A DNA stretch of 64,000 nucleotides from Rhodoferax sp. AJA081-3 (GTDB lineage: Bacteria > Pseudomonadota > Gammaproteobacteria > Burkholderiales > Burkholderiaceae_C). The stretch's first letter is position 1, and each line of letters begins with the position of its first letter. The stretch covers positions 3,348,001 through 3,412,000 of the forward strand of contig NZ_CP059068.1 of assembly GCF_017798165.1 (NCBI RefSeq), read 5' to 3'. Position numbers and translations under genes: made by a program. Positions 1-64,000 of this stretch are shown here, in pieces. Under the pieces are notes generated by a model. The model saw nothing but the letters and a program-made list of their open reading frames with translations, searched no databases and was not told the origin of the DNA.

Positions 1-315
1 CATTTTCTCCATTTGATTGTGTTACGAGAGATCTATGCTCGCGCCGGTGTAAAAAATATGATTCTATGGAAGGCCTTGGAAGAGCAGGACTTCAACGAAA
101 ATGCGACCAAAGAATATTTGAGCCGCTATTGCTATCTCGGGATTAGCTCGATACTTACACTTCCCCACAGCGTGCTTTTAATGTTTCTTCGGTTTATTCC
201 AGCAAGAATCATAAAATTCACTATGTTTAGACTCGGGTATGGAAGAATAATAACTGACTACGACTTGCGAAAGTCAACCATGACCGAATTTGATGGAATA
301 AAGAGAGTCTTGTAA
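1..315 (+). CDS. 3' end of an unidentified polysaccharide-cluster protein (partial)
   Basis: The reading frame is open from the first base of the window and stops at 313-315, so this is the C-terminal part of a longer gene. About 104 residues are visible. The middle holds a hydrophobic stretch (roughly LGISSILTLPHSVLLMFLRF) followed by a basic, aromatic tail. Base composition is clearly more AT-rich than the rest of the window. It converges on a GT4 glycosyltransferase 7 bp away, so a role in exopolysaccharide or surface-glycan synthesis (for example the tail of a glycosyltransferase) is plausible from context only. I do not recognise the family. A TTG at 13 could be mistaken for a start, but the frame continues upstream of it. 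Confidence 0.6.
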   Translation, partial: HFLHLIVLREIYARAGVKNMILWKALEEQDFNENATKEYLSRYCYLGISSILTLPHSVLLMFLRFIPARIIKFTMFRLGYGRIITDYDLRKSTMTEFDGIKRVL

Positions 316-322
316 CCACCAT

Positions 323-1444
323 TTATGTCGATTTTTTTGGGTTCATCAATACTTTCTCGTATTGTTGTATTACTTGTGCAAGATGGTATGCGTGAGCACG
401 AAACCTAGTGTTTGAATTGTGTTCACTGAGTAATTCCTCGGAAATGGCGTGAGCCAAAGCAGGTATATCTGCAACAGGAACTAGTCGGCCCCACCTGCCG
501 TGTTCCAAAATTTCACTGGGTCCGGAAGGGCAGTCTGTAGAAACAACTTTACATCCGCATGCCATGGCTTCAATCAGAGCTCCCGGCAAGCCCTCGTGTA
601 GCGAGGATAGAACAAAAAGGTCCGCTTGGCGCATCCAGGCGTATGGGTTGTCAGTGAACCCGTAAAGGCAGACCCGATCCCCAAGACGGTGGTGTTCTAT
701 GAGTGCCTGCAATGATGGTCGTTCGGGGCCATCTCCAAGGATGACCAATTTGGCGGGGAAGTCGGAAGCGATTTCAGCAAATGCCGCAATGAGAAGGTCA
801 AAACCCTTGGCCGGCACTAGCCGCCCAACCGCCAGTACAAGTTTTGAGTGGCGTGGTTCCAACCAAGGGTGATGAACCGGCTCCATACTCATGCGCAAAA
901 CTTCGTCGGTCACAACCGGATTACCAATCACCAAAAGCCTAGGTTGCAGACGCGGCATCAATGCCGCAAGTCCACTGGCTACACCTGCAGAGACACAAAC
1001 AACTGCATCGGCACGAGGGTAGATAGTTCGCAAGGCCAAGAGGAAGACGTTCCAGTAGAAGCGATTCACCGCTGATTTGACCAGCCCCAGCGTGTTGTGC
1101 TCGGACAAGACAACGCGAGTTTTGGTACCGGAAAGCCAACCTGCAACGACTGCTACGCAATTGGTGTGGAATATTGCACTGAGAAGTGCATCGGGGCGTC
1201 GTAGGCGCAGGTATCGGATTAAAGGCAGTATGCCAAACAATGCGCGACTTGCCCCCAGGTTGATGATGCGAATCCTCGAGTCGACTTCCTTGCGATAGGG
1301 GCCGCGGTCGGACAGTACCAGTAGATCGACGTCGTGACCCCGCTCCACGAGGCCCTGCGCAAGTCGGATCGTTACGCGTTCTGCACCGCCCGCCTCAAAG
1401 TTGGGTATGAAAAGTGCAATTCGAATAGAGCTCTGCGACATCAT
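323..1444 (-). CDS. GT4-family glycosyltransferase
   Basis: Retaining GT-B glycosyltransferase of about 373 aa, expected to add a sugar from a nucleotide-sugar donor to a lipid-linked glycan in the cytoplasm. The N-terminal domain opens with the typical FIPNFEAGGAERVT strand-loop. The C-terminal domain has AVGRLVPAKGFDLLI, the donor-site HEGLPGALIEAM (E-x7-E type motif) and a PSGPSEIL loop. The frame extends upstream to 1549, overlapping the sugar-transferase gene, but the family's N-terminal beta strand begins just after the ATG pair at 1439-1444, so I chose 1444. It is the last gene of a leftward group (GT4, sugar transferase, GT4). Donor and acceptor cannot be read from sequence. Confidence 0.9.
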   Translation of the reverse strand: MMSQSSIRIALFIPNFEAGGAERVTIRLAQGLVERGHDVDLLVLSDRGPYRKEVDSRIRIINLGASRALFGILPLIRYLRLRRPDALLSAIFHTNCVAVVAGWLSGTKTRVVLSEHNTLGLVKSAVNRFYWNVFLLALRTIYPRADAVVCVSAGVASGLAALMPRLQPRLLVIGNPVVTDEVLRMSMEPVHHPWLEPRHSKLVLAVGRLVPAKGFDLLIAAFAEIASDFPAKLVILGDGPERPSLQALIEHHRLGDRVCLYGFTDNPYAWMRQADLFVLSSLHEGLPGALIEAMACGCKVVSTDCPSGPSEILEHGRWGRLVPVADIPALAHAISEELLSEHNSNTRFRAHAYHLAQVIQQYEKVLMNPKKST

Positions 1445-1520
1445 CTCGTAATTGGTGCTTGCTACGCGCTGTGCAAACACAGTACCGGGAATAGATATTG
1501 AGGACGAATAACGCAGAGCA

Positions 1521-2864
1521 CTAGCGAGCCCCAAATCCACTGGCCACAATGCGCAATGTCTTGTAGGCTATCAACAAATCCAGTGCCACTGAATAGTGCG
1601 CGACGTAATAGAGGTCGTAACTGAGCTTAATGGCTGTTTCCTCTTCGTTGCCTGCATAGCCCTGCAGCACTTGCGCCCATCCCGTAATTCCGGGGCGGAC
1701 CAAGTGCCGGTAGGGATAGGCGGGAATACGTGTCGCAAACTTATCGACCAAAGCCCGCTGCTCGGGACGGGGCCCGATAAGGCTCATTTCGCCCTTCAAT
1801 ACATTCCAGAATTGAGGCAATTCGTCAAGTCGCATGCGGCGAATGAACTGCCCCACAGGGGTAATGCGGCTGTCTCCAGGTGAGGCAAACAGCCCGTCCT
1901 CGGTGGCGACGTTTAGCCGCATGCTGCGGAACTTCCAAATCTTGAAACTACGGCCATTCAGGCCCACACGTGTCTGGGAGAAAAAAATGGGACCGGGAGA
2001 GCTAACGCCAACAGCGAGCGCCACCAGGATGCACAGCGGCAGCCAGAGTGGCGCAGTTACCAGTACGGATATGGCATCGATCGCGCGCTTGATTACGTCG
2101 TAAGCGGGGTTACCGTCCAACTCCCAAAGCTCATCCTGTTCGGTTGGCAACATTTTCCGACCAGTGAGTAGCTCTGCGACGGCCTCCACGCTGTATAAGC
2201 GCATGTGGCTGAGCTTGAGTTTACCTAGCAACTGGCTGCGCTCGGAGCTGGCCGCAATTCGGCGGTCGAGTATGGCACCATCAAATACCAGAAGGTTCGC
2301 AACGTCTTCGGCACCTGTAGGCATTGGATGCAATTCAATGTCATGACCACTCCAACTGCCCTCGCCGCACCATTGAGTCAATTGGTCGGCAACACCTGGA
2401 TCCACGCAGACCAATCGTTGCGTACGGCTTTGTTTGCGAAGGCGGTCACCTGCCACAAACCACATGGTGCAAAGGAGGTAGACCAATAAAACAGCGCCGC
2501 GCGAATAAGGCTGGTGGAATAAGGCAAATCCCAGCATCAGTAATAGGAAGGGTGCCATGGTAGTCACCAACAGCATGCTGGTACGTTCGGCCGAAGGCAA
2601 GCCAGCGCCCCGGTAAATCCAGTGTGTGCAAAGAAGATAGGGCAATGTGCACCACAGAACTGTTTCTGCAAATTCGAGGGTCACCCAGCCGAGCCGCATC
2701 AACCCTATGGCGATGGCATAACTTAGTGCTAGCGTAATGCCCCCGGCAAAAGACCATACCAGCTGGGCGCTTTGTCTTCGTGCGGTTGACGAAGCCAATG
2801 TATCGCGATCAGCGCGCGACCGAAGCGGATCGTGTGTGGTGGGCATAGTCATAGGGTCGGACAT
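1521..2864 (-). CDS. Exopolysaccharide polyprenyl-phosphate hexose-1-phosphate transferase (WbaP/EpsE-like)
   Basis: Initiating sugar transferase of 447 aa. It would transfer a sugar-1-phosphate from a UDP-sugar to undecaprenyl phosphate at the inner membrane, starting a repeat unit. The N-terminal third contains several hydrophobic segments. A Rossmann-like middle is followed by a membrane anchor (ISVLVTAPLWLPLCILVALA) and the catalytic bacterial sugar transferase domain with KIWKFRSMR, DELPQFWNVLKGEMSLIGPRPE and RPGITGWAQV. The ATG at 2862-2864 abuts the TGA of the upstream glycosyltransferase (2865-2867), which indicates translational coupling. The transferred sugar (Glc, Gal or other) is not predictable here. 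Confidence 0.93.
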   Translation of the reverse strand: MSDPMTMPTTHDPLRSRADRDTLASSTARRQSAQLVWSFAGGITLALSYAIAIGLMRLGWVTLEFAETVLWCTLPYLLCTHWIYRGAGLPSAERTSMLLVTTMAPFLLLMLGFALFHQPYSRGAVLLVYLLCTMWFVAGDRLRKQSRTQRLVCVDPGVADQLTQWCGEGSWSGHDIELHPMPTGAEDVANLLVFDGAILDRRIAASSERSQLLGKLKLSHMRLYSVEAVAELLTGRKMLPTEQDELWELDGNPAYDVIKRAIDAISVLVTAPLWLPLCILVALAVGVSSPGPIFFSQTRVGLNGRSFKIWKFRSMRLNVATEDGLFASPGDSRITPVGQFIRRMRLDELPQFWNVLKGEMSLIGPRPEQRALVDKFATRIPAYPYRHLVRPGITGWAQVLQGYAGNEEETAIKLSYDLYYVAHYSVALDLLIAYKTLRIVASGFGAR

Positions 2865-4001
2865 TCATTCTGCATCAATCATTGTCAGATACCGCTGCGC
2901 TATACACGCGGCCATTTGTGTATCACTAAAGCTGGCAAGATAACGCGCCCTACTCGCGTGGCCCATGCGTATCCTGAGCGCAGGATCACCCTGCAATCGG
3001 TCTAGACAACGGGTTAAGGCTGTGTGGTTTCCTGCTGGCACCAAAAATCCGTTCACACCATCTTCAACCAGCTCGCGGACGCCACCGACATCACTAGCCA
3101 CAATTGGCAGACCCGCACACATGGCCTCAATAATTGCCAGTGGAAGACCTTCGTATCGGGAGCACAGAACAAAGACCCCGGCCTGTGCTAGCAGTTGTGG
3201 CACCTTGCGACTGAGGCCCAAGCAGTCAACATGCAAATACTTGTCCGGAGTCCCGGACAGCACCCGTTTGCGAAAACCGGGCGAATCGGTTCCTTCTCCG
3301 ACCAACACCAATCGAAAAGAAGTGATGGAATTCTGATAGGACTCAAGCAGGAGATCATGGTCTTTTGCGTGACAAACACGCGCCACCATGATGACATTTG
3401 AATTGTGTTCCACTCGCGCAAGGCAGCCGTGATCCCGAATACCGTTATGAACCGTGAGGCAGCGATTGGGGTTAAGCCCCAGCCGTTCCAACCCCTCGTG
3501 CCGATCTGCATTCGAGACAAAAATATAAGATGTGCGAGGAATGATGGATAACATCCGCTCCACCCCGTACACGATGCTACTCTGGAACTTCGCGCGACCG
3601 GCACCGAATCCCCAGCCGTGAACTGTATATAGGCATGGCAAACGAAGGGCATAGGCAGCCAAACGTGCGATCATCCCTGCCTTGCTGCTATGGGCATGCA
3701 AAAGAGCAGGGCGCTCAGACCGGACAATCCTCAGGAATGCCAGCAAGCATTGGAAGTCACGCACAAAGTTAATGCTGCTCCTGAGTGTGGGAACAACCGT
3801 GCTCGGGATACTTTTCTCCAATAGGGCCTGACGTACTGGGCCGTCTTCCCCAAAGACGATGAATAGATCGAAGTCGGCCTCCAACCTGGTGACAAGTGTC
3901 AGCACGTGAATGGGTGCGCCGGCCCAATCCGCATTGGTGGAAATGATAAGTATCTTCTTGCGGACAGCAGACAATTGACTTCCCATTACTCCATTCCTCA
4001 T
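2865..4001 (-). CDS. GT4-family glycosyltransferase
   Basis: Cytoplasmic GT-B glycosyltransferase of 378 aa, first gene of the leftward glycan operon. It shows an N-terminal strand KKILIISTNADWAGAPIHV, a LLHAHSSKAG acceptor-domain motif, VHNGI, and the C-terminal donor-site SRYEGLPLAIIEAM plus ASDVGGVREL loop. Start at ATG 4001; a second in-frame ATG lies six codons later. Upstream, 64 bp separate it from the divergent ligase-like gene, so promoters for both directions should lie there. Substrate unknown. Confidence 0.9.
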   Translation of the reverse strand: MRNGVMGSQLSAVRKKILIISTNADWAGAPIHVLTLVTRLEADFDLFIVFGEDGPVRQALLEKSIPSTVVPTLRSSINFVRDFQCLLAFLRIVRSERPALLHAHSSKAGMIARLAAYALRLPCLYTVHGWGFGAGRAKFQSSIVYGVERMLSIIPRTSYIFVSNADRHEGLERLGLNPNRCLTVHNGIRDHGCLARVEHNSNVIMVARVCHAKDHDLLLESYQNSITSFRLVLVGEGTDSPGFRKRVLSGTPDKYLHVDCLGLSRKVPQLLAQAGVFVLCSRYEGLPLAIIEAMCAGLPIVASDVGGVRELVEDGVNGFLVPAGNHTALTRCLDRLQGDPALRIRMGHASRARYLASFSDTQMAACIAQRYLTMIDAE

Positions 4002-4065
4002 CAGATTGCCGCTTGTAGAAGCCCAATGGTAAGGCCATTGCAGTGAAAATACCCGCTTCGCTCAC

Positions 4066-5589
4066 TTGTTCGCGCGGCTGCATTCTCCGGTGAATCGTCT
4101 CATGCCCACACTCGGTGTCTTTTTTCTGCTCACGCTTCCTTGGCTCAACCCTTTTTCGTTTGGGCCAACACCTGCTGTGGTTCCGTGGCTGTTCTCCATG
4201 GTTTGCGCTGGTGCGGTGGTGGGAATTGGATTGGCAGTCGGGACACGTCAAGGCACGGAGGGATGGGTGCGCGCCTTCGTTGACTCCTGGCTGGCGGCTG
4301 CTTTGATCAGCGCCGTCATCGGGTTGATCCAGTACTTCGGAGCAAGTGATGTTTTGTCACCATGGGTGAGTGGCACCGGACTTGGGGAGGCGTATGGCAA
4401 TTTGCGCCAACGCAATCAGTTCGCCACGCTCATGGCGATTGGTATGGCGGCACTGGCGTGGTGGGTGGTGCAAGGCGGTTCGTGGCGAGTGGCTGGTGCG
4501 GCCGCAACCTTGCTGGCCTTGGGCAGCGTCGCGTCTTCATCTCGAACCGGTCTTTTGCAGTGGGTTTTGCTTGCAGTGTTTGCCGCGCAGTGGGAAGGGT
4601 GTCGCCGTGCTGCATTGCGGCGTGTGTTGTTGGTCGCGGTTGTGGCATACGGTGCGGGAGCTGTCGTTCTCCCGTGGTTGGCCGGGCTGGATCCGATGAA
4701 CAGCGGTGCCTGGGCCCGGCTGCGGTCTGGTGACGCGGCCTGTATGGGGCGTCTGACGTTGTGGTCCAACGTGTTACATCTCATAGCTCAGAAGCCTTGG
4801 TTTGGCTGGGGCTGGGGTGGTTTGGACTACGCACACTTCGTTACGCTGTATCCCGGCGCGCGGTTTTGCGACATCTTGGATAACGCCCACAACCTGCCAT
4901 TGCATTTGGCCGTTGAATTGGGGGTGCCGATTTCCCTAACAATATGTGGCGCCGGTCTATGGGTCATGCTGCGGGCAAGGCCGTGGTCTGAAACGAACCC
5001 GACGCGGCAAATGGCGTGGGCGGTTCTAGCTCTCATTGGGGTGCACAGTCTGTTGGAGTACCCGCTTTGGTATGGGCCGTTTCAGATCGCTGCAGGTTTG
5101 TCGGCTTGGCTATTGTGGCGTGAGCCTGGCGCGGCGGTGAATTCGGCACAAGGCGTTGTGCGAGGTTGGCTTATAGCCCCCGTATGGAATACTTTGATTG
5201 CTACACTTCTAATAGCAACGAGCGGCTACATTGCGTGGGACTATTGGCGGGTTAATCAGTTGTACTTGGGGCATGCAGAGCGTACAAGTGCTTACCGAGA
5301 CAATACACTGGAAAAACTTCGGGGTTCTTGGCTTTTCAAGAGTCAGGTTCAGTTTGCCGAGCTCACCACGATGCAGCTTACGCAAGATAACGCCACCTAT
5401 GCATTTGATCTGGCACAACAGGTGTTGCATTTTTCTCCCGAACCTCGAGTGGTAGAAAGGTTGATTGAGAGTGCCGTCATGCTGGGGCGGGACCAAGATG
5501 CGGCTTTTTATCTGAATCGCTACAGGGCCGCCTTTCCTGTGGCACATGCGCAGTGGACTGCGGACTCAGTTCGCTATAAAGCTCCCTGA
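4066..5589 (+). CDS. PglL-like O-oligosaccharyltransferase / O-antigen ligase family membrane protein
   Basis: Polytopic inner-membrane protein of about 507 aa. Proteins of this type move a lipid-linked glycan onto pilin or other proteins (PglL) or onto lipid A core (WaaL) in the periplasm. It has many hydrophobic segments, the LRQRNQFAT loop and the periplasmic [15 protein letters not shown] motif (conserved His) typical of the Wzy_C/PglL group, then a soluble C-terminal helical region. The frame starts at TTG 4066; an ATG at 4102 ([10 protein letters not shown]) is an equally reasonable start. Its last 24 bp overlap the convergent moaC. A TfpX-type pilin accessory gene lies just beyond moaC, which favours pilin O-glycosylation over LPS ligation, as inference. 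Confidence 0.82.
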
Positions 5590-6054
5590 CTTTCCGCCAT
5601 GCTTTTCCTCTAGTTTGACATCAGAAATGATCATGCCCCGGTCCACCGCCTTGCACATATCGTAAATGGTGAGCAGTGCGACCTGCACTGCCATCAGTGC
5701 TTCTATCTCGACGCCTGTGGAGCCAACTGTTTCAGCTGTGGCTGTGCACAGAACATGAGCTTTCTGCTCTGCATTGGACGAAACCACGACAAACTCCACC
5801 GCCACACGGGTTAGTGCAATTGGGTGGCATAAGGGAATCAGGTCGCTGGCTCGTTTTGCACCTTGTATTCCGGCAATACGGGCGATTCCGAGGACATCCC
5901 CTTTTTTTGAGGTTCCAGATTCGATGAGTGCCAAGGTAGCTGGCAACATTTCGATGCGCCCGCTGGCAAGTGCAATTCGGTGGGTGGCCGGTTTGGCGGC
6001 AACGTCCACCATATGGGCTTGGCCTTTGGCGTCAAAATGTGTAAGGGGCTGCAT
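5566..6054 (-). CDS. moaC: Cyclic pyranopterin monophosphate synthase MoaC
   Basis: Second step of molybdenum cofactor synthesis: conversion of the MoaA product 3',8-cyclo-GTP to cyclic pyranopterin monophosphate in the cytoplasm. It is 162 aa, the usual length. Diagnostic segments are [18 protein letters not shown] near the N terminus, [31 protein letters not shown] (active-site Cys-His), [21 protein letters not shown] and the GGKSG near the end. It is isolated from other moa genes here, converges on the ligase-like gene with a 24-bp overlap, and is divergent from tfpX. Confidence 0.96.
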
Positions 6055-6101
6055 TGTGATGTGTGTATTGAAAAAATGGAGGATTGCCCTACATTCGGGA
6101 A

Positions 6102-6114
6102 CGGTAAACTTTAC
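6102..6114. promoter_or_regulatory. Perfect 13-bp palindrome between moaC and tfpX
   Basis: GGTAAACTTTACC is a perfect inverted repeat (6-bp arms, 1-bp centre). It lies 47 bp upstream of moaC and 49 bp upstream of tfpX in a divergent intergenic region. The position suits an operator for one or both genes, but no regulator is known and a 13-bp palindrome can occur by chance. Confidence 0.3.
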
Positions 6115-6163
6115 CTGACCTTCACGCTAGCCCGGTCGAGTGTCGATTAACCTTTACTGAATC

Positions 6164-6943
6164 ATGAACGGAACAATGAAATCATCTGCATTCTGGCGTG
6201 ATCGGCTCAAGGCCAGTGCCATCCATTTATCTGGCAGTCTGCTCATAGCCGCGCTGGCTGGGGCCCTGGTCTTTGGTGTTTGGTACCCTTATCCGTATCG
6301 TGAAATCTCTGGTGGACGGGAGTTGTTCTGGCTGGTTGTGAGTGTGGACGTGGTGCTTGGGCCGCTCATCACCCTGGCGGTATTTAATCGCAAAAAGCCA
6401 TTTACTGAATTGCGACGGGATTTGTTGATTGTCGTGTTATTGCAGTTAGGGGCCTTGGCCTACGGTCTTTGGACCGTCAGTGTGGCACGACCTGTGCACA
6501 TGGTTTTTGAAATCGATCGGTTTCGCGTCGTGCACGCCATCGAAGTTCCTACTGAGATGGTGGGTAGAGCACCGTCTGGCGTAGAGGCATTGCCGGTTAC
6601 TGGTCCTACGCTGTTGGCTGTGCGGCCATTCCGTAGCAACCAAGAAAACGCGGACGCTACTCTGGCCGCTGTGCAAGGTCTACAGTTGGGCTATAGACCC
6701 GATCTCTGGCAACCATACGCTGATGCAGTTCCCGAGGTTCTGAAAGCCGCTCGTCCATTGAGTTCGCTCAAAAGTCGTTTTGCAGGCCGCGCAGCCGAAA
6801 TTGATAGCCTGTTGTCAAAAGCGGGAGCCAAGCCTGACAGCGTGGTGTATTTGCCCCTGGTAAGTCGCAGCTACTTCTGGACCGTCTTTCTGGACTCGGG
6901 CGACGGCCGTGTCATCGCAACCATGCCTCTGGACCCATTTTGA
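6164..6943 (+). CDS. TfpX/TfpZ family type IV pilin accessory protein
   Basis: Inner-membrane accessory protein of 259 aa. TfpX/TfpZ (FimB-like) proteins assist display or assembly of particular type IV pilin alleles. The N-terminal half has the family pattern: a first membrane span followed by VFGVWYPYPYREISGG, then VVSVDVVLGPLITLAVFN and LLIVVLLQLGALAYGLWTVSVARP. The C-terminal half is soluble and probably periplasmic. A second in-frame ATG at 6176 (MKSSAFW) may be the true start. The stop overlaps the TTG start of the M48 protease gene (TTGA), implying coupling. No pilin gene is visible in this window, which is unusual since these genes commonly sit beside their pilin. Confidence 0.85.
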   Translation: MNGTMKSSAFWRDRLKASAIHLSGSLLIAALAGALVFGVWYPYPYREISGGRELFWLVVSVDVVLGPLITLAVFNRKKPFTELRRDLLIVVLLQLGALAYGLWTVSVARPVHMVFEIDRFRVVHAIEVPTEMVGRAPSGVEALPVTGPTLLAVRPFRSNQENADATLAAVQGLQLGYRPDLWQPYADAVPEVLKAARPLSSLKSRFAGRAAEIDSLLSKAGAKPDSVVYLPLVSRSYFWTVFLDSGDGRVIATMPLDPF

Positions 6944-8565
6944 CCAAGTACGTCAAGACAAATCGCCTGCTAGCCCTCGTCCATGCTATACAGGTAGCTA
7001 TTATTTGCATAGCAACTTGGGGGCCCCTGCCAGCCTTTGCCCAAGCCACGACCACGGGCAGTGCAACCGCCAGCTCTGCCCTACCCAACCTGGGCGACGG
7101 CACCGACATGACCCCCAACGTGGAGCGGCGCCTGGGAGACCGCATTGTCCGTGAGCTCTACCGCGACCCGGACTACGTGGACGACGCAGTGCTGATGGAA
7201 TATGTGCAGGGCATCTGGCAACCCCTGCTGGCCGCAGCCCGCCAGCGCGGGGAACTGCCGCCCGAACAGGACGAGGCCTACGCATGGGAAGTCCTGCTGG
7301 GCCGCGACCGCTCGGTCAACGCCTTTGCGCTGCCAGGTGCGTATTTTGGCCTGCACCTGGGCTTGGTGGGCATCGTGACCAGCCGCGACGAGCTGGCTTC
7401 GGTGATGGCCCACGAGTTGAGCCACGTCACGCAGCGCCACATCTCCCGCATGATGACCCGCCAAAGCCAGCAGGCACCGTGGATGCTGGGCGCCTTGATA
7501 CTCGGTGTGCTGGCCGCCAGCAAAGACCCCAGTGCCGCCAACGCCGTGATCATGGGTAGCCAGGCCGCGGGTGCACAAGCCCAACTCAATTTCTCGCGCG
7601 ATATGGAGCGTGAGGCCGATCGCGTGGGCTTTGCGGTGGCCACCCAGGCCGGTTTTGCGCAGCAGGGGTTTGTGACCATGTTTGGCAAGCTGCAGCAGGC
7701 CTCGCGCCTGAACGACTCCGGCAACTTCCCTTACCTGCGCAGCCACCCCCTGAGCACTGAACGTATGGCCGACATGCAGTCCCGCATCGAGCTGCCGGAT
7801 GCTGCCAGCCCTGCGCCTGTCTCGGCCCGCAAAAACGTGCAGGAAACCGACCACGCCATGATGGCCGCGCGCGCGCGGGTGTTATCCAATTACACCGTCG
7901 ATGCGCTGCGCACCTGGGCGGTGGAGGTGGAGCCCGCCCACCTGGCCAAGGCGACCCCGGCGCAGCAGGCGGCATCACTTTATGGCGCCACTTTGGCGGC
8001 TATCAAGCTGCGCGACTACAAGGATGCCCAGACCCAATGGACCCGTTTGTCGGACACGGTGCGCAACGATCCGGTGGCAGCGCGCCTGGCCCGGCTGCTG
8101 GGTGCGGAACTCCGGCTAGCCCAGGGTGACAGTGCCGCAGCACTGGCCCTGTTGCAAAGCGGCGCCAAACTGAACGACAAGACCAGCCGCGCAGAACTAT
8201 TCCTGGCCGCACAGGCGCACGTCCAGCTGGGCGCGGCGGCGGGCCAACAACGCCCCGCCAGCAGCCTGACCACCATGAGCCAACAATTGCAAACCTGGGT
8301 GGCCGACCACCCGCGCGACGCCCAGGCCTGGCAATTGCTCTCCAGCACCTATGCCGCCGAAGGCCGCACGCTCAGCTCCATCCGCGCGCAGGCCGAGGTC
8401 AATGTCGCCCAGCTGGATTACCCCGCTGCGCTGAGCCGTTTCAAGACCGCACAGGACTGGGCGCGCAAGGGTGGTGCCGGCACGGACCACTTCGAGGCGT
8501 CCATCGTCGACACCCGCACCCGCCAGGTGGAATCAATTGTTCGGGAACAGGCGCTGGAGCGCTGA
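6940..8565 (+). CDS. M48-family metalloprotease with TPR region, BepA (YfgC)-like
   Basis: Periplasmic zinc protease/chaperone of 541 aa, related to BepA, which degrades or matures stalled outer-membrane proteins such as LptD. It has a signal peptide ending PAFA-Q (about residues 1-34) and an M48 domain with VMAHELSHVTQRH (zinc ligands His158 and His162, catalytic Glu159). EREAD around 223-227 supplies the third ligand. A C-terminal helical, TPR-like half starts near residue 330. Start is TTG at 6940, overlapping the tfpX stop; the signal peptide begins right after it, so no later start works. The signal-peptide DNA resembles the GCTAT/GGGGGC repeat family (separate entry). The 3' end overlaps the convergent small membrane gene by 33 bp. 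Confidence 0.9.
   Translation: MTKYVKTNRLLALVHAIQVAIICIATWGPLPAFAQATTTGSATASSALPNLGDGTDMTPNVERRLGDRIVRELYRDPDYVDDAVLMEYVQGIWQPLLAAARQRGELPPEQDEAYAWEVLLGRDRSVNAFALPGAYFGLHLGLVGIVTSRDELASVMAHELSHVTQRHISRMMTRQSQQAPWMLGALILGVLAASKDPSAANAVIMGSQAAGAQAQLNFSRDMEREADRVGFAVATQAGFAQQGFVTMFGKLQQASRLNDSGNFPYLRSHPLSTERMADMQSRIELPDAASPAPVSARKNVQETDHAMMAARARVLSNYTVDALRTWAVEVEPAHLAKATPAQQAASLYGATLAAIKLRDYKDAQTQWTRLSDTVRNDPVAARLARLLGAELRLAQGDSAAALALLQSGAKLNDKTSRAELFLAAQAHVQLGAAAGQQRPASSLTTMSQQLQTWVADHPRDAQAWQLLSSTYAAEGRTLSSIRAQAEVNVAQLDYPAALSRFKTAQDWARKGGAGTDHFEASIVDTRTRQVESIVREQALER
6984..7032 (+). repeat. Candidate degenerate family-A repeat inside the M48 protease signal peptide
   Basis: The stretch TGCTATACAGGTAGCTATTA followed by TTGCATAGCAACTTGGGGGC resembles the family-A pattern (GCTAT, ATAGC hairpin half, then GGGGGC). 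Here it encodes the hydrophobic core of the signal peptide (AIQVAIICIATWGPLPAF). The match is partial, so it may be coincidence. Confidence 0.35.
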
Positions 8566-8886
8566 GTCGATGACGATGGCCAGCACCGAGTAGATCAACG
8601 AGCCAATGAGCGCCGCTGCGAATCCGCTCACGTTGAAGCCGGCCAGCAGACTGGCCGCCGCCCAGAACATCAGCGCATTGATGACAAACAGGAACAGGCC
8701 CAGGGTGACTACGGTCACCGGCAGCGTCAGGATGACCAGAATGGGCCGCAACACGGAATTCAACAAGCCTATGACCAGGGCCGCGATCAAGGCGGACGAA
8801 TAACTCTGGATCTGCACGCCGCTGTACAGGTAAGCCACGGCCAGGAGGGCGGCTGCGCTGAGCAGCCATTTTGCGAGGAGTTTCAT
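8533..8886 (-). CDS. Phage-holin-4_2/DUF360-type small membrane protein
   Basis: Inner-membrane protein of about 117 aa with four predicted helices and the family pattern GLLNSVLRPILVILTLPVTV followed by GLFLFVINALMFW. These proteins are widespread in bacteria outside phages and have no firm function; the holin name is historical. I start at ATG 8886 (MKLLAKWLLS), giving a lysine-then-hydrophobic N terminus with GGAG upstream; the frame extends to 8907. It lies 29 bp downstream of galE on the same strand and overlaps the end of the M48 gene convergently. Confidence 0.85.
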   Translation of the reverse strand: MKLLAKWLLSAAALLAVAYLYSGVQIQSYSSALIAALVIGLLNSVLRPILVILTLPVTVVTLGLFLFVINALMFWAAASLLAGFNVSGFAAALIGSLIYSVLAIVIDSALQRLFPNN

Positions 8887-8915
8887 GCGCCAAGAATAGC
8901 ACTCCACCGAGACAA

Positions 8916-9947
8916 TTACAGCGCGTTTGTGTAGCCCTGCGGGTTGTCACTTTGCCATCGCCAGGCATCGGTACACATGGCCAGCAAGTCTTGCTGCGCT
9001 TGCCAGCCCAAAAGCTGCTGTGCCAGTTGCGGTGAGGCAAAGCAGGTTGCCACATCCCCCGGACGGCGGGGCATGATCCGGTAGGGCACAGACTGTCCGC
9101 TGGCCTGCTCAAATGCCCGCACCACGTCCAATACGCTGTACCCCGTACCGGTGCCAAGGTTGATGGCTGTGCAGTGGCCGGTCTTTGAGGCAGCAAGTTG
9201 TTGCAACGCGCAAAGATGGCCTTTTGCGAGATCCGTGACATGTACGTAGTCACGCACACCAGTGCCATCGGGTGTGTCGTAGTCATCACCCCAAATATTC
9301 AAAACAGGATGCCGACCGATAGCCACCTGGGCCACAAAAGGCAGCAGGTTATTGGGCAAGCCCTGTGGGTCTTCACCGATCAAGCCACTGGGGTGGGCGC
9401 CCACCGGGTTGAAATAACGCAACATCCCAATACGCCAGGAAGGGTCCGCGGTAAAGACGTCCCGCAGCATTTTTTCCACCATCAGTTTGCTATGACCATA
9501 CGGATTGGTGGGTGCTAGAGGGTGTTCCTCGGTGAGCGGCAAAAACTGTGGGTTGCCGTACACGGTAGCGGACGAACTGAAGATCAGGGTTTTGACTTGG
9601 CACTGGGCCATGGCCTCTAGGAGCCGCAGTGTGCCCACTACATTGTGATCGTAGTAATGCAGGGGTTCCTGCACGGACTCGCTTACGGCCTTTAAGCCTG
9701 CACAGTGGATAACTGCAGTGGCACCACTCTGCTGAAGCGCGTCCGACAGGGTTTTGTGATCGCGCACATCACCTTGAATCCGCGCGAGAGATTGGCCGGT
9801 AATGTGCGCCACCCGGTCTAGGGACACCGGATTGCTGTTGTAGTAATTGTCCAGAACTGAGACGGTGAATCCGGCTTCGATCAAGGCCACGCAGATGTGC
9901 GTACCGATATAGCCCGCACCACCGGTGACCAGAACGCTGCCACTCAT
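8916..9947 (-). CDS. galE: UDP-glucose (probably also UDP-GlcNAc) 4-epimerase
   Basis: NAD-dependent epimerase of 343 aa interconverting UDP-Glc and UDP-Gal in the cytoplasm. It shows GGAGYIG (NAD site, residues 9-15), SSSATVYG (catalytic Ser region) and PYGHSK (Tyr150, Lys154), plus YFNPVGAHPSG and NNLLPF. The residue aligned with the size-gating position (Tyr299 in E. coli GalE, Cys307 in human GALE) is Cys302, in GDVATCFAS. A small residue there is known to let the enzyme also accept UDP-GlcNAc/UDP-GalNAc. It overlaps the upstream GT41 gene by 4 bp (ATGA), so it may supply that enzyme with donor sugars (inference). Confidence 0.96.
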   Translation of the reverse strand: MSGSVLVTGGAGYIGTHICVALIEAGFTVSVLDNYYNSNPVSLDRVAHITGQSLARIQGDVRDHKTLSDALQQSGATAVIHCAGLKAVSESVQEPLHYYDHNVVGTLRLLEAMAQCQVKTLIFSSSATVYGNPQFLPLTEEHPLAPTNPYGHSKLMVEKMLRDVFTADPSWRIGMLRYFNPVGAHPSGLIGEDPQGLPNNLLPFVAQVAIGRHPVLNIWGDDYDTPDGTGVRDYVHVTDLAKGHLCALQQLAASKTGHCTAINLGTGTGYSVLDVVRAFEQASGQSVPYRIMPRRPGDVATCFASPQLAQQLLGWQAQQDLLAMCTDAWRWQSDNPQGYTNAL

Positions 9948-12055
9948 GGAAGTGTGGCGTTCTGGGGTGAAGCATTCACTAGTGAAGCCATTTTTTCTCT
10001 GTACATTGCTTCGAGCGCGTTTTGAAGGTTGATAGCAAAGGTTTTGGTGTCAAAGAGTGGCGATTGTTCGGCCACCGCTCGCAAACCGTCCTTGAGTTTC
10101 GCAAGCTGGTCCACATTGCTGGCAAATTTTCTGGCGATTTCCACATACTCTGCTTCGTTCTTAGCAACCCAATCGCCTAAACCTACACAACCCAACATGG
10201 CGGCGCCTTGAAGCGACAGCATGGTGTTGCCAGCAAGTGTGATGGTAGGAACGCCCATCCAAAGGGCGAATGCTGTGGTGGTACCGCCTGGGTAGGGGAA
10301 TGTGTCAAGCGCAATGTCAACCCCATTGTGTGCATCAAGATAGCTTTCCCATCCAGTTCCTCCGACCAGTTCTACGCGTGAAAGATCAATGCCAGCCGAT
10401 ACCATGTCGGCACTAATTTGCTCGCGCATCGCCGGAAGAATCATGGCCATGTTTTGAATCTTCAAACGGGAATGGGGAACCGCTCCCAACACCTTTGCCC
10501 ACACGCCCAGAACTTCAGTGTTGATTTTCGCCAACTGCTGAAATGATCCAAATGTCACATACCCGTGTGTGCAACAAGGAGCTTGCTTGATGGGAATGGG
10601 GCGCGACGTCCGCGGCGCTGTCATGCACAATCGCGTTGCGGGAAGGCGGAAGACTTTTTCGCTGAACCACTCCTGCGTGTGTTCTGGTACGCAGGCGGTG
10701 TCGGCAATGATGTAGTCCATTGCTTTCAGACCGGTACTCGCAAAATAACCCAGCCATGCAACTTGTACCGGCGCAGGTTTGCGTGCAAAGACAGGCAGTC
10801 TTGCGTCTCCCGTATGACCACTTAGATCAATCAGTATGTCGATCCGTTCTGTGCGTATTAGCTCTGCAACTGTGTCATGCCCCATGTTCTTGATGTCATG
10901 CCAGCCGGAAAAAAGTGCCCTGAATACTTCTGTGCCTGCGTCGTCCTTCTGGTTGTTTGAAAAGGCGACAAGATGGAAGCGATCCTTACTGATATGCTCC
11001 AAAATTCCGACCAGAAAGTGGAGCACTGGATGCTCCCTGAATTCTCCGGCGACAAAGCCGACACGCAAAACTTTGTCTTTTACTGCAGTCAATTCCACCG
11101 GTATTGGTGGCAATTGCTGAATGGAGCCCTCAATATTTTGTGAAAACCGCTCAGCAGCTTGCTGATACGAGCGATTCAGCGCTTCTGCTGAGTGGCTTAG
11201 ATTCAGCAGAATTAGAGAGTGAGCAGGTTGGTAATCCGGTTTGCTCGCTATCGATTGCTCAAGTAGTTCAATGCCTGCACGTGCGTTACCGCAGCGTGTA
11301 AAGTAGTAACCTCGGTGGTAGAGGGCTTCGTGGAGGAAGGATTGATTGGTGGCTACGGCAGAATCAAAATATGGACGCGCTTCGATCTCTCGTTCAAGTC
11401 GGCAGAGCGATGCTCCAATGAGCATTTCGATATTGGGATCCTTGACGCCCATTGCAACCGCCGCTGTAAGGTGCTGCACGGTGCCTTCCAAGTCCAAACT
11501 ATCGGTGCACTCTTTTGCCAACATGACGCGGTAGTCTGTGCTCTCCGGGCATGAAACGATTCGTTCTTCCAGAAAGGCGCGGGCTTCGCCCTTTCGGCCT
11601 TGTGCTACCAATAGCCGAACAACATCCTCGCAGGCGCGTGTGAAATCCGGCCTCAAATCAAGGGTGGATTTGAAGTATTTGTTGGCGTCGTGGAGGTCAC
11701 CCTGTTTTTCACTGATTTCGCCCAAAAGGTAGTGTGCTTCAAAGGCCTGGGGATCCGTATTGGCGGGGTTGACGGCCCGCTTCAATGTAATACGGGCTTC
11801 CGTCAGCCTACCCTGCTCCTTGAGCACGTAACCGAGGCAAACCAGCGACTGGGTGTCGTCCACGGTGTGGGCAAGGGCCTCGCGAAAACAAGCCTCCGCT
11901 TCTTCCAGTTTTTCTTCAGCCAAATAGGCATTGCCTTGCTTGCGGAGGCGTTCTGTGTCAACGGGATTGGATGCCTGGGCGGACAGTGGTGGCGCGGCAC
12001 GTCCGGTCAACGTGTCAAGTCGCCGCTGCAGAAGGAGTCGAAGTCGGTCTAGCAT
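9944..12055 (-). CDS. TPR-containing GT41 (SPINDLY/O-GlcNAc-transferase-like) glycosyltransferase
   Basis: 703 aa. Residues about 35-270 are tetratricopeptide repeats (for example AEEKLEEAEACFREAL); the C-terminal half is a GT41 catalytic module. Catalytic-half signatures are VGFVAGEFREHPVLHF, ILIDLSGHTGDARLPVF, APVQVAWLGYFASTG, FGSFQQLAKI (the Lys matches the UDP-contacting Lys of human OGT) and PYPGGTTTAFALWMGVP. The family transfers GlcNAc or another sugar from a UDP donor to Ser/Thr of proteins; bacterial members modify flagellin, adhesins or unknown targets. It lies between a small helical protein (7 bp upstream) and galE (4-bp overlap), a clear operon. The protein target is not evident from the window. 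Confidence 0.9.
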   Translation of the reverse strand: MLDRLRLLLQRRLDTLTGRAAPPLSAQASNPVDTERLRKQGNAYLAEEKLEEAEACFREALAHTVDDTQSLVCLGYVLKEQGRLTEARITLKRAVNPANTDPQAFEAHYLLGEISEKQGDLHDANKYFKSTLDLRPDFTRACEDVVRLLVAQGRKGEARAFLEERIVSCPESTDYRVMLAKECTDSLDLEGTVQHLTAAVAMGVKDPNIEMLIGASLCRLEREIEARPYFDSAVATNQSFLHEALYHRGYYFTRCGNARAGIELLEQSIASKPDYQPAHSLILLNLSHSAEALNRSYQQAAERFSQNIEGSIQQLPPIPVELTAVKDKVLRVGFVAGEFREHPVLHFLVGILEHISKDRFHLVAFSNNQKDDAGTEVFRALFSGWHDIKNMGHDTVAELIRTERIDILIDLSGHTGDARLPVFARKPAPVQVAWLGYFASTGLKAMDYIIADTACVPEHTQEWFSEKVFRLPATRLCMTAPRTSRPIPIKQAPCCTHGYVTFGSFQQLAKINTEVLGVWAKVLGAVPHSRLKIQNMAMILPAMREQISADMVSAGIDLSRVELVGGTGWESYLDAHNGVDIALDTFPYPGGTTTAFALWMGVPTITLAGNTMLSLQGAAMLGCVGLGDWVAKNEAEYVEIARKFASNVDQLAKLKDGLRAVAEQSPLFDTKTFAINLQNALEAMYREKMASLVNASPQNATLP

Positions 12056-12062
12056 CGCATAG

Positions 12063-12365
12063 CTACTGGGTGCGTAGGCTGATCAGAATCCACGACGCCA
12101 GCGAGTCGGTCAGTTGTGGGTCGTAACCGGCGTCCTTCAGATCCCACTTGAACGTGTTCAGCAGTTTGGCGATTTTGTAGAAGTTCAGGATTTCCTCCTG
12201 TTTGAACTGGCGGATGCGTTTGAGCATTTTCTCTTTGGCGTAGTTGGCCTTGGACTGGCGCTTAGCGGCACTCAGTGTGGGGTCAATAGGCACAAATTCC
12301 TTGACAAGCGCGGCCAGCTCCGAACCGAATGCCTGCGAATTTTTGGCGCTTAACCACTTGAACAT
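12063..12365 (-). CDS. Small helical protein of unknown function, first gene of the GT41 operon
   Basis: 100 aa, charged, apparently all-helical, no signal peptide or membrane segment. The middle is strongly basic (AAKRQSKANYAKEKMLKRIR), followed by FKQEEILNFYKIAKLLNTFKWDL. It starts at ATG 12365 with a purine-rich GGGAAAT just upstream and ends 7 bp before the GT41 start, so the two are very likely cotranslated. I do not recognise a named domain. The position suggests an adaptor, substrate or partner of the glycosyltransferase, which is inference only. Confidence 0.75.
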   Translation of the reverse strand: MFKWLSAKNSQAFGSELAALVKEFVPIDPTLSAAKRQSKANYAKEKMLKRIRQFKQEEILNFYKIAKLLNTFKWDLKDAGYDPQLTDSLASWILISLRTQ

Positions 12366-12477
12366 ACTATTTCCCGGTTTGAAAGCTTGATTGACCTTTC
12401 AGAAAGGCCTTTGCATTCTAAGTGGCGACAGGCGTAGTGCCTGCTATTTCGGCGCACTGCCCCACGAATGACGGGCT

Positions 12478-12936
12478 ATGATGCGCCTCCCTCCGTCGGA
12501 TCCATTTCTCCGTCCCAGCGCTTTGCCACACATCCACATCACTGACATCGAAGCGGCCATCAACTTCTGGCGTGCCCGCCAGCCCTCGCCTGATGGTGTG
12601 ACGCTGCTGGCGCCCACGCGTGCGCTGGCCGAGGTCTATGCCCGCATGGTGTACGACCACGCGTTGCAGGTGGAGGCGGCCGCGATGGGCGAAGCGGCCA
12701 CCGCGGCCTGGCTGGAGTGGTATGCCAGCACGCCGGACACACCATGTATCGCCATCTGCTCTACCAGCCAGGGTGATGAACTGTGCAAGGGTTGTGGCCG
12801 CACGTTTGAAGAGGTGCAGCTGTGGCCGGGCATGGACCCGGTGGAGAAACGCGACACCTGGCACCGTATCACAGTTGAGGGCACGGCCTGGCGCTTCAAC
12901 AAATACGCAGAGCGGGCTGCCGAAGGTAAACAGTAG
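12478..12936 (+). CDS. DUF3717 + DUF1289 domain protein
   Basis: 152 aa cytoplasmic protein. The N-terminal part (IHITDIEAAINFWRARQPSP, about residues 18-60) matches the Burkholderiales-specific DUF3717, and the C-terminal part (PCIAICSTSQGDELCKGCGR, then WPGMDPVEKRDTW) is a DUF1289 domain with its conserved four-cysteine pattern, which probably binds metal. Function unknown. ATG-ATG start at 12478/12481. It is divergent from the GT41 operon and converges on yaeQ across a family-A repeat. Confidence 0.88.
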   Translation: MMRLPPSDPFLRPSALPHIHITDIEAAINFWRARQPSPDGVTLLAPTRALAEVYARMVYDHALQVEAAAMGEAATAAWLEWYASTPDTPCIAICSTSQGDELCKGCGRTFEEVQLWPGMDPVEKRDTWHRITVEGTAWRFNKYAERAAEGKQ

Positions 12937-12980
12937 GGCCTCTACGTTCCAACGCTGCGCGGGGTGCTCGGCTGCGATAA

Positions 12981-13029
12981 ATTGCTATTGGTTTAATAGC
13001 TACCGAGGTTCAATTGACGGGGGCTAGAG
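12981..13029 (+). repeat. Family-A repeat (GCTAT...GGGGGCTAGAGCC), intergenic
   Basis: Contains TTGCTATTGGTTTAATAGC followed after about 18 nt by GACGGGGGCTAGAGCC. It sits between two convergent genes, with the yaeQ stop codon 1-2 bp from its right end. Related copies with the same two halves occur at 13594, 17613, 33299, 36194, 47475, 51384, 54224 and 60303. Confidence 0.85.
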
Positions 13030-13030
13030 C

Positions 13031-13591
13031 CTATTTCCACCGAACAGGTTCGATGTCCACGGTGTTCTTGCCATCCCCCAGCATCAACACGCCTTCCTGT
13101 AACGTGGCCTGCAGCTGCATGCTGCGCTGGGCCAGTTGGGCCAGGGCCTGCGACGCCACGCTGGGCACGCGCCAGACCTGCAGTTTGTCCAGCCGGGTCA
13201 GCTTGGTCTCGATGCCCTTCCACCAGATCTCGGCCGAGTGCGCAAAGCAGTACAGCATCACCGCATCGGCCTTGTTGCAGGCCTTGCTGATGGGTCTGTC
13301 TTCGGGCTGGCCCACCTCGATCCACAGGCGTTTGTGGCCGGTGAAGTCGGTTAGCGACACGTCCGGGTCTTCTACGTCCGACAGGCCCGCGCCAAAGGCC
13401 AGCACGCCGTCGCCATTACATTCGCTTTGCAGCCTGTAGGCGTTGAACGCCAGCGCGGCCAGGCGGATCATCATGCGTTCGTCGGTCTCGCTGGGGTGGC
13501 GGGCCAAGGTGAGCGCGTGGTCGGCGTAGTAGCTGTGTTCAATGTCAGCGATCTGCAGATTGGCTTTATAGATGGTGGACTTGAGTGCCAT
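13031..13591 (-). CDS. yaeQ: YaeQ family protein
   Basis: About 186 aa from ATG 13591 (MALKSTIYKANLQIADIEHS), matching the E. coli YaeQ start; the frame runs 18 bp further upstream. Family hallmarks are LTLARHPSETDERMMIRLAA, LWIEVGQPEDRPISKAC, WWKGIETKL and a C-terminal MQLQATLQEGVLML. YaeQ has a fold related to PD-(D/E)XK nucleases but no firm biochemical role. It is downstream of purB on the same strand, separated by a family-A repeat that forms a terminator-like hairpin. Confidence 0.95.
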   Translation of the reverse strand: MALKSTIYKANLQIADIEHSYYADHALTLARHPSETDERMMIRLAALAFNAYRLQSECNGDGVLAFGAGLSDVEDPDVSLTDFTGHKRLWIEVGQPEDRPISKACNKADAVMLYCFAHSAEIWWKGIETKLTRLDKLQVWRVPSVASQALAQLAQRSMQLQATLQEGVLMLGDGKNTVDIEPVRWK

Positions 13592-13593
13592 GA

Positions 13594-13646
13594 TTGCTAT
13601 CAAAAACAAAGCGCCTCACGCCCGTTTGACGGGGGCTGGAGGCGCT
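13594..13646 (+). repeat. Family-A repeat with extended hairpin, between purB and yaeQ
   Basis: Begins TTGCTATCAAAAACAAAGCG and ends GACGGGGGCTGGAGGCGC. Unlike the other copies, the terminal GGAGGCGCTTTT pairs with an upstream AAAGCGCCTC. Confidence 0.85.
13607..13643 (-). terminator. Bidirectional hairpin terminator candidate after purB
   Basis: AAAGCGCCTC (from 13608) pairs with GAGGCGCTTTT (to about 13640), with the CCCGTTTGACGGG segment forming an inner stem. On the minus strand the stem is followed by a T-rich run (TTTGTTTTTGATAG), consistent with termination downstream of purB. The hairpin is built from a family-A repeat copy. Confidence 0.55.
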
Positions 13647-13666
13647 TTTGGTTTAAAGGGGTGGTG

Positions 13667-15073
<1,407 letters not shown>

Positions 15074-15143
15074 TCACCCTGTAACAGCCGGTCTTGGCAC
15101 CCCCAATGGATAGAATGAAGACTACTGAAACTGATGAGCACGC

Positions 15144-15758
15144 ATGAAATTACTCGGATCCACCTCTAGCCCCTATGTTCGCAAAGTGCGCGTGGTCATG
15201 GCCGAGAAAAAACTGGACTATGCGTTTGTGCCCGAAGACGTCTGGAGCGCCAGCACCACCATAGCGGAGTCGAACCCGCTGGGAAAAGTGCCCTGCCTGA
15301 TCATGGAAGGGGCCGAGGCCCTGTTCGATTCCCGCGTCATTGTGGAATACCTGGACACGCTGTCGCCCGTCGGCAAGCTGATTCCACCCGTGGGCCGTGA
15401 GCGCGCCGAGATCAAGACCTGGGAAGCCCTGGCCGATGGCCTGATGGACGCCGCCATCCTGGCCCGCCTGGAAGCCACCTGGACCGGCCGCACCAAGGCC
15501 CAACGCAGCCAGGTCTGGATCGACCGTCAGTTGGCCAAGGTAACCGCCACCGTCAAGGCCATGAGCCACGGCCTGGGTGACAAGCCTTTTTGCGGCGGCA
15601 TCCACTTCAGCCTGGCCGACATCGCCGTGGGTTGCGCTTTGGGATATCTGGACTTCCGCTTCCCACAGATCGACTGGCGCACCGATTACCCCAACCTGGT
15701 TCGCCTGCACGACAAGCTGATGCAGCGCCCCAGCTTCGCGGACACGATTCCCGTCTAA
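15144..15758 (+). CDS. Glutathione S-transferase family protein (YibF-like)
   Basis: 204 aa cytoplasmic protein. The N-terminal thioredoxin-like domain starts MKLLGSTSSPYVRKVRVVMAEK (Ser-Pro-Tyr catalytic region), followed by NPLGKVPCLIM (cis-Pro) and FDSRVIVEYLD. The C-terminal helical domain contains FSLADIAVGCALGYLDFRFP. The residue pattern is that of YibF-type GSTs, whose substrates are unknown. It is divergent from purB with 97 bp between starts and is followed by a repeat-filled spacer. Confidence 0.92.
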   Translation: MKLLGSTSSPYVRKVRVVMAEKKLDYAFVPEDVWSASTTIAESNPLGKVPCLIMEGAEALFDSRVIVEYLDTLSPVGKLIPPVGRERAEIKTWEALADGLMDAAILARLEATWTGRTKAQRSQVWIDRQLAKVTATVKAMSHGLGDKPFCGGIHFSLADIAVGCALGYLDFRFPQIDWRTDYPNLVRLHDKLMQRPSFADTIPV

Positions 15759-16084
15759 GGCAGCCGCCGGCGCCAAGGCCAAATCCGCGCCGGGCCGCCC
15801 CAAGCGGCTCTGGACCGCTTGGCGGCCAGCGCCGACAGGCATTTAGCCCCCCTGGGGCTGATGAAGGCTGCGGCTCCAGAGCCAACTGCTTGGCTCTGGA
15901 CAGCCTGAAGAGCCTGTGCCTCTGGCAGGGCCTGATCAGCGACCCGCAAAGCGGCGGAGCGTGGGGGCAATACCTCTACGGGTTTCCCCGCGAGACGGCG
16001 GCGCAACAGGTGCTTGCGCCGTTCACACCGTTTTACATTATTGGACTTCCCAAATCGCGTGCTGAGGAATACAGTGGGTCCCCT
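15759..16084. repeat. 326-bp gene-free spacer filled mainly by a family-B GC-rich repeat
   Basis: No credible gene lies here. From about 15761 to 15970 it carries a GC-rich repeat with two hairpins: GGCCGCCCCAAGCGG (15794) against CCGCTTGGCGGCC (to 15826), and GGCTCCAGAGCC near 15871 against TGGCTCTGGA (to 15900). Its right end (GCGGCGGAGCGTGGGGGC) and left end (GCCGGGCCGCCCC) match, in reverse complement, the ends of the segment inserted in fmt at 50802-50876. The last 100 bp (15975-16084) hold no clear motif beyond GAGGAA near 16065, a possible but distant ribosome site. Confidence 0.7.
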
Positions 16085-16324
16085 ATGGCGACCTACAAGA
16101 CCAAGACCCAGTACAAATGCCACGAATGTGGTGCCACCAGCTACCAGCAGGTGATTGACCGCGGACCCAGCGGCGCCTTGCAAGCCACCGGCCAATACCG
16201 TTGCAGCGGTTGCCGCAGCATCTTCGCCAGCATCCGCGCCTGGTGGGAACCGCGCAGAACGCCAGAATTCCAGCCCAGCGCGTTCCAAGCCAGCGCCTTC
16301 CAGCCCAGTTCGTTCGCGGGCTAG
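16085..16324 (+). CDS. Small zinc-ribbon protein with C-terminal tandem repeat
   Basis: 79 aa from ATG 16085. CHEC (Cys12, Cys15) and CSGC (Cys40, Cys43) form a four-cysteine zinc ribbon. The tail is three near-identical 5-residue units (FQPSA, FQASA, FQPSS) encoded by three 15-bp tandem copies at 16268-16312. Function unknown; a nucleic-acid or protein interaction role is possible for a zinc ribbon. The ribosome site is poor (GAGGAA about 17 nt upstream). The frame is also open far upstream, but only this part looks like a structured protein. Confidence 0.6.
   Translation: MATYKTKTQYKCHECGATSYQQVIDRGPSGALQATGQYRCSGCRSIFASIRAWWEPRRTPEFQPSAFQASAFQPSSFAG
16268..16312 (+). repeat. Three 15-bp tandem units in the zinc-ribbon gene
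   Basis: Units start at 16268 (TTCCAGCCCAGCGCG), 16283 (TTCCAAGCCAGCGCC) and 16298 (TTCCAGCCCAGTTCG). They encode pentapeptides at the C terminus, so copy number changes would alter only the tail length. Confidence 0.8.
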
Positions 16325-16351
16325 TCCGGCGTCATCCCGGCACCCACCGCG

Positions 16352-16810
16352 TCAACTGTTGGCGCGTTTCTTCAGCCAGCGCATCAGACCGCCGATCAAG
16401 GGCAGTTTTTCATACAACTCCTGCGCGGCGTCCCAATAATCGCGGTGCAGGGTCACCAGGCCTGCGTCGGAAAACACCAGGTGGCTGGTGCCCCGTATGG
16501 TTTGCACGGTGTGGGTATCAAAACGTTTGAACCGGAAGTGGAAGTCCCACAGCAGAAAACACTGCGCACCCTGCACCACCTGCCCGGTCACGACAAAACG
16601 CGGTTCGTCCAGCGCGACAAACATATGGCGAAAAATGCCCTCAACGGCCGCCAGCCCCTGCACGTCGTTGAACGGGTCCACAAAGCGGGCGTTACGGTCG
16701 TAGAACAAACCCAGCTGGCCCACACTGTCTGGGGTCAGTGATTCAAAAAATGCGACCACGCGCGCAACGTCGGGTGCCGGCGGGATCGGGTGGGGCGTGG
16801 CAGTGCTCAT
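16352..16810 (-). CDS. NTF2-like (SnoaL-fold) protein
   Basis: About 152 aa from ATG 16810, whose ATGA overlaps the stop of the upstream SDR gene. The pattern FFESLTPDSVGQLGLFYDRN, then FVDPFNDVQGLAAVEGIFRHMF, is that of NTF2-like 'nuclear transport factor 2 family' small proteins, a cone fold that can be catalytic or ligand-binding. It is the last gene of the leftward lipid-modification cluster, where such a protein commonly accompanies the SDR. Specific role unknown. Confidence 0.85.
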   Translation of the reverse strand: MSTATPHPIPPAPDVARVVAFFESLTPDSVGQLGLFYDRNARFVDPFNDVQGLAAVEGIFRHMFVALDEPRFVVTGQVVQGAQCFLLWDFHFRFKRFDTHTVQTIRGTSHLVFSDAGLVTLHRDYWDAAQELYEKLPLIGGLMRWLKKRANS

Positions 16811-17598
16811 GGGGCGATGCGGCGGACCAGTTGAAAAAACAGGCGGTTGGGCAGGATGCGCAGCGCCTTGAGCCACAGCGTAAACCGCTTGGGGAAATGG
16901 ATTTCAAACGCGCCCCGCCCCCAGCCCCGCAGTATGGCCTGCGCCGCCTGCTCGGGCGTCAGCAGCGCGGGCATGGCGAAATCGTTGCCAGCGGTCAGCG
17001 GCGTCTGCACAAAGCCCGGGTTGATGATGGACACGCCCAGCCCCTTGGTGTGCAGGTCCAGGTACAGGGTCTCGGCAAGGTTGATCAGCGCCGCCTTGGT
17101 CGGGCCATAGGCCAGGCTGTTGGGCAGGCCCCGGTAACCGGCCACACTGCCCACCAGGCTGATGTGGCCGCTGCCGCGTGCCAGCAGGGCGGGCAACACG
17201 GCGTCCAGCAAGTACAGGGCACCCAGGTAGTTGACGTCGTTGTGGCGCAGCATGTCGGCCACGTCCAGCGCATCGGCGCGCATGGCGTTGTAGTGGCCCG
17301 CGCAGTACACCACGCAGTCCAGCGGGCCCTGGGCCAGCAGCTGTGCGGCCCGTGATTGCACCGCCTGGCGTTGGGTCACATCCAGGGCCAGCGCCCGGCT
17401 GCCGGGGTGGGTGTCCACAAAGGCAGCCAGTGACTGGGCGTTGCGTGCCGACACCACCACCCTGGCGCCCAGTGCATGCAGCGCCGCCGCCGTGGCCTTG
17501 CCAATGCCGCTGGACGCACCAACGATCCACACGGTCTTGCCGGCCCAGTCCAGCAAGGGCGGGTTGAGGGGCGGCAAGAAGAAATTGCGCAAGGGCAT
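16807..17598 (-). CDS. Short-chain dehydrogenase/reductase
   Basis: 263 aa NAD(P)-dependent oxidoreductase of Rossmann fold. It shows VGASSGIGKATA (cofactor glycine motif, variant of TGxxxGxG), VVYCAGHYNA (NAG-like), SLVGSVAGYRG (catalytic Ser) and YGPTK (catalytic Tyr and Lys). It belongs to the leftward cluster with cfa and DUF3833, where an SDR of this type is a regular member, so a lipid or fatty-acyl substrate is likely by context only. A family-A repeat separates it from the DUF3833 gene, which may weaken readthrough. Confidence 0.92.
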   Translation of the reverse strand: MPLRNFFLPPLNPPLLDWAGKTVWIVGASSGIGKATAAALHALGARVVVSARNAQSLAAFVDTHPGSRALALDVTQRQAVQSRAAQLLAQGPLDCVVYCAGHYNAMRADALDVADMLRHNDVNYLGALYLLDAVLPALLARGSGHISLVGSVAGYRGLPNSLAYGPTKAALINLAETLYLDLHTKGLGVSIINPGFVQTPLTAGNDFAMPALLTPEQAAQAILRGWGRGAFEIHFPKRFTLWLKALRILPNRLFFQLVRRIAP

Positions 17599-17612
17599 GG
17601 TGAAGGATGCTC

Positions 17613-17657
17613 TGGTATTGATAGCTGCTTAGCTAGATTGCACGGGGGCTAGGGCCT
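17613..17657 (+). repeat. Family-A repeat between DUF3833 and SDR genes
   Basis: TGGTATTGATAGCTGCTTAG followed by CACGGGGGCTAGGGCC. It lies between two co-directional leftward genes, with the conserved GGGGGC end nearer the upstream gene's stop. Confidence 0.8.
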
Positions 17658-17680
17658 TGTTTTGCATAAATGCTTTCGGC

Positions 17681-18217
17681 TCAGCGTTTGGTGAAAGACA
17701 GCGTGACTTCACCCAGGCGCACGCCAAACTTGGACATGGTGGCCTTGTTCAGCATGACCTTGTCGGTCATCAAGTACATCCAGTCGTCAAACTGCACGTC
17801 ATAGACGCTGTTGTCCACGGGCAGGCGCATGGTGTAGGTCCAGTGGAAGGCGTTGCCCTGGCTTTCACCCAGCGCCTCGCCGACCACATCATCGGCGCGG
17901 CCCACATAACGGCTATTGCCCGTTTTCTTCAAGCGCCAGATGCGGGTTTGTTTCGTGCCGTCGGAGTAGCTGAAGTCTTCGTTCAACACGCCTTCGTCAC
18001 CGGTCCAGCTGCACTGCATCAGCACAGTAAAACGCTTGACCACCGTGCCGGATCGGTCGGTGAACACTCCGTAGGCGTCCAGCGTGCCGTTGAAATACTG
18101 CTGCAGGTCCAGCGTGGGTTGCTGGTTGGCATAACTGTCTATGTTGTGGCTGGCGCAGCCATTCAATAGCAGGGCGGTGCTTGCTCCGGCAAGCGCTAAA
18201 ACCCATCGTCTTTTCAT
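17681..18217 (-). CDS. DUF3833 family lipoprotein
   Basis: 178 aa. Lipoprotein signal MKRRWVLALAGASTALLLNGC with the lipobox LLNGC (Cys21). The mature part has the DUF3833 pattern: LQQYFNGTLDAYGVF, RSGTVVKRF, LNEDFSYSDGTKQTRIW and a closing FGVRLGEVTLSFTKR. AGGAG lies upstream of ATG 18217. The gene starts 2 bp beyond the MFS stop, so they are cotranscribed. The family is a constant partner of the cfa/DUF1365/SDR cluster; its biochemical role is unknown. Confidence 0.92.
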   Translation of the reverse strand: MKRRWVLALAGASTALLLNGCASHNIDSYANQQPTLDLQQYFNGTLDAYGVFTDRSGTVVKRFTVLMQCSWTGDEGVLNEDFSYSDGTKQTRIWRLKKTGNSRYVGRADDVVGEALGESQGNAFHWTYTMRLPVDNSVYDVQFDDWMYLMTDKVMLNKATMSKFGVRLGEVTLSFTKR

Positions 18218-18219
18218 GT

Positions 18220-19566
18220 TCAATCTCCTGTGGTGCCGCTGCTGGCAGCGGCAATGGGGTGTTGGGGTTGGGTGGTGGGTAATGCGCTCTTGCGCAGGAT
18301 CAGGCTGTACAACAGCAGCGCCGCCAGCAACTTCAGCGCGCAGGGCAGCAGGCAATAGGCCATGCTCAGTACCTGCAGGGCTTGGGGGTCGCGTGTGCCA
18401 GGCACATAACCCAGCGCGCCCAGCACCGGCAGGGCCACACCGGCGGCCAGGGCCAGGTTGAGCTTGGTCGCAAAATTCCACCAGCCAAAGTAGGCGCCCT
18501 CGGCTTGCCCGCGGTCGCCGCTGTCGGCAATGGTGCCGGCCAACAGCGCGGCTGGAATGGCCAGGTCGGTGCCCAGTGCCACGCCCGACAGCGCACACAC
18601 CAGCAGAAAACCAACGAAGTCTCCCGCACCCAGGGCCAGTGCAAATACAAAGACGGCGATGGACAACAACATGCCCACACCCCAGGTGCGCGCCAGGCCG
18701 ATACGGCCAACCAGCTTGAGCCACAGTGGAATGGCCAGCGCCGCGCACAGGAAGTAGCTACCCAAGAACAGCGGCTCCCAAGACGGCGGGGCTTGCAGCC
18801 GGTCCTGCACAAAAAACAGCAGCAGCGTGGCCGGTACCGCGCTGGCGATGCCGTTGACCACAAACACCGCCAGCAGCGCCCTGAACGCCGGGCGGGTCCA
18901 GGGCAGGGTCATGCGGGGGCGCGTGGACGGGCTACCCGATACCTGTTGCGGCGGGCTGGATGGCGGCGCCACGGCCCGACCCCAGGCCAACCACGCCAGC
19001 ACCAATGCTATAAAAAGCAGAGCGGTAGTGATAGGTAATCCGAGGGCTACAGGGCTAATGGACGCTATGACTACCCCCAGCAGGCCCAGACCTTCCCGCC
19101 AGGCCACCACCCGGCTGCGCTGCAGCTCGTCGCCCCCCAGCCGGGCGCCCCAAGACTGGTGCAGCACACCCAGGGCGCTGTAGGCGGCATAGGTCAGCGC
19201 CAATGCGCCGCTGGCCCAGACCAGCAGCGGCTGCAAGCCCCGCACTGGTGGAAAAAACAGGGCCGCAAAACCCATACCCAGCGCCACCGCCGCCAATGCG
19301 CCCCAGCGCAACACCAGCTTGGAGGAGCGGGCAAACAGCCCATCGCTCCACCGCCCCAGCAGCGGGTCAATCAAGGCGTCGAACAATCGGGCCGCCAGCA
19401 GCAGCACACCCAGCGTGGCCAGCGGCACACCAAACGCGCGTGCGTAGTGGTTGGGCAACAGCACATACAGCGGCAGCGCCACAAACGCCAGTGGCAGGCC
19501 CATCAGCCCGTAGCGCCAACCCTGGCGCCAGGTAAAGACCAGGGCCGGTGTGTTGTCCGTGCTCAC
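18220..19566 (-). CDS. MFS transporter, GPH (sugar:cation symporter)-like
   Basis: 448 aa inner-membrane protein with about twelve hydrophobic segments. The GPH signature ARLFDALIDPLLGRWSDGL lies in the first third. It starts at GTG 19564-19566, whose GTGA overlaps the stop of the chalcone-isomerase-like gene. In this gene cluster the transporter is usually annotated as MelB-like, but lipid-related substrates are as likely as sugars. DNA at 19006-19058 resembles a degenerate family-A repeat inside a membrane helix. Confidence 0.88.
   Translation of the reverse strand: MSTDNTPALVFTWRQGWRYGLMGLPLAFVALPLYVLLPNHYARAFGVPLATLGVLLLAARLFDALIDPLLGRWSDGLFARSSKLVLRWGALAAVALGMGFAALFFPPVRGLQPLLVWASGALALTYAAYSALGVLHQSWGARLGGDELQRSRVVAWREGLGLLGVVIASISPVALGLPITTALLFIALVLAWLAWGRAVAPPSSPPQQVSGSPSTRPRMTLPWTRPAFRALLAVFVVNGIASAVPATLLLFFVQDRLQAPPSWEPLFLGSYFLCAALAIPLWLKLVGRIGLARTWGVGMLLSIAVFVFALALGAGDFVGFLLVCALSGVALGTDLAIPAALLAGTIADSGDRGQAEGAYFGWWNFATKLNLALAAGVALPVLGALGYVPGTRDPQALQVLSMAYCLLPCALKLLAALLLYSLILRKSALPTTQPQHPIAAASSGTTGD
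19006..19075 (+). repeat. Candidate degenerate family-A repeat and inverted repeat inside the MFS gene
   Basis: TGCTATAAAAAGCAGAGCGG and, further right, CCGAGGGCTACAGGGC echo the two halves of family A. In addition GGTAGTGATAG (19024) and CTATGACTACC (ends 19075) are inverted with one mismatch. The match to family A is loose. Confidence 0.35.
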
Positions 19567-20162
19567 GGCGGGGCCTTTGCCAGCAGGGCCGTGCGCAAGC
19601 GGGGTTCGCTGGTCGTCTCTGCCAGCCAGATGCCAAAAAACAGGCGGCTGAATTCGGCGTCGGGCACTGTGCCACGGGCCGTGCCGTTGAACCAGAAGCG
19701 TGCACCCACGCCGGGCTGGTGCAGGCCGGTGATGCGGTCACCGGCCGTGACGTTGGGAAAGGCGTCCTGCATGGCGGCCAGCCAGCGTTGCTCTTGCAGC
19801 GGCGTCAGGCTGGCGCTGCGGCGCATTTCGGTGAGGGAGCGTTCGGCAATGGCCTGGCCGTCCAGGCTGCGCAGATAGCTCAACTGCAGGCCAAAGGCCG
19901 TTTGCGTGTACCGGCTGGTGCTAAAGCCGGGAGCCACCCACAGCGCGGCGTCATAAACATTGAAGGTGAAATACCGCATACGTGCCGTGCCCACCCATTG
20001 CGCGCTGGGCAGGTCGGCCGACAGCTCGGGCGGTGGCGATGGGGCCGCAGGCGTGGTGGCTACACCTTGCGCTTGCGCGCCCACCAGGGTCGGCGTCACG
20101 AGCCCCAGCGCGCCCAGGCTGCTGGCGGCGCTGGTAAGGATCACGGTGCGGCGGTTGGGCAT
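19563..20162 (-). CDS. Exported chalcone-isomerase-like protein
   Basis: About 199 aa from ATG 20162 (MPNRRTVILTSAASSLGALG), a signal peptide ending near VGAQAQ; the frame extends upstream without protein-like character. The mature domain shows the chalcone-isomerase-fold pattern VGTARMRYFTFNVYDAALWV, LQLSYLRSLDGQAIAERSLTEM and LTGL-type GDRITGLHQPG. Members of this bacterial group are thought to bind fatty acids rather than isomerise chalcones. It sits in the cfa operon between cfa and the MFS gene, overlapping the latter's start. Confidence 0.85.
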   Translation of the reverse strand: MPNRRTVILTSAASSLGALGLVTPTLVGAQAQGVATTPAAPSPPPELSADLPSAQWVGTARMRYFTFNVYDAALWVAPGFSTSRYTQTAFGLQLSYLRSLDGQAIAERSLTEMRRSASLTPLQEQRWLAAMQDAFPNVTAGDRITGLHQPGVGARFWFNGTARGTVPDAEFSRLFFGIWLAETTSEPRLRTALLAKAPP

Positions 20163-20187
20163 GGTGTGGTGGCTCAAAAGCGTGGCC

Positions 20188-21432
20188 TCAGACGGCGCCA
20201 GGTTTGCGCAGCGTGTACTGCACCACATCGATGTTGTCTTCCAAAAACGCCGCCTCACAGTAGGCCAGGTAGAACTCCCAGATGTGCAGGAAGCGGGTGT
20301 CAAAGCCGTTTTTGAGCACCTGGGCGCGGTGCGACATAAAGGCTTCGCGCCAGCGGTTCAGCGTCTCGGCATAGTCGTGGCCAAAGGCCAGTTCCTCGAC
20401 CACCTCCAGCCCCGCGGCCTGGGCCTGGCGGCGGAATTCGCTGGGGCAGGGCAGGCAGCCACCGGGGAAGATGTACTGCTGGATGAAGTCGGTGGACCCC
20501 ACATACCGCGCGAACAACGCGTCGTCGATCACGATGCTTTGTACACAGGCGTGGCCTCCGGGCTTGAGCAGTTTGGAGATGGTGGCAAAGTAGGTGGGCC
20601 AGTACTCGCGGCCTACGGCCTCCACCATTTCAATGGAGCAGATGGCATCAAACGGCGCGTCGCTGATGTCGCGGTAGTCCTGGAGCCGCAGGTCGGATTG
20701 TTCTGCCATGCCCAGGCGCAGCAAACGTTCCTTGGCCGAGCTCAGTTGTTCGCTGCTCAGCGTCACACCGGTCACGTGGGCGCCGAATTCCACGGTGCCC
20801 ATCTCGGCCAATGCACCCCAGCCACAGCCGATTTCCAGCACACGGTCACCGGGTTTGACACGGGCCTGGTCGAGGGCGCGGCGCACCTTGGTCTTTTGGG
20901 CCTGGGCCATGGGCTGTGTGGTGTCACCGTTGAACAGGGCGCTGGAGTAGTTCATGGTCTCGTCCAGCCACAGGCGGTAAAAGGCATTGCCCAGGTCGTA
21001 ATGGGCGTGGATGTTTTTCTGGCTATTGGTCTTGGTGTTGCGGTTCAGCAGGTGTTTGACGCGGTACAGCAGACGCCCGGCCCAGGTGCCGTAGATGACA
21101 CTTTCCACCTCGGCCCGGTTTTTCACCAGCACACGCAGCAGGTCCACCATGTTGGGGGTGCTCCAGTCCCCGGCGATGAAGGATTCGGCAAAACCAATGT
21201 CACCCGATTTAAGCGCCGCCGCACACACCTTCCAGTTGTGCAGGTTCAGCGTGGCGTGGGGCATGGCGTCGCTTTTGCCAAAACGCTGCATGCTGCCGTC
21301 CGGAAACTGCAGGGTCAACGAGCCGTGGCGCAGCTTTTGCAACACACGCAATACCGTGCGTGCGGCGGCCGGTGTGCCGCGGGGGATGGTGAAAGTGGCA
21401 GAGGGTGCCGTAACGGTGTTCATGCTGTTCAT
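20188..21432 (-). CDS. cfa: Cyclopropane-fatty-acyl-phospholipid synthase family methyltransferase
   Basis: 414 aa SAM-dependent enzyme that methylates unsaturated acyl chains of membrane phospholipids. Characteristic parts are NIHAHYDLGNAFYRLWLD, MNYSSALF, VLEIGCGWGALAE (SAM site), YRDISDAPFDAICSIEMVEAVG and QQYIFPGGCLPCP. It lies in a leftward group with a FAD oxidoreductase, DUF1365, chalcone-isomerase-like, MFS, DUF3833 and SDR genes. In that context cfa homologues may make modified products such as methylated or furan fatty acids rather than simple cyclopropanes (recalled from Rhodobacter work, not shown here). It ends 25 bp before the chalcone-isomerase-like start. Confidence 0.94.
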   Translation of the reverse strand: MNSMNTVTAPSATFTIPRGTPAAARTVLRVLQKLRHGSLTLQFPDGSMQRFGKSDAMPHATLNLHNWKVCAAALKSGDIGFAESFIAGDWSTPNMVDLLRVLVKNRAEVESVIYGTWAGRLLYRVKHLLNRNTKTNSQKNIHAHYDLGNAFYRLWLDETMNYSSALFNGDTTQPMAQAQKTKVRRALDQARVKPGDRVLEIGCGWGALAEMGTVEFGAHVTGVTLSSEQLSSAKERLLRLGMAEQSDLRLQDYRDISDAPFDAICSIEMVEAVGREYWPTYFATISKLLKPGGHACVQSIVIDDALFARYVGSTDFIQQYIFPGGCLPCPSEFRRQAQAAGLEVVEELAFGHDYAETLNRWREAFMSHRAQVLKNGFDTRFLHIWEFYLAYCEAAFLEDNIDVVQYTLRKPGAV

Positions 21433-21451
21433 GGTGGATGCTCAGGCAGGG

Positions 21452-22285
21452 TCAGCGGGTGGTGAAGGTGGTGGGTGGCAGGGGTTTGCCAAAGAACGGA
21501 GTTTTTTTGCACAGCAGCTTGAAGGCTTGCCAGTGGATGCGCAGCACCACGCCCAGGGTCATGGCGGGGTAGCGCCACAGGGCGCGGCGCACGGAATGGG
21601 GTGTCAGCGGTTCCAGCTGGCCGCTGACACTGGTCTCGATCAGCGGGCCGTTGGCATCGTCAAAGTCAATACGGGCCACGGTGTGGCTGCGGTCCGGCGT
21701 GAACATGAATCGAAAGCGATAACCGCCTTCCACCGGTACAAAGGGCGAAACATGGAACACCTTGTTGGCGCGCAGTTCCACCCCGAACTGGGGTGTGTCC
21801 AGCAGGTAGCAGTGGCGCTCGCCAAAGGTGTTGTTCACCTCCACCACAATGGCGCGCAGCCGGCCGTCCTTGCGGTGGCAGTACCAAAAGCTGACCGGTT
21901 TGAAGGTATGGCCCAGCACCCGCGGGTAACAGTGCAACCAGACTTCGCCGTCGGCCGGGTCGCTGTGTGTGCTGTCTTGCACGGTGCCAATGCCCTCTGC
22001 GGCGAGCAGTGCATCCAGCCAGGCTAGCGCGCCGCCCTGCTCAGGGCCGCGGCCGTCGCCATGGTCGGTATCGTAAAAACTCAAAGGCGCAAAGCGGTTG
22101 CGGGCCAGCGCGCTGTGTTTGCTGTTATTGCCTTGGGCCTGCAGGCTGCGCATGGGCAACATCAGAAAGTAGTTGCCGTACACAAAGGCATTGCGCACCG
22201 GCGCCAGGCGGGTGTGGCGCACCTGCCCAAAGCCGATCTGGGGTGCGGCCAGTGGCGTTGTGGGTGCAGGTGCGGATGCGGTCAT
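21452..22285 (-). CDS. DUF1365 family protein
   Basis: 277 aa, predicted cytoplasmic. It shows the DUF1365 landmarks RHTRLAPVRNAFVYGNYFLM, LHCYPRVLGHTFKPVSFWYC, VVEVNNTFGERHCYLL, KVFHVSPFVPVEGGYRFRF and the C-terminal WRYPAMTLGVVLRIHWQA. The family is nearly always next to cfa and a FAD amine-oxidase-like gene and is required for fatty-acid modification in some systems. Spaced 13 bp after the FAD gene and 19 bp before cfa, so an operon. Confidence 0.95.
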   Translation of the reverse strand: MTASAPAPTTPLAAPQIGFGQVRHTRLAPVRNAFVYGNYFLMLPMRSLQAQGNNSKHSALARNRFAPLSFYDTDHGDGRGPEQGGALAWLDALLAAEGIGTVQDSTHSDPADGEVWLHCYPRVLGHTFKPVSFWYCHRKDGRLRAIVVEVNNTFGERHCYLLDTPQFGVELRANKVFHVSPFVPVEGGYRFRFMFTPDRSHTVARIDFDDANGPLIETSVSGQLEPLTPHSVRRALWRYPAMTLGVVLRIHWQAFKLLCKKTPFFGKPLPPTTFTTR

Positions 22286-22298
22286 GGTGGCGTCGCGC

Positions 22299-23591
22299 TC
22301 AGGGCTTCAAGTGCAGGTCAGCGTGCAGCCGGTCCGCCACAGCCAAGCCCGATTTGAGACCGTCTTCGTGGAAGCCATAACCCGTCCAGGCGCCGCAAAA
22401 ATAGGTGTTCTGCTGGCCTTGCAGCGCGGGCACCTGGCTCTGGGCGCGGATGGCGGCCACATCGAACACCGGGTGGGCGTAGTCAAAACTGCCATGCACG
22501 TGGGCGGGGTTTATCTCGGCCACCGGGTTGAGCGACACCACCACGGGTTGTGCAAAGGGCACGGGCTGCAGCATATTGATCAGGTAGTGCAGGCAGACTT
22601 TTGCCGTATCGCGCCCGGTACTTGCCGAACGCTGGTAGTTCCAGGCCGCCCAGGCCCGGCGGGACTGCGGCAGCACCGAGGCGTCGGTGTGCAACACGGC
22701 GCGGTTGGCCTGGTAACGGATAGCGCCCAGGGTTTGTTGTTCGGCGTGGCTGGGCTCGGCCAGCAAGGCCAGGGACTGGTCCGAATGGCAGGCCAGCACC
22801 ACCTTGTCAAAACGCTCGGTCTGGCCGTTGGCGTAGATGCTGACGCCCTGGGCGTCTCGGGTGATGCGCTGCACCGGTGTGTTCAGGCGCTTGTCGGGGA
22901 TTTGCGCCACGATTTTTTCCACGTACTGGCGCGCACCACCGGCCACGGTCCACCACTGCGGGCGGTTGCTGACCTGGATCAGGCCATGGTTGTGGCAGAA
23001 GCGGATCATGGTCGCCACGGGGAACTGCAGCATCTGGTCGGTGGGGCAGCTCCAGATGCAGCCCAGCATGGGCAAAAAGTACCAGTCGCGGAATTCATCG
23101 GACAGGCGGTGCTGTTCCAGAAAGCCCGCGAGTGGCTGCATCAGCTCGGTCTCGGCATTGCGCGTGGCGATGTCGGTACACAGGGTGTTGAAGCGCAACA
23201 CGTCGCGCAACATGCGCAGAAACCGCGGGTTGACGAGGTTGCGGCGCTGGGAGAAGACGGTGTTCAAGGACGAGCCGCTCCATTCCAGCGGCGCCTGGCC
23301 GTTGGCGCCCGGTACTTGCACCGAAAACGACATGTCCGAACGTGCGGTGGGCACCTGCAGGTCGCTGAAAAGCTGGATCAGGTGCGGGTAGGTTCGTTCG
23401 TTGAAGACTAAAAACCCGGTGTCGACACCGTGTGTGACAGGGCCAGCAGGCCCTTCCAAGGTCAGATCGACCGTATGGGTATGGCCGCCAAAGTAGTCTC
23501 CGGCCTCAAACAGGCTGATCTCGGCCTGGCCGCGCAAGGCGTGCGCCACGCCGAGGGCGGAAATGCCGGAACCAACGATGGCGATCTTCAT
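22299..23591 (-). CDS. FAD-dependent amine-oxidase-like oxidoreductase
   Basis: 430 aa from ATG 23591 (MKIAIVGSGISALGVAHAL), where the FAD-binding GxGxxG motif begins at once; the frame is open further upstream but the preceding codons are an AT-rich leader. Other landmarks are GGHTHTVDL, VDTGFLVFNERTYPHL and the C-terminal YFCGAWTGYGFHEDGLKSG. Proteins of this type with DUF1365 and cfa act on unsaturated fatty acids (desaturation or oxidation) in characterised relatives. It is the first gene of the cluster. Confidence 0.93.
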   Translation of the reverse strand: MKIAIVGSGISALGVAHALRGQAEISLFEAGDYFGGHTHTVDLTLEGPAGPVTHGVDTGFLVFNERTYPHLIQLFSDLQVPTARSDMSFSVQVPGANGQAPLEWSGSSLNTVFSQRRNLVNPRFLRMLRDVLRFNTLCTDIATRNAETELMQPLAGFLEQHRLSDEFRDWYFLPMLGCIWSCPTDQMLQFPVATMIRFCHNHGLIQVSNRPQWWTVAGGARQYVEKIVAQIPDKRLNTPVQRITRDAQGVSIYANGQTERFDKVVLACHSDQSLALLAEPSHAEQQTLGAIRYQANRAVLHTDASVLPQSRRAWAAWNYQRSASTGRDTAKVCLHYLINMLQPVPFAQPVVVSLNPVAEINPAHVHGSFDYAHPVFDVAAIRAQSQVPALQGQQNTYFCGAWTGYGFHEDGLKSGLAVADRLHADLHLKP

Positions 23592-23742
23592 GGGGAAACC
23601 TAAATGTGAACTGTTTGGTATTATTGTGACTGTATAGTAATTTATCGACCAAGTAAGTTTTACCCACTTTTGGAGTGTGGGTAATAGACTGGGCGGGGGT
23701 TGAGGGAGATGGAGCGCGGCGGGCCGCGCTACCGATCTGGGG
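23592..23742 (-). promoter_or_regulatory. Upstream region of the lipid-modification operon, with hairpins
   Basis: The 150 bp between the operon and the HD-GYP-like gene are AT-rich near the operon start (TTACTATACAGTCACAATAA on the minus strand), which is where the promoter should lie; I cannot assign a sigma factor confidently. Two hairpins are present: ACCCAC/GTGGGT around 23661-23682 and AGCGCGGC-GG-GCCGCGCT at 23713-23730. The latter lies 13 bp after the stop of the HD-GYP-like gene and could end its transcript, although no T-run follows. Confidence 0.4.
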
Positions 23743-24972
23743 TTACCAGGGGCGGTCGGAGGCGGGTGCGGCGGTGAGCGGCAGCAGCCGCTCCAGATTG
23801 ATCTGGACCTTGACCTCGCGGTGCGGCACGCTGGCCACAATGCGGAAATCGCGCGTACTGGTCTCGCGTATGGTGGGTTCCAGCGTGGGCATGCCACTGC
23901 GGTTGACCAGCACGGCCACCCTCGGGGTGCTGGTGTTTTGCCCGCGTTTGATGACCACGGCCACCTCGTCGGTGGCCAGGCGTACAAAGGAGCCGGGCTG
24001 GTAAATGCCCACGGCCTTGATGAGTGCGGCACCGGCTTCGTCGACCTGGCGGTTTTCATCGAAGTAGCAGGCCTGCATGGCAGCGGCCGGTGAAATCGGC
24101 ACACGTCCGGCCCGCGGCGACAGGCGCGCGGCAAACATGTCGGCCCGCTGGATCAGCCGCGCCAGCTGCTGCCCGGGTGCGCGCGACTGCAGCGGGCCTG
24201 GGACCTGGGTGTGGTGGTCACGCACGGCATCCAGCCAGACGGCATCGGTCACGCCCATGTCTGTCAGCATCTCAACGGACTTTTGGGCGTGGGCATCGAT
24301 GGCCCGGCGTTGTACGGGTGTCAGCGCCTCGGCCTGTCGCGTCAACTGGTCCTGCAGGCTGGTCATGCCCAGGTTCATGGTCAGGGCAGCCTTGGACAGG
24401 GAGTCTTGTTGCTCCGGGGACCACTTGAGCACCTCGCGTGCGGCCAGGCCACACATGACGCTGACCAACATGGAATGGGTCGCACTGTACATGCGGACCT
24501 CGGTGGCGGAGAGTTGCATCAGGGCAAACAACGTGCCGTCGGGGTTGCTGCGCGAGTGGCGGTTCAGCTGCGTGTTGAGCCGCTCCAGCTTGTCCATGAA
24601 GTGGCTGGGTTGTGTGTCGCGCAGCAGGGCATTGGTCTGCACCTGCAGGTCCAGCCAGTCCGCGCGTTCGTTCTCCTGCGCATTGCGGTTGTCCAACAGG
24701 TCACCGGTGATCTTGGCGTCGGCAATTTCACCCAGCGACTTACCGGTGCGCACCAGGCTGTGCAGGCGTCCCACATAGGCCCGGTGGTGGGCTTCGGAAT
24801 CGGCCACGTCGATATAGAGGCCGCCGCCACGCTGCGCGATTTCTGCCAGGTCTTCCTTGGAATCGATGACAAAGGAACGTTTGGCCAGCAGAACCCCATT
24901 CTTGTCCATCAGTGGAAAAGGCAGAGGTTGGTTGATGCGTATGGATTCGACGCTGACAGGAACAAGGTGCAT
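23743..24972 (-). CDS. Degenerate HD-GYP domain protein
   Basis: 409 aa, cytoplasmic. The N-terminal part (about 1-110) is a PilZ-like or linker region. Residues about 150-300 follow the HD-GYP layout (c-di-GMP phosphodiesterases) but the catalytic residues have changed. The HD pair is replaced by Met199-Asn200 (KAALTMNLGM), and the GYP loop reads RDHHTQVPGPLQ instead of HHERxDGxGYP. The first His (ATHSMLV, His166) and the HH pair (253-254) remain. Enzymatic activity is therefore doubtful; a c-di-GMP-sensing or scaffold role is possible. Monocistronic, divergent from rfaE2. Confidence 0.8.
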   Translation of the reverse strand: MHLVPVSVESIRINQPLPFPLMDKNGVLLAKRSFVIDSKEDLAEIAQRGGGLYIDVADSEAHHRAYVGRLHSLVRTGKSLGEIADAKITGDLLDNRNAQENERADWLDLQVQTNALLRDTQPSHFMDKLERLNTQLNRHSRSNPDGTLFALMQLSATEVRMYSATHSMLVSVMCGLAAREVLKWSPEQQDSLSKAALTMNLGMTSLQDQLTRQAEALTPVQRRAIDAHAQKSVEMLTDMGVTDAVWLDAVRDHHTQVPGPLQSRAPGQQLARLIQRADMFAARLSPRAGRVPISPAAAMQACYFDENRQVDEAGAALIKAVGIYQPGSFVRLATDEVAVVIKRGQNTSTPRVAVLVNRSGMPTLEPTIRETSTRDFRIVASVPHREVKVQINLERLLPLTAAPASDRPW

Positions 24973-25052
24973 GGGTTAACGGGAATTATGCATGTCTGAT
25001 CGACACATATGGCCCAGTCTTGAGCGCGCCCGCTCCCTGATAGCATGGCGCT

Positions 25053-25550
25053 ATGCATGCCCCAGACACTGCCCCCGCCTTTTTGGCCAAGATATGCCCG
25101 CGTGAAGACCTGGCCCTGCAACTGGCCCGCCTGCCCAGGCCTTGGGTGTTTACCAACGGCGTTTTTGACGTCATCCACCGCGGCCATGTGGTGTACCTGG
25201 CGCAGGCCCGAGCGCTGGGTGGCAGCCTGATCGTGGCGCTGAATACCGATGCATCGGTGCGCCGTCTGGGCAAGGGGGATGACAGGCCGCTGAACGCCGA
25301 GTCCGACCGCGCCATTGTGATGGCCAGCCAGGAAGCGGTCAGCCTGGTGACCTGGTTTGACGAGGACACGCCGGTCGCGCTGATTGCCGAGATTCGCCCC
25401 GACATTCTGGTCAAGGGGGGCGACTACAACATGGCCCTGTTGCCTGAAACCGCCCTGGTGGAGTCCTGGGGTGGCCATGCCCTGGCACTGCCATTTGTAG
25501 CGGGTTACTCCACCACGGCCTTGGTCAAGAAGATCCGGTCTGCGCAGTAG
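25053..25550 (+). CDS. rfaE2: D-glycero-beta-D-manno-heptose 1-phosphate adenylyltransferase
   Basis: 165 aa single-domain cytidylyltransferase-like enzyme making ADP-heptose for LPS inner core, equal to the C-terminal domain of HldE. Landmarks are VFTNGVFDVIHRGHVVYL (HxGH-type nucleotide site), ALNTDASVRRLGKG, RPLNAESDRA and DILVKGGDY. The 3' end overlaps convergent glnE by 26 bp. The kinase partner (rfaE1) is not in the window. Confidence 0.93.
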   Translation: MHAPDTAPAFLAKICPREDLALQLARLPRPWVFTNGVFDVIHRGHVVYLAQARALGGSLIVALNTDASVRRLGKGDDRPLNAESDRAIVMASQEAVSLVTWFDEDTPVALIAEIRPDILVKGGDYNMALLPETALVESWGGHALALPFVAGYSTTALVKKIRSAQ

Positions 25551-28266
25551 CCCCGAATACGGCTGCCCACAACGCCAAGCCCGCAGCCTGTTCGTGGGGC
25601 ACCTGGTCTGCGTTGACCTGGGTTGGCTCTTCGTTGAGCCGCGCCCGGTGCTGGATCTGGCGCAACGTGCGATACGCCTCTGCAGCCCTGTTACCCACAC
25701 CCGGCGGCAACAGGCCGCAGCTTTCGGCGCGTTGCAGCAGTGCAATATTGCCCACATTGGCCAATAGCTCCGGGTGTCTGCACCCCTGTGACAGCACCAG
25801 AAACTGCACGGCAAACTCCACGTCCACCATCCCCCCGGGGCTGTGTTTGACGTCAAACTGCGTGCCCCGCACCGGGTGGCTGGCGCGCACCTTGGCACGC
25901 ATGCTGCCAATTTCTTCCCGCAGGCCCAGGCTGTCGCGTTCTGCACCGATCACGGCCGCACGCACGGCGTCAAAACCAGCCAGCAGGGCGGCGTCACCCA
26001 GCACACAGCGGGCACGGGTCATGGCCTGGTGTTCCCAGGTCCAGGCGGTATTGCTGCCACGCTGTTGCTGGTAGTTCGAGTAGGCGGTAAAGCTGGTCAC
26101 CAGCAGGCCTGAGTTGCCGTTGGGGCGCAGCGCGGTGTCGATCTCGTACAAATCGCCCTCGCCGGTTTTGACGGTCAGCCAGTTGATCAGCTTGCGCACC
26201 AGGGCGCCATACACCTCACCGGCCCGCTCGTCGGCATCGTCATAGACAAACACGATGTCCAGATCACTGCCGTAGCCCAGCTCCTTGCCGCCCAACTTGC
26301 CATAGGCAATGATGCCGAAGCGGCAGTCGGCCTGGTGGCGATTCTTCAGCCGGTCCCAGCACCAGCGGGTGGTGATGCGCAACACCGCGTCGGCCAGGCC
26401 GCTCAGATCGTCGGCCACTTCCTCCACACCCAGGCGGCCTTCCACGTCGCGCGCCAGGATACGAAAAACTTCCGCATGGTGGGCGCGGCGCAGCAGGTTC
26501 AGCAGGGTCTCGTCGTCGTCTTCACCCGTGCCCTGCAGCGCTGCGCGGCGCCGGTCCAGCTCGGTCTCAAACTCCTGGGGGTCAAAACGCTCTTCAAACA
26601 TGGCGTCACCCGCCAGCTCGTCAATGACGCCCGGGTGTTTGAGCAGGTAACGCGCCGGCCACCGGGCTGCACCCAACATGTGCAACAGCCGCTGGTGCAC
26701 ATTAGGCCGCTCCAGCAACAGGGCCAGATAACTCTCGCGGCGCAGCAGGGGTTCGATCCAGTCCGCCAGGCGCACGGCTGCCTCTTCCGTGGCCTTGCCC
26801 TCTGCCACCCACTGCCCCGTGCGCAACAGCAGGCGGGCCAGCCGCGCGCGGGATTCTTCCCGCAGGGCCAGCACCCGGGGGTGCTCGCGCCACTGCACAA
26901 TGCGGTCGCGGAACTGGCCGGTCAGCTCGGCCAGCATGTCGTCGAAATCACCAACACCCGGTGCATTCGCCGCCCCGCCACAACCCTTGCATTCCTTGTG
27001 TGCACCGCCCAGCAGGGCATCAAATTCCTGGGCCACCAGCTCGCGGTGGCTGTGCAATTCATGTAAAAAAGCGCAAGCGTTGGTAAAACCCAGTGTCTGC
27101 GCAATCCATTCCAGATCAGCGTCCGCCGTGGGCAGGATGTGGGTCTGTTGGTCGTCCAGGTACTGGATGCGGTGCTCCACCTGGCGCAGAAAAACATAGG
27201 CCCGTCCCAGTGCATCGGCAGTGGTCTGCACCATCAGGCCCGCTGTCACCAACCTCTGCAGGGCATTCAGTGTGGGGCGCGTGCGCAGCTCGGGGAACTG
27301 GCCACCCCGCACAACCTGCAGCAGTTGCACGGTGAATTCGATCTCGCGGATGCCGCCGCGCGACAGCTTGACGTCGTTGCTGCGCTCGGGTTTGCCGGCA
27401 CTGCGTTTGGTGGCATGGTCGCGGATCTGGCGGTGCAGCACCCGCAAGGCGTCAAACACGTTGTAATCGAGGTAACGCCGGAATACAAAGGGTGACACCA
27501 CGGCCCGCAGGCCCTGTGCACAGCTGGAGGTGATGGCCTGGCTGGGTGCCACAACCCGGCTTTTGAGCCAGGCAAAACGCTCCCATTCGCGGCCCTGCAC
27601 ATGGAAATATTCCTCCAGTGCGCCCAGCGATACGACGGGCGGGCCCGAGTTGCCGTTTGGGCGCAGGGCCAGATCGACGCGGAACACAAAACCGTGTTCG
27701 GTGGTGTCACCCACCAGGGCATAGATGGCACGCACGACCTTGCCGAAGTACTCCTGGTTGGAAATACGCCCGCGTCCGTTGGCATCCCCCGCGGTCTCTC
27801 CGTCCTGGTCGTAGATATAGATCAGGTCGATGTCGCTGGAAACATTGAGCTCGCGTGCACCCAGCTTGCCCATGCCCACAATGCACAGGTCGGCCCGCGT
27901 GCCCTGGGCGGACAAGGGCGCACCATGCTGCGCGTCCAATACACGGCTGCTTTCCTGGTAGGCCACATCCAACGCACATTCCGCCAATGCCGTCATCGCG
28001 GCGGTTACGGTGGCAAGGGTGGCCCCTTCGTTGCAATCCAAGCAGACCAGGCGTTCCACCACCAGTTGGCGCAGGGTTCGCAGGGCGGTCCCGGTGTCAG
28101 CCCCACCGGCACGCAGCGCTTCAAACAGCGTCTGCATGGTTTGACGGGTGGGTGCACCCGGCGGCAACTGCAGCAATTGGGCGGCGTAACGGCGGCGTAT
28201 CCGTTGCGTAAAGCGGGAACCCTCGGCCCGGTCAGGTGGTCCATTGCGGGTCATAATTCCTGACAT
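25525..28266 (-). CDS. glnE: Bifunctional glutamine synthetase adenylyltransferase/adenylyl-removing enzyme
   Basis: 913 aa. Controls glutamine synthetase by adenylylation and deadenylylation in response to PII. Two nucleotidyltransferase domains are visible: GMGKLGARELNVSSDIDLIY (N-terminal, adenylyl removal) and YGKLGGKELGYGSDLDIVFV (C-terminal, adenylylation), each followed by LRPNGNSG and a GGxxDxEF element (RGGIREIEF, PGGMVDVEF). The start (ATG 28266, alternative ATG 28254) lies only 15 bp from the divergent yhdP start, so each promoter probably overlaps the other coding region. Confidence 0.97.
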   Translation of the reverse strand: MSGIMTRNGPPDRAEGSRFTQRIRRRYAAQLLQLPPGAPTRQTMQTLFEALRAGGADTGTALRTLRQLVVERLVCLDCNEGATLATVTAAMTALAECALDVAYQESSRVLDAQHGAPLSAQGTRADLCIVGMGKLGARELNVSSDIDLIYIYDQDGETAGDANGRGRISNQEYFGKVVRAIYALVGDTTEHGFVFRVDLALRPNGNSGPPVVSLGALEEYFHVQGREWERFAWLKSRVVAPSQAITSSCAQGLRAVVSPFVFRRYLDYNVFDALRVLHRQIRDHATKRSAGKPERSNDVKLSRGGIREIEFTVQLLQVVRGGQFPELRTRPTLNALQRLVTAGLMVQTTADALGRAYVFLRQVEHRIQYLDDQQTHILPTADADLEWIAQTLGFTNACAFLHELHSHRELVAQEFDALLGGAHKECKGCGGAANAPGVGDFDDMLAELTGQFRDRIVQWREHPRVLALREESRARLARLLLRTGQWVAEGKATEEAAVRLADWIEPLLRRESYLALLLERPNVHQRLLHMLGAARWPARYLLKHPGVIDELAGDAMFEERFDPQEFETELDRRRAALQGTGEDDDETLLNLLRRAHHAEVFRILARDVEGRLGVEEVADDLSGLADAVLRITTRWCWDRLKNRHQADCRFGIIAYGKLGGKELGYGSDLDIVFVYDDADERAGEVYGALVRKLINWLTVKTGEGDLYEIDTALRPNGNSGLLVTSFTAYSNYQQQRGSNTAWTWEHQAMTRARCVLGDAALLAGFDAVRAAVIGAERDSLGLREEIGSMRAKVRASHPVRGTQFDVKHSPGGMVDVEFAVQFLVLSQGCRHPELLANVGNIALLQRAESCGLLPPGVGNRAAEAYRTLRQIQHRARLNEEPTQVNADQVPHEQAAGLALWAAVFGATAQTGSS

Positions 28267-28281
28267 GGTGTTCCGACTGCG

Positions 28282-31200
28282 ATGACTGAATTGACTACAA
28301 ACCCCTCACCCGTTATCCGGGTTGGTGCATTTGTTGTGCGCGCAGCATTCTGGTTAGTGGTTTCAGCGTGGGTGGCGTTGCTCATAGTTTGGGGTGCGCT
28401 GCATTTCGTGATTGTGCCGCGAATCGCCGAGTTTCGCCCGACGCTGGAGCAGCAGGCCTCGCGCCTGTTGGGGGTGACCGTCCGTATTGGCGACATCGTG
28501 GCCCGCTCCAATGGGCTGATCCCGTCGCTGGAGCTCAACGATGTGCGGCTGCTCGACACCCAGGGCCGCGAAGTGCTGAAGTTACCTTCGGTACTGGCAG
28601 CCTTGTCGGCCCGCTCCATCCTGGGGCTGGGTCTGGAGCAACTGACCATTGACCGCCCCGAGCTGGATGTGCGCCGCTCCACCGACGGGCGTATCTGGAT
28701 CGCTGGTTTTCCGCTGTCCAACAACGACGGTGCGGACACGGTGGCGGCCGATTGGGTCTTCTCCCAGCCCGAACTGGTGATCCGCCAGGGCAAGGTCAGC
28801 TGGACCGACGAAATGCGCAAGGTGCCCACGCTGGCACTGACCGATGTGAACTGGGTCTTGCGCAACCAGAACCGCAACCATGCCATGCGGCTGGATGCCA
28901 ACCCCCCAGACCACTGGGGCGAGCGCCTGAGCCTGATGGGCGTTTTCAAACAACCCCTGTTGAGCCGCAGCGAAAGTGATTGGAGGACCTGGCAGGGCCA
29001 GGTGTATGCCCAGTTTTCACACATCGACCTGGCGCAATTGAAACTCTATGCCGACCTGGGCGTGGACCTGCAACAGGGCGCAGGCTCCCTGCGCGCCTGG
29101 GTGGATGTGGTGCGCGGCGCGGTGGTGGGTGCCACGGCCGACCTGGCGCTGGACGGCGTACGCGTCACGGTGAACCCCAAATTGGACGCCCTGGCCCTGC
29201 GGGGTATTTCCGGGCGCCTGGGGGCGAAAGTACTCGAAGGCGGCGTGGAGTTTTCGACCCAGGCCCTGCAGTTCCAGACCGACGACGGCTTGCACTGGCC
29301 GGGTGGCAATGTGCGTTTTGCCGTGTTCGCGGGCGACAAGAAGAAACCCCAGCGTGGTGAACTGGTGGCCGACCGCCTGGACCTGGCCGCCATCGCACAA
29401 ATTGCCAACCGCATGCCGATGAACGAGGACTTGCGCAGCCTGCTGGCCCAGTTGGCACCCCGGGGGCTGGTGGAGCAGGTGGTGGGCAACTGGCAAGGCC
29501 CCATCAGTGAACCGACCAGGTTCAGCGCCAAGGGCCGTGCCGTGCAGCTGGAGATGGCTGCGCTGGCCTCCGACACGGGCGCGCGGCCGGGCTTCAAGGG
29601 CGTGGATATTGATTTCGACCTCAACCAGTCCGGCGGACGCGCCAGCCTGGCCATGAAGGGCGGTGCGCTGGATTTACCGGGCATATTCGACGAACCGGTT
29701 ATGCCCATGGACAGCCTGGAAGGGGATGTGCAGTGGAAGCTGGACGCCGGGCAGATCAGCCTGGCCATTCCCAACCTGCGCTTCAGCAATGCCGACGCAC
29801 AGGGCGAGGTGCAGCTGAAATGGCAAACGGCGCCGGGCGCGCCAGCGGGCAACGCTGCGCCGTCGCCGGCATCCAAGACCGCGCAAATCCGCGGGCGTTT
29901 TCCAGGTGTGCTGGACCTGCAGGGCAGCCTGAGCCGCGCCAACGGTACACGGGTCTACCGCTACCTGCCGCTGGGCATTGACCAGGCCGTGCGGGACTAC
30001 CTGCGCGAAGCCATCACAGCGGGCACGGCCTCGGGGGTCAAGTTCAAGGTCAAGGGCAATCTGCACGATTTCCCCTTTGCCACGGCCAAACAGGGGGACT
30101 TCCGCATCGTGGCCGATGTGCATAACGCCACCTTTGCTTATGCGCCTGCCTTTCTGCTGCCCAAGGACAGCCCGCCCTGGCCGGTGTTGACCGAGTTGTC
30201 CGGCGAGCTGGTCATTGACCGGGCCGTATTGCAGGTCAAAGGCGCCAGTGCCCGGGTGGTGGGTATGCCAGGCCTGCGGGTGGGCAAGGCCGAAGCCGTG
30301 GTGGACAACCTGTACCGCGGTGCGGCCGTGTCGGTCGCGGTAGAAGCCCAGGGTCCGTTGGCCGATGTATTGGGCGTGGTCAATAGTTCACCGCTGAGCC
30401 CGCTGATGGGCAAGGCCCTGGACCGCTCCACGGCCAACGGTCCGGCCGACTACAAGTTCAAGCTCGCCTTTCCGATTGCTGCAGTAGACAAGGCCACGGT
30501 GCGCGGCAGTATTACGCTGGCCGGCAATGACCTGCAGATCACCCCCGACACCCCCCGTCTTGCGCGTGCACGCGGCGTCATCCATTTTTCGGAGACTGGC
30601 TTTTCGGTGTCGGGTGCCCAGGCCCGGGCACTGGGCGGAGACGTGCGGTTGGACGGCGGCATGAGCAGCCCTGGCAGTGCCCACCCCATGCCCGGCAACA
30701 AAGCGCCAGCACCCCAACAGATACGCATGCAGGGCAGTGTGACGGCGGAGGGGCTGCGCCAGGCGCGTGAACTGGGTTTTGCGGCCCGGCTGGCGCAGTA
30801 CGCCAATGGCACGGCGGCCTACACCGCCAGCCTGGGCTTCCGGGCCGGTGTGGCCGAACTGAGCATCAACAGCAACCTGGTGGGCATGGCGCTGAACCTG
30901 CCTGCACCCTTTGCCAAAACCGCCGAAACGCCTTTGCCCCTGCTACTGGAGACCGCCGCCGTTAAGGCTTCCCTGGTTGCGGGTAGCGACGGCGCGGTGC
31001 ACACACAGGACCAACTGCAGCTGGACGTGGGCAAGCTGGCCAGCATCGTGTTTGTGCGCGACGTATCCGGCGCCGAGGCCCGTGTGTTGCGGGGTGCCAT
31101 TGCCGTGGGGCTGGCGGCCGACGAGTCGGCGCCGATGCCTGCCGAGGGGGTGGTGGCCAACGTCAACCTGGCCAAGCTGGACCTGGACGCCTGGTCCGAG

Positions 31201-32457
31201 GTGTTGTCACGTGCGGCGGGGGCCGATCTGTCACCCGCTGGTGTGGCCACGTCCGGTGCATCGGTCAGCACCAGTTACCTGCCCACCAGCGTGGCGGTGC
31301 GGGCCCGCGAGCTCACGGCGGGCGGGCGCAAACTCAGCAACATGGTGGTGGGGGGTGGCCGCGAAGGCCTGTTGTGGCGTGCCAACCTGGATGCGACGGA
31401 GATGAACGGCTATGTGGAGTACCGGCAGTCTTCTGGCCCCACCGCCGGGCGCCTGTACGCCAGGTTGTCCCGGCTGGCGATTGCACAGAGTGCGGCACAA
31501 GAGGTGGAAACTGCGCTGGACGAGCAGCCCGCCAGCATCCCCGCACTGGACATCGTTGTGGAAGACTTCGAGCTGCGTGGCAAGCGGCTGGGCCGGGTCG
31601 AAATTGATGCGGTCAACGTGGCGGCGGGTACATCCGCCGCGGCACGTGACCTGCCGCGGGAGTGGCGCCTGAACCGCTTCAACATCAGCACACCCGAGGC
31701 CGCGTTGACGGCCACGGGCCACTGGACCCATGTCAACGCACAGGCCGGACCATTGGCGGCGCGTAGCATCAAGGAGCGCCGGCGCACGGTGATGAACTTC
31801 AAGCTGGACATCAACGACTCGGGCGAGTTGCTCAACCGTTTTGGTATGCCCGGTGTGGTGCGCAGGGGTGCGGGCAAGGTCGAAGGCCAGGTCGCCTGGC
31901 TGGGCTCCCCCATCACCATGGACTACCCCAGCCTCAGCGGCAGCTTCAACGTCAACGTGGAGAACGGGCAGTTTCTGAAAACCGACCCCGGCATCGCCAA
32001 GCTGTTGGGTGTTCTGAGTCTGCAATCTTTGCCACGGCGCCTGGCGCTGGACTTCCGCGATGTGTTCAGCGAGGGGTTTGCGTTTGACTTTTTCCGCGGC
32101 GATGTGAGCATTGCGCAGGGCATTGCCCACACCAACAACCTGCAAATGAAGGGCGTGAGCGCCGCCGTGCTGATGGAGGGCCAGGCCGACATCGCCAAGG
32201 AAACCCAAAACATCAAGGTGGTCGTGGTGCCCGAGATCAATGCTGGCAGTGCGTCGCTGGCCATGGCCTATATCAACCCCGTCATTGGCCTGAGCTCCTT
32301 CCTCGCCCAACTGATCCTGCGCAAACCCCTGATCGAGGCCGCCACCTTTGAGCTGCTGGTCGACGGCACCTGGCTGGACCCCCGTGTCACCAAGGTCGAA
32401 CACCGCAACACCCCCGTGCCGGCCGCCCCGGGCGCCAGCGCACCGGTCATCCCCTAG
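28282..32457 (+). CDS. yhdP: YhdP family AsmA-like protein
   Basis: 1391 aa. An N-terminal membrane anchor (about residues 18-45, AFWLVVSAWVALLIVWGALHF) is followed by a very long periplasmic, beta-rich body typical of the AsmA-like bridge proteins. E. coli YhdP takes part with TamB and YdbH in moving phospholipids to the outer membrane. The C-terminal segment with FDFFRGDVSIAQGIAHTNNL and PVIGLSSFLAQLILRKPLIE is the conserved YhdP/AsmA_2 end. It is followed 8 bp later by the nitrilase gene, an order usual in Burkholderiales. Confidence 0.93.
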   Translation: MTELTTNPSPVIRVGAFVVRAAFWLVVSAWVALLIVWGALHFVIVPRIAEFRPTLEQQASRLLGVTVRIGDIVARSNGLIPSLELNDVRLLDTQGREVLKLPSVLAALSARSILGLGLEQLTIDRPELDVRRSTDGRIWIAGFPLSNNDGADTVAADWVFSQPELVIRQGKVSWTDEMRKVPTLALTDVNWVLRNQNRNHAMRLDANPPDHWGERLSLMGVFKQPLLSRSESDWRTWQGQVYAQFSHIDLAQLKLYADLGVDLQQGAGSLRAWVDVVRGAVVGATADLALDGVRVTVNPKLDALALRGISGRLGAKVLEGGVEFSTQALQFQTDDGLHWPGGNVRFAVFAGDKKKPQRGELVADRLDLAAIAQIANRMPMNEDLRSLLAQLAPRGLVEQVVGNWQGPISEPTRFSAKGRAVQLEMAALASDTGARPGFKGVDIDFDLNQSGGRASLAMKGGALDLPGIFDEPVMPMDSLEGDVQWKLDAGQISLAIPNLRFSNADAQGEVQLKWQTAPGAPAGNAAPSPASKTAQIRGRFPGVLDLQGSLSRANGTRVYRYLPLGIDQAVRDYLREAITAGTASGVKFKVKGNLHDFPFATAKQGDFRIVADVHNATFAYAPAFLLPKDSPPWPVLTELSGELVIDRAVLQVKGASARVVGMPGLRVGKAEAVVDNLYRGAAVSVAVEAQGPLADVLGVVNSSPLSPLMGKALDRSTANGPADYKFKLAFPIAAVDKATVRGSITLAGNDLQITPDTPRLARARGVIHFSETGFSVSGAQARALGGDVRLDGGMSSPGSAHPMPGNKAPAPQQIRMQGSVTAEGLRQARELGFAARLAQYANGTAAYTASLGFRAGVAELSINSNLVGMALNLPAPFAKTAETPLPLLLETAAVKASLVAGSDGAVHTQDQLQLDVGKLASIVFVRDVSGAEARVLRGAIAVGLAADESAPMPAEGVVANVNLAKLDLDAWSEVLSRAAGADLSPAGVATSGASVSTSYLPTSVAVRARELTAGGRKLSNMVVGGGREGLLWRANLDATEMNGYVEYRQSSGPTAGRLYARLSRLAIAQSAAQEVETALDEQPASIPALDIVVEDFELRGKRLGRVEIDAVNVAAGTSAAARDLPREWRLNRFNISTPEAALTATGHWTHVNAQAGPLAARSIKERRRTVMNFKLDINDSGELLNRFGMPGVVRRGAGKVEGQVAWLGSPITMDYPSLSGSFNVNVENGQFLKTDPGIAKLLGVLSLQSLPRRLALDFRDVFSEGFAFDFFRGDVSIAQGIAHTNNLQMKGVSAAVLMEGQADIAKETQNIKVVVVPEINAGSASLAMAYINPVIGLSSFLAQLILRKPLIEAATFELLVDGTWLDPRVTKVEHRNTPVPAAPGASAPVIP

Positions 32458-32465
32458 GAAATCTG

Positions 32466-33281
32466 ATGAAGTTAGCTACCCTGCAAATGGTGTCCACCGG
32501 CGTGGTCTCCGACAACCTGCAGCAAGCCCGCAGCTTGCTGGAGCAGGCCGCTCGTGAGGGGGCCGAACTGGCCGTTTTGCCCGAGTATTTTTGCCTGATC
32601 GGCCAGCACGACGCCGACAAACTGGCCATCCAGGAGGCCTTTGGCAGTGGCCCTATCCAGGACTTTCTGGCCGACGCCGCGCGGTCGCTGGGCCTGTGGG
32701 TGGTGGGGGGCACCCTGCCCTTGTCGGCCTCGCGGCCCGACCGGGTCTACAACAGCTCCCTGGTCTTCAACCCCCAGGGAGAATGTGTGGCCCGATACGA
32801 CAAGATGCACCTGTTCCGTTTCGACAATGGGGTGGAGTCGTACGACGAGTCTCGCGTGCTGGACCGGGGTGCACAGCCCACGCGTTTTGCGCTCCCGTCC
32901 CAGGACGGCCACCTGTGGCAGGTGGGTCTGAGTGTCTGTTACGACCTGCGTTTCGCCGAGTTGTACCGGGCGTATGCCCGCGACGGGGTAGACCTGATCC
33001 TGGTGCCCAGCGCCTTCACCCACACCACCGGCCAGGCCCATTGGGAGGTCTTGCTGCGGGCCCGTGCCATCGAAAACCTGGCCTATGTGGGTGCGGCCGC
33101 CCAGGGCGGTGAACACCCCAATGGCCGGCGCACCTGGGGTCAGTCCCTGGTGGTGGACCCCTGGGGCCTGGTGCTGGCGCAGCGCGCCCATGGTGCTGGT
33201 GTGGTGTGTGCCGAGTTGAGCCCCCACACCCTGCAGCAGCGCCGTAGCCAATTGCCAGCACTGCAGCACCGCCTGTTGTAG
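32466..33281 (+). CDS. Carbon-nitrogen hydrolase (Nit1/deaminated-glutathione-amidase-like)
   Basis: 271 aa cytoplasmic hydrolase of the nitrilase superfamily with the catalytic triad Glu40 (AVLPEYF), Lys113 (YDKMHLF) and Cys158 (SVCYDLRF). The closing GRRTWGQSLVVDPWG is typical of the Nit1/YbeM-type branch, which repairs deaminated glutathione. Cotranscribed with yhdP (8 bp gap). tldD, often next in this cluster, is absent; a family-A repeat follows instead. Confidence 0.93.
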   Translation: MKLATLQMVSTGVVSDNLQQARSLLEQAAREGAELAVLPEYFCLIGQHDADKLAIQEAFGSGPIQDFLADAARSLGLWVVGGTLPLSASRPDRVYNSSLVFNPQGECVARYDKMHLFRFDNGVESYDESRVLDRGAQPTRFALPSQDGHLWQVGLSVCYDLRFAELYRAYARDGVDLILVPSAFTHTTGQAHWEVLLRARAIENLAYVGAAAQGGEHPNGRRTWGQSLVVDPWGLVLAQRAHGAGVVCAELSPHTLQQRRSQLPALQHRLL

Positions 33282-33298
33282 CGGCAGAGTAGTTTGGT

Positions 33299-33352
33299 AT
33301 TTGCTATAAAATATATAGCTATGTATCTATATTTTACGGGGGCTAGAGGTCT
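33299..33352 (+). repeat. Family-A repeat that supplies the stop codon of the 47-aa gene
   Basis: TTTGCTATAAAATATATAGC followed by TTTTACGGGGGCTAGAGGTC. The CTA inside GGGGGCTAGAGG (33343-33345) is the reverse complement of TAG, the stop of the leftward 47-aa gene, whose last codons run into the repeat. The AT half is a perfect-looking small hairpin. Confidence 0.85.
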
Positions 33353-33486
33353 TTTTTGTCTTCAGCCTTGGTCTGCGCATCGTCCTGTGGCAGTTCGCCA
33401 TGCTTGCGTCCCGAAAACATGGTCCACCAGATGATTCCAACAAGTAACAGTCCTGCGCCCAGGGCTTCCAGCAATAACAATGTCAT
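33343..33486 (-). CDS. 47-aa single-pass membrane protein
   Basis: Starts at ATG 33486 (MTLLLLEALGAGLLLVGIIW), one transmembrane helix, then WTMFSGRKHGELPQDDAQTK and a charged tail ending KKDL. The TAG stop is contributed by the adjoining family-A repeat. Its start codon overlaps that of divergent mltA: the four bases CATG at 33484-33487 contain both. The strong membrane-helix-plus-basic pattern supports a real gene, and I recall similar small proteins in related bacteria, but no function is known. Confidence 0.65.
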   Translation of the reverse strand: MTLLLLEALGAGLLLVGIIWWTMFSGRKHGELPQDDAQTKAEDKKDL

Positions 33487-34636
33487 GGTGCAAAGGCTCC
33501 TGGCCTGTGGATGGATGGCCGCCATTGTAGGAAGCCTGGTCGCCTGCGGCAGTGCACCGATCTACGCACCACCGTCAGCGCCGCCCCGCGCCGAGCCCAC
33601 ACGCAGCACCACCCCGCCGTTGGACGTGCCCGGTACCCTGACGCAGTCCAAAAGCCGCTGGGTGCCCGTGCCGTGGAGCGATTTGCCTGGCTTTGCAGAC
33701 GACAGCCTGTTCGAAGCCTGGAACGCGTGGCTCAAGAGCTGTGAACGCCCCCGGCGGTGCCTTTGGCCCCTGTGCCCGGAGATCCGCCGCCTGAGCATTG
33801 GCAGCGCCGACGAACAACGCGCCTGGATACAGGCACGCCTGCAGCCCATGCGGGTGGAGACACCACAGGGCGAAGCCACCGGCCTGCTCACCGCCTACTA
33901 CGAGCCCGTGCTGGAGGCCAGCCGCCTGCCCACGGCCCAGTTCAATGTGCCGCTGTACCAGCCCCCGGGGAGTCTGGCGCAGCGCAAACCCTGGTACACC
34001 CGGCAAGAGATCGACACCCTGCCCGAGGCCCAGGCCGCGCTGCAGGGCCGCGCCATTGCCTACCTGGCCGATCCGGTGGACGCGCTTGTGCTGCAGATCC
34101 AGGGCTCCGGGCGTGTGCGCATCACCCAGCCCGACGGCAGCGAACGCTGGGTGCGCCTGGCCTATGCCGGCACCAACGACCAGCCCTACCGCAGCGTGGG
34201 CCGCTGGTTGCTGGACCAGGGCCTGATCCGCGATGCATCCTGGCCCGGTATCAAGGCCTGGCTGGCGCAAAACTCGCAGCGCCAGCAGGAGTTGTTGTGG
34301 AGCAACCCGCGGGTGGTATTTTTCCGCGAAGAGGCCATCACCGCCCGCGACACCAGTGAAGGGCCGCGGGGTGCCCAGGGGGTGGCGCTCACGCCCGGCC
34401 GCTCCATTGCCGTGGACCCGGCCAGCATTCCCTATGGCACGCCGCTGTGGCTCGCGTCCACCGGCCCCCAGACCACGCTGCAAAAACTGGTGCTGGCGCA
34501 GGACACGGGCAGCGCCATCACCGGTGCCGTGCGGGCCGACTACTTTGTCGGCTGGGGGCAGGAGGCGGGTGAGTTGGCCGGGCGTCTGCGCCAGCCCCTG
34601 CAGATGTGGGTTTTGTGGCCCAAACCGCCCAGATAA
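33485..34636 (+). CDS. mltA: Membrane-bound lytic murein transglycosylase A
   Basis: About 383 aa. Lipoprotein signal with lipobox SLVAC ahead of GSAPIYAPP, so attached to the outer membrane. The catalytic body has the MltA layout: PWSDLPGFADDSLFEAWNAW, GLLTAYYEPVLEAS, LQIQGSGRVR, GTNDQPYRSVGRWLL and the C-terminal 3D domain with AQDTGSAITGAVRADYFVGWG (catalytic Asp expected in this DxGxAI..RxDxFxG segment). The start could be ATG 33485 or ATG 33515 (MAAIVGSLVAC); either leaves almost no space from the divergent 47-aa gene. Confidence 0.95.
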   Translation: MVQRLLACGWMAAIVGSLVACGSAPIYAPPSAPPRAEPTRSTTPPLDVPGTLTQSKSRWVPVPWSDLPGFADDSLFEAWNAWLKSCERPRRCLWPLCPEIRRLSIGSADEQRAWIQARLQPMRVETPQGEATGLLTAYYEPVLEASRLPTAQFNVPLYQPPGSLAQRKPWYTRQEIDTLPEAQAALQGRAIAYLADPVDALVLQIQGSGRVRITQPDGSERWVRLAYAGTNDQPYRSVGRWLLDQGLIRDASWPGIKAWLAQNSQRQQELLWSNPRVVFFREEAITARDTSEGPRGAQGVALTPGRSIAVDPASIPYGTPLWLASTGPQTTLQKLVLAQDTGSAITGAVRADYFVGWGQEAGELAGRLRQPLQMWVLWPKPPR

Positions 34637-34701
34637 CGTTACTATGATCACCATGACCGGTTCAGCCTTTTAACCACCAGCGAACACACGGGGAATACGC
34701 C

Positions 34702-35655
34702 ATGAGTACCATGCGGGACATCGACGAACGGACCAATCTGGCTTCCAACAGCATGTTCGAACTGCTGTTGTTCCGACTGGGTGAGGCGCCCGGCACCAAC
34801 CGGCGCGAGCTGTTTGGCATCAATGTGTTCAAGGTGCGCGAGATCCTGGTCATGCCCGAGATCACCGCCATGGTCAACATGCCGTCCACCGTGATGGGTG
34901 TGGCCAATATCCGCGGCCAGATGATCACCGTCATCAATCTGCCCAAGGTGGTGGGCTGCAACCCGACCAAGGGTCTGGGCATCCTGCTGGTCACCGAATT
35001 CGCCCGCACCACACAGGCCTTTGCGGTGGAAGAGGTCAACGAAATCGTGCGCCTGGAGTGGAAACACGTGTTGTCCGCCGAGAGCAGCGGTGGTGGCCTG
35101 GTCACCAGCATCGCGCGCCTAGACGGCAACGCTGAAAACACCCGACTGGCCCAGGTGCTGGACGTGGAGCAGATCCTGCGTGATGTGATGCCCAATGACC
35201 ACAGCTCCGAGGTGGACGAGGCCCAGGTCGGCGCGGTCAAGCTGCCACCCGGCACCGTGGTGCTGGCTGCAGATGACTCTGCCGTGGCCCGCATGATGAT
35301 CGAACAGGGCCTCAAGGCCATGGGTGTGCCCTATGTGATGACCAAGACCGGCAAGGAAGCCTGGGACATGCTGGAGACCATGACCGCCAAGGCCCAGGCC
35401 GAGGGCAAGACCATACAGGACAAGGTGTCCGTGGTGCTGACAGACCTGGAAATGCCGGTCATGGACGGCTTCACGCTGACGCGCAATATCAAGCAGGACG
35501 GTCGTTTCAAGGGCATTCCGGTCATCATCCATTCCTCGTTGACCGGCTCCGCGAACGAAGGCCATGTGAAGAGTGTGGGTGCCGACGCCTACATCGCCAA
35601 GTTTGTGGCCGAAGAGCTGGGCAACACCATCCGTTCGGTACTGGCGCGCAGGTAG
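34702..35655 (+). CDS. cheV: Chemotaxis coupling protein CheV (CheW-receiver fusion)
   Basis: 317 aa cytoplasmic protein. The N-terminal CheW domain (about 18-165) includes INVFKVREILVMPEITAM, GVANIRGQMITVINLP and FAVEEVNEIVRLEW. The receiver domain (about 184-315) has acidic residues DD191-192, the phosphoacceptor Asp248 in VVLTDLEMPVMDGF, and a Thr/Ser-Lys switch region (IIHSSLT, IAKFV). CheV couples receptors to CheA and tunes adaptation. GGGGAA lies upstream of ATG 34702. No other che genes are nearby. Confidence 0.95.
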   Translation: MSTMRDIDERTNLASNSMFELLLFRLGEAPGTNRRELFGINVFKVREILVMPEITAMVNMPSTVMGVANIRGQMITVINLPKVVGCNPTKGLGILLVTEFARTTQAFAVEEVNEIVRLEWKHVLSAESSGGGLVTSIARLDGNAENTRLAQVLDVEQILRDVMPNDHSSEVDEAQVGAVKLPPGTVVLAADDSAVARMMIEQGLKAMGVPYVMTKTGKEAWDMLETMTAKAQAEGKTIQDKVSVVLTDLEMPVMDGFTLTRNIKQDGRFKGIPVIIHSSLTGSANEGHVKSVGADAYIAKFVAEELGNTIRSVLARR

Positions 35656-35666
35656 ACACCACGCGG

Positions 35667-36320
35667 CTAACGCACCGTAAGCCGCACTTGCAGTTCGCTG
35701 CTCTGCTGGTCGGATGCGCTGGCCTGGCCCAGCAGTCCACTGCGCTCCGAGCGGTTATTGGTCTCGGACTGCGCAATGCTGACCCATTCCCCCAATGGCA
35801 ACACCAAGGTGCTGGTTCCAATCTCCAGTTCCACCAGATCCGTGCCGTCCCAGCGCGGTGTGGCCATAAACCCGGTGGATGCTTCCAGTAATACAAACCC
35901 CTGCACCAGCACCGGCCGCCCGTTGCGGAACTGGGTCTGCATCAGGCGAAACGGTCTGCTGCTGCGCAGGGTGATGGCGGCACTGCGGCCGTTGAGCACC
36001 AGCACCTGTTGCGACGCGGACCCGGATTGTTGCGCCTGCTGCTGACCCAGGTGCACCTGGGCCTGGGCGGACGCCGAGCCGCCGGACCCGAACTGCAGCC
36101 GCGCGTCGGCCTCTGCGCCGCTCCGTTCATGCTGGCTGCTGTGCACCTGGCGCACCTCAATTTGCAGGTTGCGCAGTGGCAAGGGATTTTGGTTTGCTAT
36201 GGATTGCATAGCGGGTTGTGCAGTAACGGCGGGGGCTAGAAGCATAAAAGACCACATGCTTCTGGTCAGAAACTGTCTTCTGTACCAGGGCGTGGTGACA
36301 GCAGATGGGGGTGTGGGCAT
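35667..36320 (-). CDS. Exported protein of unknown function
   Basis: About 217 aa from ATG 36320 (MPTPPSAVTTPWYRRQFLTR), with a signal-peptide-like segment MWSFMLLAPAVTAQPA; an internal ATG at 36257 is an alternative start. The mature part is Gln/Ser-rich with LRNLQIEVRQVH, QQVLVLNGRSAAITLRSSRP, VQGFVLLEASTGFMATPRW and a closing SELQVRLTVR. The VLNG-R-SA-I pattern is reminiscent of secretin-type beta domains, but I do not assign a family. The signal peptide region is encoded by a family-A repeat. It lies 26 bp downstream of the Lrp-like gene on the same strand. Confidence 0.7.
   Translation of the reverse strand: MPTPPSAVTTPWYRRQFLTRSMWSFMLLAPAVTAQPAMQSIANQNPLPLRNLQIEVRQVHSSQHERSGAEADARLQFGSGGSASAQAQVHLGQQQAQQSGSASQQVLVLNGRSAAITLRSSRPFRLMQTQFRNGRPVLVQGFVLLEASTGFMATPRWDGTDLVELEIGTSTLVLPLGEWVSIAQSETNNRSERSGLLGQASASDQQSSELQVRLTVR
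36194..36242 (-). repeat. Family-A repeat in frame within the signal peptide of the exported protein
   Basis: On the plus strand TTTGCTATGGATTGCATAGC and, after 15 nt, GGCGGGGGCTAGAAGC. Read by the gene it encodes LLAPAVTAQPAMQSIANQ. The fmt copy encodes [16 protein letters not shown] in the same frame and orientation. Confidence 0.8.
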
Positions 36321-36346
36321 GGTGTGGCCTCCGGTGCGTGGGCTTC

Positions 36347-36823
36347 TCAGGTCTTCAAATGGTCCAGCGGCAAGGCGCTGCTGGCCTTGACCTCTCCCAG
36401 CGAAAAGCTGGTGTGCAGGTCTTTCACGTGCGGCAAGTTGATCAGGCTCTCGCGCGCAAACCGCGAGAAGCTGTCCAGGTCCTGGCAAATCACCTGCAGT
36501 TCAAAGGTGCCGGAGCCGCTGATGTAGTGGCAGCTGACGATCTGCGGCAGCTTTTGTATGGCTTCTTCCAGTGCGCGGGTCGAGTCCCCAGTGTTGCGCT
36601 CGGCGTCCAGTCGCACAAAGGCCAGCACACCCAGTCCAATCTTCTGCCGGTCCAGCTCGGCGTGGTAACCCTTGATGAAGCCGGCCTCCTCCAGCGCGCG
36701 CACCCGGCGCCAGCAGGGCGCGGTCGACAGGCCAACGCGACTGGCCAGTTCAGTGTTGCTCAGGCGGCCGTCGTTTTGCAGCTCGCCTAGGATTGCAAGG
36801 TCAAATTTGTCGAGTTGTTCCAT
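36347..36823 (-). CDS. Lrp/AsnC family transcriptional regulator
   Basis: About 158 aa from ATG 36823 (MEQLDKFDLAILGELQNDGR). The N-terminal winged helix has LSNTELASRVGLSTAPCWRRVRALEEAG (HTH) and the C-terminal RAM/ligand domain covers about residues 70-145. It is divergent from the indolepyruvate oxidoreductase gene, a conserved arrangement in betaproteobacteria that suggests it senses an aromatic or branched amino acid and controls that gene. An inverted repeat touching its start codon may be its own operator. Confidence 0.93.
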   Translation of the reverse strand: MEQLDKFDLAILGELQNDGRLSNTELASRVGLSTAPCWRRVRALEEAGFIKGYHAELDRQKIGLGVLAFVRLDAERNTGDSTRALEEAIQKLPQIVSCHYISGSGTFELQVICQDLDSFSRFARESLINLPHVKDLHTSFSLGEVKASSALPLDHLKT

Positions 36824-36846
36824 ATATTGGCATTTTGCAGCAATAT
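36824..36846. promoter_or_regulatory. Inverted repeat at the Lrp start, candidate operator
   Basis: ATATTG (36824-36829) and CAATAT (36841-36846) flank TTTTGCAGC, an AT-rich dyad of the size bound by Lrp/AsnC proteins. It lies directly upstream of the regulator's ATG and about 40 bp upstream of the predicted promoter of the divergent gene, so it could serve autorepression and control of the oxidoreductase. Confidence 0.4.
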
Positions 36847-36883
36847 CCTTTCCCAAGCCATGTTCGTTTGGGCACAAAACGCA

Positions 36884-36912
36884 ATGACATATCAGGCCAA
36901 ACTGCCTACACT
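36884..36912 (+). promoter_or_regulatory. Sigma-70-type promoter for the indolepyruvate oxidoreductase
   Basis: ATGACA (36884-36889, five of six matches to the -35 consensus), a 17-bp spacer and TACACT (36907-36912, four of six to the -10 consensus). It is placed 87 bp upstream of the ATG of the oxidoreductase gene. Confidence 0.45.
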
Positions 36913-36998
36913 GATCTCCCAACGAGAAGGTCCCGCGCATGCTTGACGGACCCCGTTGAAGCCAGCCCACTACCGCCAGCCCCGGAGACAAAACCGCC

Positions 36999-39900
36999 AT
37001 GAATGCACCGCTACCCGAACACGTCCGCAAGGCCCTGGAAACCGTCACGCTAGACGACAAGTATTCCCTGGACTATGGCCACGCCTTCATGAGCGGCGTG
37101 CAGGCCCTGGTCAAGCTGCCCATGTTGCAGCGCGTGCGCGACTTGGCGGTCGGCAAGAACACGGCCGGTTTCATCAGCGGCTACCGCGGCTCACCACTGG
37201 GCACCTATGACCAGTCCCTGGTCAAGGCCGAAAAGTACCTGAAGGCGCACCATGTGGTGTTCCAGCCCGGTGTCAACGAAGAGCTCGCCGCCACCGCGCT
37301 GTGGGGCACACAACAACTGGGCTTTGCGCCCAAGGGCAGCAACAAATACGACGGCGTGTTTGGCATCTGGTACGGCAAGGGCCCGGGCGTGGACCGCTGC
37401 TCGGATGTGTTCAAACACGCCAATATGGCCGGCACCACACCCTGGGGCGGCGTGATCGCCGTGGCCGGTGACGACCACATCTCCAAGAGCTCCACCGCCG
37501 CCCACCAGAGTGACCACATCTTCAAGGCCTGCGGCACGCCGGTGTTCTTCCCGACCAATGTGCAGGAAATTCTGGACCTGGGGATTCACGCCTTTGCCAT
37601 GAGCCGCTTCTCCGGCGTCTGGTCCGGCATGAAGACCATTCAGGAAATCGTCGAATCCAGTGCCACGGCCATGATCGACCCGGACCGCGTGCAGATCAAG
37701 ATCCCTACCGACTTTGTGATTCCCAACGGCGGCCTGCACATCCGCTGGCCCGACCACGCACTGGAGCAGGAAGCGCGCTTGTTTGACTACAAGTGGTATG
37801 CCGCGCTGGCCTATATCCGCGCCAACCGCCTGAACTACAACGTCATCGAAGGCCCGAACGACCGCCTGGGCTTGATCGCCAGCGGCAAGGCCTACAACGA
37901 CACGCGCCAGGCCCTGCTGGACCTGGGGCTGGACGATGCCACCTGCCAGCGCATCGGCATCCGCCTGCACAAGGTGGGTGTGGTGTGGCCGCTGGAGGCT
38001 CAACTGACCCGCGAGTTCGCCACCGGCCTGCAAGAGATTCTGGTCGTCGAAGAAAAGCGCCAGGTCATCGAATACCAGTTGAAGGAAGGTTTGTACAACT
38101 GGCGCGCCGATGTGCGCCCCCGCGTGCTGGGCAAGTTCAACGAGATGGAGTCCGACGAATCGGGATTTGGCAGCGGCGGGGAGTGGGGCATGCCCAACCC
38201 CAGCGACAACACGCTGTTGCGCGCCAACGCCGATTTGTCGCCCGCCATCATCGCGCGCGCCATTGCCAAGCGCATCAAGAACATGGGTGTGGATGCCGAC
38301 ACTGCTGCCCGCATCGACGCACAACTGGCCATCCTGAGCGCCAAGGAAAGCGCCATGCACGTGTTGGAGGTGAACCGCGCCAAGGCCGACATCAAGCTGG
38401 CCGACCGCCAGCCCTGGTTCTGCTCTGGCTGCCCGCATAACACCAGCACCAAGGTCCCTGAAGGTTCACGCGCCATGGCCGGTATTGGCTGCCACTTCAT
38501 GACCATCTGGATGGACCGTGCCACCGTGGGCTTCACCCAGATGGGTGGTGAAGGTGTGCCATGGGTGGGCCAGCAGCCCTTCAGCAACGACCAGCACATG
38601 TTCGCCAACCTGGGCGACGGCACCTACTTCCACAGCGGCCTGCTGGCCGTGCGCCAGAGCATCGCGTCTGGCGTCAACATCACCTACAAGATTCTGTACA
38701 ACGATGCGGTGGCCATGACGGGCGGCCAGCAGGTCGGTGAACGCGCCGAAGGCCACTCGGTTGTGCAGATTGCACAAAGTATGCGGGCCGAAGGCGCCAT
38801 CAAGATCGTGGTCGTGACCGACGAGCCGGAGAAGTACGACGGCGTGGAACTGGCCCAGGGCGTGACCGTGCACCACCGCGATTTGCTGGATGACATCCAG
38901 AAGGAATTCCGCGAGATCAAAGGCACAACGGTCATCATTTACGACCAGACCTGTGCCACCGAAAAACGCCGCCGCCGCAAGCGGGGCACCATGGTGGACC
39001 CGGCCAAACGGGTGGTCATCAACGAACTGGTGTGTGAAGGCTGTGGGGATTGCGGCGCCCAGAGCAACTGCGTCAGCGTGGAACCTCTGGAAACCGAGTT
39101 TGGCCGCAAGCGCCAGATCAACCAGAGCACCTGCAACAAGGACATCAGCTGCGTCAAGGGCTTCTGCCCCAGCTTTGTCACGGTCGAGGGCGGCAGCCTG
39201 CGCAAGAAGGCCAAGGGCAAGTCGGCCGCATCTACGGACGTCGCCACATTGCCTGCACCGGTGATACCGCAACTCAGCGCCGCAGTACATGCGGCCGATG
39301 GCAGTGCCAGCGGCGGTGCCTGGGGCATCATCGTGGCCGGCGTCGGTGGCACCGGCGTCATCACCATCGGCCAGTTGCTGGGTGTGGCAGCCCACCTGGA
39401 AGGCAAGGGCATCGTCACCCAAGACGCCGGTGGCCTGGCGCAAAAGGGCGGTGCCACCTGGAGCCATGTGCTGATCGCCGCCACGCAGGACGACATCCGC
39501 ACCACGCGTGTCAGCATGGCTTCGGCCGACCTGGTGATTGGCTGCGACCCCATCGTGGTGGCCGGCAAGGAAACAACGATGCGCATGCGCCAGGGCCGCA
39601 CCCATGTGGCGCTGAATTCACACAGCGCGCCGACCGCAGCTTTTGTCAACAACCCCAACTGGGCCAACCCCGGTGACGATTGCCTGACGGAAATCACCAA
39701 TGCGGTGGGCGAAGACGGCGTGGGCGCCTTTGACGCTGATGCCATGGCGACAAGCTTCCTGGGCGACAGCATTTACACCAACCCCATCATGCTGGGTTAT
39801 GCCTGGCAAAAGGGTTGGATTCCGCTGGAGCATGCCTCGCTGATGCGGGCGATTGAACTCAACGGCGTGGCCATCGAGAACAACAAGACCGCCTTTGCCT

Positions 39901-40646
39901 GGGGCCGCCAGGCCGCGCTGGACTGGCCAGCCGTGCAAAAACTGCTGAATCCGGGTCAGGTCATTGCTTTCACGCCCCGTAGCACGCAGACGGTGGACGA
40001 GCTGGTGGCCAAACGGGTCGAATTTTTGACCGGCTACCAGAACGCGGCTTATGCAGCAAGTTATGCCAGCTTTGTGGACACCGTGCGCAAAGCCGAATCC
40101 GCCATAACACCCGCATCGGACAACGCCAAGCGCGAAGCCCTGCCGTTGACCCAGGCCGTGGCCCGTTACCTGTTCAAGCTCATGGCCTACAAGGACGAGT
40201 ACGAAGTCGCCCGCCTGCATACCGACAAAACCTTCCTGGCCAAGGTCAACGCCCAGTTTGAAGGCGATTTCAAGCTGAACTACCACCTGGCCCCGCCCCT
40301 GCTGGCCAAAACCAACGCGGCCGGTGAGTTGCAAAAACGCAGCTACGGCCCTTGGATGCAAAGCGCTTTCCGCCTGCTGGCTCCGCTGAAGGTGCTGCGC
40401 GGTGGCACGTTTGACATCTTTGGCTACACCGAAGAACGCCGCCACGAGCGTGCCTTGGTGCAGGAATACAAGGACGCGGTGCAGGGCCTGTTGCCCCAGT
40501 TGAACGCCGCAAACCGGGATGCGGCCGTGGCCTTTGCCCGCCTGCCGGAGCAGATCCGGGGGTACGGCCATGTGAAAGCCCGGCATCTGGCGGCCGCTCG
40601 TCAGCAATGGTCCATGTTGTTGGAGCGTTTTCACCGGCCGACCTGA
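36999..40646 (+). CDS. Indolepyruvate ferredoxin oxidoreductase, fused alpha-beta type
   Basis: 1215 aa thiamine-diphosphate and iron-sulfur enzyme that oxidatively decarboxylates aryl (or branched) 2-oxo acids to acyl-CoA with ferredoxin. It begins with a YSLDYGHAFMSGVQALVKLP segment and FISGYRGSPLGTYD. The TPP-binding C-terminal part of subunit A has PWFCSGCPHNTSTKVPEGSR and GIGCHFM. The Fe-S region has CEGCGDC and CVKGFCPSF, and the gamma-type domain starts at GIIVAGVGGTGVITIGQLLG (about residue 776). GGAG lies at 36983-36986 before ATG 36999. Divergent Lrp-type regulator. Confidence 0.94.
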   Translation: MNAPLPEHVRKALETVTLDDKYSLDYGHAFMSGVQALVKLPMLQRVRDLAVGKNTAGFISGYRGSPLGTYDQSLVKAEKYLKAHHVVFQPGVNEELAATALWGTQQLGFAPKGSNKYDGVFGIWYGKGPGVDRCSDVFKHANMAGTTPWGGVIAVAGDDHISKSSTAAHQSDHIFKACGTPVFFPTNVQEILDLGIHAFAMSRFSGVWSGMKTIQEIVESSATAMIDPDRVQIKIPTDFVIPNGGLHIRWPDHALEQEARLFDYKWYAALAYIRANRLNYNVIEGPNDRLGLIASGKAYNDTRQALLDLGLDDATCQRIGIRLHKVGVVWPLEAQLTREFATGLQEILVVEEKRQVIEYQLKEGLYNWRADVRPRVLGKFNEMESDESGFGSGGEWGMPNPSDNTLLRANADLSPAIIARAIAKRIKNMGVDADTAARIDAQLAILSAKESAMHVLEVNRAKADIKLADRQPWFCSGCPHNTSTKVPEGSRAMAGIGCHFMTIWMDRATVGFTQMGGEGVPWVGQQPFSNDQHMFANLGDGTYFHSGLLAVRQSIASGVNITYKILYNDAVAMTGGQQVGERAEGHSVVQIAQSMRAEGAIKIVVVTDEPEKYDGVELAQGVTVHHRDLLDDIQKEFREIKGTTVIIYDQTCATEKRRRRKRGTMVDPAKRVVINELVCEGCGDCGAQSNCVSVEPLETEFGRKRQINQSTCNKDISCVKGFCPSFVTVEGGSLRKKAKGKSAASTDVATLPAPVIPQLSAAVHAADGSASGGAWGIIVAGVGGTGVITIGQLLGVAAHLEGKGIVTQDAGGLAQKGGATWSHVLIAATQDDIRTTRVSMASADLVIGCDPIVVAGKETTMRMRQGRTHVALNSHSAPTAAFVNNPNWANPGDDCLTEITNAVGEDGVGAFDADAMATSFLGDSIYTNPIMLGYAWQKGWIPLEHASLMRAIELNGVAIENNKTAFAWGRQAALDWPAVQKLLNPGQVIAFTPRSTQTVDELVAKRVEFLTGYQNAAYAASYASFVDTVRKAESAITPASDNAKREALPLTQAVARYLFKLMAYKDEYEVARLHTDKTFLAKVNAQFEGDFKLNYHLAPPLLAKTNAAGELQKRSYGPWMQSAFRLLAPLKVLRGGTFDIFGYTEERRHERALVQEYKDAVQGLLPQLNAANRDAAVAFARLPEQIRGYGHVKARHLAAARQQWSMLLERFHRPT

Positions 40647-40729
40647 AGCGGTGTGGGGATTAGTTGCTGTCCGAAAGGACAACATTTGGCCCCGCCCGTC
40701 TACAATCAAGGGTTGCCCCAGCGCATGGT

Positions 40730-40760
40730 CGCCACCTCTATTGGGGTGGCGCGCTTTTTC
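40730..40760 (+). terminator. Hairpin with T-run between the oxidoreductase gene and yajC
   Basis: CGCCACC (40730-40736) pairs with GGTGGCG (40745-40751), followed by CGCTTTTTC. It could end the oxidoreductase transcript. It also lies downstream of a TACAAT (40701-40706) that may be a -10 box, in which case it would act as an attenuator in the yajC leader. A second small hairpin (TGTCC-GAAA-GGACA) lies at 40669-40682. Confidence 0.45.
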
Positions 40761-40787
40761 TTGTCCCTAGTTTTGTGGAGTTTGCCT

Positions 40788-41120
40788 GTGTTTATTTCCT
40801 CTGCTTTTGCCCAAACTGCTCCCGCTGCTGCTGCCGGAGGCAGCATGGCCGATTCCCTGATGAGCATGCTGCCGCTGGTTTTGATGTTTGTGGTGCTTTA
40901 CTTTGTGATGATCCGCCCCCAGATGAAGAAGCAGAAAGAGCACCGCGCCATGATCGAAGCGGTCGCCAAGGGTGACGAAGTGGTCACAGCCGGTGGTGTG
41001 CTGGGCAAGATCAGCAAGATCGGTGAAAACTACCTGGGCGTTGAAGTGGCCAATGGTGTCGAGATCCAGATCCAGCGCAGCGCGGTGGTCCAGGTCCTGC
41101 CCAAGGGCACGATCAAGTAA
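40788..41120 (+). CDS. yajC: Sec translocase accessory protein YajC
   Basis: 110 aa from GTG 40788, the same length as E. coli YajC, with GGAG 7-8 nt upstream. The N-terminal MFISSAFAQ is followed by a membrane helix (LPLVLMFVVLYFVMIRPQMK) and the cytoplasmic AMIEAVAKGDEVVTAGGVLGKI. Works with SecDF in the Sec holo-translocon. Upstream in-frame codons exist but give a second hydrophobic stretch not expected in the family. First gene of yajC-secD-secF. Confidence 0.93.
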   Translation: MFISSAFAQTAPAAAAGGSMADSLMSMLPLVLMFVVLYFVMIRPQMKKQKEHRAMIEAVAKGDEVVTAGGVLGKISKIGENYLGVEVANGVEIQIQRSAVVQVLPKGTIK

Positions 41121-41156
41121 TCATTTGTAACTTTTTTACTAGACTGTCGTGCGATC

Positions 41157-43034
41157 ATGAACCGTTACCCGGTGTGGAAATACGCGATCATCCTGATCGC
41201 GCTGGTGGTGGGCGGCCTGTTCGCGCTGCCCAATGTGTTTGGTGAGTCACCCGCCGTGCAGGTGTCGGTGGCCAAGACCTCCGTAAAGCTGGACGCTGCG
41301 GTGCTGACCCAGGTGGAAGAGGCGCTCAAAACGGCGGGTATCGCCCCTGAAGTGGTCGCATTGGAAGGCGCCTCCATACGGGCACGTTTCCCCAGCACGG
41401 ATGTGCAACTCAAGGCCAAAGATGCCGTCCAGAAGGCATTGAACCCGGACCTCGCCAACCCCTCTTATGTGGTGGCCCTGAATCTGGTGTCGCGCTCCCC
41501 AGCCTGGCTGACCGCTTTGCATGCATCCCCCATGTACCTGGGTCTGGATTTGCGGGGTGGTGTGCATTTCATGCTGCAGGTGAACATGGAGGCCGCGCTC
41601 ACCAAGCGTGCGGAGTCGCAGGCGGGGGATATCCGCACCGTCTTGCGCGAGAAAAATGTGCGCCACGGCGGCATCAGCCGCAATGGTCAGGCCATTGAAA
41701 TCCGCTTCCGCGACGCCGCAACTGCTGAGGCGGCCCGGCGCATTATCCAGGACCAGTTCACCGACTTGGCTACGGTGCAGACGGTGGATGGCACCGACGT
41801 CAAGATGGTCGCCACGATCCAGCCGGTGGCTGCGCGCAGGGTGCAAGACCAGGCGCTGAAACAAAACATCACCACCCTGCACAACCGTATCAACGAACTG
41901 GGTGTCAGTGAGCCTGTGATCCAGCAACAAGGCCTGGACCGAATCGTGGTGCAACTGCCCGGTGTGCAGGATGTGGCCCGTGCCAAGGACTTGATTGGCC
42001 GCACGGCCACGCTGGAATTGCGCATGGTCGATGACAGCACGGATGGTCGTGCTGCCGAGAGCGGTATTGGCGCCGTACCTTTTGGGTCCGAGCGTTTTCT
42101 GGAGCGCAACGGCACGCCTGTGATCGTCAAGAAGCAGGTGATCATTGCTGGCGACAACCTCACGGACGCGCAGCCCGGCTTTGATTCGCAAACCCAGCAA
42201 CCCAAGGTGGACCTAGTGGTGGACGCCAAGGGCGGCCGCATCATGCGCGACGTCAGCCGTGAAAACCTGAAAAAACGCATGGCCATCGTGCTCTTTGAAA
42301 AGGGCAAGGGCGAGGTGTTGACCGCACCGGTCATTCAGGGTGAGCTGGGCAACCGCTTCCAGATTACGGGCACCATGTCGGTGGTGGAAGCCAATGACCT
42401 GGCGTTGCTGTTGCGCGCCGGTTCACTCGCCGCACCCATGGAAATCATCGAAGAACGCACCATTGGCCCCAGCCTGGGTGCCGAGAACATTGCCAAAGGC
42501 TTTAACAGCGTCACCTGGGGTTTTGTCGCGGTTGCGATCTTCATGTGTATTTATTACGCCTTGTTTGGCGTGATCTCCAGCCTGGCGCTGGCCTTCAACT
42601 TGTTGCTGCTGGTGGCCGTGTTGTCCATGCTGCAGGCTACGTTGACCTTGCCCGGCATGGCCGCCATGGCCCTGGTGCTGGGTATGGCGATCGACGCCAA
42701 TGTGCTGATTAACGAGCGGGTGCGGGAAGAGCTGCGCAATGGGGCTTCTGCCCAAGCCGCCATCCACGCCGGTTACGACCGAGCCTGGGCCACCATCATC
42801 GACTCCAACGTGACGACCCTGATTGCCGGATTCGCCCTGCTGGCCTTTGGCTCAGGTCCGGTGCGTGGTTTTGCCGTCGTCCATTGCCTGGGTATTCTGA
42901 CCAGCATGTTCTCGGGCGTTTTCTTCTCCCGGGGCGTGGTAAATTTGTGGTACGGTCGGCAGAAGAAACTAAAAAATGTGTCCATTGGGACAGTTTGGCG
43001 GCCTGATTCCGGCAATCAGGTCACGACAAACTAA
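41157..43034 (+). CDS. secD: Protein translocase subunit SecD
   Basis: 625 aa inner-membrane protein using the proton motive force to pull proteins across the membrane. First helix at the N terminus, then a large periplasmic region with LGLDLRGGVHFMLQV and LRNRI-type TLHNRINELGVSEPVIQQQG and IVVQLPGVQD. Five C-terminal helices follow, with AMVLGMAIDANVLINERVREEL (conserved functional Asp) and a closing LWYGR. 36 bp after yajC and 11 bp before secF. Confidence 0.98.
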   Translation: MNRYPVWKYAIILIALVVGGLFALPNVFGESPAVQVSVAKTSVKLDAAVLTQVEEALKTAGIAPEVVALEGASIRARFPSTDVQLKAKDAVQKALNPDLANPSYVVALNLVSRSPAWLTALHASPMYLGLDLRGGVHFMLQVNMEAALTKRAESQAGDIRTVLREKNVRHGGISRNGQAIEIRFRDAATAEAARRIIQDQFTDLATVQTVDGTDVKMVATIQPVAARRVQDQALKQNITTLHNRINELGVSEPVIQQQGLDRIVVQLPGVQDVARAKDLIGRTATLELRMVDDSTDGRAAESGIGAVPFGSERFLERNGTPVIVKKQVIIAGDNLTDAQPGFDSQTQQPKVDLVVDAKGGRIMRDVSRENLKKRMAIVLFEKGKGEVLTAPVIQGELGNRFQITGTMSVVEANDLALLLRAGSLAAPMEIIEERTIGPSLGAENIAKGFNSVTWGFVAVAIFMCIYYALFGVISSLALAFNLLLLVAVLSMLQATLTLPGMAAMALVLGMAIDANVLINERVREELRNGASAQAAIHAGYDRAWATIIDSNVTTLIAGFALLAFGSGPVRGFAVVHCLGILTSMFSGVFFSRGVVNLWYGRQKKLKNVSIGTVWRPDSGNQVTTN

Positions 43035-43045
43035 AGGGATTAGGC

Positions 43046-44065
43046 ATGGAATTTTTCAAAATCCACCGCGACATACCGTTTATGCGGCATGCGCTGGTGT
43101 TAAACGCAGTGTCGCTGATAACGTTTTTGGCGGCCGTTTTCTTTCTCTTTTCCCGTGGTCTGCATTTGTCGGTGGAGTTCACAGGCGGAACGCTGATGGA
43201 GGTCAGTTATTCGCAGGTTGTGGACGTCAACGCGGTGCGCGACAAGGTTTCGGCCATGGGCATTCAAGACGTACAGGTGCAGAATTTTGGCACCGCCCAG
43301 GATGTGCTGATCCGTATGCCTGTGCAAAAAGGTAGCACATCGGGCGCCCAAAGTGAACGGGTTTTTGCCGGCCTGTGCACGGATGTGGCGGGCACCATGC
43401 AGGCAGACCCCAAACAAAGCGGAAAAGTCGTGTGTATGACTGCCGCCAATGCAGAGCCTTTGACCCTGCGCCGCACCGAATTCGTCGGTCCCCAGGTGGG
43501 AGACGAGTTGATGGCTGACGGACTCAAGGCCCTGGCGTTTGTGGTGGTGGGCATCATGCTGTATCTGGCCATTCGTTTCGAATGGAAGTTTGCTGTCGCG
43601 GCCATCATTGCCAACTTGCACGACGTTATCATCATTCTGGGCTTCTTCGCGTTCTTCCAGTGGGAGTTCTCTCTGCCGGTATTGGCCGCCGTGCTGGCGG
43701 TGCTGGGCTATTCCGTCAACGAGTCGGTGGTGATTTTTGACCGTATTCGGGAAAACTTCCGACGTTATCGCAAGATGGATACCCAGCAGGTCATCGACAA
43801 CGCGATCACGTCGACCATCAGCCGCACCATCATCACCCACGGTTCTACGCAGCTGATGGTCTTGTCCATGCTGTTGTTCGGCGGTGCGACCCTGCATTAT
43901 TTCGCCCTGGCGCTGACGATCGGCATTTTGTTCGGTATTTACTCCTCGGTGTTTGTCGCCGCTGCCATCGCCATGTGGCTGGGCATCAAGCGTGAAGACC
44001 TGATCAAAGCACCGGTCAAGACAGAAAGTGACCCCGCGGACCCCAACTCGGGCGCAACGGTCTGA
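43046..44065 (+). CDS. secF: Protein translocase subunit SecF
   Basis: 339 aa, six membrane helices. Hallmarks are LHLSVEFTGGTLMEVSY near the N terminus, EFVGPQVGDEL, and the SecF motif VLAVLGYSVNESVVIFDRIREN followed by SRTIITHGSTQLMVL. Forms the SecDF complex with the preceding gene. Followed 14 bp later by the DUF1631 gene. Confidence 0.98.
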   Translation: MEFFKIHRDIPFMRHALVLNAVSLITFLAAVFFLFSRGLHLSVEFTGGTLMEVSYSQVVDVNAVRDKVSAMGIQDVQVQNFGTAQDVLIRMPVQKGSTSGAQSERVFAGLCTDVAGTMQADPKQSGKVVCMTAANAEPLTLRRTEFVGPQVGDELMADGLKALAFVVVGIMLYLAIRFEWKFAVAAIIANLHDVIIILGFFAFFQWEFSLPVLAAVLAVLGYSVNESVVIFDRIRENFRRYRKMDTQQVIDNAITSTISRTIITHGSTQLMVLSMLLFGGATLHYFALALTIGILFGIYSSVFVAAAIAMWLGIKREDLIKAPVKTESDPADPNSGATV

Positions 44066-44079
44066 TCGCGTCCTGACCC

Positions 44080-46701
44080 ATGGCCATCGCACCCGGTTCC
44101 TCCAGTCTCTCGCCCCGGCAGCAGTTTGCCCGGGCCTTGCGTGAGCGTTTCCTGGCGGAGGCCGCCCAGGCCATGACCGAAATCGGCGGTGCGGTGCTGG
44201 AGCAAATCACCACCTTGATGGATGCGCCTTCCAATGCGAGAGAGAGCCAGGAGCGGCGCGACATCTGGATGGCCTACAAGACATGCAGGCCCCTGTGGCT
44301 CGAAGGCACGGTGAAGGTCTGGCGCGAGTGCCTGGATCCTCCCAACAAGAAGAAAGCTAACCTATCTGAGCCCATGGGGCTGCAGTTGGTCGGCACCGAA
44401 GTCGTCGAAAACAAAATCCTGGCCTCCCGCATGGTGATGGCGGTCATGGAAAAGGTCAGCGCCCAGCTGGAAGACCTGAAGTTGCGTATGCAGTACCTGG
44501 AAGGTACTGAAGAGCTGGCCAACAATGACCTGTTCCGACCCGAGGTGCTGGTGTTGCTGATGGTGGAGCAGTGGGCCAATTCCGGCATGCCCGGTGACTC
44601 ATGGGCCATGGTGAATGAGGTGGTGCAAAAGCTGCTGATCGAGCGCCTCAAGACCGCCTATGCCAATGCCAACGATGTATTGATCAAGAAGGGTGTCATG
44701 CCCACCATTGAACTCAAGGACCGCGTCAAGGGACCCGCACGCGGTGCTGGCGCCCGCCCGCCCGCCCGGCAGGCACCACCCCCCGGGGCTGCTGGCAAGC
44801 CACAGGCGCCTGGCGACAACCCGGGTAATACTGGCCCCGGCGATTTTGGTTCGGGTGGTGGTAATGGTGGTTATGCGCAAGGTGGCGGATACCAACAGCC
44901 TCAGGGTGGCTACGCCCCTACACAGCAGGGCGGGCACCCCGCGCAGGGGCGCGGTCCACAAGACGCTGGTGCTGGTGGGCAGCAGGGACGGTCCGGTGGT
45001 GGATTTTTTGGTGGACGTTTAGGCTGGGGCGCCCGTGGCGCAGAGTCCGGCGGCGCGGGCGCAGAGCCGACCTCTGGGCCTGGTCCAACCTCGTCTTCGT
45101 CTCCCACACCGTTCTGGAAACAATCGTCGGGCATGCAGAACAGTATGGGCCAGGGCCACTCTGCCTCGGATGAAACCCGCATGATGACGGCTGCCTCGCC
45201 GATGGCGCGGGCCCGCAACCGGGCGCAGGGAGTGATTGGGCAAATCCGGCGCCTGTTTGTCAGCCAGGCTGGGGGCGACTTTACCGGTTCAGCCCACCAC
45301 CACCCACCCGCACCCGCGTTGGCGGCGGCCCTGGCGCCACGTCAACCCGGTCAATCTGGGGGGTATGCCGCGGGCGGCACGTTGTACGAAGATTACAGCC
45401 CTGCAGGGGTGGCCCGTGTGGCGGACGACCTGCGCGAAAAAACGGTCGAACTGAAGAAAAAAGCCGAGACCAAAGGTGAGAAGGCCACGATAGAAATAGT
45501 CGCACTGATGTTTCAGGCCATTCTGGCCGAAGAGCGTATTCCACCGGGCATCCGTGTCTGGTTTGCGCGGCTGCAAATGCCAGTGCTGCGCATGGCGCTG
45601 GAAGACCCCGACTTTTTGGGCACCACCACCCACCCGGCCCGCCTGCTGATCGACCGTATGGGTTCGGTAGTCATGGGGTTTGACTCGGCCGGTGTACAGG
45701 GCAATGCCATGGAGCTGGAAGTCAAACGCATCGTCCAGGTCATCGAGCAATACCCCGAGACCGGCAAAAAGGTCTACCAGGTGGTGTACGAGGAATTCCA
45801 GAAGTTCTTGTCCAAGTTCCTGACCGAAAAAGGCACCACACAAAAGGTTGTCAGTGTGGCCCAGCAGGTGGAGCAAAAGGAAACCCTGGCCATCCAGTAC
45901 ACCATTGAGATGCGCAACATGCTCAAGGACATGCCGGTGCGCGATGAAATTCGCGAGTACCTGTTCAAGGTCTGGGCCGAGGTGTTGGCCGTGGCGGCCG
46001 TGCGCAAAGGGCCGCAGCACAAAGACACGCTGATGCTCAAGAAATCGGCCACCGATCTGGTCTGGGCTGCCAGTGCCAAGCCTAACCGTGCCGACCGCGC
46101 ACGGGTGATCCAGGACCTGCCCAATCTGTTGCTGCGCCTGCGCTCTGGCATGACATTACTGGCCATGGCACCTTCCGAGCAGGACGTTCACATCAAGACA
46201 GTCAGTGACACACTGGCCGACGCTTTCCTGTCCAAGACCCAGGCTATCCCGCAGGCCAAGATTGACGCCATGGCCAACCGCCTGGGCAATTTGGAAGACT
46301 TTGTGTCGGAAGATGGTTTGGGTGACTTGCCGCTGGACTCTGAAAGCATAGAAATGATGCTGGGCATAGACGCATCGGCCATCGAGGTGGTGGGCAACGG
46401 GGGCTCCAAACCCAGTGCTGCGATGCTGGCCTGGGCCCAAGAGCTGCAGCTGGGCTCGTGGTTCACGCTGGACCACAACAACCAGATCACCCAGGTGCAG
46501 TTTGCCTGGCGCAGTGACCGCAAACACCTGAACCTGTTTGCCGCCAGCTCGGGCAAGAGTTATCTCATTCAGGGTGGTCGGTTGGCCGCCTATCTCCAGG
46601 CCGGCTTGCTGTTGCCACAGGAAGAAGAGACGCTGACTGTGCGTGCAACGCGGGATGCATTGTCCAAGATTGAGGCCAATCCCGAACGCCTAATGGCCTG
46701 A
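44080..46701 (+). CDS. DUF1631 family protein
   Basis: 873 aa, no signal peptide. The N-terminal part (1-210) and the C-terminal part (about 440-870) follow the DUF1631 pattern (SPRQQFARALRERFLAEAAQ; WLEWY-type helical blocks such as YTIEMRNMLKDMPVRDEIRE). Between about 215 and 370 lies a disordered Gly/Gln/Pro/Ser-rich linker (GGGNGGYAQGGGYQQPQGG). The C-terminal end (GSWFTLDHNNQITQVQFAWR) looks like a PilZ-like fold. The family is thymidine-phosphorylase-annotated in places without basis; function unknown. It may be cotranscribed with secF. Confidence 0.88.
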   Translation: MAIAPGSSSLSPRQQFARALRERFLAEAAQAMTEIGGAVLEQITTLMDAPSNARESQERRDIWMAYKTCRPLWLEGTVKVWRECLDPPNKKKANLSEPMGLQLVGTEVVENKILASRMVMAVMEKVSAQLEDLKLRMQYLEGTEELANNDLFRPEVLVLLMVEQWANSGMPGDSWAMVNEVVQKLLIERLKTAYANANDVLIKKGVMPTIELKDRVKGPARGAGARPPARQAPPPGAAGKPQAPGDNPGNTGPGDFGSGGGNGGYAQGGGYQQPQGGYAPTQQGGHPAQGRGPQDAGAGGQQGRSGGGFFGGRLGWGARGAESGGAGAEPTSGPGPTSSSSPTPFWKQSSGMQNSMGQGHSASDETRMMTAASPMARARNRAQGVIGQIRRLFVSQAGGDFTGSAHHHPPAPALAAALAPRQPGQSGGYAAGGTLYEDYSPAGVARVADDLREKTVELKKKAETKGEKATIEIVALMFQAILAEERIPPGIRVWFARLQMPVLRMALEDPDFLGTTTHPARLLIDRMGSVVMGFDSAGVQGNAMELEVKRIVQVIEQYPETGKKVYQVVYEEFQKFLSKFLTEKGTTQKVVSVAQQVEQKETLAIQYTIEMRNMLKDMPVRDEIREYLFKVWAEVLAVAAVRKGPQHKDTLMLKKSATDLVWAASAKPNRADRARVIQDLPNLLLRLRSGMTLLAMAPSEQDVHIKTVSDTLADAFLSKTQAIPQAKIDAMANRLGNLEDFVSEDGLGDLPLDSESIEMMLGIDASAIEVVGNGGSKPSAAMLAWAQELQLGSWFTLDHNNQITQVQFAWRSDRKHLNLFAASSGKSYLIQGGRLAAYLQAGLLLPQEEETLTVRATRDALSKIEANPERLMA

Positions 46702-46725
46702 TCTGCCCAGAGGGGGCGGTCTGTT

Positions 46726-47226
46726 CTAGTGGGCTACCCGGTACTCTGCGCCGTCATCGCACAGTTCATCCAGTACCAAGGCATCCGGCTCCTGGCCAAA
46801 ACTCCAGTACACCATCAGAATGATGATCTTCAAGTCGTCCAGTGAAACGGGTGTACCGGGGGCTGCCATGGCCCGTTCGATGACCACTTCACGCATGGAC
46901 GCTGGCAACACCCCCGCGGACTCCAGAAAACTGATGAAACCGAGGCACTCGGAACCCAAATGGTCCTGTTCAGCCTGGGGGTAGATACGTACGCTGGTGG
47001 CGCAGGGCTCGCGCAACCAGGGCTCGGGGGCCACCAGCTGGGACGTACCTGCAAAGCCTGAAGAGCCTCTTGCGGCGGTGTTCAAGCCCTTGAGCCAGTT
47101 CAACGCATCTTCAATTTCCTCCGCGTCAAAACCCACGGCATTGAGCTTGCGCTCCAAATGGGCGGGTTCGGGGCAGCTATCCCCTGCGTAGTAGTTTTCG
47201 TAAACGAAGACAAGGACTTCAAACAT
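46726..47226 (-). CDS. smg: Smg family protein (DUF494)
   Basis: About 166 aa from ATG 47226 (MFEVLVFVYENYYAGDSCPE), the family's typical start; the frame extends 36 bp further. It has the LNAVGFDAEEIEDALNWL and a C-terminal LDDLKIIILMVYWSFGQEPD block. Smg is almost always located beside dprA, as here (66 bp downstream of it). Molecular role unknown. Converges on the DUF1631 gene. Confidence 0.93.
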   Translation of the reverse strand: MFEVLVFVYENYYAGDSCPEPAHLERKLNAVGFDAEEIEDALNWLKGLNTAARGSSGFAGTSQLVAPEPWLREPCATSVRIYPQAEQDHLGSECLGFISFLESAGVLPASMREVVIERAMAAPGTPVSLDDLKIIILMVYWSFGQEPDALVLDELCDDGAEYRVAH

Positions 47227-47292
47227 GGACCCAATATAGCGCAGAAAAACCGGGGTCGGCACACACGACCGACTTTCCCCGCTATTTCTCGT

Positions 47293-48456
47293 TTAGGCCA
47301 GCGCGCAGCGCTGGAACAGGCCGCCCGGCAGTCGGGCCACCTGCCCATGGATTTCCAGCTCCATCAGCCGGGCCTGCAGGCTGGGCGTGTCCATCCCGGT
47401 GCGGGCTTGCAGGGCGTCCAGGCCTATAGGGTCGTAACCCAAGGCCTCCAGCAAGGGATCGTCTGAGTCCAATAGGGCCTCAGCCCCCGTTTTGTTTGGA
47501 TCATTTGCTATCAAACTTGATAAAGCAGGGGTGAACACGTGCTGCGGCATTTCTTCCAGCACATCCTGTGCGCTCTCCACCAGTTTGGCCCCCTGTTTGA
47601 TCAGGGCGTGGCAGCCGCGAGCCTGGGTGGAGTGGATGGAGCCCGGGATGGCGAATACGTCCTTGCCTTGCTCGGAGGCCAGCCGCGCCGTGATCAACGA
47701 CCCCGACTGCAGCGCCGCCTCGACAACCAACGTGCCATGGCTGAGGCCTGCAATGATGCGGTTGCGCCGTGGGAAGTTGGCAGAGAGCGGCGGCGTGCCC
47801 AAGGGGTATTCGCTGAGCAACACCCCGTGCTGGACGATGCGGTGCGCCAGATCACGGTGCTGGCGGGGATACACACGGTCCAGACCTGTGCCGACGACCG
47901 CGATGGTCGCCATCTGCCCCTTGGCGGCACCATCCAGCGCGCCTTCGTGGGCAGCGCCATCAACACCCAGTGCCAGTCCCGACACAATCGTCAGGCCTGC
48001 CTGTGCCAGTGTTTGCGAAAACTTGCGGGCGTTGGCAACACCTTGGGGTGTCGGGTTGCGGCTGCCCACAACAGCCAGGCAACACGTGGTGCAGGCCGCA
48101 AAACTGCCCTCTTGCCAGACCTCGGGTGCGCCCTTGGCATACAGCAGAAGTGGCGGGTCTTCCATATTGAGCAGCGACTGGGGGTAATCGGTATCCCCCA
48201 ACGCCAGCACGCGGTGGGCATCGGGCTGTGCCTGTAACCACGTCCAGGTGGTCTCCAACAAGGCCTGCCATTCGGCCGGGGTTTGTTTGAGTGAGGCGCT
48301 CTGTTGGGCGCTGACCACCTGCTCCAGCGCCGCCTGGGACGCTTCGAATATGCCCTGGGGCAGACCAAAAGCCGTCAGCAGCTTGCGTGCGCCTGTGTTG
48401 CCCACGCCGGGCGTCAATTGCAGGCGCAACCAGGCAGCGAGTTCAGCGCGTTCCAT
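47293..48456 (-). CDS. dprA: DNA processing protein DprA
   Basis: 387 aa. Loads RecA on incoming single-stranded DNA during natural transformation. An N-terminal helix-hairpin domain (LRLQLTPGVGNTGARKLL) is followed by the Rossmann domain with AVVGSRNPTPQG, IVSGLALGVDGAAH, ANFPRRNRIIAGLS and VVEAALQSGSLITAR. A C-terminal winged-helix/DML1-like domain (YDPIGLDALQARTGMDTPSL) completes it. The linker between the last two (about residues 310-327) is encoded by a family-A repeat. Upstream is the LysM gene on the same strand, downstream smg. Confidence 0.97.
   Translation of the reverse strand: MERAELAAWLRLQLTPGVGNTGARKLLTAFGLPQGIFEASQAALEQVVSAQQSASLKQTPAEWQALLETTWTWLQAQPDAHRVLALGDTDYPQSLLNMEDPPLLLYAKGAPEVWQEGSFAACTTCCLAVVGSRNPTPQGVANARKFSQTLAQAGLTIVSGLALGVDGAAHEGALDGAAKGQMATIAVVGTGLDRVYPRQHRDLAHRIVQHGVLLSEYPLGTPPLSANFPRRNRIIAGLSHGTLVVEAALQSGSLITARLASEQGKDVFAIPGSIHSTQARGCHALIKQGAKLVESAQDVLEEMPQHVFTPALSSLIANDPNKTGAEALLDSDDPLLEALGYDPIGLDALQARTGMDTPSLQARLMELEIHGQVARLPGGLFQRCALA
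47475..47525 (-). repeat. Family-A repeat in frame in the dprA interdomain linker
   Basis: Plus-strand order GGGCCTCAGCCCCCGTTTTG, then ATTTGCTATCAAACTTGATA. In the gene it encodes SLIANDPNKTGAEALL, between the Rossmann and C-terminal domains. Its orientation relative to the gene is opposite to that in fmt and in the exported-protein gene. Confidence 0.8.
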
Positions 48457-48522
48457 GGGGCAAGTGGCGTCGGGCGCGCACCACCGGGGTGGGTGGCGCG
48501 GACAGGTCTAGGTGTCCAGGTA

Positions 48523-49752
48523 TCAGGGGCGTGGATTGACCAGTCGGTCACCCACACGCACACCATCGGTGATTTCCAGAATCAGGGCATAAGACACCCG
48601 CTCGAACGTCCGGAACACCATCAGCAGGCCGTTGCGCTCATCTGGCAGTTTCATCAGCGTGCTGCCACCGTCGGTCTTGTCGACAATGCGGGCGCCGTCC
48701 TTCAGAATGGCCAGCACCACGCCGGGTTCCATGCCGTCCGCGGTGCCTTTGTTGATGGCAACCACCTGGTTCTGACCAGCGTTGATGACCGCGCTACCGT
48801 ACACAGAAACAACGCGGCCCTCAACTTTTTCTGCAGGTGCACGGGGCGTATAGGTCTGCAACTGGCGGGGAGGTTCGGGCAACAAGCGGTCACCGACGCG
48901 CATTTCTTCTTTGGCACCCACGATGTCAATGGTGGCGGGCACCACCGCCTGGCTGGTTTTGCCCTTGCCGTCTTCGGCATCGGTGCTGCCTTCACCCCGG
49001 GCCATGACGGCCTTGCCCACGTACTGCGCTTCATAACCCAGAATTTCACCGGTGCCCGGGTCTTTCAGGGGCGTGGCATTGCGGAAAATGCGGAAGTGCT
49101 GGTCTTTGGGCTGGTCGTCTAGCAGGGGTGAGCCGTCGGCGCCGCGTGCGTACACACGGTCGCCCCGTGTGATCAGCACCCGGCTGTCCTGTGCCGCCAC
49201 GATGCGGGGGGCAGACTTCAGGCCCGCTTCGTCCACAATGATGGGCTCGGCCAAAAACGCTTCGATGATGCTGGAGCGCAGGGTCGGCAGGGCCAGATCA
49301 CCCAGCATTTCGTAGCGGGTACGCGGCTCTACCTTCACAGTGGGCGGTTCGCCCTGGTCAGTGCCCTCCAGGCGCAGGCGGGCAAAACCGTCCTTGCGTT
49401 CCAGAATCAGGACCTGGCCGGGGTAAATGCGGTGCGGGTTCTTGATCTCGTCGATGTTCATGCCCCACAACTCGGGCCAGCGCCAGGGGCTCTTGAGGTA
49501 CAGGCGGGAGATGGCCCACAGGGTATCGCCGGACTTGATGGTGTAACGCTCGGGTGCATTGGCAGCCAGATCGCTCAGTGGCACGCCCCGCTGGGCGACC
49601 AGGTTGGCCGTATCCCTTTGTGTGCCCGTAATGGGGTAGTTTTGCGCCCATGCCGGTGCACCCACCAAGGCACTGGTAATGGCGGTCAGCGCAGCCAGCT
49701 TGGCGAGCTTGGCGATGGCCAGGGTGGATTCGCCTTTGAGGTGTGTCGTCAT
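48523..49752 (-). CDS. LysM-domain exported protein
   Basis: About 409 aa from ATG 49752 (MTTHLKGESTLAIAKLAKLA), with ATG 49764 as alternative. Signal peptide ends near APAWAQ. A LysM domain (about residues 47-98) reads YTIKSGDTLWAISRLYLKSP then NPHRIYPGQVLIL and should bind peptidoglycan. The rest is a beta-rich region with repeated VGDRL motifs. The order def-divergent-lysM-dprA is standard in Burkholderiales and gammaproteobacteria. Function presumed in the cell envelope. Confidence 0.9.
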   Translation of the reverse strand: MTTHLKGESTLAIAKLAKLAALTAITSALVGAPAWAQNYPITGTQRDTANLVAQRGVPLSDLAANAPERYTIKSGDTLWAISRLYLKSPWRWPELWGMNIDEIKNPHRIYPGQVLILERKDGFARLRLEGTDQGEPPTVKVEPRTRYEMLGDLALPTLRSSIIEAFLAEPIIVDEAGLKSAPRIVAAQDSRVLITRGDRVYARGADGSPLLDDQPKDQHFRIFRNATPLKDPGTGEILGYEAQYVGKAVMARGEGSTDAEDGKGKTSQAVVPATIDIVGAKEEMRVGDRLLPEPPRQLQTYTPRAPAEKVEGRVVSVYGSAVINAGQNQVVAINKGTADGMEPGVVLAILKDGARIVDKTDGGSTLMKLPDERNGLLMVFRTFERVSYALILEITDGVRVGDRLVNPRP

Positions 49753-49946
49753 ATCGTGCTGCATTTCCAAGGAAGAACTTGATAAGTTACGCGCGATTTT
49801 GCGCTCAAGCCCTTGATTCGGCAACGTTTTTAGCCAACTGGCGGTGCGCAAACCCGCAAAAGTGGCGAAAATAGCGACACTTATGAAACCTTGCGGGACA
49901 GGCCGCAGCACGCACCGTGTGCAAGCCCTGTCTCCAACTGACCACT

Positions 49947-50456
49947 ATGCTGCTCCCCATTCTTTGTTTTCCCGACCCCAAACTGCACAAAGTTGCCAAG
50001 CCTGTGGCTGTGGTGGACGACCGCATCAAGACCCTGGTCGCCAATATGCTGGAGACCATGTACGACGCCAAGGGCATTGGCCTGGCCGCTACCCAGGTGG
50101 ATGTGCACGAACGTGTCATCGTCATCGACGTGTCGGAAGAGCGCGATGAGCCCCTGGTGCTGATCAACCCCGAACTGGTGTGGACCAGCCCTGAGACCCA
50201 CTTGAACGAAGAAGGCTGCCTGTCCGTACCCGGCATTTACGACGGGGTCCAGCGTTTTGACGCTGTGCATGTGCGCGCCCAGGACCTCACGGGCACAGCG
50301 CGTGTCATCGAAGCCGACGAGTTGCTGGCCGTGTGTATCCAGCACGAGATGGACCACCTGATGGGCAAGGTGTTTGTGGAATACCTGTCACCCCTCAAAC
50401 GCGACCGCATCAAGAAAAAAATGATCAAGGCCCAACGCGAGGAAGCCCAGCAGTGA
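49947..50456 (+). CDS. def: Peptide deformylase
   Basis: 169 aa from ATG 49947 ([20 protein letters not shown]); the frame continues upstream but the family starts here. Removes the formyl group from nascent proteins. The three metal-site motifs are present: GIGLAATQV (43-51), EEGCLSVPG with ligand Cys91, and QHEMDHLMG with ligands His133 and His137 and catalytic Glu134. Operon with fmt (25 bp gap). Confidence 0.98.
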
Positions 50457-50481
50457 CGCCTGTCCAATACGGGGCCGGCGC

Positions 50482-51567
50482 ATGAGGGTCATCTTTGCCG
50501 GCACGCCGGAATTTGCCCGCGTGGCACTGGAGCGACTACACGCCAGCGGCCACACCATTGCGCTGGTGCTGAGCCAACCCGACCGGCCCGCCGGCCGTGG
50601 CATGAAACTGCAGGCCTCGGCGGTCAAACAGTTCGCCGTGGAGCACGGCATACCGGTCGCCCAGCCGCGCAGTCTGCGCCTGGATGGCAAATACCCCGAA
50701 GACGCCGCCGCCGCCCGCCAGGCGATTGCCGATGCACAAGCCGACGTGATGGTGGTCGCGGCCTACGGCCTGATCCTGCCGCAATGGGTTCTGGATGATA
50801 TGGCCCCCACGCTCCCCGCTGCGCGTGGTTCGCTGCCCCCCGAGGGGGCCCTCGCGCCTAGGGGCGGCCCGTCGGCGCTCGTGGCCACCCAGCCCAAGTT
50901 CGGCTGCCTGAATATCCACGGCTCCTTGCTCCCGCGTTGGCGCGGTGCGGCACCGATCCACCGTGCCATCGAGGCGGGTGACACCGAGACCGGTGTCACC
51001 ATCATGCAGATGGACGCCGGGCTGGATACCGGCGACATGTTGCTGGTGCACAGCATGGACATCCTCCCAACCGACACCACCGCCACCCTGCACGACCGTA
51101 TGGCGGCGCTGGGGGGTGACCTGATCGTGATGGCATTGGACATGGCTGCGGCGGGGCGCCTGGAGCCCGTGCCGCAACCTGCGGCCGGAGTGACCTACGC
51201 CCACAAGATCGAAAAACACGAAGCGGCCATCGACTGGCGGTTAGATGCCGCCAGCATCGTCCGGCGGGTGCGGGCCTTCAACCCCTTTCCTGGGGCGACT
51301 GCCACGCTGAATGGTGAGGTCATCAAGGTCTGGGGGGCACATGCCGTAGACGGCCCCACCACCCAAGCTCCTGGGTCAATTGTGGCCGTAGCCCCCGTCG
51401 GTATTGAAGTGGCTGCTATGCAATCGATAGTAAATCTTACCGAGTTGCAACGCCCCGGCGGCAAACGCCTGGCCGTGGCGGACTTTCTGCGCGGCTTTGG
51501 GGTGCAGGTGGGCCAGCAGTTTGAACTGCTGGCGACCAACACGACGCCACCGCCCACCAGCGCCTAG
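50482..51567 (+). CDS. fmt: Methionyl-tRNA formyltransferase with repeat-derived insertion
   Basis: 361 aa, longer than the usual 310-330. Formylates initiator Met-tRNA using 10-formyl-THF. The catalytic domain shows [42 protein letters not shown] and the signature [20 protein letters not shown]. Between VL (104) and GCLN (141) there are about 36 residues where E. coli Fmt has about 5. The extra part ([15 protein letters not shown] and onwards) is encoded by a family-B repeat. The C-terminal OB-fold-like domain contains a family-A-like segment ([16 protein letters not shown]) that replaces equal-length family sequence. No frame is lost, so the protein is probably functional. Confidence 0.95.
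50802..50876 (+). repeat. Family-B repeat inserted in frame in fmt
   Basis: Runs from GGCCCCCACGCTCCCCGCTG through CGCTGCCCCCCGAGGGGGCC to GGGGCGGCCCGTCGGCG. Both ends match the reverse complement of the intergenic family-B copy at about 15761-15970, with much of the middle missing. CCCCCCGAGGGGGC forms a compact stem. It adds about 30 residues to the Fmt catalytic domain. Confidence 0.8.
51384..51436 (+). repeat. Family-A repeat-like segment in frame in the Fmt C-terminal domain
   Basis: GGCCGTAGCCCCCGTCGGTA, then GGCTGCTATGCAATCGATAG: the reverse complement carries both conserved halves of family A. The encoded peptide aligns with E. coli Fmt (GTILNANKQGIQVATGDGIL region) without a length change, so it replaced host sequence or converged on it; this is the less certain of the two fmt segments. 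Confidence 0.6.
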
Positions 51568-51580
51568 GCGCACCACATCC

Positions 51581-52330
51581 ATGCTGCTGCACCGCGACAA
51601 CTTCCAGCACCCCGAGTTCCGCCAGGGCGCGGCCGACATGATGGGTGTGGCCACGGGCATTGCCGCCTGGGGCCTGATGACGGGTGTGGCCATGGTCAAG
51701 TCCGGCATGAGCACGGCGGAGGCCTTGTTGATGGCGGCCATCGTGTTTGCCGGCAGTTCCCAACTGGCCGCCATCCCACTGATACTGGCCGGTGCACCCA
51801 TCTGGGTGGTGCTGGCCACGGCACTGTGTGTGAACCTGCGGTTTGTGGTGTTCAGCGTGCACATGCGGCCCTATGTGATGCACCTGCCGTTGCGCGACCG
51901 CCTGTTCGCGGGTTACCTGACCGGCGACCTGACCTATGTGTTGTTTGTCAAACGCTTCCACCATCCCGGCGTTACCACGGACGAGCGCGCGGGCCAGATG
52001 GCTTACCTCGTGGGCAATGGCGGGCTGAACTGGATCAGTTGGACCTCGTTCAGCATCCTGGGTGTGGTGCTGGCCAATGCCATTCCCGCCCAATGGGGCC
52101 TGGGGTTTGCCGGCATTCTGGCGTTGTTGGGCATGTTGTGTTCACTGGCCTCCACCAAGCTGCGCTGGATCTCGGCGGCCGTGGCCGGCTCGGCGGCGGT
52201 AGCGGCGTTTGCACTGCCGCTCAAGCTCAACATCCTGACAGCCATTGTTGCGTCGGTGGTGGTCTGCCTGTTGCTGGAGAAAACCGCATTGCACGCGCAC
52301 CCCGTTTCACCACCGGACCGGGGGCACTGA
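51581..52330 (+). CDS. azlC: AzlC family branched-chain amino acid exporter subunit
   Basis: About 249 aa from ATG 51581 (MLLHRDNFQHPEFRQGAADM). Inner-membrane protein with the AzlC pattern GVAMVKSGMSTAEALLMAAI, VFAGSSQLAAIPLILAGAP, NLRFVVFSVHMRP and GYLTGDLTYVLF. Forms the large subunit of an exporter with AzlD, which follows after 1 bp. It starts 13 bp after fmt, so it may be read from the def-fmt operon. Confidence 0.95.
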   Translation: MLLHRDNFQHPEFRQGAADMMGVATGIAAWGLMTGVAMVKSGMSTAEALLMAAIVFAGSSQLAAIPLILAGAPIWVVLATALCVNLRFVVFSVHMRPYVMHLPLRDRLFAGYLTGDLTYVLFVKRFHHPGVTTDERAGQMAYLVGNGGLNWISWTSFSILGVVLANAIPAQWGLGFAGILALLGMLCSLASTKLRWISAAVAGSAAVAAFALPLKLNILTAIVASVVVCLLLEKTALHAHPVSPPDRGH

Positions 52331-52331
52331 A

Positions 52332-52694
52332 GTGGGCGATTTTTTCAGCGGCCAAACCGATCCCTGGACTTTGCTGACCATCGTGCTGATGGCCGGTGTC
52401 AGCGTACTGTCGCGCTCCTTTTTCTTCATCTCCAGCAAGCCCTGGACCTTGCCCCACTGGGCGCAGCGGGGCTTGCAGTACGCACCCATCGCAGCACTCT
52501 CAGCCGTCATCGTGCCCGAGATTGTGATGACCCAGGGCATCCTGATCCACACGGTGTTTGATGCGCGCCTGTACGCCGCGATGGCTGGGGTCGCCTATTT
52601 CTTCTGGCGCAAAGGTGCGGGGCAGGTGGTATTGGGCACTATCGTGGTGGGTATGGCGGTGTATCTGCCGCTGCACATTGGTCTGGGTTGGTGA
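52332..52694 (+). CDS. azlD: AzlD family branched-chain amino acid exporter subunit
   Basis: About 120 aa from GTG 52332 (MGDFFSGQTDPWTLLTIVLM); upstream codons of the frame lie inside azlC and are not protein-like for this family. Four hydrophobic segments; GLQYAPIAALSAVIVPEIVM is characteristic of AzlD. It is preceded by GGGG within the azlC end. Followed by a gene-free stretch of inverted repeats. Confidence 0.9.
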   Translation: MGDFFSGQTDPWTLLTIVLMAGVSVLSRSFFFISSKPWTLPHWAQRGLQYAPIAALSAVIVPEIVMTQGILIHTVFDARLYAAMAGVAYFFWRKGAGQVVLGTIVVGMAVYLPLHIGLGW

Positions 52695-52724
52695 AGAGGT
52701 AACGCCGCTTTGGTAGCTGATGGC

Positions 52725-52801
52725 GCGGCAGAAGGGGCGTGTGCGGGGCCTCAGAGGCGCTGCGCTTGCCAAGTCGGCCCCGCACACCCCCCTTCCGCCG
52801 C
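52725..52801. repeat. Family-D hairpin 1: 26-bp stem around a 25-nt core
   Basis: Left arm 52725-52750 and right arm 52776-52801 are complementary with two mismatches (the inner 12 bp, GTGTGCGGGGCC/GGCCCCGCACAC, are perfect). The 25-nt loop 52751-52775 begins TCAGAGGCGCTGCGC and ends CCAAGTC. The same loop occurs inverted in hairpin 2, but the stems differ. Confidence 0.85.
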
Positions 52802-52842
52802 GGTCTTGTAGTGCTCGGTGGGCTGCGCAAATACCGTAACCA

Positions 52843-52921
52843 CCGCGGGAGCGGGGAATGCCGGGGGCCGACTTGGCAAGCGCAGCGCCTCTGAGGCCCC
52901 CGGCATTCCCCACTCCCGCGG
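52843..52921. repeat. Family-D hairpin 2: 27-bp stem around the same core, inverted
   Basis: Left arm 52843-52869 and right arm 52895-52921 are complementary with one mismatch (inner GGGGAATGCCGGGGGCC perfect). The 25-nt loop 52870-52894 (GACTTGGCAAGCGCAGCG...) is the exact reverse complement of the loop of hairpin 1. Apart from the innermost GGCC and its adjoining Gs, the stem sequence is unrelated to that of hairpin 1. Confidence 0.85.
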
Positions 52922-53028
52922 GCCCGCGCAACACCCGCGGCGGCGTTACATGTGGCCTTCTACAATCTCGCTAGCACGCGCAGACTGCGCGCAGGTTCCA
53001 CACTTCTTCCATTTGAGGTTTTCCCACC

Positions 53029-54222
53029 ATGAACGTCATCCGTTTCTCCGATCTGTGCGCGCGCGGCCAAGTGGCTGGCAAACGTGTTTTTATCCGTGCC
53101 GACCTGAACGTGCCGCAGGATGACGCCGGCAACATCACCGAAGACACCCGTGTGCGCGCCAGCGTGCCGTGTATCGAAATGGCGTTGAAAGCCGGTGCCG
53201 CCGTCATAGTGACCAGCCACCTGGGCCGCCCTACCGAGGGTGAATTCAAGCCCGAAGACTCGCTCGCCCCCGTGGCGCAGCGCATGGGTGAGCTCATGGG
53301 CCGTACCATCCCCGTGCTGGCCAACTGGACCGAGGGCGTCGATGTCAAACCCGGCCAGTTGGTCATGCTGGAAAACTGCCGCGTCAACAAGGGGGAGAAA
53401 AAGAACAACGAAGACCTGGCCAAGAAAATGGCCGCACTGTGCGACATCTTTGTGCACGACGCTTTTGGCACTGCCCACCGCGCCGAAGCCTCCACCTACG
53501 GCATCGCCCAGTTTGCGCCCATCGCCTGTGCCGGTCCGCTGTTGGCCGCGGAAATGGATGCCATCAGCAAGGCCTTGCTGGCCCCCAAACGTCCGCTGGT
53601 GGCTATCGTGGCGGGCTCCAAGGTGTCCACCAAGCTGACCATTTTGAAGAGCCTGGCCGAGAACGTGGACCAGCTGATTGTCGGCGGCGGCATTGCCAAC
53701 ACCTTTATGCTGGCTGCCGGTTTGAAGATCGGCAAAAGCCTGGCCGAACCTGATTTGTTGGACCAGGCCAAGGCCGTGATCGACGCCATGAAGGCGCGCG
53801 GCGCTGCAGTGCCCATCCCCACCGATGTGGTGACCGCCAAGACCTTTACCGCTGATGCCCCCGCCACCATCAAGGCCGCCACCGATGTGGCCGATGACGA
53901 CCTGATCCTGGACATTGGCCCGCAAACCGCCCAGGCCCTGGCCGATCAATTGATGAAGGCCGGCACCATTGTCTGGAACGGCCCCGTGGGTGTGTTTGAA
54001 TTCGCCGCGTTTGAAAACGGAACCAAGGTGATTGCGCAGGCGATTGCCGAATCCAGTGCCTTCAGCATCGCAGGTGGTGGCGACACCCTGGCCGCCATTG
54101 CCAAATACGGCATAGAGAAACAGGTGGGCTACATCAGCACCGGCGGCGGCGCCTTTTTGGAAGTGCTAGAGGGCAAGACCCTGCCCGCGTTTGAAGTGCT
54201 GACACGCCGCGCCACAGCCTGA
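53029..54222 (+). CDS. pgk: Phosphoglycerate kinase
   Basis: 397 aa cytoplasmic glycolytic enzyme interconverting 1,3-bisphosphoglycerate/ADP and 3-phosphoglycerate/ATP. Landmarks are [89 protein letters not shown] and [16 protein letters not shown]. It heads a glycolytic neighbourhood with pyk and fba, separated from them by two leftward cyclase genes. Confidence 0.98.
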
Positions 54223-54223
54223 T

Positions 54224-54273
54224 TGTTACAAAAATAGTAGCTATATAGATAGAAAACACGGGGGCTGGAGGCC
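54224..54273 (+). repeat. Family-A repeat between convergent pgk and GGDEF genes
   Basis: TTACAAAAATAGTAGCTATATAG followed by AACACGGGGGCTGGAGGCC, directly after the pgk stop. Just beyond it, TAAGCCCC (54283-54290) and GGGGCTTA (54309-54316) could pair across the end of the GGDEF gene, giving a terminator-like hairpin without T-run. Confidence 0.8.
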
Positions 54274-54313
54274 TAAAAGGCTTAAGCCCCTTGGCTGGGA
54301 AGCAACTGGGGGC

Positions 54314-55396
54314 TTAGAACAACTCGACGTCGCCCACCTTCAGGTCGACCTTGAGCAGGCCGCGGCGCACCAGGTCGGCCTCGCTGCAGACCTGGTTGCG
54401 GCCATGGTGCTTGGCGTAATAAACGGCCTGGTCGGCCCGCTCACAGGCGGCAGCCGGTGAGTCGCCGCTCACAATTTCGGTGACGCCCACGCTGGCGGTG
54501 ATGTGGCCGGCCTGCGGAAACTCGTAGGCCGCCATATTGGCGCGAAAGCGTTCGACGGCGGCCACCGCGGCGTCATGGTCGGCACTGCGCAGCACCACCA
54601 GAAACTCTTCACCGCCAAACCTGTAGACCCGGTCGTAGGCCCGGAACGAGGTTTTCAGCAGACGCGCCACCAGGATCAGCACCTCGTCACCAATCAGGTG
54701 GCCATAGGTGTCATTGACCTGTTTGAAGTGGTCAATGTCCACCATGGCCAGCCAGAAATTGGAGGGTGTGTTGGGGGAGCGGTGCTCCACACCGTCGGGG
54801 GGCTGGTCCGCTTCTTGTGGCTCGGTGGGTTTGAGGGTCTTGTAGAACAGGTCGTCAAAGGGTTTGCGGTTCCACAGCCCGGTCAAGGCATCACGCTCGC
54901 TGTAGTCCAGCATGTCCAGGATGTTGCCGTACATGGTCACCAGCCGGGTTGCGTCCTGCCAGTCGGCGGGTGTCAGGGGCTGGGGCGAACTGATTTCGGC
55001 CACGCCCCACAGCGTTGCGCCTTCGGCCACGGTCATGGGGAAACGTGTCACATAGGCGGGCTGGGATGCCGTGGGGGCTGTCACCACCACTTCCATGCGG
55101 TTGAGGCACAGATGTCGGTCCGGATCACTCTCGACGGGGGCCATCATCTCGGGGTCTCCCCGCATGGGGTCGGTGACAAACCGCACTTTTTCGTTGGGCA
55201 GGGCCTGGGTCAGCGGCAGCCAGAACTGGCGGTTTTCGTCGTGCACCAGGCCAAAAACCTCGACCTTGGGTGCCGAAATGGTTTCCAGCAGTGCCCGGGT
55301 GATGCCGCTGAGCAAATCGTCACGCTTGCGCAGGCCACTGAGTTGCACCAAATGGTCAATCAGGCTGTCGGAGCGGGTCACGGCACTATTTTTCAT
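54314..55396 (-). CDS. Diguanylate cyclase with GAF-like sensor region
   Basis: 360 aa, cytoplasmic. The N-terminal 160 residues form a GAF-like domain (QLSGLRKRDDLLSGITRALL; WGVAEISSPQPLTPADW). The GGDEF domain (about 165-340) has RDALTGLWNRKPFDDLF, MVDIDHFKQVNDTYGH, the active-site GGEEF (261-265) and the inhibitory I-site RAYD (252-255) five residues before it. It should make c-di-GMP with product inhibition. Located between pgk and pyk on the opposite strand, together with a second cyclase. Confidence 0.93.
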   Translation of the reverse strand: MKNSAVTRSDSLIDHLVQLSGLRKRDDLLSGITRALLETISAPKVEVFGLVHDENRQFWLPLTQALPNEKVRFVTDPMRGDPEMMAPVESDPDRHLCLNRMEVVVTAPTASQPAYVTRFPMTVAEGATLWGVAEISSPQPLTPADWQDATRLVTMYGNILDMLDYSERDALTGLWNRKPFDDLFYKTLKPTEPQEADQPPDGVEHRSPNTPSNFWLAMVDIDHFKQVNDTYGHLIGDEVLILVARLLKTSFRAYDRVYRFGGEEFLVVLRSADHDAAVAAVERFRANMAAYEFPQAGHITASVGVTEIVSGDSPAAACERADQAVYYAKHHGRNQVCSEADLVRRGLLKVDLKVGDVELF

Positions 55397-55432
55397 GTCT
55401 GGTTGGTGAACAACAGTGTCGCAGGTTTTGCA

Positions 55433-56398
55433 TCATTCGGGCGTAGAAGTATCCAGCCTGGCGCCACAGACCCGCCCCCGCCCGGCCTGTTTGGCCTGGT
55501 AGAGCTGGGCATCTGCCAAGCCCACCAGGGCCACCGGGTCCCCGCCCGGCTGCACGGTGCGGGTTGCTAGCCCCAGGCTGGCGGTCACCACGCCGTCAAA
55601 TTGCGAGAATTCGTGCGGTATCTTTTGCGCCCGCACCTTGCGCTCCATGTCTTGGGTAATGGCCAGGGCATCCTCAAAACCGGTTTCGGGCAAGATACAG
55701 GCGAACTCTTCGCCGCCATACCGCGCTACCAGATCGCTGGGGCGGCGCAGGCCGGACTTGAGGGTCTGCGCAATCTGGCGCAAGCAGTCGTCGCCGGCCT
55801 GATGGCCGTAGCGGTCGTTGAACAGCTTGAAATGGTCCACATCCACCATGATCAGCGACAAGGGGGTGTTGTTGCGTGCCGCACGGGCCCACTCCACTCC
55901 CATTTGCTGGTCGAAATAGCGCCGGTTAAACACGCCGGACAGGCCGTCCAGAAACACCAGGTTGCGCAGCAGGTCGGACTGGAATTTGAGCGTCAGGTGG
56001 GTCTTGACCCGGGCCCGCACCACGGCGGGGTTGACCGGTTTGGAGATAAAGTCCACCGCACCCACGCTCAGGCCGTGGGTCTCCTGCGCAGCATCGCTGT
56101 GGGCGGTGACAAAAATAACCGGAATGTTACGGGTGGCCGGGTTGGCCTTGAGCTGGCTGCAGACCTCAAAACCGTCCATGCCTGGCATGACCACGTCCAG
56201 CAGCACCAGATCGGGCGGGTTGGCCTGGCAGATGGACAGGGCCTGCTCGCCGTGGGTGGCCATGAAAACCTGGTAGTCGGCACCAAACACCTGGTGCATG
56301 ACCTGGATGTTGATGGGCTGGTCGTCCACCACCAGCAGCTTGGGCTTGCCGTGTGAGCTGTCCAGCAGGGCATCCAACGGGGTGTCAAGGGTGGTCAT
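55433..56398 (-). CDS. Response-regulator diguanylate cyclase (REC-GGDEF)
   Basis: About 321 aa from ATG 56398 (MTTLDTPLDALLDSSHGKPK); the long upstream frame extension is not protein-like. Receiver domain (about 18-135): DDQ at 25-27, phosphoacceptor Asp68 in VLLDVVMPGMDGF, FVTAH and SKPVNP (Lys120). GGDEF domain: LDGLSGVFNRRYFD, MVDVDHFKLFNDRYGHQAGD, GGEEF (228-232) and I-site RPSD (219-222). The organisation matches WspR/PleD-type enzymes activated by phosphorylation. No cognate kinase is adjacent. No clear ribosome site precedes the start. Confidence 0.93.
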   Translation of the reverse strand: MTTLDTPLDALLDSSHGKPKLLVVDDQPINIQVMHQVFGADYQVFMATHGEQALSICQANPPDLVLLDVVMPGMDGFEVCSQLKANPATRNIPVIFVTAHSDAAQETHGLSVGAVDFISKPVNPAVVRARVKTHLTLKFQSDLLRNLVFLDGLSGVFNRRYFDQQMGVEWARAARNNTPLSLIMVDVDHFKLFNDRYGHQAGDDCLRQIAQTLKSGLRRPSDLVARYGGEEFACILPETGFEDALAITQDMERKVRAQKIPHEFSQFDGVVTASLGLATRTVQPGGDPVALVGLADAQLYQAKQAGRGRVCGARLDTSTPE

Positions 56399-56573
56399 GG
56401 GATGGGAGGATGCCGCACATTGTCGTATCTGAGTGTCACATTCAACCACAGCTTTGCAAAACCCAGTATCCGTGAATGCCCTCTGAAAGTGGTCCAAAAG
56501 TTGACGTTGGCGTGTAACGCCGGCGCCGTGCATCCGTGTGAGAATGCTTGGCATTACAAGAGGAGACTGATAC

Positions 56574-58007
56574 ATGCCACGTCGCGCCACCAAAATTGTT
56601 GCCACCCTAGGCCCCGCTTCCAGCGATCCCGCACTGCTGGAGCAGATGATCCGCGCCGGCGTGAACGTGGTGCGGCTCAACTTCAGCCACGGCAAGGCGC
56701 AAGACCATATCGACCGCGCCCGCTTGGTGCGCGAAGCCGCCCAGCGCGCCGGCCGCGAAGTGGCCATCATGGCCGACCTGCAGGGCCCCAAGATCCGCGT
56801 TGGCAAGTTTGCCGAGGGCAAGGTCTTCCTGGAGCCCGGCCAGAAATTCGTATTGGACGCCGCCCGCACCGAGCTGGGTGACATCGACGCCGTGGGCCTG
56901 GATTACAAGGCTCTGCCCCGCGAGGTCAAGGCCGGCGACGTGTTGCTGCTCAACGACGGCCTGATCGTCATCACCGTGGACGCTGTCAAGGGCGAGGCGA
57001 TCTACACCACGGTCAAACTGGGCGGCGAGTTGTCCAACAACAAGGGCATCAACAAACAGGGCGGTGGCCTTTCAGCCCCGGCGCTGACCGCCAAGGACAT
57101 GGAAGACATCCGCACGGCGATGAGTTTCCAGGCCGACTATGTGGCGGTCAGCTTCCCCAAGAACGCCACCGACATGGAAATGGCGCGCCAGCTGTGCAAC
57201 GTAGCCGCCGCCGAATACAACCACAAGCCCGGCCTGATTGCCAAGATCGAACGCGCCGAAGCCATCCCCAAGCTGTTGGAGATTCTGCTGGCCAGCGACG
57301 GCATCATGGTCGCCCGCGGTGACTTGGCGGTAGAGGTGGGCAATGCCATCGTGCCGGGCCTGCAAAAACGCATGATCAACCTGGCCCGCGAGCACGACCG
57401 GGTGGTTATTACCGCAACCCAGATGATGGAGTCCATGATCACCAACCCGGTGCCCACCCGTGCCGAGGTCAGCGACGTGGCCAACGCCGTGCTGGACGGC
57501 ACCGACGCCGTGATGTTGTCGGCCGAGACCGCCGCCGGCAAGTACCCGCTGGAAACGATCATCGAAATGGCCAAGATCTGCCACGCGGCCGAGGGCCACG
57601 AAGACTTTGAGCTGGAGGCCGACTTCACCGGCAAAACCTTCCATCGCATCGACCAGACCATTGCCATGGGTGCACTGTTTACGGCCCACCACCTGGGTGC
57701 CAAGGCGATTGTGGCCATGACCGATAGCGGCTCCACCGCCTTGTGGATGAGCCGCCACCTGATCCGTGTGCCGATTTATGCGCTGACCTCCAAGGTGGCG
57801 ACGCAGCGCAAGATGGCGCTGTACCGCAATGTGCGCCCCCTGTTTGTGGACACCAGCGCAGACCGCGATACGGCCTTGGTGCAGGCGGAGAACCATTTGA
57901 AGTCCCGCGGGATTGTGCAGACGGGGGATGTGTATGCCATTACCTGTGGGGAGCCTATGGGGTCGCCTGGGGGCACCAATATGTTGAAAATTTGCAAGGT
58001 CGGTTGA
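56574..58007 (+). CDS. pyk: Pyruvate kinase
   Basis: 477 aa cytoplasmic enzyme converting phosphoenolpyruvate and ADP to pyruvate and ATP. Landmarks are RRATKIVATLGPASSDPALL, VRLNFSHGKAQDH, IMADLQGPKIRVGKF, IAKIERAEAIPKLLEIL, DGIMVARGDLAVEVG, TATQMMESM and SAETAAGKYPLE. GAGGAG lies upstream of ATG 56574. The next gene on the strand is fba, after a spacer carrying a structured repeat. Confidence 0.98.
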   Translation: MPRRATKIVATLGPASSDPALLEQMIRAGVNVVRLNFSHGKAQDHIDRARLVREAAQRAGREVAIMADLQGPKIRVGKFAEGKVFLEPGQKFVLDAARTELGDIDAVGLDYKALPREVKAGDVLLLNDGLIVITVDAVKGEAIYTTVKLGGELSNNKGINKQGGGLSAPALTAKDMEDIRTAMSFQADYVAVSFPKNATDMEMARQLCNVAAAEYNHKPGLIAKIERAEAIPKLLEILLASDGIMVARGDLAVEVGNAIVPGLQKRMINLAREHDRVVITATQMMESMITNPVPTRAEVSDVANAVLDGTDAVMLSAETAAGKYPLETIIEMAKICHAAEGHEDFELEADFTGKTFHRIDQTIAMGALFTAHHLGAKAIVAMTDSGSTALWMSRHLIRVPIYALTSKVATQRKMALYRNVRPLFVDTSADRDTALVQAENHLKSRGIVQTGDVYAITCGEPMGSPGGTNMLKICKVG

Positions 58008-58043
58008 GTCTTTAAAAACCTGCTTAGGCTCTGGACCCGCCCG

Positions 58044-58129
58044 GCGCAGGGGGTGGGTACCGCCGTTCGTGTCCCCCGCCCGCTACGCGGGCTCCTCCTT
58101 TACCTCACTTTGGTACCCACCCCTTGTGC
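58044..58129 (+). repeat. Family-C structured repeat, copy 1 (pyk-fba spacer)
   Basis: Outer arms 58044-58061 (GCGCAGGGGGTGGGTACC) and 58112-58129 (GGTACCCACCCCTTGTGC) pair over 18 positions, two of them G-T. The core 58062-58111 has a fixed left part GCCGTTCGTGTCC, an inner hairpin GCCCGC-TAC-GCGGGC (58078-58092) and a fixed right part CCTTTACCTCACTTT. Copy 2 at 62932-63023 keeps the fixed parts but has different arms and a different inner hairpin. Confidence 0.85.
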
Positions 58130-58140
58130 AGGGCTGCGTC

Positions 58141-58167
58141 TTGGCAGTTTTGCCAGCCAGCTAAAAT
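58141..58167 (+). promoter_or_regulatory. Possible fba promoter
   Basis: TTGGCA (58141-58146) and TAAAAT (58162-58167) resemble -35 and -10 boxes, but the spacer is only 15 bp. The sequence sits 54 bp before the fba ATG and just right of the family-C repeat. AGGGG lies near the start codon as a ribosome site. Confidence 0.35.
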
Positions 58168-58221
58168 CGGGGGATCGGTACAAGTTACCAAGCGGTTACC
58201 AACTTCCCAGGGGATTTCACT

Positions 58222-59286
58222 ATGGCTCTCGTCTCAATGCGCGAACTGCTGGACCACGCAGCCGCCAACGGCTACGGCATTCCGGCCTTCAACGTCAACA
58301 ACCTGGAGCAGGTCCAGGCCATCATGTCGGCCGCGGACGAGGTCGGCGCACCGGTCATCCTGCAGGCCAGTGCTGGCGCCCGCAAATATGCCGGTGAGCC
58401 TTTCATCAAACACCTGATCCAGGCTGCCTGCGAAGCCTATCCCCACATTCCGCTGGTTATGCACCAGGACCACGGTACCAGCCCCAAGGTTTGCGAGGGC
58501 GCCATAAGCCTGGGCTTTGGCTCGGTGATGATGGACGGCTCGTTGATGGAAGACGGCAAGACCCCTGCCAGCTTTGAATACAACATGGAAGTGACCCGCA
58601 AGGTTGTGGAAATGGCGCACCGCACCGGCGTGACGGTTGAAGGTGAGCTGGGATGCCTGGGCAATCTGGAAACCGGTGAAGCCGGTGAAGAAGACGGCAT
58701 CGGTGCCGAAGGCAAGCTGGACCACAGCCAGATGCTGACCGACCCCGAAGAGGCCGCCACCTTTGTCAAGGGCACGCAACTGGACGCGCTGGCTATTGCC
58801 ATCGGCACCAGCCATGGCGCCTACAAGTTCAGCCGCAAGCCCACGGGCGACATCCTGGCCATCAGCCGCGTCAAGGAAATCCACGCCCGCATCCCCAACA
58901 CCCACTTGGTGATGCACGGATCGTCCTCCGTGCCGCAGGATTTGCTGGCCATCATCAACCAGTACGGCGGTAAGATGAAAGAGACCTACGGTGTGCCTAT
59001 CGAAGAGATCCAGGAAGCCATCAAGTACGGCGTGCGCAAGATCAACATCGACACCGACATCCGCCTGGCCATGACCGGCGCAGTGCGCAAGTTCCTGTTT
59101 GAGAACCCCGACAAGTTCGATGCCCGCGAGTGGCTCAAGCCCGCCCGCGAAGCCGCCAAGGCCATCGCCAAGCAGCGTTACATGGAGTTCGGTTGTGAAG
59201 GCCAGGGCTCCAAGGTCAAGGGCGACAGCCTGTCAGTGATGGCCACCCGTTACGCCAAGGGTGAGCTTGCTCAGGTAGTTCAATAA
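58222..59286 (+). CDS. fba: Fructose-bisphosphate aldolase, class II
   Basis: 354 aa zinc-dependent aldolase of glycolysis and gluconeogenesis, long (Calvin-subtype) class IIB form. Landmarks are [36 protein letters not shown] (zinc His), [25 protein letters not shown] with an acidic insert ([12 protein letters not shown]), [10 protein letters not shown] and [12 protein letters not shown], then [16 protein letters not shown]. Followed by a clear terminator. Confidence 0.98.
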
Positions 59287-59312
59287 GCGATAATTGACCG
59301 GAATAGTTTGAG

Positions 59313-59343
59313 AAGGCCCGTTGACTGTTCAGCGGGCCTTTTT
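59313..59343 (+). terminator. Rho-independent terminator after fba
   Basis: AAGGCCCGTTGA pairs with TCAGCGGGCCTT around a CTGT loop (one G-T pair), followed by TTTTTC. It is 27 bp after the fba stop and separates fba from purC. Confidence 0.85.
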
Positions 59344-59379
59344 CACGTGTGAAGCCCATCCAGTTCTGCGTTCCCGACC

Positions 59380-60294
59380 ATGACCTCCACCAGCACCGTA
59401 CACACCTCCGCCCTGCACTCCCTGCCCCTGCTTGCCCGTGGCAAGGTGCGCGACAACTACGCCGTGGGCGACAACCGCATCCTGATGGTGGCCAGTGACC
59501 GCCTCTCGGCCTTTGACGTCATCATGGGTGAGCCCATTCCGGGTAAGGGCAAGTTGCTGACGCAGATGGCGCTATTCTGGTTCGACAAACTGGGCCCCAA
59601 GGGCCTGAACATTTGTCCCATCCACCTGACCGGCGAAACGCCCGAGAGTGCGGTGCAGCCCGATGAAGTGGCCCAGGTCGAAGGCCGCTCCATGCTGGTC
59701 AAGCGCCTCAAACCCCTGCCGATTGAGGCGGTGGTGCGTGGCTATCTGGCGGGCAGCGGCTGGAAGGAATACCAGGAGAACGGTGCGGTGTGCGGCGTCA
59801 AGTTACCTGCCGGTTTGCAAAACGCCTCCAAGCTGCCCGAACCCATCTACACCCCCGCGGCCAAGGCGGCGGTGGGTGACCACGACGAGAACATCACGTT
59901 CGAGAAAACCGTGGAAACCATTGGTCTGGACCTGGCCACCCGTGTGCGTGACATCAGCATCGCCATCTACAAGGCCGCGGCCGAGTTTGCGCTGACCAAG
60001 GGCATCATCATTGCCGACACCAAGTTCGAATTTGGCCTGGACACCGACGGCACACTGACACTGATGGACGAGGTGCTGACGCCCGATTCCTCGCGTTACT
60101 GGCCGGTGGAGAGTTACCAGGTCGGCACCAACCCGCCCAGCTACGACAAACAGTTTGTGCGCGACTGGCTGGAGCAGGCCGTTGTAGACGGCAAGCCCTG
60201 GAGCAAGACACCCCCCGCACCGCGCGTGCCCAATGACGTGATTGCCAAGACTGCGGCCAAGTACCAGGAAGCGCTGGAACGCCTGACGACTTAA
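59380..60294 (+). CDS. purC: Phosphoribosylaminoimidazole-succinocarboxamide synthase
   Basis: 304 aa purine biosynthesis enzyme ligating aspartate to CAIR. Landmarks are [72 protein letters not shown] and [17 protein letters not shown]. Long form as in yeast-type SAICAR synthase. purE and purK, frequent neighbours downstream, are not present; a family-A repeat and a leftward kinase-like gene follow. Confidence 0.98.
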
Positions 60295-60302
60295 GCCAAA
60301 TG

Positions 60303-60354
60303 GGCCTCTAGCCCCCGTGAAATAAGGGCAAAGTGCTATTAAATTAATAGTATT
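60303..60354 (-). repeat. Family-A repeat between convergent purC and histidine-kinase-like genes
   Basis: GGCCTCTAGCCCCCGTGAAA then GTGCTATTAAATTAATAGTA, i.e. the family in reverse orientation, starting 8 bp after the purC stop. The AT half TACTATTAATTTAATAGCA is nearly palindromic. Confidence 0.85.
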
Positions 60355-60370
60355 TCAAGGGTGAGCCGGG

Positions 60371-62131
60371 TCAGGCTTCATCCGGCATGTCTGGGTACAG
60401 CGGATGGTCCTGTTCCTGTGCCGTCAGCTGCACCCGCAGCGGAAAGCTGAACACACTGCCCTGCCCCAGCGTACTGCTGACCGCAATCGAACTGCCCATC
60501 AGCCGCACCAGGCGGTCGGACACCGCCAGCCCCACGCCCGCGCCGCCCAGGCGTTGCACCTCGGGCGTATCGGCCTGGAAAAACCCCGAGAACACCCGGT
60601 GCCGATCGCGCGGGGCGATGCCTATGCCGGTGTCGCGCACGGTGAACTCCAGCAGCACCGAGTCCACATCCGTTTCTTTCAACAACACCTCCACCGCCAC
60701 CGTGCCAGAGGCTGTGAACTTGACCGCGTTGTCGCCCAGATTGCCCAGCACCTGCAGCAAGCGGGTATCGTCACCGTACAGGGTTGTGGGGATTTGCGGG
60801 TCGCAGACGGTGTTCACGGTGATGGGTTTGTCGCCAATCTGGTCCAGCAGGCGCTGCTGCAGCTCGGCCAGCACCAGGTCGATATGGAACAGGCCTGGCA
60901 CCAGCACCAGCTTGCCCGAGGCACTTTCTGAATAGTCCAGCACGTCGTTCACGGTAGCCAGCAGGTTGCGCGACACGGCATCCATGCGTGTCACGTATTC
61001 CAGCTGGCGCGCATTGAGCCCGCTCTGGCGCAGCAGCTGCAGCAGGCCCAACTGGGTGTCGATCGGTGTACGCATTTCGCGGCTCATATGGGCCAGCAAC
61101 TGGCCCTTGGCGCGGCTGGCCGAGTCGGCCCGCTCGCGGGTACGCTGCAAATCGATTTCGGCCCGTTTGCGTTCGGTGATATCTTCAAACGTGCCCACGC
61201 TGTAGACCAGTTCACCGTCCGCATTGCGCACCGGGCGCCCGGTGACACGAAAGCGCCGCGGCTCGCCGCGCACCATGATCTCCAGGTCTTCGACATTGCT
61301 TTCCTCGCCGTGCATGGCGCGGAACAGCGGGTGCAGGCCGGCGGGAAACCGTTTGCCCGTGCCCGCCACGTTGCCGCCAATGGTGTCAAACACATTAACC
61401 GGCGCATGGATGGAGAGGTGTTGGCCCAGGTCCACCAGATCAACACCCAGCACCTCCTCCAGGCGGCGGTTGCCATAGTGCACTTTGCCATCCCCATCCA
61501 GCACCAGCACACCCAGCGGCATGCCGTCCACCCACTGCAGCATGGCGTGCTCCACCGCCACCGACACCGACCGGTTGTAGACGGCCACCGCCTGGAAGAC
61601 CACGGCCACAAAACCCCCCGTGCCCAGCAGCAGGGTGGCCCACGCTGTGGGCTCGCGCACATATGCGTTGAGGTCTACGCTGATCTCCAGCCAACCTGTG
61701 GTGAAGCCAACGGCCGCCGCGACCATGGCCAGGGCCGCAGCCAGCAGCATGGCCTGTGCACCCCGCGCAGGCAACAGCACATTGGCCACGATGAGGCTGC
61801 CCATCAACCACCACAGCGACGGCGCCGCCAGCCCCAGGCTCAACACTCCCGCAACACCCACCAGGTACAGCGTGGCCACAACAGCGCCTGCCTTCAGCCA
61901 GGTGGGCAACCAGCGGCGGAACACAGTCAGCGCCAGGTACAAGGCGCCCACAGCCAGGTGCAGGGTGTAGATGGGCAGCCAGCCCGTGGCCAGGGTGCGG
62001 GACAGTGAGAGCGGCACCACCAGCATGCCTATCCAGAAAACACCGCGCACCAGGCGGTTGGCCAGCTCCGCGCGGATGCTGGCCAGCTGGCGTTTGAGCT
62101 CGCTCGACAACTGGGAGGTGTCTGGGTGCAT
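60371..62131 (-). CDS. Histidine-kinase-like membrane protein lacking the phosphoacceptor histidine
   Basis: About 586 aa from ATG 62131 (a TTG at 62149 is possible). Residues about 30-190 hold five to six membrane segments, followed by a PAS domain (VLDGDGKVHYGNRRLEEVLG; PVRNADGELVYSVGTFEDIT). The HisKA region reads AKGQLLAHMSREMRTPIDTQ where the family has NMSHEIRTP, so the phosphoacceptor His is Arg351 (codon CGC at 61079-61081, one transition from CAC). The ATPase domain looks intact: NLGDNAVKFT (N box), RDTGIGIAP (G1) and GGAGVGLAVS (G2). No receiver domain and no regulator gene adjoins. It may be a pseudokinase or partner of another kinase. Confidence 0.9.
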   Translation of the reverse strand: MHPDTSQLSSELKRQLASIRAELANRLVRGVFWIGMLVVPLSLSRTLATGWLPIYTLHLAVGALYLALTVFRRWLPTWLKAGAVVATLYLVGVAGVLSLGLAAPSLWWLMGSLIVANVLLPARGAQAMLLAAALAMVAAAVGFTTGWLEISVDLNAYVREPTAWATLLLGTGGFVAVVFQAVAVYNRSVSVAVEHAMLQWVDGMPLGVLVLDGDGKVHYGNRRLEEVLGVDLVDLGQHLSIHAPVNVFDTIGGNVAGTGKRFPAGLHPLFRAMHGEESNVEDLEIMVRGEPRRFRVTGRPVRNADGELVYSVGTFEDITERKRAEIDLQRTRERADSASRAKGQLLAHMSREMRTPIDTQLGLLQLLRQSGLNARQLEYVTRMDAVSRNLLATVNDVLDYSESASGKLVLVPGLFHIDLVLAELQQRLLDQIGDKPITVNTVCDPQIPTTLYGDDTRLLQVLGNLGDNAVKFTASGTVAVEVLLKETDVDSVLLEFTVRDTGIGIAPRDRHRVFSGFFQADTPEVQRLGGAGVGLAVSDRLVRLMGSSIAVSSTLGQGSVFSFPLRVQLTAQEQDHPLYPDMPDEA

Positions 62132-62332
62132 GGAATCGAACCGCAGCAAGCGGCCGGATCAGAACAGGGGCGGATTGTAAGGAAATGTAAGGTGTCTATC
62201 GCTAGGCGTATGTGCCGTGTGAAGGCCTAGGGGTTTGTCCCATGTCACATCCCAGTACCACCACGCGGCCTGGTGTGCGCCCAAAAATGGGCCTGTGTTC
62301 CCCCCCCCGCAACAACCCCTAGGAGATTTCCC

Positions 62333-62914
62333 ATGGCTGGCAAGAAAATTCTGATGATTTGTGGTGACTACTGTGAAGACTACGAAACCATGGTGCCCTT
62401 CCAGGCGCTGCTGGCCGTGGGCCATACGGTGCATGCTGTGTGCCCGGACAAAAAGGCCGGTGACAGCATCAAGACTGCCATCCACGATTTCGAAGGCGCG
62501 CAGACCTACAGCGAAAAGCCCGGCCACAACTTTGCGCTGAATGCGACGTTTGCCGAGGTGCAGGTGGCGTCGTATGACGCGTTGTTGTTGCCCGGTGGCC
62601 GCGGCCCCGAGTACCTGCGCACCTATCCGGCCGTGGTGGCCATGGTCAAACACTTCTTCGATACCAACAAACCAGTGGCCGCCATCTGCCACGCGGCCCA
62701 ATTGCTGGCTGGTGCCAATGTGCTGGAGGGGCGCACCTGTTCGGCCTACCCCGCCTGCCGGGTGGAGGTGGAGCGTGCGGGTGGCACTTATGCCGACATT
62801 GCGATTGACGCGGCTTACACGGACGGCAACCTGGTCACAGCGCCGGCCTGGCCTGCGCATCCGGCGTGGATTGCGCAGTTCCTCACCAAGCTGGGGACCA
62901 AGATTTCGCATTGA
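62333..62914 (+). CDS. DJ-1/PfpI family protein
   Basis: 193 aa from ATG 62333, with AGGAG 8 nt upstream. Landmarks are MAGKKILMICGDYCEDYETM (conserved Glu15), LLLPGGRGPEYLR and the nucleophile elbow AAICHAAQLL with Cys119-His120. The family includes cysteine-dependent deglycases, amidases and stress proteins; this branch has no certain substrate. Stand-alone gene between the kinase-like gene and a family-C repeat. Confidence 0.93.
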   Translation: MAGKKILMICGDYCEDYETMVPFQALLAVGHTVHAVCPDKKAGDSIKTAIHDFEGAQTYSEKPGHNFALNATFAEVQVASYDALLLPGGRGPEYLRTYPAVVAMVKHFFDTNKPVAAICHAAQLLAGANVLEGRTCSAYPACRVEVERAGGTYADIAIDAAYTDGNLVTAPAWPAHPAWIAQFLTKLGTKISH

Positions 62915-62931
62915 AAGCTTGGTATTCGCCC

Positions 62932-63023
62932 GCAGCAGAGTCAGGGTAAGCGCCGCCGTTCGTGTCCTCCGGCCTTCGGCCTCCCCCTTTACCTCACTTT
63001 GGCGCTCACCCCGACTCTGCTGC
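62932..63023 (+). repeat. Family-C structured repeat, copy 2
   Basis: Outer arms 62932-62954 (inner part GTCAGGGTAAGCGCC) and 63001-63023 (GGCGCTCACCCCGACTCTGC...) pair at 21 of 23 positions. The core 62955-63000 has GCCGTTCGTGTCC, inner hairpin GGCC-TTC-GGCC (62971-62981) and CCTTTACCTCACTTT. The fixed parts are identical to copy 1; arms and inner stem are unrelated to it in sequence. Confidence 0.85.
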
Positions 63024-63107
63024 TCGACAGTGGCAACGCATTGACGCTTCTGGACTGGCACAGCATGATGGCAAGCCCAACGACCGCGTAGCAGGGAGAG
63101 CCTCACC

Positions 63108-63485
63108 ATGTGCCAAGTCTTTATCAGCGCCGATCCGCATCTGTACGACTGCCGCGTGCGCTCCGTGCGCCTGCATGGTGTGGCCACCAGCATCCGGCTG
63201 GAAAACCTGTTCTGGAATGTGCTGGCCGATATTGCGGCGCGGGACGGCATGCGGGTGCCGCAGCTCTGCACCAAGCTGTATGACGAACTGGTGCAGGAGC
63301 GTGGCGAAGTGGACAACTTTGCGTCCTTTTTGCGCGTGTGCTGCGGGCGTTACCTGGCGCTGCAGCTCTCTGGCGGCATTCCGCTGGACGCCAGCATTCC
63401 CATCAGCAGCCTGAACGCCCAGCGTGTGCTGGCTACCGAGCGTAGCCCGGTGCAGCCCGATGGGTTTCAGGTGCGTGCGGCTTAG
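63108..63485 (+). CDS. Ribbon-helix-helix domain protein
   Basis: 125 aa cytoplasmic protein. The segment RSVRLHGVATSIRLENLFWN then LADIAARDGMRVPQLCTKLYDEL matches the RHH_4-type ribbon-helix-helix fold (beta strand then two helices), expected to bind DNA as a dimer or to act as a small regulator. The closing part (SFLRVCCGRYLALQL) is also conserved in these proteins. GGGAGAG lies upstream of ATG 63108. Targets unknown. Overlaps the convergent phosphodiesterase gene by 4 bp. Confidence 0.8.
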   Translation: MCQVFISADPHLYDCRVRSVRLHGVATSIRLENLFWNVLADIAARDGMRVPQLCTKLYDELVQERGEVDNFASFLRVCCGRYLALQLSGGIPLDASIPISSLNAQRVLATERSPVQPDGFQVRAA

Positions 63486-64000
63486 CGTCCCAACTCTTTC
63501 AGGTAGGTGGCCCGTGCAGCCACCGCGGTGTCGGTGAAGTCGGTGAACAGGCCATCCACACCCAGGCGGTAGAACTGCAGGTATTCAGCCTTGGGGTCAC
63601 CCCTGTAGTCAAACGCCAGGCGTTTGCCCTCGTTGCGGAAGGTATAGGGGTGCACCACCAGGCCGGCCTTGTGGGCATCGGCCACCACGCTGGTGGCGGG
63701 TTGGGAGATGGTGTCGTTGTAGTTGACAACACCGTCGCCGTTCAGGTCATACATTTTCCCGGCGGAGTCATAGGTGCCTTTGACTGGCACGATATAGGGC
63801 TTCCACGGACCAATCCCGTCGGCATAGGCCTTGATGGCGGCCAGACCGGCCGGTGTCAGCATGGTGGCAAAGGTGCCGGTTTTGCCGGTGCGGGTCCAGT
63901 CATACGGGCGGTCATAGGGCGGGGCCAGTGTCACGGCACCGGTCTTGAAGTCGTAGTCATCACCGTCGATCAGCTGCACCAGACGGACCTGTGTCTTGGT
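63482..64000 (-). CDS. Glycerophosphodiester phosphodiesterase, C-terminal part (cut by window end)
   Basis: The frame is open to the right edge, so only the last 172 residues are seen. PATSVVADAHKAGLVVHPYT, LQFYRLGVDGLFTDFTDTA and an R-G-D-P segment are typical of the C-terminal TIM-barrel half of GlpQ-type enzymes, which release glycerol 3-phosphate from phospholipid headgroups, usually in the periplasm. Within it DLNGDGVVNYND fits an EF-hand calcium loop (positions 1, 3, 5, 9 and 12 are D, N, D, N, D), in keeping with calcium-dependent periplasmic GlpQ. Start, signal peptide and catalytic His residues lie outside the window. Confidence 0.88.
   Translation of the reverse strand, partial: TKTQVRLVQLIDGDDYDFKTGAVTLAPPYDRPYDWTRTGKTGTFATMLTPAGLAAIKAYADGIGPWKPYIVPVKGTYDSAGKMYDLNGDGVVNYNDTISQPATSVVADAHKAGLVVHPYTFRNEGKRLAFDYRGDPKAEYLQFYRLGVDGLFTDFTDTAVAARATYLKELGR

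Follow-up and report, generated by a model that had tools for sequence, protein, structure and literature searches.

A dispersed, probably REPIN-like double-hairpin repeat between pyk and fba in Rhodoferax sp. AJA081-3

The stretch of DNA analyzed here (the window) covers 64,000 nucleotides, G000:C1:3348001-3412000, of the 5.17-Mb single-contig genome of Rhodoferax sp. AJA081-3. Between pyk (positions 56574 to 58007, plus strand) and the fba open reading frame (58222 to 59286, plus strand), it carries a structured element, which a preliminary description of the window placed in the fba leader and regarded as one of two copies of a conserved structure. The locus raises the question of whether this structure is a regulatory leader of fba or a member of something larger that happens to lie there.

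Structure of the unit and the folded strand

Covariance model R1 matches copy 1 on the minus strand from 58035 to 58135 (G000:C1:3406035-3406135:-; 90.3 bits; E value, 1.4e-17), 27 nt from the stop codon of pyk, and copy 2, its top match in the own genome (110.1 bits), from 62928 to 63024 on the same strand. The letters and coordinates of the two copies had been given correctly in the preliminary description, but their extent had not, the true spans being approximately those of the R1 matches. In copy 1, the outer stem is formed by GCGCAGGGGGTGGGTACC (58044 to 58061) and GGTACCCACCCCTTGTGC (58112 to 58129), both written as on the plus strand. The minus strand, which is most likely the folded one (see below), carries the fixed core parts GGGGGACACGAACGGC (58062 to 58077) and AAAGTGAGGTAAAGGAGGA (58093 to 58111) on either side of an inner hairpin, GCCCGC-GTA-GCGGGC (58078 to 58092), with a GNA triloop. 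Identical fixed parts are found in both copies, 58062 to 58074 and 58097 to 58111 of copy 1 corresponding to 62955 to 62967 and 62986 to 63000 of copy 2. The inner stems differ as first described, with GCCCGC/GCGGGC at 58078 to 58083 and 58087 to 58092 in copy 1 and GGCC/GGCC in copy 2. The outer arms also pair as stated, but they are not unrelated, as had been thought; seen across the family, they look like diverged versions of a single arm (GCAGCAG..GGGGT..CGCC). A check of Rfam (release 15) found no family at or above its gathering score in the window, the best sub-threshold match at copy 1 being a microRNA model with 17.9 of 55 bits.

Across the family, the unit on the minus strand is built from an outer stem of 24 bp, the sequence of which is nearly free, an inner hairpin, and a purine-rich core that is conserved (AGGTAAAGGAGGA / GGGGGACACG). 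The core reads AAAGTGAGGTAAAGGRGGA / GGRGGACACGAACGGC in subfamily A, to which the window copies belong, and GCGNAGGTAAAGGAGGA / GGGGGACACGNA in the commoner subfamily B, in both cases on the minus strand, and it probably includes G.A pairs. R1 was built from 26 of the 27 first copies (subfamily A; L023 was dropped before alignment A3), and a second model, R2, was built from 42 copies of subfamily B, for which a score cut kept 62 of 76, three with long inserts were excluded, and 42 of the 62 were picked by eye for alignment A4. Covariation was tested on these alignments, as the preliminary description had proposed, and both stems covary strongly in both subfamilies. Among the 26 subfamily A copies, 94.1% of 728 cells are paired, both sides have changed at 22 of 28 pairs, and the covariation score is 0.706, versus 0.223 for shuffles (0 of 500 as high) and at most 0.128 for slid controls. 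The 42 subfamily B copies have 97.0% of 1,218 cells paired and both-side changes at 22 of 29 pairs, with a score of 0.646 versus 0.169 for shuffles (0 of 500 as high) and at most 0.110 for slid controls. Pairing arms are thus kept by the other copies as well.

One position pair of the core is A.G in 103 of 132 distinct copies and exchanged for G.A in 14 (5 have A.A, 3 have others, and 7 are unmatched), and a further pair in subfamily B (n = 42) is C-G in 30 copies, U-A or U-G in 5, G-C in 3, and unpaired in 4. Of the 124 copies with a scorable hairpin, 95 have a C(GNA)G inner loop (GCA in 43, GAA in 41, and GTA in 11), and C(GNA)G triloops are unusually stable in DNA hairpins. Three own copies (G000:C1 3019768, 3105451, and 3305690) contain an additional GGC-GNAA-GCC hairpin within the inner hairpin, giving a GNRA-type loop on the folded strand, which is GCAA in two of them and GTAA in one. 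The core of copy 1 (58062 to 58077 and 58093 to 58111, minus strand) has four GGR/GGA steps (GGAGGA ... GGGGGA) flanking the inner hairpin, and these steps could form a two-layer G-quadruplex with the inner hairpin as a loop.

A G.T mismatch appears as A.C when the opposite strand is read, and the ratio of G.U to A.C therefore reveals the folded strand. On the minus strand, this ratio is 65:7 in the 26 subfamily A copies and 54:7 in the 42 subfamily B copies, both counted on the MAFFT alignments that also gave the covariation scores. Alignments fitted to the model structure give ratios of 265:23 for 132 distinct copies, with 24 of 24 columns in agreement, and of 56:5 for a set of 38 rows that represents other genera and families. 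The 132 copies, which overlap the 65:7 set, derive from 163 matches in all, of which 150 were aligned rows and 18 of these were removed as duplicates, and the 38 rows remained after 4 of 42, which were overlapping opposite-strand rows, had been removed before the count. Orthologous copies at one locus (plsC-mtgA) give 27:5 and 27:3. This large excess of G.U over A.C makes the minus strand, which is antisense to both pyk and fba, the most likely bearer of the selected fold, and not the plus strand on which the preliminary description had drawn it; the counts are compatible with both RNA and single-stranded DNA. This signal is carried by the family and not by copy 1 itself, whose plus strand folds slightly better (−60.1 kcal/mol; z score versus shuffles, −6.65) than its minus strand (−54.5 kcal/mol; z score, −3.63) and which has two pairs that are G.U on the plus strand.

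Distribution, inverted pairs, and placement

The two-copy family of the preliminary description is real, but its size had been understated: with 76 R1 matches in its own genome, copy 1 is a member of a dispersed family. The exact two-part pattern has 6 matches there, versus 0 for a backwards control, and is present in 21 stretches of named genome records, the titles of which indicate Burkholderiales lineages in 14 cases (Rhodoferax, Curvibacter, Janthinobacterium, and others) and only a beta proteobacterium or Pseudomonadota in 7. R1 matches are found in 83 of 100 same-genus genomes, the own genome included, ranging from 0 to at least 41 copies per genome, and the element is present in some and absent from other related species. 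Of the 399 genomes sampled from the order, 18 have R2 matches, in 10 of 159 genera; 7 of these genomes are from the own family and 11 from two other families. In the class, 3 of 274 genomes have matches, two of them from the own family; the order and class samples both contain G000 and G148. Because R2 matches are lacking from most of the order and class genomes, these genomes act as a negative control for the model. The own copies are 89 to 105 nt long, with a mean GC content of 67.7% (range, 58 to 75%), and copies elsewhere are 85 to 116 nt long. Against plasmid records, copy 1 gave one weak 35-base match, and two further queries against plasmids and one against phages gave no match. The exact two-part pattern has no match in viral contigs, and the core pattern has one (L170, 7368 to 7413), near the end of a 42.8-kb contig and beside ORFs that appear phage tail-like by eye.

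Pairing of neighboring copies was counted in five complete or near-complete genomes with 226 copies, for four of which 150 of 155 matches were listed. Among the 226 copies listed, 51 pairs of neighbors are no more than 160 bp apart, comprising 49 in −+ order, 2 in +− order, and 0 in the same direction. In the usual arrangement, the 5′ ends face each other with about 20 to 150 bp between them, and the members of a pair are mostly of different arm types, as judged by eye. Close pairs contain 34 of 48, 30 of 46, 10 of 29, and 8 of 27 copies in four of the genomes and 16 of 76 in the own genome, where neither window copy has a pair partner among the R1 matches. The same 5′-facing pairs are found in other families, with 46 to 150 bp between the copies in 14 of the 15 pairs listed and 651 bp enclosed by the fifteenth. 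Three consecutive copies in another genome (L165, 284 to 703; −, −, +) include the sole close same-direction neighbors noticed, which are 86 bp apart.

Gene positions were taken from a home-made codon scorer, not a gene finder, and names given without a Pfam accession (plsC, mtgA, purU, hrpA, gltB, and DUF1178) were assigned by eye. This crude predictor places 17 of the 76 own copies inside a predicted CDS, 9 on the same strand and 8 on the opposite strand. Forty unpaired intergenic own copies have both neighbors scored, with 3 lying between divergent genes and 25 between codirectional genes. Most of the latter are nearer the stop codon of the upstream gene (21 of 25, with 3 nearer the start and 1 tie; P = 2.8e-4), and the median distance of unpaired intergenic own copies to a stop codon is about 20 nt. 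The bias in replication strand is not significant (31 of 76; P = 0.14; origin from the GC skew of fetched stretches only), nor is that in orientation to neighboring genes (16 versus 9; P = 0.23). This absence of a significant orientation preference, together with the occurrence of the structure at 76 places in the own genome, argues against the locus-specific regulatory RNA envisaged in the preliminary description.

A REPIN-like reading and its RNA alternative

With moderate confidence, copy 1 can be read as a single (half) copy of a nonautonomous REPIN-like repeat, the unit of which is a strand-specific double hairpin; this repeat seems related to the miniature mobile elements of bacteria and does not look like an fba switch. 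According to the available text of the sources, a REPIN consists of two inverted REPs and a spacer, with singles as remnants (PMC3116915), and a REP is a palindrome of 20 to 50 nt after a tetranucleotide, usually GTAG (PMC8266576). As far as these texts go, the repeat described here resembles REPINs and BIMEs in its short dispersed copies, inverted pairs, variable spacer, mostly intergenic position, and one-strand structure, but it differs in its unit of about 85 to 116 nt and in arms that are nearly free in sequence around a conserved core. In addition, within a 16-nt region spanning the 5′ end, 3 of 76 own copies have GTAG and 4 of 76 have CGTC, the copies of the own genome have no adjoining transposase gene, and a Y1 transposase is not required.

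The own genome has one Y1_Tnp (PF01797) gene, which lies beside a gltB-like gene; it has no R1 match within 20 kb, and its flanks contain only two short motif matches, both of them isolated. A PF01797 gene is present in 93 of the 100 same-genus genomes, among which drafts may miss genes; subject to the same limit, 5 of the 7 genomes without it carry 12 to 40 copies of the repeat, and 15 of the 17 genomes without matches have it. A RAYT or Y1 transposase is therefore not supported as the mobilizer, being neither needed nor sufficient by genus-wide presence and absence. The number of copies shows a weak positive correlation with the number of Y1_Tnp genes (Spearman coefficient, 0.21; P = 0.036), which leaves room for a contribution of extra Y1 genes.

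In a REPIN-like system of this kind, the outer stem would present the core on a single strand, and a putative enzyme supplied in trans may recognize the core there. Movement, present or past, would involve the inverted pair as a unit, single copies, including those in the window, would be remnants of pairs, and the bias toward gene 3′ ends may reflect where insertion is tolerated or targeted. Several observations speak against this reading: no mobilizer was found, only 16 of the 76 own copies are in close pairs, and no target duplication was recognized, CTAG lying near both ends in 5 of 76 own copies without a general pattern. The pairs at mtgA, moreover, look vertically inherited, which is not required of a purely selfish element. 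The two most similar own copies share 95.4% identity and so give no indication of fresh movement. The lack of a significant replication-strand bias and the same-direction neighbors at L165 also weigh against this reading. If the REPIN-like reading is right, most of the species sampled in an environmental genus carry a structured repeat family that is sparse in other families and that keeps a defined single-strand fold while its stems change freely. The folded strand would then be readable from sequence alone, by comparing G.U with A.C, which provides a way to look for an enzyme that reads it.

This REPIN-like repeat is possibly an already-named one, the nature of which had not been worked out. 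The available part of PMC3110155 describes the Beta-proteobacterial repeat element (BRE), of about 90 bp, in Bordetella, Rhodoferax ferrireducens (4 copies), Polaromonas JS666 (29 copies), and others, with a length of 75 to 91 bp, a GC content of about 69%, and a mostly intergenic position, some copies being inside genes. In the same text, BRE copies form variable-number repeats and, at some loci, direct tandem arrays in which a few bases separate one copy from the next, and in Bordetella one copy lies within the region giving the 80-nt RNA BprJ1. Measured against this description, our repeat comes close in length (own copies being slightly longer), GC content, and taxonomy and is likewise mostly intergenic. 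It differs in that tandem arrays have no counterpart among the close neighbors counted above, Bordetella not being identified among the genomes searched, and the available description gives no fold, strand, inverted pairing, or core. Compared by description only and not by sequence, BRE may be the same family. The preliminary description had named an existing repeat entry as something that would count against it, and this may apply in part through BRE, again by description only. No LexA-like motif, as in the LexA-neighbor test for Bordetella BRE, was found in loci L211 to L244. PMC5217627 reports the largest number of spaced motif pairs for R. ferrireducens, without showing them in the text, and our literature search found no other description of the fold, strand, pairing, or inserts.

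The folded strand could instead work as RNA, as a small structured RNA of the minus strand or as part of a transcript, protein-bound or self-acting, which would make the repeat a dispersed RNA family; we consider this rather unlikely. Covariation in which G.U pairs are common and A.C pairs rare would suit an RNA, but folded DNA likewise tolerates G.T better than A.C. The exchange of A.G for G.A in the core and the GNRA-type loop in three own copies also favor RNA, as does the BRE copy in the BprJ1 region of Bordetella, as described in the available part of PMC3110155, if BRE is this repeat family. However, the repeat has no significant gene orientation preference, either overall or inside predicted CDSs, and the inverted pairing is hard to account for by RNA.

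Inserts, gene ends, and the pyk-fba spacer

In the five genomes, neighbors 401 to 1,000 bp apart are in −+ order in 4 of 4 cases among the matches listed. Three insert-bearing pairs, one from these four and two noticed elsewhere, all lie at one locus, flanked by mtgA and a plsC-like gene for an acyltransferase, and hold different inserts. The insert of the own genome is 639 bp long and contains a P-loop kinase-like ORF (PF01583; E value, 3e-6), the second (634 bp) encodes a GNAT acetyltransferase (PF13302; E value, 2e-23), and the third (941 bp) contains an HNH ORF (PF01844; E value, 4e-13) and one further ORF; these inserts score poorly for host codon use. Among 50 same-genus plsC-mtgA loci (30 plus 20 further fetched; 100 genomes searched), 10 have an empty pair with 34 to 54 bp inside, 3 have a pair with an insert, 2 have a single copy, and 35 have no match in the stretch covered. 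The two arm types keep the same order in all thirteen pairs, the orthologous elements show compensatory changes in 15 of 24 columns (15 copies) and 10 of 24 columns (13 copies), and the pairs look vertically inherited across species.

A bolder reading, which we regard as improbable, is that a cassette system has the inverted pairs as its ends and that a putative recombinase reading the single-stranded core would insert, swap, or remove genes between the hairpins. An integron attC site has a strand-specific structure and a sequence that is loosely conserved, and a comparable site lies next to a variable gene here, at one locus; the difference is that two inverted sites flank the insert, that no array was seen, and that mainly one locus is involved. 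An insert-bearing pair in G087, beside a gene read as DUF1178, has the element in 0 of 30 relatives' loci, so the cassette idea draws mainly on plsC-mtgA. Among the other 400- to 1,000-bp pairs, one encloses a purU-like gene and one is inside an hrpA-like CDS, and not all pairs therefore hold foreign genes. At L308 (G083, 2873 to 3121), a small gene lies between the plsC-like gene and mtgA with no R1 match there, which means that gene uptake at this locus also occurs by other routes. Given these counterexamples, gene exchange is kept as a bold and not the main reading. If the pairs also exchange genes, they would provide a new route of single-gene acquisition.

The proximity of unpaired intergenic copies to stop codons would also fit a 3′-end element, the hairpin of which terminates transcription or shields the mRNA 3′ end of the gene just upstream. 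We judge this unlikely as well, since a TTTT run follows 0 of 76 copies on the folded strand and 2 of 76 on the other strand, no terminator was called near copy 1, the elaborate conserved core is unneeded for termination or protection, and the crude predictor puts 17 of 76 copies inside predicted CDSs. It is very unlikely that the arms are complementary without selection, through template-switch correction of the inverted repeat. Such correction is an established mechanism, acts on long palindromes, and gives pairing in any sequence, but it predicts equal G.T and A.C remnants, whereas the ratio found is about 5 to 12 to 1, and the core has covarying positions of its own. That the element acts in cis as an RNA in the fba leader, for instance as a riboswitch, would fit its strong fold and its position between pyk and fba but is scarcely credible, because the element is absent at this site in the 25 readable relatives, lies upstream of a conserved block, has its folded strand antisense to fba, and has 75 more matches elsewhere in the own genome.

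The pyk-fba loci of 29 relatives were obtained from a search of 60, and 4 of the 29 lacked one flank and were not counted, leaving 25 same-genus relatives with a readable spacer of 61 to 511 bp. An R1 match or core motif is found in 0 of these 25 spacers, and TA[AG]AAT and GTTACC are both kept before fba in 24 of the 25, though the element is absent. In the window, the corresponding block (TAAAAT ... GGTACAAGTTACCAAGCGGTTACCAACTT; 58162 to 58205, plus strand), recognized from the relatives' spacers, runs from TAAAAT at 58162 through GTTACC repeats ending near 58205 and is outside and downstream of the element. The preliminary description was therefore right in placing the element between pyk and fba but not in placing it in the fba leader. 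Covarying stems beside a gene, as this case warns, are not necessarily a regulatory leader. No consensus promoter or terminator was called at 58162 to 58205, so promoter and leader are putative labels for this block. The block has the form TAAAAT ... GGTACAAGTTACCAAGCGGTTACCAACTTC, which is similar in 24 of the 25 same-genus spacers, and the repeated GTTACCAA within it looks like a regulator site or leader signal. In G003 (L159; G003:C298, near 1450 to 1560), the core and one arm lie before fba, with a left arm that does not pair with the right one and with pyk on another contig, which reflects either rearrangement or recombination within the core or a misassembly. The pyk-fba spacer of another species (L155) contains a different palindromic repeat, as seen by eye.
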